Origin: a virus | Strand: one strand, 5' to 3' | Length of the DNA stretch: 20,851 bases | Virus record (IMG/VR): IMGVR_UViG_3300042924_003824 | Span: 1 to 20,851 of that record | Shown here: one piece after another, positions 1 through 20,851 of the stretch | How the letters are laid out: the number at the start of each line of letters is the position of its first letter | How positions within the stretch are numbered: the first letter of the stretch is position 1 | Notes under the pieces: model-generated | What the model saw: the letters and a program-made list of their open reading frames with translations, nothing else | Told to the model about the DNA's origin: nothing | Database searches by the model: none | Position numbers and translations under genes: made by a program

Positions 1-72
1 TATACTATTGCGTCTAGTATCTTCCCAAAAACGATGGAGCTTATCGATGCAATGCCTAAGATGCCACAATGA
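1..72 (+). CDS. Possible 3' end of an upstream gene (partial)
   Basis: The first reading frame is open from the window edge to a TGA at 70-72 and would encode a C-terminus ending in IDAMPKMPQ. It overlaps the zinc-ribbon gene that starts at 47. Overlapping ends are the rule in this genome, and the Shine-Dalgarno site of the next gene would lie inside it, so an upstream gene ending here is plausible. Twenty-three codons are too few to identify a product. It could equally be chance open frame. Confidence 0.35.
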   Translation, partial: YTIASSIFPKTMELIDAMPKMPQ

Positions 73-229
73 AATCAAATCAACCTTAGCTGGCTCAAGT
101 ATGGAATACCACTATTGCAAGAGTTGTAGAGCAATACTTGATCAGAATGCAATCATCATCGCATACGATGATATTTCTTATGATGAAAGTTGGGATGATA
201 TCACCAAAGACGAGGACGAAGATGAATAG
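47..229 (+). CDS. Zinc-ribbon miniprotein with acidic tail
   Basis: A 60-residue protein starting MQCLRCHNE. It has two CxxC pairs (CLRC at residues 3-6 and CKSC near 26-29), the layout of a four-cysteine zinc ribbon. The C-terminal third is very acidic and ends DEDEDE. I chose the ATG at 47 because GGAG at 36-39 sits seven bases upstream and the first cysteine pair then falls at the N-terminus. The frame is open to the window edge, so a longer protein (for example from the TTG at 8) is not excluded. The stop overlaps the start of the transglycosylase by 8 bp, suggesting translational coupling. Its function is unknown; small phage zinc ribbons often bind nucleic acid or host proteins, but nothing here shows a partner. 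Confidence 0.7.
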   Translation: MQCLRCHNEIKSTLAGSSMEYHYCKSCRAILDQNAIIIAYDDISYDESWDDITKDEDEDE

Positions 230-698
230 TTTTTTTGATGTATGCTGGCTTGTGATGGGAATGATCTTTAATCCCAATCAAGTCAAGCAAGATTTAAGTT
301 GGGAGAAGATGATTTCTAAGTCAATCCCTTCAAGAATGCGAGCTTGTCAGCAAGTTGCATCTAGTGCTGAAAAGATGGGCGTTGATCCTTATCTGATGAT
401 TGCTCTTGCTTTTCATGAGAGTCGCTTTCAAGGTGGCTTAGTATCGTCTGCAGGTGCTGAAGGTATCATGCAAGTAAAAAAAGAGTTCTTTCATTGCCCG
501 GGATGTAGTGAGATTGAGTATGGTATCAAGGCATATCAAACATGGCTTATCGCAAGTCAAGGTGATGTCTGTCTTGCTCTCGGTCGCTATACAGTAGGCA
601 ATAAAGGCAAATGTGGAAAGAGATCTAAAGCGATCATCAAGCTCGCTTCAGAAATCGCTTGTCTTGCATCAAAGGATGATGATTGCTATGAATGCTAA
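222..698 (+). CDS. Lytic transglycosylase, SLT (lysozyme-like) domain
   Basis: A 158-residue protein with the hallmarks of family-1 soluble lytic transglycosylases, which cleave the MurNAc-GlcNAc bond of peptidoglycan. The catalytic Glu is in HESRF (E66), followed by the SSAGAEGIMQV block (75-85) and a GRYTVGNKG motif near 121. Residues 4-16 are hydrophobic (FFDVCWLVMGMIF) and may form a signal peptide or membrane anchor. The ATG at 222 follows an AGGA-type site and overlaps the previous stop; the upstream in-frame ATG at 138 would lie inside the zinc-ribbon gene. Cysteines are frequent (for example HCPGC and CYEC), which would suit disulphides outside the cytoplasm. It sits with small early-strand genes, not with the tail or lysis genes, so a role in DNA entry or host-wall remodelling is as likely as lysis. 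Confidence 0.85.
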   Translation: MNSFFDVCWLVMGMIFNPNQVKQDLSWEKMISKSIPSRMRACQQVASSAEKMGVDPYLMIALAFHESRFQGGLVSSAGAEGIMQVKKEFFHCPGCSEIEYGIKAYQTWLIASQGDVCLALGRYTVGNKGKCGKRSKAIIKLASEIACLASKDDDCYEC

Positions 699-1128
699 AG
701 ATAAAGCATTTTTGAGCATGGCTGAAATCATGGCTGGTCTTTCACCATGTAGTCGAGCAAAGGTTGGAGCGGTGATAGTCAAAGGTGATGTTCCTATCAT
801 CTCTTCATTCAATGGAATTGCTCGCAAGCAAAGCGGACTTTGTGGAGGTGCTGACTGTCTAAGAGATAGATGTCAAATAGCTAGTGGATCAGAAAGCCAA
901 ATAGGTTGCCACCATGCTGAATTTAATGCGATTGCGAATGCTGCTAGAAATGGAATTGCAACAGATGGATGCTCGATTTATGTGACTGCTCCACCTTGTT
1001 TAATGTGTGCAAAGCTTATTCATCATGCTGGTATCAAATCAGTTATTTATGAAGATCGAGATAATAGGTGGATCTCCACAGGTGAAGAGTATTTATCAGC
1101 CAATGGTATTGATATTCTTAAAATTTAG
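688..1128 (+). CDS. dCMP deaminase (cytidine/deoxycytidylate deaminase family)
   Basis: A 146-residue zinc-dependent deaminase of the dCMP/ComE group. It converts dCMP to dUMP, the substrate for thymidylate synthesis. The zinc and catalytic signature is complete: HAEFNAI (H76, E78) and PPCLMC (C104, C107). The CSRAKVGAVIV block (21-31) is the usual N-terminal core. A further set of Cys and His (LCGG, CLRDRC, CHH, residues 52-76) resembles the second structural zinc site of dCMP deaminases. I chose the ATG at 688 because it matches the usual N-terminus; ATGs at 676 and 679 are alternatives. The start overlaps the transglycosylase by 11 bp, and the stop overlaps the convergent gene by 4 bp. It probably works with the ribonucleotide reductase at 7629-9569 in phage nucleotide supply. 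No thymidylate synthase is visible here. Confidence 0.9.
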   Translation: MNAKDKAFLSMAEIMAGLSPCSRAKVGAVIVKGDVPIISSFNGIARKQSGLCGGADCLRDRCQIASGSESQIGCHHAEFNAIANAARNGIATDGCSIYVTAPPCLMCAKLIHHAGIKSVIYEDRDNRWISTGEEYLSANGIDILKI

Positions 1129-2225
1129 CCGATTGGGAAATCACTGTAAAACTTCATACGAAGAAAATCGGATAAGAATTTTTTAGAAAATAATTCTTTG
1201 ACCGAATCTTCATCTTGCTTATAAAGCTCTGCCTGAAATAGGCAAAATTCTTTAATGTCTTTGAATAATAGTTTTTTCAAAGCATCTTTTTTCATGATCA
1301 ATGTTTGTAACTGCCAAAATCTAGAAACTTCATATTCTTTATTTTTATAAAAATTAGGAAATGGATCATTGAATTTTGCTTTAAAGATAGGTGCACTTGA
1401 ATCTATTTCATAAGGGTAGTCTTGCCAACAATCAATAACGGTATCTGAATATCCACGAGCATTAATAATAGCTGAATAAAATAAAAATTTAGCCATTAAA
1501 GAATAGACTTGATCATCCATATAAAGGTTATCAAGACTTGATTCAAGTTGATCTACAATTCTCTTAATCAGAAACGAAGGCCAGATTTCAATCAAAAAAT
1601 TTGAAGGCCTTTTAAAAGTTTCCGTACAAATTTGATTAATCAATTGCTTAATTTCATCTAAGTTTAAGTAATAATCACATTCTACATAAGGCAAATTATC
1701 AGGATATGAATGCACATTCTCTCCAAAAACTTTTCCTACTTCATGCACTTCAGAATGATTCATTGCATTAATTTTATCCAAAGAGATGAAATGATTATTG
1801 TTTCTATCCCATTCAGTTGGCTTATAGTAACCTAAACGATCAATAAAATAAGCATTATTGGCGTTTGATTTATCCCATAATAAACGATTATCACAATTTT
1901 TAGCATATAATTTAAAATTAAATCTAGACCTGCCATCTTCCATGATTTTAGAGTGATTGGGATTTGGCACTGTAAAACTTGCAATTAACTCATCAGCTTC
2001 ATTATAGAATAAAATTTCTGACTCGCTATCAAACCAATCCTCTGTATGAATTGTTGCACCTGGTTGCTTTTGAAATAATGAATGCCATCTCCATTTATCT
2101 TCAGGAATATTGTTTTTAACAAAATTCAATACTTCACAAAGAAAATTTCTAGCTTCTTTACTTCCTCGATTTTCTGCTACTGCAAAAAAAATCTCAGCTT
2201 TTTTATAATCAAAATCTACGCTCAT
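1125..2225 (-). CDS. Hypothetical protein, 366 aa, no family recognised
   Basis: A soluble-looking 366-residue protein starting MSVDFDYKKAE. It has no predicted membrane segment, no signal peptide and no nucleotide-binding or nuclease motif that I recognise. It is rich in aromatic and charged residues (for example ECDYYLNLDE, CWQDYPYE, FNDPFPNFYKNKEYE), with helical Lys/Leu-rich stretches in the last 80 residues. I chose the ATG at 2225 because AAGGAG lies just upstream (GGAGATAACG-ATG); an extension to 2270 would ignore this site. It is convergent with dCMP deaminase, the two stops overlapping by 4 bp, and it is preceded by a 280-bp structured gap. I count five GATC sites in about 1.1 kb, far fewer per base than in the replication genes, which hints at a different origin. 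An accessory role (host takeover, anti-defence or exclusion) is only a guess from position. Confidence 0.75.
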   Translation of the reverse strand: MSVDFDYKKAEIFFAVAENRGSKEARNFLCEVLNFVKNNIPEDKWRWHSLFQKQPGATIHTEDWFDSESEILFYNEADELIASFTVPNPNHSKIMEDGRSRFNFKLYAKNCDNRLLWDKSNANNAYFIDRLGYYKPTEWDRNNNHFISLDKINAMNHSEVHEVGKVFGENVHSYPDNLPYVECDYYLNLDEIKQLINQICTETFKRPSNFLIEIWPSFLIKRIVDQLESSLDNLYMDDQVYSLMAKFLFYSAIINARGYSDTVIDCWQDYPYEIDSSAPIFKAKFNDPFPNFYKNKEYEVSRFWQLQTLIMKKDALKKLLFKDIKEFCLFQAELYKQDEDSVKELFSKKFLSDFLRMKFYSDFPIG

Positions 2226-2273
2226 CGTTATCTCCTTGTATGAGGTAACGATTAAACACACAACAAGCAAAAA

Positions 2274-2418
2274 TTATTTCAGATATATCAGCCTCAATCT
2301 TAGTCTAAGTAGTGAATCTTCTAAGAGAGAGGCTGAGATTTTTTATTTCAGATAGATCAGCCTCGATTTGAGTTTAGTATTTTACAAGTTTCTTCACTGA
2401 AAAAAAGAGGCTGAGATT
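2274..2418. repeat. Two tandem hairpin repeats, about 70 bp apart
   Basis: A 25-bp segment at 2274-2298 recurs at 2343-2367 with two mismatches. Each copy carries TCAGCCTC (2288-2295 and 2357-2364), and each is followed by its exact complement GAGGCTGA (2329-2336 and 2407-2414). Each unit can therefore fold as a hairpin. In the first unit the stem continues after a 2x2 internal loop with TCTTAG (2298-2303) pairing with CTAAGA (2321-2326), giving 14 pairs. The second GAGGCTGA-type arm could also pair across units, so the hairpins are mutually exclusive in principle. On the plus strand the first hairpin is followed by a T-run (2339-2344), as in a terminator, but there is no plus-strand gene for it to end. 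Confidence 0.7.
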
Positions 2419-2421
2419 AGT

Positions 2422-2482
2422 TCCGCTCAAGGTGCTTCGCATCAACAAATTCACTTCAAAGAGGTGGAGCGGATAACCTTGA
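2422..2482 (+). ncRNA. Candidate structured RNA: three-way junction with a competing pseudoknot helix
   Basis: Stem S1 pairs TCCGCTC (2422-2428) with GAGCGGA (2467-2473). Inside it, GGTGC (2431-2435) pairs with GCATC (2439-2443) around a TTC loop, and CACTTC (2452-2457) pairs with GAGGTG (2461-2466) around AAA; the latter abuts S1 directly. Each inner stem needs one G-U wobble on the plus strand, which would be an A-C mismatch on the minus strand, so plus-strand RNA is favoured. TCAAGGT (2427-2433) also matches ACCTTGA (2476-2482), in pseudoknot order and in competition with S1 and the first inner stem. This is seen by eye only. I recognise no known RNA family; transcription is unproven. Confidence 0.35.
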
Positions 2483-2505
2483 ACACAGATGGAGATAAAT
2501 TTATT

Positions 2506-3078
2506 TCAATCAAGCAATTTTACTTTCTGCAATATAGGATTTAATTTTAAAAATCTTTCTAAGCTTTCTTTAGCTTCTTCATCTCTTTTTTGTTTTTTTA
2601 TTTTCATTTCAGCTGATCGTTTAGAGTAAATGAAAGCATTCTTTTTAACTCCTCTCAATCCTCCAGTTTGCAAATTATACATGCATTCTAAATCTTCTGA
2701 AAACCGAGACAAGACTTGATCTGTTAAAATGCTAGCTTCTGCATTCCATGCTTCCCATTGTGTTGGATAAAACTTTAAAATGTATCTCAAAAAATTATCC
2801 TTGCCTTCTTTTTTTATGGCATCAAGGATTTTAACACCTGATCCATAATAGTTTTTTAGAGGTGTTGTTGCACTACCATGACGAGCTGTTTTTTTACCGA
2901 TATAGAAAAAACCATTGCTCTTATTCACAGTCAAATAAATCCAATGATAATCTCCATCATGTCCCTTAGTTGGAGTGATGTTCTCATCAATGTTATTGAT
3001 AATGCTTTCAACAAAGATTTGTGCTTCATCATGGATGAAATTGATATCACCTGATGAGTAAGTTGGATTAAGTTTCAT
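2506..3078 (-). CDS. GIY-YIG family endonuclease, Seg-like
   Basis: A 190-residue protein with a GIY-YIG nuclease core at residues 45-140. It reads WIYLTV (variant of GIY), then FFYIGKK (59-63), YYGSG (77-81), AIKKEGKDNF (87-96), an EA-x4-E block (109-114) that should hold the metal-binding Glu, and YNLQTGG (134-140). This arrangement matches the phage T4 Seg group of free-standing homing endonucleases, which cut DNA at specific sites. A basic, Lys-rich C-terminal part (145-190) may contact DNA; about 40 N-terminal residues are unassigned. The start overlaps the stop of the helicase-loader gene in an ATGA arrangement, with AAGGG just upstream, so it is translationally coupled to a replication gene. 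GATC sites are sparse (three seen), as in the 366-aa gene. It could be a mobile homing gene or a domesticated nuclease. Confidence 0.85.
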   Translation of the reverse strand: MKLNPTYSSGDINFIHDEAQIFVESIINNIDENITPTKGHDGDYHWIYLTVNKSNGFFYIGKKTARHGSATTPLKNYYGSGVKILDAIKKEGKDNFLRYILKFYPTQWEAWNAEASILTDQVLSRFSEDLECMYNLQTGGLRGVKKNAFIYSKRSAEMKIKKQKRDEEAKESLERFLKLNPILQKVKLLD

Positions 3079-4406
3079 ATTCTTCCCTTTTGAGAGAGTG
3101 AGATTGTTGTGTTAGAAAAACATGCTTTAAATCTATTTAAATCGCTCTTTGGCTGTGATGGTATAGGCAAGCCATTTAAATCATTCCTAGATGCTAAAAT
3201 CATGCATCCATTGAAAGAGTTTGTCAGGTCAATAAATTGATCGATTGTGAGCTCAAATACAGAATTCATTCTTGATGCACTAAAATCATCGATGCAGATG
3301 ACATCCATCTTTGACAAAAGATCAGACACAGATGGGATTGGCTTATTCTCAGCTTTGGCCTTATCATATTCTGATTTTCTCCATCGATCGAGCTGATCTA
3401 GTGTTCCATAGAAAAACCGACCGACACCATGAAGACGATTGGCAAAATGTCGATTTGCGATGATATGCTTTAGCAAGCCAACCATGAGATGAGTTTTTCC
3501 ACTACCTGCTGATCCAGTGATAAATATCTTTTTATCTTGATCTTTAGCCATTGATCCAAGAGCATCTTTTTGATCTTGTGATAGCATATTGCCTTTAAAG
3601 TTTTCTCGATACATGGCTTTATGCTGTTCTGTAAAATAGCAGCTTGCCAATTGCCTGGATATGGCATTGATCTTTGATCGTTCTTTGTCGTGCTGATTTA
3701 CATCTAGCAATGAGTAGCATGTACCATCATTGCGATTTGACCATTCAACAGGTGCATCTTGAAAATCAGCCACAAGACGGCCGTCCTTGAATTTCATTTT
3801 ATTTTCAATCAGCGACCACGCTTCTCTTTTTGAGCTCGTCTTTTCTTTTACGTAGTTTTCTTTTATTTCATAATTAGTTTCATTAGTTTCATATATATAT
3901 GATTGTAGTGTTTTTGGTATGTCGATTGTAGTGTTTTCAGTAGTTTCGATTGTAGTGTTTTCAGTAGTTTCGATTGTAGTGTTTTTGGTAGTTTCGATTA
4001 TACTGTTTTCAGTAGTTTCGATTGTAGTGTTTTTGGTATAATCCACATTTACCGAGCTTGCAATCATCATTTTGAATTCTGATGTCTTCATCCAGTATCT
4101 ATTCACCACTTTAGGCATGATTGTGAATTGTGTTTTGCTGATCTTCTTTTTCTTTTGGATCAAGCCGAGCTCGCAAAGCTGATCAATAGATTTTGTTATC
4201 ATTCGATCAGTTACTCCCATCTGTGATGATAGATCTGAGTAGGTGCATTCAATTGTCATATCTTGATTGGAAGTTTCAAACTCGTAAAACTCAATCAATC
4301 GATACATCAAAGCAAAGCCATGAGTAACCTTTTGAAGATCTGGACATCTCAGAAGATTGCCAATAATGAATTGGAAATTGTCAAATTTTGAATTTTTTAG
4401 TTTCAT
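3075..4406 (-). CDS. Replication initiator/helicase-loader fusion: winged helix plus DnaC-like AAA+ ATPase
   Basis: A 443-residue protein with two parts. Residues 1-110 look like a winged-helix DNA-binding domain of the phage replisome-organiser type (CTYSDLSSQMGVTDRMITKSI, then LGLIQKKKK as a wing). Residues 270-443 are a DnaC/IstB-like AAA+ ATPase with Walker A GSAGSGKT (298-305), Walker B VICIDDF (369-375) and a late Arg (SDLNRF, near 425). DnaC-type proteins load the replicative helicase on origin DNA. The linker contains five 8-residue repeats of the TTIETTEN type (126-165), encoded by a 24-bp DNA repeat. The protein would thus join origin recognition and loading, jobs often split between two proteins (lambda O and P). 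It diverges from the operon carrying the DnaB-like helicase, its likely partner. The ATG at 4406 follows an AGGAGAGAGT site. Confidence 0.85.
   Translation of the reverse strand: MKLKNSKFDNFQFIIGNLLRCPDLQKVTHGFALMYRLIEFYEFETSNQDMTIECTYSDLSSQMGVTDRMITKSIDQLCELGLIQKKKKISKTQFTIMPKVVNRYWMKTSEFKMMIASSVNVDYTKNTTIETTENSIIETTKNTTIETTENTTIETTENTTIDIPKTLQSYIYETNETNYEIKENYVKEKTSSKREAWSLIENKMKFKDGRLVADFQDAPVEWSNRNDGTCYSLLDVNQHDKERSKINAISRQLASCYFTEQHKAMYRENFKGNMLSQDQKDALGSMAKDQDKKIFITGSAGSGKTHLMVGLLKHIIANRHFANRLHGVGRFFYGTLDQLDRWRKSEYDKAKAENKPIPSVSDLLSKMDVICIDDFSASRMNSVFELTIDQFIDLTNSFNGCMILASRNDLNGLPIPSQPKSDLNRFKACFSNTTISLSQKGRI
3841..3900. other. AT-rich tract beside the iterons, candidate DNA-unwinding element
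   Basis: Only ten of these 60 bases are G or C, and the tract ends in a run of alternating A and T (3891-3900). It abuts the 24-bp repeat array. Both encode the linker of the initiator/loader protein, where protein constraint is weak. The order iterons then AT-rich tract inside an initiator gene is that of the lambda origin in gene O. The function is inferred from this arrangement. Confidence 0.5.
3901..4041. repeat. Six 23-24 bp direct repeats (iterons), candidate replication origin
   Basis: The core GATTGTAGTGTTTT recurs with starts at 3901, 3924, 3948, 3972, 3996 and 4020. The spacings are 23, 24, 24, 24 and 24 bp. The copy at 3996 has two changes (GATTATACTG). Variation lies mainly in the second half (TCAGTAGTTTC versus TTGGTAGTTTC or TTGGTATGTC). 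In the minus-strand gene most copies encode TTIETTEN, but the 23-bp step puts the copy at 3901 into another frame, read as TLQS. The DNA repeat therefore outlasts the peptide repeat, which points to a DNA-level role such as binding sites for the winged-helix domain. Simple repeat expansion is the alternative. Confidence 0.65.
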
Positions 4407-4494
4407 ACTCTCTCCTAGATTGAAATTTTATTTGACTATACGATAATTATATTATAAAGATTATAAAAAAATTTCAAATAAAAAAGGATTCATC
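4407..4494. promoter_or_regulatory. Divergent control region with overlapping promoters and an inverted repeat
   Basis: This 88-bp gap separates the leftward initiator gene from the rightward HTH/helicase operon. On the plus strand TTGACT (4432-4437) is followed after 15 bp by TATAAA (4453-4458). On the minus strand TTGAAA (4477-4472) is followed after 15 bp by TATAAT (4456-4451). The two -10 candidates overlap. An exact 10-bp inverted repeat, TTGAAATTTT (4420-4429) and AAAATTTCAA (4468-4477), flanks both and is a plausible operator for the HTH protein encoded just downstream. Spacers of 15 bp are short for sigma-70, and the tract is very AT-rich, so exact elements are uncertain. Confidence 0.5.
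4425..4458 (+). promoter_or_regulatory. 34-bp promoter box, copy 1
   Basis: This box matches 29 of 34 bases of the sequence at 6230-6263. Shared blocks are ATTTTATTTGACT, ATAATT and ATTATAAA, with identical spacing. It stands upstream of the HTH/DnaB operon. Two copies in front of two rightward transcription units suggest a phage early promoter or a regulator-binding site. Confidence 0.55.
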
Positions 4495-4719
4495 ATGACT
4501 AAAAAATTGTCAGTGTTGCTTTTAAAGTCAAATAAGACCGTTGCTGAAATCGCAAAAGAGTCTGATATCACCGTTGGCCGTCTCTATCAAATCATGAAAG
4601 ATGATGCTAGTGCACCTCTCAAACTTGCTTTAAAACTTGAGGCAACAACAAAAATCTCTCATCAATTCTTCTTGTACTCAGCACCAACTTGCTATCAATT
4701 CGTAGGTGATCTTCTATGA
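4495..4719 (+). CDS. Small helix-turn-helix regulator, Cro/YdaS-like
   Basis: A 74-residue protein with a helix-turn-helix near residues 15-35 (TVAEIAKESDITVGRLYQIMK), followed by APLKLALKLEATTKIS. The latter resembles the segment after the HTH in Cro/YdaS-type phage regulators. AAGGA precedes the ATG at 4495. Its stop overlaps the start of the helicase gene in an ATGA arrangement. It lies directly beside the divergent control region with its 10-bp inverted repeat, so autoregulation and control of the leftward initiator gene are likely. No larger CI-type repressor is visible in the window, so this protein alone does not show that the phage is temperate. The C-terminal 20 residues (FFLYSAPTCYQFVGDLL) are unassigned. 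Confidence 0.7.
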   Translation: MTKKLSVLLLKSNKTVAEIAKESDITVGRLYQIMKDDASAPLKLALKLEATTKISHQFFLYSAPTCYQFVGDLL

Positions 4720-6197
4720 CATACTTTCAAAATCCCGAAGACGGTTACAAAGAAGTAACCTTTGAATATATCATGTCTCAATCATGGGAAAGCATGAATG
4801 ATGATCGCCAAATCCTTTTGATGAGCAGAATCAGATTTGTTTTAACTCAGCTTCTTTGGCCTTCATCTATCACATACACATACAAAGATGGATCAACAGC
4901 TGTATCTCTTGAACAGAGAAGCGAGGCCGTTAAAATCATGATCTTCAAGATGATCCCTGATCCTCGTGTTTTTATTGATGATACATGCATCAGGCTTTTT
5001 GAAATTTGCGTTGAGCTCAGACAAGAGCAAAAGCCAATCAATTTTGAAAATGTCGCTGATCTCTATCATAGAACAGCCGAAGATAAAAAGAAGGCATTAA
5101 AAAAGATGATGCCAGCTTATCACATCATGTCATGGATCATGGAAAATCTTGATCCTTGTCATGTCTATTATGGAGGACCTGCGATGATCCATGTAGTTGA
5201 AGATCATATCAATCGCATATATGATGACTTCACCAGCTTAAGACTATCTCAAATCTATAGATACAAAGAAATCGCACTCGCTCATGGATATTCTCTTAAA
5301 GAGATTGATGATCTTTTCCTTGAGTCTGAAAACAAAATCAAGGATATGAAACCAAAGCCAAATGTTGGGTTGTCTCAACAATTAAATGAGTTATGGGATT
5401 CAATGGTCAACTTCAAGCAAGGTTTGACAAGTGGTCTTGATAATTTAGATCAGATCACTAAAGGATGGAAAGACGGCTGTTTATATGTGGTCGCTGGTCG
5501 TCCTGCTATGGGAAAGACGGCTGTGTCTTTGACTTTTGCTTTAAATGCGATGCGAGTTCAATCAAAGAAAGTTATGTTTTTCTCTTTGGAGATGCCAAGC
5601 ACTCAACTTCTCAAGCGTCTAGCCAGCAATTGGAGTGGCATCGCTCATTCTATTTTTGATCAGCCTTATGATACTCTTAGCGATGGATTTAAAACCAGGA
5701 TGGCAGAGTCTTTCTCTCAGATAAATGGGATGCCTCTTGAGATCATAGATAGAGCAGCATTATCCATTGAAGAGATGCGATCAATATGTGATGTAAAAAA
5801 GAGAAGTGAAGATATAGGCTTGATCATAGTTGATTATCTTCAACTGATGACAGCTCCAGCTATGATCAGAGAGCAAGAGATATCTCAGATCAGTCGAGGC
5901 TTAAAAGCTTTAGCTAAAGAAATAGGATGTCCAGTTATTGCACTTGCTCAGATCAATCGAGGAGTTGAGCAAAGAGCAAATAAGCGACCACTATTGAGCG
6001 ACCTTAGAGAATCAGGAGCAATCGAGCAAGACGCTGATGTTGTGATGATGCTATATCGTGAGCATGCCTATGATGATCTAGCATCAGAAACAGATATGGA
6101 AATCATCGTCACAAAAAACCGACATGGAGAATGTAAGACGGCACATGTTGAATTTTTAGGATCATGCCAAAGAATTGCAGATAGACAAAGTTTTTAA
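4716..6197 (+). CDS. dnaB: Replicative DNA helicase, DnaB family
   Basis: A 493-residue protein with a RecA-like helicase domain of the DnaB family, the 5'-3' hexameric helicase of the replication fork. It shows Walker A GRPAMGKT (261-268), the FFSLEMP block (288-294), Walker B LIIVDYLQL (369-377), AQINRGVE (411-418), the RESGAIEQDADVV block (431-443) carrying the likely arginine finger, and VTKNRHG (465-471). The N-terminal part is recognisable around 70-125 (AVKIMIFKMIPDPRVFIDDTC) but is preceded by about 65 extra residues unlike bacterial DnaB. Its loader is probably the DnaC-like protein encoded divergently. The start overlaps the HTH gene by 4 bp, so both are likely translated together. 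No intein or primase domain is present. Confidence 0.93.
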   Translation: MTYFQNPEDGYKEVTFEYIMSQSWESMNDDRQILLMSRIRFVLTQLLWPSSITYTYKDGSTAVSLEQRSEAVKIMIFKMIPDPRVFIDDTCIRLFEICVELRQEQKPINFENVADLYHRTAEDKKKALKKMMPAYHIMSWIMENLDPCHVYYGGPAMIHVVEDHINRIYDDFTSLRLSQIYRYKEIALAHGYSLKEIDDLFLESENKIKDMKPKPNVGLSQQLNELWDSMVNFKQGLTSGLDNLDQITKGWKDGCLYVVAGRPAMGKTAVSLTFALNAMRVQSKKVMFFSLEMPSTQLLKRLASNWSGIAHSIFDQPYDTLSDGFKTRMAESFSQINGMPLEIIDRAALSIEEMRSICDVKKRSEDIGLIIVDYLQLMTAPAMIREQEISQISRGLKALAKEIGCPVIALAQINRGVEQRANKRPLLSDLRESGAIEQDADVVMMLYREHAYDDLASETDMEIIVTKNRHGECKTAHVEFLGSCQRIADRQSF

Positions 6198-6319
6198 GTA
6201 TTGTTTAAAATTTTATTATTTATTTTATAATTTTATTTGACTTGATTATAATTTTATTATAAACTAAGCATATCAAGACAAGCAAGTCAATCATCTTACT
6301 ACTTACAAAGGAGTATAAA
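6198..6319 (+). promoter_or_regulatory. Intergenic promoter region with 34-bp box, copy 2
   Basis: The first half is extremely AT-rich. TTGACT (6237-6242) is followed after 15 bp by TATAAA (6258-6263), inside the 34-bp box at 6230-6263 shared with 4425-4458. A strong Shine-Dalgarno site, AAAGGAG, precedes the next gene at 6320. I see no stable hairpin ending the helicase operon, so transcription from upstream may continue. Confidence 0.55.
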
Positions 6320-6514
6320 ATGCACCAATCACCTAAATGTGGATCATTCCCAACAGTTGATAAAAGACACCTTCAAGAAGGCATCAGCCAAGAATATCAA
6401 GCAGAACTCAAAGCAGAAAGCACTCGCAACTTGCTCAATGACATTGGCGTCTTGCTACTCATCGCAACCTTTCAAGCTTCATTAGCTTATCTCATACTCT
6501 TCGGAAGTAACTAA
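6320..6514 (+). CDS. Small single-span membrane protein
   Basis: A 64-residue protein. The N-terminal two thirds are polar, with a charged helix (YQAELKAESTRNLLND, about 26-41). The C-terminal third is a hydrophobic segment (GVLLLIATFQASLAYLILFG, about 43-62) that should span the membrane. There is no signal peptide, and the tail is almost flush with the membrane segment. A strong AAAGGAG site precedes the ATG, and it is the first gene after promoter box 2. It has no recognised family. Because it lies in the replication/recombination operon, possible jobs include tethering a complex to the membrane or altering the host envelope early; neither is shown by the sequence. Confidence 0.7.
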   Translation: MHQSPKCGSFPTVDKRHLQEGISQEYQAELKAESTRNLLNDIGVLLLIATFQASLAYLILFGSN

Positions 6515-6515
6515 A

Positions 6516-6752
6516 ATGGACAAGCTCAGACAACTAAACATCATTCAACTTGATGCAGTTGGTCCACTCATGCACAGACTCAACGATCTTACAACAGATT
6601 GGACGATTGACTGTGATGATGTGGAGATCATCGCTGATAGTCTCAAGGTGATCATCCCAATTGCAACTCTCAAACTCTCAACCGACTCAACACCATCAGA
6701 AATCTTTGCTGCTATCTATGATCGATTTGTAGCAATTTTGAAAAACAATTAA
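6516..6752 (+). CDS. Hypothetical protein, 78 aa, early operon
   Basis: A 78-residue acidic protein starting MDKLRQLNIIQLDAVGPL. It alternates short helical and hydrophobic stretches (VEIIADSLKVIIPIATLKLS, EIFAAIYDRFVAIL) and has no cysteines beyond one (TIDCDDVE). It starts one base after the previous stop and ends 11 bases before the RecT-like gene, so all three are probably co-transcribed. The Shine-Dalgarno match is weak, which fits translation coupled to the upstream gene. I do not recognise a family. Its location directly before a RecT-like annealing protein suggests a recombination accessory role, but that is inference from position only. Confidence 0.65.
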   Translation: MDKLRQLNIIQLDAVGPLMHRLNDLTTDWTIDCDDVEIIADSLKVIIPIATLKLSTDSTPSEIFAAIYDRFVAILKNN

Positions 6753-6763
6753 GGAAAAACTAA

Positions 6764-7636
6764 ATGGCAAATCAAAGACTTACAGAATCTCTCTCTGATT
6801 TAAATGCAATCGCTGATAGCATGGAATCAATCGTAAAGCTCGCTGGCTTTCTCACTGCTGGCACCAATTGGAATGCACAGCAACTTGTCACAGCCTACCT
6901 ATCTTATGGTATGATGCATGGTTGGAATATCGCCCAAACTATGGAAAAGATGAATGTCATTAAAGGCAAGATCACCTATCAAGCTTCTGCTATGTTTGGC
7001 ATTGTGATTGCTTCTCCCAAGTGCAAGTCATGGAAAGTTCTCTCAAATACTGATGATGAATGCTCAATTGAATTTACAAGAGGCGATAACAATCAAAAGT
7101 ATGTAGTCACCTTTACGATCGCAATGGCACAAAGACAAGGCTTAACAAGTAATCGTCAATGGCAAAACATGCCAAAGCAAATGCTTATGGCAAGATGCAA
7201 GAGCATGGCAGTCAGAGATGTGTTTGGCGATGTGATCAGCGGCTATGATGCAATTGAAATGGCTGATAGCATGGATATGCCCGAAGATGAAAGACTAGAA
7301 ATCTTGAGTCAAGAGCTTGACACTCCAATCTATGCTGAGAGACAACCTGTGGCAAGAGCAAAGCAAGGCGTCAAGGCTGGAGCTGATACAAAAGCAAAGC
7401 CTTTGCAAGTGCAACCTGTGCAAGTTCAACCAGTGCAACCAGTACAAGTTCAACAGTCAGCACCGCCAAAGACTCAAGCACCACCTGATCAAACTTCACT
7501 ATTTCCAAGCGATCAAAAGAAAGCCGTTGAGTATCAATCTTATAGAGATCAAGATATGAAAATTCATCAATGGAAGGATGCAGATATGGATGAAGATGAT
7601 TTGAAGGATTGGAAAGACTCGTGGAGTATTAAATAA
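6764..7636 (+). CDS. RecT-like single-strand annealing protein
   Basis: A 290-residue protein. Residues 1-175 resemble RecT/Bet-type phage recombinases, which anneal complementary single strands during recombination and replication. The clearest block is WQNMPKQMLMARCKSMAVRD (133-152) followed by VFGDVISGYDAIEMAD (153-168), the family's conserved end. The region 200-250 is a Gln/Pro/Val linker with a QVQPVQ repeat (215-231), and the tail is acidic and ends KDADMDEDDLKDWKDSW (271-287), reminiscent of SSB tails that dock partner proteins. AAGGA precedes the ATG. No partner exonuclease is visible in the window; the small genes just upstream are candidates only by position. Its stop overlaps the convergent ribonucleotide reductase gene by 8 bp. 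Confidence 0.8.
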   Translation: MANQRLTESLSDLNAIADSMESIVKLAGFLTAGTNWNAQQLVTAYLSYGMMHGWNIAQTMEKMNVIKGKITYQASAMFGIVIASPKCKSWKVLSNTDDECSIEFTRGDNNQKYVVTFTIAMAQRQGLTSNRQWQNMPKQMLMARCKSMAVRDVFGDVISGYDAIEMADSMDMPEDERLEILSQELDTPIYAERQPVARAKQGVKAGADTKAKPLQVQPVQVQPVQPVQVQQSAPPKTQAPPDQTSLFPSDQKKAVEYQSYRDQDMKIHQWKDADMDEDDLKDWKDSWSIK

Positions 7637-9569
7637 GACAGACACCACCAGCACAAGCTGGTTCAACAGATGGATTTTCTTTATAGCCACCTACATTTAA
7701 ATCAACCTTAGACCAATCGACCAAGAGCAATTTATTATATTTTTCAAGTATTTGCTCATTATCTTCGCTAACTGTTTGATAAGGTGCATTCTCATAAACA
7801 TGATCACCATAATCGGATAAAAGAGAGATACCTTTAACACTATCTCTAAGACGCCAAATCTTATTTATAAGATCATCCCATTCATCATCTTTGACGGTGC
7901 AAGTATTGGATACATTATGACTTAATCCATATTGATCTTTTTCTCTAAGTTGTGTTGTAGTCTTGACCCAATATCTCTGAATAAATTCAACCTTATCCAA
8001 GAAATCAGATGCTGATAAATCTTTTCTAAGCAATGCACCTTCAGGAGCTTCACAAGCAAAAGAAACGATGCCAACTTGAGGATCTCGATCATCACAAACT
8101 TCAGGGATCTTATTTAGTATCTCTTGCCAAATAGGATTGATCTTATTTATTCTCATCGTTCTGATGTACTTTTTAGCATGGTATGGATGAATACCAGCTG
8201 AACAGCCAGCAACGGTTGAGCTGTTGCCTGATGGTTTAACGGTGGTACATCTTAGAGCTGAATTGATATTGATCAACTTTGCGATCTCAACATTTTTATC
8301 ATGTACCGCTTTCGAGCATTGCTTTAAAGTCATCTCATCAAAGATCATGTTTGGATTGCTCATGATGCCTGTCATAGAGACACCTAAGAGAGCATCTCTC
8401 TCAATGATCTTTTTAGTTGTCTCTCCAAGATAGCCTGTGTTTGTGTAGCTTGCTTGAAGTGTACCTAAGAAAGCCGCCGCTTTGCATGCTTGCAAAAGAT
8501 GATCAGCATCTCTCACTTTGGCAACAACAATTTCATTTAAGTTACAGACCGCCCAACCACTTGAGACATTGCCTTGATCGTCTTTGAATGTTGGATATAA
8601 ACCAATTTCGCCGCATGGATTTGTAGAAAATTCTCTATCGTAGCAAAAGAAGAAACCTGGTTCACCATATTGGCGAGCATTGGCGATGATGTCAGTAAAT
8701 ACAGATTTATTCTCAAAACCATCTAGCAAGATTTGAGCTGATATATTTGCATAAGCTCGTTGGGGGTTGTCTTGCCACCATGTGCCCGTTTTGGCTGTCA
8801 TCATCTCTTCATCATCAGGAGAGAAGAGAGCAATTGTAGCCGCTCGTCTTGAGCTCAAAAGTGCTGCGTGGCTTATGTGCATAAACATATCAAAGCATTG
8901 AATTGGCTTGAGTCTTGATTGACCTTGATTGACGGCTTGATCAAGAATAAATCTCACCTTTTCAATAGCCACCTCTAGCACTTTTGGACCAGGTGCAACA
9001 CCACCAATGGAGATAGATGCACCTTCAGGCCTTACTTGATCATAATGAAAGCTGATGCAATGTTTTGCTTCATCTTCATTTGATGGAAGATAACTTTTAG
9101 TGAGCACATGAATTGCTTCAGCCCAACCTTCGATTGAGTCCTCAATGACATGCACCAAGTTTAAGCGATTGTCTCTCTGATCTTTTGTGATGAGATTTGG
9201 CAACTTGTCAACATGATGCTTTTGTACCGAAAAGCCAACACCACAACCGCTCATCAAAAGCCAAAAGCCTTCAGCAAAAAAGCGAACACGATCGACATAC
9301 GAGGCGGTGCAATTATACATTCTCATATTGTTTCTTTTAATAGCAATACCACCGAATTGAGTTGATCTTTGAGATGGAAACACAACACCTGGAAAGACAA
9401 AGCCTTGAAAGATTGCCTCAATTTGTGTCCATAGATTTGGGAATTTCTCTTGATGCATTTGCTTGACTCTTGTCATTGCATCTATATAAGTTTCTCTCTT
9501 GCCATCTTTTTTGATGTGAGAATATTGAGTAGCAAAAGCAACTTTTCCTAAGATTTCATTTTGTGCCAT
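7629..9569 (-). CDS. nrdJ: Class II (adenosylcobalamin-dependent) ribonucleotide reductase
   Basis: A 646-residue enzyme that reduces ribonucleotides to deoxyribonucleotides using a cobalamin-generated thiyl radical. The active site matches monomeric class II reductases: MYNCTAS (C87, one of the redox pair), STNPCGE (N317, thiyl-radical C319, E321) and AVCNLNE (C342, the other redox Cys). The SGCGVGFSVQ block (107-116) is also typical. The tail ends ACAGGVCLI, a Cys-x4-Cys pair that would re-reduce the active site. It is shorter than the well-known Lactobacillus enzyme (about 740 residues). I chose the ATG at 9569 because GGAG lies six bases upstream; ATG 9581 is an alternative. It lies last in the leftward late operon, 42 bases after the holin candidate, unlike most early-type nucleotide genes. 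It needs cobalamin from the host and no radical-generating partner subunit. Confidence 0.93.
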   Translation of the reverse strand: MAQNEILGKVAFATQYSHIKKDGKRETYIDAMTRVKQMHQEKFPNLWTQIEAIFQGFVFPGVVFPSQRSTQFGGIAIKRNNMRMYNCTASYVDRVRFFAEGFWLLMSGCGVGFSVQKHHVDKLPNLITKDQRDNRLNLVHVIEDSIEGWAEAIHVLTKSYLPSNEDEAKHCISFHYDQVRPEGASISIGGVAPGPKVLEVAIEKVRFILDQAVNQGQSRLKPIQCFDMFMHISHAALLSSRRAATIALFSPDDEEMMTAKTGTWWQDNPQRAYANISAQILLDGFENKSVFTDIIANARQYGEPGFFFCYDREFSTNPCGEIGLYPTFKDDQGNVSSGWAVCNLNEIVVAKVRDADHLLQACKAAAFLGTLQASYTNTGYLGETTKKIIERDALLGVSMTGIMSNPNMIFDEMTLKQCSKAVHDKNVEIAKLININSALRCTTVKPSGNSSTVAGCSAGIHPYHAKKYIRTMRINKINPIWQEILNKIPEVCDDRDPQVGIVSFACEAPEGALLRKDLSASDFLDKVEFIQRYWVKTTTQLREKDQYGLSHNVSNTCTVKDDEWDDLINKIWRLRDSVKGISLLSDYGDHVYENAPYQTVSEDNEQILEKYNKLLLVDWSKVDLNVGGYKENPSVEPACAGGVCLI

Positions 9570-9611
9570 GATCGTCTCCATGTGAAAGGGATGATCATTA
9601 AAACACAATTC

Positions 9612-9854
9612 TTATTTATTTTTCAAAAAATCAACATTGGTTTCTATTCTTTCAAGAATAACTGTGTGCTGATTGAGAGTCTTGTTGATCATATCCAACT
9701 CAGCATCTGTCTTTTCTTGCTTGACTAGCAAAGACATTGTTTGATGTTCGAGCAAGGCGATCCTTTTATCGTATGATGAGAAAGCTCTTAAAGCAGGCAA
9801 TAGAGCGGTGATAACGGCTGTCAATGCACTGATTGAGATCATATCTGAGTTCAT
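9612..9854 (-). CDS. Holin candidate: one membrane span plus coiled coil
   Basis: An 80-residue protein. Residues 5-25 form a hydrophobic segment (MISISALTAVITALLPALRAF), and residues 28-78 form a heptad-like charged helix (RIALLEHQTMSLLVKQ, then DAELDMINKTLNQ) expected to be a coiled coil. A single N-terminal span followed by a coiled coil recalls small BhlA/UviB-type holin-like proteins. The gene begins four bases after the stop of the M15 peptidase, the usual partnership of endolysin and holin. The ATG at 9854 has AAGGGTG upstream; a longer frame to 9905 would run into the peptidase gene. It could instead be a spanin-like or anchor protein. Assignment rests on size, topology and neighbour. 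Confidence 0.6.
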   Translation of the reverse strand: MNSDMISISALTAVITALLPALRAFSSYDKRIALLEHQTMSLLVKQEKTDAELDMINKTLNQHTVILERIETNVDFLKNK

Positions 9855-9858
9855 GTTG

Positions 9859-10236
9859 TCACCCTTGCCATCTTGCTCTTGTGCCTCTGATATCATAATG
9901 CACAAAATTGGAATCTAGATATTTACCAAGACCGCCCTCTTTGATCTTGCCTTGAGCAATGAGTTTCTCAATTCGATTGTAGATCTCTTCAGTTGGCACA
10001 CCAGCGATCTTGATATCAGCCGCCTTTGCATGCAAATGTTGGGATTTATCAGCACCTCCAACTTGAGCATTTCTAGCAGGTGAACGATAACCGCTTATGA
10101 TGATAATAGGCTTCTGAAAATGATCTCTGATGATTTGAAGATTTTGCAAAAGCTCAACGGCGTTGGCTACTAGTTCAGGAGGAATTGCATCTGAAAATTC
10201 GAGTTCAGACAATTTAAAATTTTTTGTTACTTGCAT
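9859..10236 (-). CDS. M15-family peptidase, probable endolysin
   Basis: A 125-residue zinc peptidase of the M15A type, a group that cuts peptide links in peptidoglycan (D-Ala-D-Ala or L-Ala-D-Glu). It starts QVTKNFKLSELEFSD, the usual N-terminus of these phage enzymes. It then shows ISGYRSPARN (47-56), SQHLHAKAAD with zinc ligands H67 and D74, and FVHYDIRGTR with zinc ligand H113. No signal peptide is present, so export would need a holin, and a candidate follows at 9854. GGAG precedes the ATG at 10236. It follows the adhesin genes in the leftward operon. It is a catalytic domain alone, with no separate wall-binding domain. A virion-associated role is possible but the position next to a holin candidate favours lysis. 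Confidence 0.88.
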   Translation of the reverse strand: MQVTKNFKLSELEFSDAIPPELVANAVELLQNLQIIRDHFQKPIIIISGYRSPARNAQVGGADKSQHLHAKAADIKIAGVPTEEIYNRIEKLIAQGKIKEGGLGKYLDSNFVHYDIRGTRARWQG

Positions 10237-10237
10237 G

Positions 10238-10759
10238 TTATCTCCAAGCCTTGATAAGGATGTGGCATCTAAAATTAGTGTTACCTGCATCTTGCGATAC
10301 ATTCAAACCCCCGCTAGCCCCGCCCCCAATCTTAATCACTCGGATTTTAAAGATAGTTGATGCTGATGATGAATCAGCATAAAATATGCATTTTTCTTGA
10401 GCATAGGCATAAGCTGAATCTCGATAGATGGCTATTGATCCAGTTGATGAAATTTGATTGTTTGATGTATCTGTCGCAATATATTGAACATTTTCGCCCG
10501 CTGATGGAGATGTATCAGTAACTTTCATTTTTAGTTCAATCAAATACTTCCAACCAGCTTCAAGCGTAATCGTAGACGGTGATGCGGCTGTTGTTACCGT
10601 TGGATATCCAATGGATGATGCAATTTGAACGGTGGTAGGTACTGCGCTAGGAATAAAAATGTTAACATCTTCATAAGAGCCTGTAATCGTTTGAATCCCT
10701 TGAGTGTGAATAGCTGAAATAGCCATATTTATTTTTTTTTCAGTTGAAAAATAGCTCAT
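10238..10759 (-). CDS. Small beta-rich tail adhesin candidate (third of three)
   Basis: A 173-residue protein starting MSYFSTEKK. Its core, TITLEAGWKYLIELKMKV, then an alternating polar/hydrophobic run with TSNNQISSTGSIAIYRDS and STIFKIRVIKIGGG, looks like an all-beta jelly roll of the C1q/TNF-like kind used as phage receptor-binding heads. It ends FRCHILIKAW. The ATG at 10759 overlaps the stop of the gene before it (ATGA) and follows GGAGG; an inner ATG at 10726 is possible. The ITLEAG block is shared with the protein encoded at 11136-11513, so the two are probably related. No enzymatic motif is seen. The fold assignment is by pattern, not by search. Confidence 0.7.
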   Translation of the reverse strand: MSYFSTEKKINMAISAIHTQGIQTITGSYEDVNIFIPSAVPTTVQIASSIGYPTVTTAASPSTITLEAGWKYLIELKMKVTDTSPSAGENVQYIATDTSNNQISSTGSIAIYRDSAYAYAQEKCIFYADSSSASTIFKIRVIKIGGGASGGLNVSQDAGNTNFRCHILIKAWR

Positions 10760-11139
10760 TGAATCCTCCAATATGCACTGATAAAAGACGAGTTTGCAAC
10801 TGAAAAAGACCCTGATCCCGTTGTTGAGGATTGAGCTGAAATTGTTGTACCAGGTGTATTTGAGGCAATCCAAAGATCATCAGTCATGGTTAAAGTTCCT
10901 GTCACTGAGTTCCCTCTTATAGTTGCACCCGCCCATTGAAAGCCAGTCCAATTATAATATAAAATCAAACCACTTCCACCCGTTACCGTTGCCATTAGTC
11001 TTGACTCAATAAAATATTTGTTTCTTGACGCAAAGCTTGTGCTTGTGCTGACTGTGATGTCATCGCTAAGAGTAACCCCCCCGTTTATGTCAATTTGCAC
11101 CGCCCTTGCGCCTTGTGCTTGTGATGGATCATAGCTCAT
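10756..11139 (-). CDS. Small beta-rich tail adhesin candidate (second of three)
   Basis: A 127-residue protein starting MSYDPSQAQGARAV, rich in Ser, Thr, Gly and Ala with alternating hydrophobic residues, as in beta-sandwich virion proteins. It ends SSFISAYWRIQ, an aromatic-Arg ending similar to LQLWRFPL and GWRIE in the proteins encoded beside it. It has no cysteine-rich, enzymatic or membrane segment. The ATG at 11139 overlaps the previous stop by 4 bp and follows GGAGG, so translation is coupled within a three-gene set. The position after the fibre gene suggests a fibre-tip or accessory adhesin. I recognise no specific family. Confidence 0.68.
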   Translation of the reverse strand: MSYDPSQAQGARAVQIDINGGVTLSDDITVSTSTSFASRNKYFIESRLMATVTGGSGLILYYNWTGFQWAGATIRGNSVTGTLTMTDDLWIASNTPGTTISAQSSTTGSGSFSVANSSFISAYWRIQ

Positions 11140-11513
11140 AAAGGAAACCTCCACAATTGAAGTCTTGAATTGCTAGTAACGGCTTGATCTGCATAGAGAG
11201 AAAAAGCGACTGATGCATCAGCTTGAATTGATGATGTATTCTCATCAAGTCCTGATGTAGTTGATGTGGCTGTGACTGTGTAGGATGTTTGATCAACTCC
11301 ATCAATAATGTGTTTATAGGTGGTTGTCGTGCTTACCGTTGGAGTACTCACTACGAAATATTCAAAGCCTGCTTCTAGTGTGATTACATCGCTTGCTATG
11401 GATGGAGTAAAATCACCATTAACAAATGAAAATGCAACATTGCCCGCTGATGCAGATGAAAAAGAACAGATCGCAAGTTGTGGATTTACATTTCTAGCGA
11501 CATTATAACTCAT
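11136..11513 (-). CDS. Small beta-rich tail adhesin candidate (first of three)
   Basis: A 125-residue protein starting MSYNVARNVNPQ. The segment VITLEAGFEYFVVSTPTV matches TITLEAGWKYLIELKMKV of the 173-residue protein encoded at 10238-10759. Its C-terminal half (ADASVAFSLYADQAVTSNSRLQLWRF) also parallels that protein. This is the layout of a compact jelly-roll head domain. The ATG at 11513 shares one base with the stop of the fibre gene (TAATG) and follows GGAGG, so it is coupled to the fibre. It could be a separately encoded fibre-tip module or a capping protein that trimerises on the fibre. The role is inferred. Confidence 0.7.
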   Translation of the reverse strand: MSYNVARNVNPQLAICSFSSASAGNVAFSFVNGDFTPSIASDVITLEAGFEYFVVSTPTVSTTTTYKHIIDGVDQTSYTVTATSTTSGLDENTSSIQADASVAFSLYADQAVTSNSRLQLWRFPL

Positions 11514-13957
11514 TATTCAATCCTCCAACCCGCTGAAGTTGCTGTAAGAGTGACTGATGAATTTTGCAAAGACAATGCAAAAGTTAAAGCTCCATCAATT
11601 GTCTCGCTTGCATTGGCGTCAAGTGTTGCTGTGCCTGTTCCAAGTAACTTGAAAACAAGCTCTAAGCCGTCATTTGATGCTACTGCTGGCAAGTTGATGG
11701 TTACCGCTGATGATCCATTGTTGATGTAGTATTTTCTCTTGATAACGCCTGTATAATCAACGCTACCAAGATTTAAAGGAAAAGATGATTCGGTGCTATA
11801 TGTTGGCCTTGATGCACTTGTGCCTGTTGCGGATATTTGACCCCCAACAATACTGATACCTGTTCCAGCTGTGTAGTAGGCTTTCACTGATGAAACTGAT
11901 GGAGCTTGATCAGTTTCAGATCCACCCATTGAATTTACAACTGATGCTGCTTTAGCTAGTGCATCAGTGTATTGAGTGATTGTTGTGGCAATTTGACCAG
12001 TTGTTATTGTGATCCCTGTTCCAGCACTAAAAGCATTTCTCGCAAGTGTATCTGAGAAATATTTGTTGGTTGTGCCTTCAGTTAAATTATCAGTGGTCTT
12101 TGTTGCCAAGCGTGTATCAAATGCTGAATTAACTCTTGTACTTGTATAATAAAGGTTAGTTGATCCTTCGCTTAAATTATCAGTTGTTTTTGTTGCAAGC
12201 CTATTATCAAAGCGGGTGTTAGTATAATAGAGATTGGTTGATCCTTCAGTTAAATTGTCAGTTGTTAATGTAACATTGCCAGCAATTGGAGAAACTGAAT
12301 TGACTGAATTGACCGCCCCTGCATTGGCTGAAACATAGCTTTTCATCGCCGCTACTGATGGAGCTTGATTGGTTTCAGTGCCTGATGTGCTATTAACAAC
12401 GGCGGCCGTTCTTGCTAGTGTATCGGTGAAGTATTTATTTGTTGATCCTTCTGAAACATCATCTGTATCAAGTGAAACTGTACCTGTTTGACCATTAACG
12501 GAAACAACGGCACCACTTACACCAAAGGCAACCCATGCACTGCCATCATAGATCCAAGATGATGAATCATCAGTTTGTATAGCAACATCGCCTTCTTGAG
12601 CAACTAAAGCGAGTCTAGCGGCTTCATCAGCTACTACATGCACATCAGTTATCGCTAAAGGTGGCAAGTGATTGGTTGGCACAAGTCCATTTGCATCAAG
12701 CTCGCAAATCCCATTGTTTGCACCTTTTTGAAGAGTGATTCTAGCATCAGCATCTGTGTCAGTGTATTGAGTGATGGTTGATGAAATTTGACCACTAGAA
12801 AGAGCAATCCCTGTGCCTGCTGTGTAGTAAGCTTTGACTGATGAAACTGAAGGAGCTTGATCAGTTTCAGACCCTGCCATTGAGTTTACAACTGATGCAC
12901 TTTTAGCAAGTGAATTTGTAAAATAAAGATTTGTTGAGCCTTGAGTTAAATTGTCAGTGGTCTTTGTTGCCAAGCGTGTATCAAATCTTGAATTTGTATA
13001 AAATAGATTTGTTGATCCTTCAGTTAAATCATCGCTTGAGGTTGGGATTGTTGGCTTGTTTCTGAGCTCACTATATGATCCACTAAACGAGGTTGATAAG
13101 CCGTTATTCAGATCATAAACATAACTATCAGAGTTTTGATATTGCACGACCGATCCACTATTAAATCCAGTGCGACCGACCAATACGACATTGCTTGTTA
13201 AGTTGGCTTGCAAAGCATTAACGCCGCTACATTCAGTCAAGATTGTCAATAGTGGAGACCCCGCCCCTGATCTTGATGAAGTGACAAATTGATTTCCCAA
13301 AGCGCAACGATCAAAATAAACGGTTGCTGTCACATTTGACGCAATGGAAATACCGCCAGCAAAAGAGCATTGCTCAAAAGTGATAAAGTTGGCGGTTGCA
13401 TTGTTGATTGTAACGGTACTATCAAAGATCACATTTTTAAAATAGTGTCTCCCTTGAGTACCATTGATTAAGAGTGCACCTTCAACATTGATATTATTCA
13501 TTCTAACTCGTGTTGTGCTTGCTCCTGATATGGTCAAGCCACGAGATACAAGCTCGCAAATATGAGCAGTTGTTGGATGTTGAGGCCCTATGATATCCAT
13601 TCCACTAGGTGCATCACTGATTGTCAATGTTGATCCACTATAAGACCCCGCTGACATATAAATGGCATAAGCTCCATTTCCTCCAGCAATTGCATCAACA
13701 ACGGTTTGAATGTCATTTACACCCTCATTCACATAATAGGAATTGGAATAGAGAGTCTTGCTTTGTACTGTATCAAGAGAGGTTTGATCAGCCTTAGCAT
13801 CTAAATCAGTTTGAAGAGCTGAAGTGAAATATTGACGATCAGCATTTGATCCAGCATCAATATTATCAGTTGTTAAGACAACAACGCCTGTCTCTCCATT
13901 CACTGAATCAACAGCACCACCACCACCACTCACAGGAGGTTTAATGATAATAGCCAT
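11513..13957 (-). CDS. Tail fibre protein with beta-helix and repeat shaft
   Basis: An 814-residue tail fibre. Residues 1-40 hold a Gly-rich stretch and VNGETGVVVLTTDNI, a common phage-fibre motif that recurs at about 486 and 555. Residues 75-290 look like a right-handed beta-helix (YAIYMSAGSYSGSTLTI, then repeated short turns), a fold often used for binding or cutting polysaccharide; no catalytic residues can be assigned. Residues 310-640 carry six DNLTEGSTNLYYTN-type repeats of the fibre shaft, interrupted by a W-x-YDG-x-AW segment (about 455-478). Residues 715-814 form a C-terminal beta domain ending TATSAGWRIE, typical of fibre tips. Long internal duplications are described separately. 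The ATG at 13957 follows AAAGG. It should mediate host recognition. Confidence 0.88.
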   Translation of the reverse strand: MAIIIKPPVSGGGGAVDSVNGETGVVVLTTDNIDAGSNADRQYFTSALQTDLDAKADQTSLDTVQSKTLYSNSYYVNEGVNDIQTVVDAIAGGNGAYAIYMSAGSYSGSTLTISDAPSGMDIIGPQHPTTAHICELVSRGLTISGASTTRVRMNNINVEGALLINGTQGRHYFKNVIFDSTVTINNATANFITFEQCSFAGGISIASNVTATVYFDRCALGNQFVTSSRSGAGSPLLTILTECSGVNALQANLTSNVVLVGRTGFNSGSVVQYQNSDSYVYDLNNGLSTSFSGSYSELRNKPTIPTSSDDLTEGSTNLFYTNSRFDTRLATKTTDNLTQGSTNLYFTNSLAKSASVVNSMAGSETDQAPSVSSVKAYYTAGTGIALSSGQISSTITQYTDTDADARITLQKGANNGICELDANGLVPTNHLPPLAITDVHVVADEAARLALVAQEGDVAIQTDDSSSWIYDGSAWVAFGVSGAVVSVNGQTGTVSLDTDDVSEGSTNKYFTDTLARTAAVVNSTSGTETNQAPSVAAMKSYVSANAGAVNSVNSVSPIAGNVTLTTDNLTEGSTNLYYTNTRFDNRLATKTTDNLSEGSTNLYYTSTRVNSAFDTRLATKTTDNLTEGTTNKYFSDTLARNAFSAGTGITITTGQIATTITQYTDALAKAASVVNSMGGSETDQAPSVSSVKAYYTAGTGISIVGGQISATGTSASRPTYSTESSFPLNLGSVDYTGVIKRKYYINNGSSAVTINLPAVASNDGLELVFKLLGTGTATLDANASETIDGALTFALSLQNSSVTLTATSAGWRIE
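11865..12913. repeat. Imperfect DNA duplications inside the fibre gene
   Basis: The segment at about 11865-11963 recurs at about 12815-12913 with most bases identical, and a more diverged third copy lies at about 12334-12425. In the protein they encode the NSMGGSETDQAPSVSSVKAY-type block at about 673-694, 357-377 and 520-541. Shorter repeats encode the DNLTEGSTN units. Such repeats can recombine and change fibre length or specificity. Confidence 0.7.
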
Positions 13958-13958
13958 G

Positions 13959-14339
13959 TTAAACAACCTTTCTATTGAATGCACAAATCAATTTTAGATC
14001 ATCACCACTTGCCCCTTTTTTATAGGCAATAGTTGTGATTGCACCGCCCTTTGTACCACCGCATTGAATATCAATAGCACCACCAGCCAAAACAAAAATT
14101 TCATTTGTTGTACTATCTGATGAAGTAGTACGAGCACGAAGTTTAAAGAAGGCTGTTGATGTTCCTGGATTATAGACGCTGATGTCACAAAAAGCGAGAT
14201 CTGCATCAAGTGCTGATCCTGTTGTGCTATCGATGAAATCGCTTGAGTTTAGATCAGTCCAATCAGTGGATGCGTTGGATGCTGTACTTTTGCAAGCGAT
14301 AAATTCGCCCGTTTGAATTTGGTATTGTAGACGGTTCAT
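13959..14339 (-). CDS. Small virion structural protein before the fibre gene
   Basis: A 126-residue, Ser/Thr/Gly/Ala-rich protein starting MNRLQYQIQTGEFIACKS. It contains alternating hydrophobic stretches (FFKLRARTTSS, EIFVLAGGAIDI, ITTIAYKKGAS) expected to form a beta sandwich. Three cysteines are present and no enzymatic motif. Its ATG overlaps the stop of the 53-residue gene by 4 bp, and its stop lies one base from the fibre start, so all three are coupled. The location between the tail-hub candidate and the fibre suggests a connector, fibre-attachment or decoration protein. No family is recognised. Confidence 0.72.
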   Translation of the reverse strand: MNRLQYQIQTGEFIACKSTASNASTDWTDLNSSDFIDSTTGSALDADLAFCDISVYNPGTSTAFFKLRARTTSSDSTTNEIFVLAGGAIDIQCGGTKGGAITTIAYKKGASGDDLKLICAFNRKVV

Positions 14340-14497
14340 TTTGCCTTCTTTATGATGATTGGTTGATCTTCGATGACAACGACTTTTTTAGTAGTCTTTT
14401 TATTGTCATCTTTTTGCTCTAAAATAGCAATTCTCTCTTCTAGCCTCTCGATGAGATCGGCAAGATATCGCATAGTTAATTGTGGTTTTTCACTCAT
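14336..14497 (-). CDS. 53-residue coiled-coil protein in the tail operon
   Basis: A short gene encoding MSEKPQLTMRYLADLIERLE, then ERIAILEQKDDNKKTTKKVV and a basic tail ending IIIKKAK. Residues 8-30 show a heptad pattern typical of a short coiled coil. The ATG at 14497 overlaps the end of the large tail-hub gene by 8 bp and follows AGGAG with eight bases of spacing. Its TGA overlaps the next ATG by 4 bp. These two overlaps and the ribosome-binding site make it a real gene despite its size. A fibre-attachment, oligomerisation or chaperone role is possible, but the sequence does not decide. No family is recognised. Confidence 0.75.
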   Translation of the reverse strand: MSEKPQLTMRYLADLIERLEERIAILEQKDDNKKTTKKVVVIEDQPIIIKKAK

Positions 14498-17117
14498 AGA
14501 TAAAACTCCTATCTATATAAGCTCTTTTAGTATGATGAGATTGAGCATTTAAGTATGTTGTAGGTTGGATGATGCCACCCGCTGACATACCATGAGTGGC
14601 TGTAAATGTGATTTGATTTCCGTTGATGGATGCAATGGTCTTTGTCAAGACGGTCGCTTCTGATCCTTGTAAAACATAATCAACGATATCGCCAACCTTA
14701 AAATAATTGATATCAGCATCTGAGTAAAAATCAGCCTCAATCTCAATTGTGGTTGTATTGATGATTGTAGCAATCTTTGCTGATGCATTCCAAGATGGAG
14801 AGGAATCGCCCAAATGAATTAGCTTCAATTCAGTGCCTTCTCCCATAAGATCGATGCTGATTGATTGCACCATAGCGATCTTATCTGATACTCCATAAGC
14901 ATCAGTATAACCCTTGAGAAATGCACTAGTGATTTTTAGATATGATCCAACATCTAAAGCAAGGCCTTTGCCTGTGCCAATAGAGAGATGCCACATTCTA
15001 ACGGCTTGACCATACAATCTGAAAAGCCTTGCATAGGTAGGCAAAAAGTTTTCTAAGAAATCGCTTGCATTTGTCCCGCCCAAAATATCGCTAGTGATGC
15101 CATATAAATCAAGCTCCATTGATTTCGTTTCACCAGCTAGTCGATTGATTGCATCATAATTATTTACGATTCTAGTGGTTGGCTCTTCTTGATGCATGTC
15201 ATATCTGAATTTGAATTGAGTTACGATATCTTCAAAGTTTGACCAATATGGAGGCTTGCTTGCTAGAAAATCGCTATCTGATAAAGCCGTTTGGTCTTCA
15301 TCAGCTTCATGTCCCAAGAGTACTAAAGAGATACGAGGATTAAAGCTATCTCTATTCATGACAATACATGCACCCATTGTCTTGAGCATTGGATCAAGTA
15401 TCTCTCTTAAAGTGAGCTCATCAGCTGGTAAAGAGAACATCCAATCAGTGATACCTGATGCACTATTCAAGCTCAAAAATGATTGCTCATCAATCATACT
15501 TGCATTTAGATTGCACCCCGTTAATTGAAGATCATAAGCTCCATTAATTGCACCACCTCCACCACTTTCAAGCAACTGTAAAATAACTTCACCCGCTGGT
15601 CGTCTAGTGATAATCATTCCCTTTGAAATCTCTATTGGAGAGCCTTCACCAAGCCAATCGCCAAAAGGTGGCAACCTTCTATTTTCTGAGATAGTCATAT
15701 CAAGATGCAAGAGATATGCACCGCCTAAATCTTCTTCATGTGTAGCTAGTGCATTAACTACATCTTCTCCAATTTTAATTTGTATTGCATAGAGATTGCC
15801 ATCTGCTTCTGTTGGCAAGCCTAAAGAGTCTTGAATTAAAATATAAGGTTCGTCTCTATCTCTCCAACCTAAAGCAAATCCTCGAATGTCATAGAGAGCT
15901 GGATCAGCACCACCAAAGGGAAATTCTGTCACCGTAAATTTTAAGCCTAAATCTGATTGATAAACTCTATCATCTGTCTTTTCTCTTATTGGAGCTAAAG
16001 AGCCTAAAAAGCTGATACCAAATGAATGAGCTTGTGGATCAAATGCAATATAAGGCAAAGGCACATCAAAGGCAAATTGCTCATTGCTTGCTTGTATGAG
16101 CAAATCAGAGTTATCGGAAAACACTAAAGCATCATCAAAGCCAAGAGTTTGAGATACTCTTAAAACATATCGTCCACTTCTCTTTAAAATAGCAAACGGA
16201 CCGCTAGGAAAAGTTGCACCATAATCATTGATCGTCTTGATGATCTCATCATGTGTTTTTAAGCCATTGCCTAAAGTTAATGGATACCATCCATAAGCTG
16301 AGAAATTCGGTACTCTAAAGACGAGAGGTGATAACTGATTTCTGATATCTCCATAATAGTGGACGCCTTGAGCCAATCTAGTTTTCTGAGTACCTGAAGA
16401 GACCTTATTGTCAAGCATGGCAGTTATAGGCAAGATTGAGATTGACACTGAATTTAAGCCTTCAATCGTTGGAGAGCTTTCTATGATACCTTGAAAAATG
16501 ATCTGATTGTCCCAAGTGTTGCCGTTCTGATCAACTGAGCAAGCATAGATTTTGGCTTGCCTACCTCTCCAAGATACCAATTCACTTGAAACTATAGGCG
16601 TATCAGTACCGCCCAAATATATCTGATGTTGTTGTCTAAATCCCAAGCGGTGAGTAGTCGTTATTGTATAGATGCCACCGCTCTCAGATTGGGAAGTACA
16701 ATAAAAGCTCTCTGATCCAATATGCAAGAGATGTGGATAAGTCACTGATGGATTGCTATCAACTACTAAATCAGGAGTATCATCAGACCTTAAAACATTT
16801 GCAACAAGTTGACCATTCCAAATCGAGCTTGATCTTGATAGACGGCTAAAAATGACATGTGGATCTATGCTTGATCCTCTCATTCTATCCATAGCCAAAG
16901 AGATTGAGATTGGCTGATATGTGGCAACTCCGCCGCTAGGTTCTATTTCCGCTTGATATGGAGTGATTGACTGAATGCAATCTAAATCAGTATATGAAAG
17001 ATCATAAAGGGATGATGCTGTGAATGGATTTGCTCCCATATAAAAGCGAGTCATTAAGCCTTGTATCTCCAAGCCAAAGACTCGATAACCTTGATCATCT
17101 TGCAATTTAAAAGCCAT
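14490..17117 (-). CDS. Large tail tip/hub protein candidate
   Basis: An 875-residue protein, the largest complete gene here. Its N-terminal third is beta-rich and contains VTYPHLLHIGSESFYCTSQS (about 125-144), then a TTHRLGFRQQHQI block. This resembles the xIGxE...RGxxGTxxxxH segment found in phage baseplate and tail-tip proteins. The middle part has repeated beta segments (for example LDNKVSSGTQKTRLAQGVHY), and the C-terminal part has hub-like motifs (TEGTELKLIHLG-type run near 775) and ends AYIDRSFIYE. No peptidase or lysozyme motif is seen. It lies downstream of the tape measure and two or three tail-tip genes and upstream of the fibre, the usual place for a central hub or host-recognition tip. 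AAGGAG precedes the ATG, which shares one base with the previous stop. Exact family unknown. Confidence 0.7.
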   Translation of the reverse strand: MAFKLQDDQGYRVFGLEIQGLMTRFYMGANPFTASSLYDLSYTDLDCIQSITPYQAEIEPSGGVATYQPISISLAMDRMRGSSIDPHVIFSRLSRSSSIWNGQLVANVLRSDDTPDLVVDSNPSVTYPHLLHIGSESFYCTSQSESGGIYTITTTHRLGFRQQHQIYLGGTDTPIVSSELVSWRGRQAKIYACSVDQNGNTWDNQIIFQGIIESSPTIEGLNSVSISILPITAMLDNKVSSGTQKTRLAQGVHYYGDIRNQLSPLVFRVPNFSAYGWYPLTLGNGLKTHDEIIKTINDYGATFPSGPFAILKRSGRYVLRVSQTLGFDDALVFSDNSDLLIQASNEQFAFDVPLPYIAFDPQAHSFGISFLGSLAPIREKTDDRVYQSDLGLKFTVTEFPFGGADPALYDIRGFALGWRDRDEPYILIQDSLGLPTEADGNLYAIQIKIGEDVVNALATHEEDLGGAYLLHLDMTISENRRLPPFGDWLGEGSPIEISKGMIITRRPAGEVILQLLESGGGGAINGAYDLQLTGCNLNASMIDEQSFLSLNSASGITDWMFSLPADELTLREILDPMLKTMGACIVMNRDSFNPRISLVLLGHEADEDQTALSDSDFLASKPPYWSNFEDIVTQFKFRYDMHQEEPTTRIVNNYDAINRLAGETKSMELDLYGITSDILGGTNASDFLENFLPTYARLFRLYGQAVRMWHLSIGTGKGLALDVGSYLKITSAFLKGYTDAYGVSDKIAMVQSISIDLMGEGTELKLIHLGDSSPSWNASAKIATIINTTTIEIEADFYSDADINYFKVGDIVDYVLQGSEATVLTKTIASINGNQITFTATHGMSAGGIIQPTTYLNAQSHHTKRAYIDRSFIYE

Positions 17118-17734
17118 TATACTTGCTCCTTGTAAAGCTCATAAGATCCTATCATATCTAACTTACAATCAACACAATCAATCTTCAAAGCAAGCAAATT
17201 GCCACGATATGTGCTAGGTAAATAAAGAGGCCTTGCGAAGTTGGTTTGAACTGATGATGTGCCTGTTGTATCAGATGAGCTTGAGACAATAGCTGACTTG
17301 AAATCAGCTAAAATAACAAGTTCTCCATTGGTATCAGACAAAACACAACCATTATCTATTATATCTTGAGTTGTGGTTGGATTTCTCACAAGTGAAACAG
17401 TAATTGATATAGGATCATCACTAGATGCATATCTGAAAACAAAGCCAATGTATTCGCAATTTTTTGATGACTGATGCAAGTGAATGTATGTTTGATTGCC
17501 CTTTGGGATATGTCTTAAATTGGTTATATTTGTAACTGCATGCGATTGGTTATAATTCCAAGAGGTTGGATTATCTCTTGATGTGTAGGCTATTGCTGAC
17601 TTTCTACCTTTGGCAAATGCTAGATGATTTAAAGCATTTGCTATTTGTGAGATTGTAGCACCAAGCACAGGCTGAGAGATTGAAACCTCTTGATCTAGTG
17701 GAGCTTGTCTAGTTGTTTGAGAGATAAAAGCCAT
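17117..17734 (-). CDS. Tail-tip structural protein, 205 aa
   Basis: A 205-residue protein starting MAFISQTTRQAPLDQEV. A short helical segment (ISQIANALNHLAFAKG, about 31-46) is followed by a beta-rich region with HLHQSSKNCEYIGFVFRYAS and many Ser/Thr. The last 60 residues contain three cysteines (CVDC near 184). It starts at the ATG at 17734, which shares one base with the stop of the previous gene (TGATG); the GTG at 17737 is an alternative. A G-run lies just upstream as a possible ribosome-binding site. Position between tape measure and hub suggests a distal-tail or tip adaptor protein. No family is recognised. Confidence 0.72.
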   Translation of the reverse strand: MAFISQTTRQAPLDQEVSISQPVLGATISQIANALNHLAFAKGRKSAIAYTSRDNPTSWNYNQSHAVTNITNLRHIPKGNQTYIHLHQSSKNCEYIGFVFRYASSDDPISITVSLVRNPTTTQDIIDNGCVLSDTNGELVILADFKSAIVSSSSDTTGTSSVQTNFARPLYLPSTYRGNLLALKIDCVDCKLDMIGSYELYKEQV

Positions 17735-18807
17735 CACGCCCCCCAAAGAGAAATAGATTGAATTGGAGATGATATTAAGGTTAGATCAAGTGGATCACCT
17801 GAGAGCAAGGGATTGATTCTAAGCGGTCTTAATCGATAGGTTAAATTGACTAAGAAAGCATCAAAACTTGAAGGATATTTAGTCAAGATTGAAATCCATT
17901 TGCCCGTCTCTCCAGCATCAACAACTATCTTATTTGACCATAGATAAAATTCATAATCATATGCTGATGGATTGATGACATATATGTTAATCACAAGGTT
18001 TAAATTCAATGTTATTGCACCTTCCCATTGTGGAAGATTGGGAGTCATGGCGATCAGATCTTGATAAGAGAAGGTCTTTTGAGGATGAATTGACCCGCCG
18101 TTAAATGTGTTGGTTGTGCCTCCATCTGCATTTACATCAATTGCTGATGCTGTAAATAACATGCGAGGCCTTTTTTGTAAAAGCCTTAAATTGCTCAAGA
18201 GTTGCCTACCTTTTGCAGACGATAAAGGCTTATCACTTATGAAGGCATCATCACCGATTGGATAGAAATAATCAGCGCCGTTCGGTTGATATACTGCACC
18301 ATCTGAAACTGATGATAAAGGCAATGCTTCAACGCAAATAGAATTTACTTGTAAATGCCCTTGTACGATCATTTGCACAAGCATGTATGAAGTTGAATTG
18401 CTGATGCTTGCGAATGTGATTGACCCTTGATAATAGGCCGTCGTGCTAGGAGTTAAATTAAGAGTTAATGTTGCATTGCTTGCTCCAGCCGTTATCGTAA
18501 CATAAACATTATTTGAGCCTGTGTGAGCTTGTGCATTAACTGTGATTTGAAAAGATTTGTGAGCGGTGCTTATAGTTGGGATCCTCCAATAACAAGCTAT
18601 TTTAGGATCTTGATTGCCTGGATTATAATACAAAATTCCATCATCAAACTTTTGCTCAATCATCACCCCTGCACCATAATGAGCATGAAGATAATTTTGC
18701 ATCTTTCCAAGATTGACAAGTGCATCAGCATCATTTGAAATCTCTTTACCTGAAACATAGAGAAATGGATCAAGCGAGACAATTGGATTTAGAATAGAGT
18801 TAGTCAT
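17734..18807 (-). CDS. Tail-tip structural protein, 357 aa
   Basis: A 357-residue protein starting MTNSILNPIVSLDPFLYVSG. It is rich in aliphatic and Ser/Thr/Asn residues in alternating pattern, for example TLTLNLTPSTTAYYQGSITF and NLNLVINIYVINPSAYDYEF, so it is probably built of beta sandwiches, perhaps carbohydrate-binding-like. No enzymatic motif or membrane segment is visible. I chose the ATG at 18807 because GGAG lies seven bases upstream and it overlaps the preceding gene by only 8 bp; an extension to 18855 would overlap by 56 bp. It lies two genes after the tape measure, where distal tail and tip proteins are usually encoded. Function beyond virion structure is unknown. Confidence 0.72.
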   Translation of the reverse strand: MTNSILNPIVSLDPFLYVSGKEISNDADALVNLGKMQNYLHAHYGAGVMIEQKFDDGILYYNPGNQDPKIACYWRIPTISTAHKSFQITVNAQAHTGSNNVYVTITAGASNATLTLNLTPSTTAYYQGSITFASISNSTSYMLVQMIVQGHLQVNSICVEALPLSSVSDGAVYQPNGADYFYPIGDDAFISDKPLSSAKGRQLLSNLRLLQKRPRMLFTASAIDVNADGGTTNTFNGGSIHPQKTFSYQDLIAMTPNLPQWEGAITLNLNLVINIYVINPSAYDYEFYLWSNKIVVDAGETGKWISILTKYPSSFDAFLVNLTYRLRPLRINPLLSGDPLDLTLISSPIQSISLWGA

Positions 18808-19981
18808 GCTCGATCTCCATAGTGATTGGTACTCTTCTTCTGATAACTCCATCATAAGCGAGATCTGCTGATATGTCGGTTATAGTGCCAACGATAACCC
18901 CTTGATCGCCGTTATTTTCACTTGTATGAGTGAGAGAATAAGCTGGATTTGATGAAGTGATATCATTCGTTATCCTTGCTAGTCTAGGATCTCCAACCCC
19001 TTGAATGAAATTGATCTTTGCTCCCTTGTAAAAGTAAGCTCCAAGAGTATCGCTAAAAAATCGATAATCATTCTGAATATCAGCATAAGCATCTAAATGG
19101 AAAGTCAATCGAGATTTAACATAATTGCCTATGAAGTTGGATGTAAAGCCACCACCTATCTTCCGTTGATATTCGCTAACTCGATCGTATGCTATATGAT
19201 GATCTTGAAATGGTCTTGATGGATATAAGACGCCTGGCATCACATGATCAGCGATCAATGCTTTTCTTCCATAAAGGCTGATCCATTGCTCATTTCCACT
19301 AAACCCAAGCCTATCTCTGAAATCTGTATCAACCCATGAGAATGATGGATTGGCAAAGCTTGACATTCTCACCACATGTCCATCATCTCGCAATATCCAT
19401 TGATGAGCTTGTGCAAAATAAAACTCATCTCTTGATTGTAGGCAATATTGACCATTGCCTGATCTGATCGATAAGAGAGAAACCATATCTTGAGCAAGTG
19501 GAAAATTCGGATATAAAAATGGAGATGCTACACCTGATTCGGTATAGCTGATTTTTCCATAGCTTGAATTGCCACTTTGCCAAAAAATCAAGTTGCCTCG
19601 TTGCCAGTCATTGGGAAACACAGCGGGCGATTCATACATTTCAAGATAATCATTATCTAACCCCCAAATCTCACCACCGCCCGCATTTGTGTTAATGTCC
19701 ATTGTATGCAATGGAGAGACGGCCCAATTTATACGATCTTGCTTATCAATGGAAATGGTCCATGTTGAGCCTGATATGTCAGCTTCTAAGTCATGTTTGA
19801 GAGAATAGCTTGAGCTCATCCCTTGACCGTTTAGAAACTGAATAGGATTATCAAACACGATCTGAGATGCTGATGGCAAGCTGATGTTTTGCCCTTCCGT
19901 TGTGTACAATGTGCTTGTGAAAGGTCTTGCATCAAAATCAGTCATCAATGCAAAATTAGGAGCAAATTCATTTCTAGGCAT
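18800..19981 (-). CDS. Tail protein encoded directly after the tape measure, 393 aa
   Basis: A 393-residue protein starting MPRNEFAPNFALMTDFDARP. It shows an N-terminal beta region (SYSLKHDLEADISGSTWTI, about 58-76), then Trp- and Tyr-rich stretches (WISLYGRKALIADHVMPG, about 236-253) and a C-terminal YDGVIRRRVPITMEIEHD. It is long for a typical distal-tail protein but occupies its usual place immediately after the tape measure, and its start overlaps the tape measure stop by 8 bp. It may form the tail terminator of the tip or a ring around it. No catalytic motif is visible, and I do not recognise a family. Confidence 0.7.
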   Translation of the reverse strand: MPRNEFAPNFALMTDFDARPFTSTLYTTEGQNISLPSASQIVFDNPIQFLNGQGMSSSYSLKHDLEADISGSTWTISIDKQDRINWAVSPLHTMDINTNAGGGEIWGLDNDYLEMYESPAVFPNDWQRGNLIFWQSGNSSYGKISYTESGVASPFLYPNFPLAQDMVSLLSIRSGNGQYCLQSRDEFYFAQAHQWILRDDGHVVRMSSFANPSFSWVDTDFRDRLGFSGNEQWISLYGRKALIADHVMPGVLYPSRPFQDHHIAYDRVSEYQRKIGGGFTSNFIGNYVKSRLTFHLDAYADIQNDYRFFSDTLGAYFYKGAKINFIQGVGDPRLARITNDITSSNPAYSLTHTSENNGDQGVIVGTITDISADLAYDGVIRRRVPITMEIEHD

Positions 19982-20851
19982 TTAATCTTACCATCCCTCT
20001 GTTTGAGTTATTAATTTGTCTTACAATACGATCAGCAAATGCTCTTTCAGCGGCTGCCTTTGTATCATAGATGACTGATCCACCGAAGTTAATATTAAAG
20101 ACCATTGGTTCAGCTTTACTTGCTTCAGGTCTACTCGGCGCTTGTGCTTGTGCTAAACCAGTCGGTGAAACACTAGCTGAAGATCCACCACCTCCACCGC
20201 CTCCCATCGCCTTTGATGAAACCCCAGCAATAGCACCAACACCAGCAAATAAAGCGGCTGATTGAAAATATTGACTAGCTGAAACCCCACCAATTGGACC
20301 CAAAGCCAAAGCTGAAAAACCCATAGCGGTTGCAAAGATTGATCTTGCGATTGCCTCTTGTGCTAAGCCTTCAAGTGTTGCCTTGATTGCTTCCTCCATT
20401 GATTGAGCCCCCATAATTGCACCAGCAACAGACGAGGCAAATGCTTGAGTTGTAGCCGTTGCCATTTCACCCATTTGAGATGATGCATAACTCTCAATTT
20501 TAACTCGTTGATTTGCATATCTCTTTTGAATTTCAGCTTTAGCAAGTTCATTATCCTCAACGGATCTCAATTCAATCTCTTGATTTTTTGCCAATAGATC
20601 AAGTTGTTTTTTGTATTCATCTTTGCCAGCCTCAATATCTAAGATTGCAATCTTATCCCTTAATTCTTGTTGCTTTTGTTGATATTGGATGCTTGCTTGA
20701 TATGTTGCCTCTTCATGTGCAATTTGCTGATTGATTAAATCTTGATTGATCCTTGCTTGCTCTGAGATTTTAGCTTGCTCTTGTGCAAGTTGTTGATCAT
20801 TTATCCCTTGAATTGCTAGTTGATATTGTTTTTCAGCAATTAACAATTGAT
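19974..20851 (-). CDS. Tail tape-measure protein, C-terminal part (partial)
   Basis: The frame is open to the window edge, so only the last 290 or so residues are seen. The first 115 are a Gln/Ala/Glu-rich, heptad-like helix (QYQQKQQELRDKIAILDI) expected to be a long coiled coil. They are followed by a hydrophobic Ala/Gly-rich region (about 137-215, for example SIFATAMGFSALALGPIGG), a run of glycines (215-221) and a globular tail ending NSNRGMVRLNA. Coiled coil then membrane-active hydrophobic segment is the classic architecture of phage tape measures, which set tail length and enter the membrane during DNA ejection. Its presence implies a long tail. The gene should extend well beyond the window, with major tail and chaperone genes further upstream. 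Confidence 0.87.
   Translation of the reverse strand, partial: QLLIAEKQYQLAIQGINDQQLAQEQAKISEQARINQDLINQQIAHEEATYQASIQYQQKQQELRDKIAILDIEAGKDEYKKQLDLLAKNQEIELRSVEDNELAKAEIQKRYANQRVKIESYASSQMGEMATATTQAFASSVAGAIMGAQSMEEAIKATLEGLAQEAIARSIFATAMGFSALALGPIGGVSASQYFQSAALFAGVGAIAGVSSKAMGGGGGGGSSASVSPTGLAQAQAPSRPEASKAEPMVFNINFGGSVIYDTKAAAERAFADRIVRQINNSNRGMVRLNA

Follow-up and report, generated by a model that had tools for sequence, protein, structure and literature searches.

Genes behind the tail fibre

The window, by which the whole stretch of DNA analysed is meant, is an entire IMG/VR fragment of 20,851 bases of viral DNA. On its minus strand lies a tail fibre gene directly followed by three small genes, here called A, B and C, with the following arrangement in the order of transcription:

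13959-14339, minus strand: small protein of 126 aa (MNRLQY...), directly upstream of the fibre and slowly evolving
11513-13957, minus strand: tail fibre gene, 814 aa (open reading frame and translation), ending in GWRIE
11136-11513, minus strand: gene A, 125 aa (MSYNVAR...LWRFPL), predicted first small tip protein
10756-11139, minus strand: gene B, 127 aa (MSYDPSQ...YWRIQ), predicted second small tip protein
10238-10759, minus strand: gene C, 173 aa (MSYFSTE...KAWR), predicted third small tip protein
9859-10236, minus strand: M15 peptidase, endolysin-like (Pfam Peptidase_M15_3, E 4.3e-22; phrog_894 endolysin, E 3.2e-34)

The PHROG matches of the fibre gene include phrog_2952, a minor tail protein (E 5.5e-14), and phrog_14726, a tail fiber protein (E 5.4e-5), and in alignments its C-terminal residues, about 95 in number, form a conserved tip domain (...SETIDGALTF...GWRIE). 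C exceeds A and B by 46-48 residues. The M15 endolysin gene that comes after C is a neighbour and lies outside the tip. The MNRLQY protein, unlike the products of the variable genes downstream of the fibre, is 75-98% identical to the window's copy where compared, and is probably a fixed tail part that does not belong to the variable cassette. A long gene at 7629-9608, whose product ends in ACAGGVCLI and which we take to resemble a B12-dependent ribonucleotide reductase (RNR), has a homologue beside the lysis genes in 12 of the 15 records compared, the window included.

The four genes from the fibre to C are tightly joined. The fibre stop and the start of A have one base in common (TAATG), the A/B and B/C overlaps measure four bases each (ATGA), and a GGAGG stands 5-8 bases before the ATG of A, B and C, in each case within the last codons of the upstream gene. 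The MSY starts, the GGAGG sites, the overlaps and the shared base had been pointed out in a first-pass annotation of this DNA, and all of them are borne out by the sequence. The same annotation had also drawn attention to the aromatic-Arg endings of the fibre and of the small proteins as a sign of kinship. Such endings do exist, as the termini of the fibre, A, B and C consist of W-R and at most three further residues, but the codons concerned double as ribosome sites:

11522-11526, minus strand: GGAGG of A, inside the TGG-AGG (W-R) codons of the fibre (11522-11527)
11148-11152, minus strand: GGAGG of B, inside the TGG-AGG (W-R) codons of A (11148-11153)
10765-10769, minus strand: GGAGG of C, inside the TGG-AGG (W-R) codons of B (10765-10770)
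10241-10245, minus strand: GGAGA of the M15 endolysin, inside the W-R codons of C (TGG-AGA)

With A, B, C and the fibre tip as queries, 19 records with A-B-C were collected, the window included; several of these are near-identical, and about a dozen distinct lineages are represented. Endings and junctions were counted in 13 of the 19, six close copies being omitted (G003, G004, G007, G013, G014 and G017). A GGAG or GGAGG at most 16 bases before the ATG and inside the upstream gene is found at 13 of 13 A-to-B junctions, 13 of 13 B-to-C junctions and 12 of 13 fibre-to-A junctions. The arginine codon after the terminal tryptophan is AGG in 11 of 13 A endings, 12 of 13 B endings and seven of 12 fibre endings, and AGA in the rest; one further fibre ending reads W-Y-I-E, and C ends in W-R (TGGAGA) in six records and in W-K (TGGAAA) in seven. 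None of the 44 W-R endings uses CGN. The share of AGG among arginine codons is 10.6% in the 12 other genes of the window and 12.4% in open reading frames of at least 250 aa at the loci of 12 relatives, and AGG follows an internal tryptophan in 1/7 and 0/12 cases. The binomial chance of AGG in 23 of the 26 A and B endings is 2.5e-18, a descriptive figure given that the records are related. Because TGG-AGG contains the GGAGG of the next gene, the W-R endings are of no use as evidence of common descent and were rejected as such, although W-R may matter to the protein as well. They serve as a warning that a protein motif common to neighbouring genes can be a translation signal. A ribosome site embedded in the last codons of the preceding gene would also help to keep the amounts of the subunits matched.

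A fixed trio that diverges rapidly

Profiles built for the three proteins recover exactly one A, one B and one C, in the order A-B-C, in 18 of 18 records, the window included, one contig (G017) ending inside C. The nineteenth record (G018, locus L067) was reached via the fibre tip alone and contains A (E 1e-44), B (E 2e-28) and C (E 9.5e-53). B is likewise present in records that were found via A alone (G015 and G017), C alone (G011) or the tip alone (G018). Since the 19 records were found through these same genes, the point is that no record has one member without the others. A comparison of the number and sequence of these genes among relatives, as proposed in the first-pass annotation, thus returns one copy of each gene together with fast divergence.

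The association with the fibre is equally regular. The fibre-tip search confirmed 335 loci, and among the 80 of these that were listed the trio stands behind all 16 close tips (at least 66%), C being cut in one of them, and behind none of the 64 weaker tips (at most 55%), eight of which lie on sequences that end no more than 500 bases after the fibre. Two records with close tips and the trio (G006 and G011) are absent from those 80. Prokaryote genomes yielded four weak fibre-tip loci, none of them followed by the trio (one ends at the fibre, within 500 bases), and no relative of C. The trio was found directly behind a fibre with the same tip domain in three different backbones. This constancy of place, together with the count of 16/16 close against 0/64 weaker tips among the 80 of 335 loci listed, speaks against a role of the trio elsewhere on the virion, for instance as decoration or baseplate components that merely share an operon with the fibre; such a role is very improbable, even though the placement of the three proteins is itself deduced and spore-coat and capsid proteins use the fold predicted for C (see below) as well.

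A tblastn search of 50,697 phage records with a cut-off of E 10 left A and C unmatched and gave three chance-level matches for B (E 4-8). An 875-aa tail protein of the window, present in 11 of the 19 records, has no match there either, so that, with A, C and this protein unmatched, the phage group appears to be unexplored. The fibre tip is matched in four of the 50,697 records at 33-40% identity, the fourth being the same phage as the third; of the other three, one ends just behind the fibre, one (MW202458.1) has two small genes and one carries the domain in a non-terminal position. The two small genes of MW202458.1 (L138:4226-5036), of 139 aa with an MTY start and of 129 aa, follow a fibre that matches the tip weakly, and three is thus not a universal number. 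At four further loci (L070, L105, L113 and L134) a single small or collar-domain protein is placed directly behind the fibre. At two of these (L070:4210-4902 and L105:4247-4720) it is a collar-domain protein (PF07484, E 3e-24 and 2e-22) that comes directly after a fibre with a tip domain of the same kind and represents another tip on its own gene.

The trio evolves faster than its surroundings. Over the 28 pairs formed by the eight records having all ten genes, mean pairwise identity is 0.56 for A, 0.49 for B and 0.55 for C, compared with 0.69 for the tail protein (last 250 aa), 0.84 for the MNRLQ protein, 0.88 for the fibre start, 0.78 for the fibre tip, 0.85 for the endolysin, 0.75 for the holin-like protein and 0.78 for the RNR-like protein. 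Between the window and G015, A, B and C are 46-49% identical and their neighbours 80-97%. A divergence so much greater than that of the neighbours is as expected of a host-recognition module. Within each protein the ends tend to be better conserved than the middle: circular shifts gave an equally high value in 5 of 125 cases for A (the real one included), 16 of 173 for C and 21 of 127 for B, a pattern that is suggestive for A and weak for B and C. The last 12 residues of A, with a pairwise identity of 0.77, are the most conserved end of the trio.

The trio has also been found in a phage of another kind. G005 encodes a baseplate wedge protein and the sheath of a contractile tail (E 7.5e-42), a backbone other than that of the window, and in this record, which is a fragment, the 875-aa tail protein of the window has no match. 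Its A, B and C are nevertheless 87%, 88% and 88% identical to those of the window, with the fibre tip at 71%. The corresponding dS values are 0.57, 0.52 and 0.50, with dN/dS 0.14 for each; dS is saturated for several of the pairs compared. These similar values are consistent with transfer of the three genes as one block, and the low dN/dS indicates purifying selection on all three. In G005 (L048/L049) the near copy of the trio follows a different fibre and stands beside another endolysin (about 48% identical) and a small extra gene.

The first-pass annotation had suggested that A, B and C allow one virion to carry several adhesins. Three alternative adhesins, each on its own fibre and each with its own specificity, would account for the fast divergence of all three and for the homology of A and C (see below), and phages with several receptor-binding proteins exist (PMC11414711). 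Alternatives should, however, be gained, lost and shuffled singly, and instead 19 records agree in the number of copies, the order and the identity of the three genes, all of which recur together at 87-88% identity in the unrelated phage G005. This constancy suits one composite tip better than it does alternative adhesins, which are distinctly improbable.

Several fibre units per phage do seem to be real in G011, a record of 34,805 bases without a match to a sheath or to the 875-aa tail protein of the window, but each unit there consists of a fibre and three small proteins. When open reading frames of at least 75-80 aa are considered, three such units follow one another in L050:12579-17400 and L033:1583-5507:

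Unit 1 (L050): short fibre at 12579-13076 with three small genes, then a holin-like gene (called by position and length) and an endolysin
Unit 2: short fibre at 15496-16065 with three small genes
Unit 3: short fibre with A, B and C

Neither of the first two trios shows detectable similarity to A, B or C, and the best family match of their members is no stronger than E 0.025; tblastn with a fibre and two small proteins of these other units found no match among the 50,697 phage records. This recurrence of three, seen in one record, is the main hint of a trimer made from three gene products and could be a coincidence.

Kinship of the small proteins and the predicted fold of C

The motif ITLEAG-x-x-Y, noticed in two of the proteins in the first-pass annotation, belongs to A (VITLEAGFEY) and C (TITLEAGWKY), and the similarity of these two goes beyond chance. 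With the C profile, all 12 A sequences exceed the 99.9% level set by 2000 shuffles, seven of them outscoring every shuffle, and with the A profile nine of 12 C sequences exceed the 99.9% level; the match of the C profile to the window's A covers positions 35-114 of the C model and so extends beyond the motif. Searches of whole records recover A with the C profile in six of 18 (E 4e-5 to 1.2e-3) and C with the A profile in two of 18 (E 0.0035 and 0.005), and hhalign gives a probability of 78.9% for A-C, 22.4% for B-C and 0.25% for A-B. Taken together, the profile scores against shuffles, the hhalign result and the whole-record matches identify A and C as homologous at the sequence level. For B, the A profile on B, the B profile on A and the C profile on B each place none of 12 sequences above the 99.9% shuffle level, and the B profile on C one of 12; its similarity to A is accordingly not significant and that to C only marginal. 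Between the last 95 residues of the fibre and the three small proteins hhalign found no homology, no probability exceeding 2.9%. The proposal that the cassette arose by duplication and divergence is hence supported for A and C, while B lacks significant similarity and a usable model.

Family searches gave little. The window's A, B and C have no match in PHROGs, and among nine members of each protein the best E values are 0.0054 for C (one member, to a tail protein family), 0.024 for A and 0.052 for B. In Pfam the sole match of the window's proteins is that of A to the fibre-tail adaptor Gp77 (E 0.31, far short of its cut-off), and the best match of the nine C members is to an unrelated enzyme (E 0.015); neither the window's three proteins nor the nine C members match the C1q/TNF sequence families of Pfam. 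The collar domain PF07484 was not detected in the window's A, B and C in Pfam, nor were the gp38 adhesin families in PHROGs and Pfam at E up to 1. A sequence search of solved structures returned nothing for B and C and chance-level matches for A (best E 0.034).

AlphaFold2 produced an all-beta model of C from five aligned sequences, with a pLDDT of 61.8 overall, about 80 in several core stretches and below 50 at residues 11-39 and 146-160. The best Foldseek match of this model is the bacterial TNF-like lectin 9ib7 (E 1.9e-4, TM-score 0.39 by query), in a list that also contains unrelated beta proteins. VIA-align superposes the model on 4-1BBL (Z 10.4), on cyanophage A4 9k09_A (Z 10.3, rmsd 3.6, 145 residues) and on the short tail fibre of cyanophage A-1(L), 8ke9_A (Z 10.0, rmsd 3.6, 143 residues). 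TNF/C1q structures span residues 1-173 of the model with Z up to 10.4, against the 7-8 that the tool deems common; BclA, BxpB and VP2, which are spore-coat and capsid proteins, are also among the structure matches. Among predicted viral structures, C finds matches in giant-virus proteins with a C1q domain and in phage proteins, one of them a tail fibre protein from Synechococcus phage S-RIP1. C is thus predicted, with middling model confidence, to adopt a two-sheet TNF/C1q-like jelly roll over its whole domain. The model of B (pLDDT 49.9) is too poor for use; its Foldseek list holds many TNF-family chains, the best at E 0.43.

These results also bear on the proposal that the three proteins act on the fibre as chaperones or as transient caps instead of forming its receptor-binding part, like Tfa-type proteins and the fibre chaperones of Alteromonas phages. 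Such chaperones too follow fibre genes and are transferred along with the fibre among distant phages (PMC10579305). However, no fibre-assembly or Tfa-type chaperone family is matched by A, B or C in PHROGs or Pfam, the model of C has the fold of receptor-binding tips, and in G005 the three proteins are closer to those of the window (87-88%) than is the fibre tip (71%). Three chaperones in succession would, moreover, be unusual, and the proposal is improbable.

A proposed composite tip and its known counterparts

The model of C, the fixed place behind the fibre, the fast divergence and the near copy in G005 support the view, already put forward in the first-pass annotation, that A, B and C look like separately encoded fibre-tip proteins. 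The preferred explanation, to which a probability of roughly 60% is assigned, is that they are obligate components of a single receptor-binding tip on the end of the trimeric tail fibre encoded directly upstream. The three proteins would be translated together and would then assemble into one tip on the fibre, presumably itself a trimer, where they would bind to the host surface while seated on the conserved domain at its C-terminus.

How the parts are arranged is a more tentative matter. The favoured arrangement, held at somewhat less than even odds, is 1:1:1, with one A, one B and one C forming a single pseudo-threefold head, just as the A, B and C chains of C1q do. It is favoured by the fixed trio, by the fast and block-wise evolution and by the occurrence of the block in an unrelated phage, as well as by the recurrence of threes in G011, the trimer-forming fold predicted for at least C and the precedent of DSLV2, a virophage in which the products of three consecutive tail genes are reported to co-purify as a heterotrimer, 1:1:1 according to its authors (PMC12724248). 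Against a heterotrimer of like-folded chains stand the absence of significant kinship between B and A and the unusable model of B, and the 46-48 additional residues of C fit a stack or a division of labour equally well.

In a stack, three homotrimers would be piled up, A on the fibre tip, B on A and C on B, with contact to the host left to the outermost one or two. The fixed gene order with A adjoining the fibre, the greater length and last position of C and the well conserved end of A (0.77 over its last 12 residues) agree with such a design, and TNF-like domains commonly homotrimerise. A stack predicts, on the other hand, that the outermost protein is the most variable, and the lowest mean identity is that of B, the middle one; the threes in two further G011 units, whose proteins have no detectable similarity to A, B or C, are explained more directly by a trimer. 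The stack is regarded as unlikely. A fuller version of the 1:1:1 arrangement, in which a homotrimeric fibre ends in a heterotrimeric C1q/TNF-like head and the three-gene unit is exchanged between tail types, is possible and is advanced with more reserve than the arrangement itself. If true, a heterotrimeric head would offer the host three faces or clefts that differ from each other and are not copies of one.

Several known systems share part of these features. Like A, B and C, the tripartite tail proteins of DSLV2 are encoded by three consecutive small genes that are positionally conserved in relatives, an attachment role being presumed for the trio; they differ in having the collar domain PF07484 and a gp37-like fibre fold, and in being carried on a virophage capsid instead of standing behind a tailed-phage fibre (PMC12724248). 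The cyanophage structures 8ke9 from A-1(L) and 9k09 from A4, as well as gp24 of Pam3, contain a jelly roll like that modelled for C at a receptor-binding fibre end; in Pam3 the TNF-like domain is part of the fibre chain, one gene giving a homotrimer (PMC9608196), in contrast to the three separate genes here. The gp38 protein of T2-type phages and S16 is a separate, hypervariable receptor-binding tip that docks by its N-terminus on the gp37 trimer (PMC12892980). A, B and C resemble gp38 in being encoded separately and directly behind the fibre, but gp38 is one protein with a glycine-rich PGII sandwich, whereas here there are three proteins without a match to the gp38 families.

C1q-domain receptor-binding proteins of metaviromic islands likewise occur near phage fibres and are hypervariable between close relatives; they are described as single proteins, and the accessible parts of the two reports mention no fixed trio (PMC3909814, PMC7468147). 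The host recognition modules of Alteromonas phages are, like the trio, small modules common to morphologically distinct phages, but they comprise a fibre and one chaperone or cap with an alpha-helical body (PMC10579305), as opposed to three proteins of which C is modelled as all beta.

C1q-like receptor-binding proteins beside fibres, TNF-like fibre domains, separate tips and the sharing of recognition modules are therefore already known. Among the matches listed in a search of open-licence papers, no three-gene heterotrimeric tip was found in a tailed phage, and as far as the literature was searched the new element is the fixed three-gene tip, as predicted here, behind a tailed-phage fibre. 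To our knowledge, phage fibre tips have been thought of as homotrimers, or as homotrimers with one added adhesin. A tip made of three different subunits, if true, would break that symmetry, would let each subunit change separately and would constitute a ready-made three-gene unit of host range.
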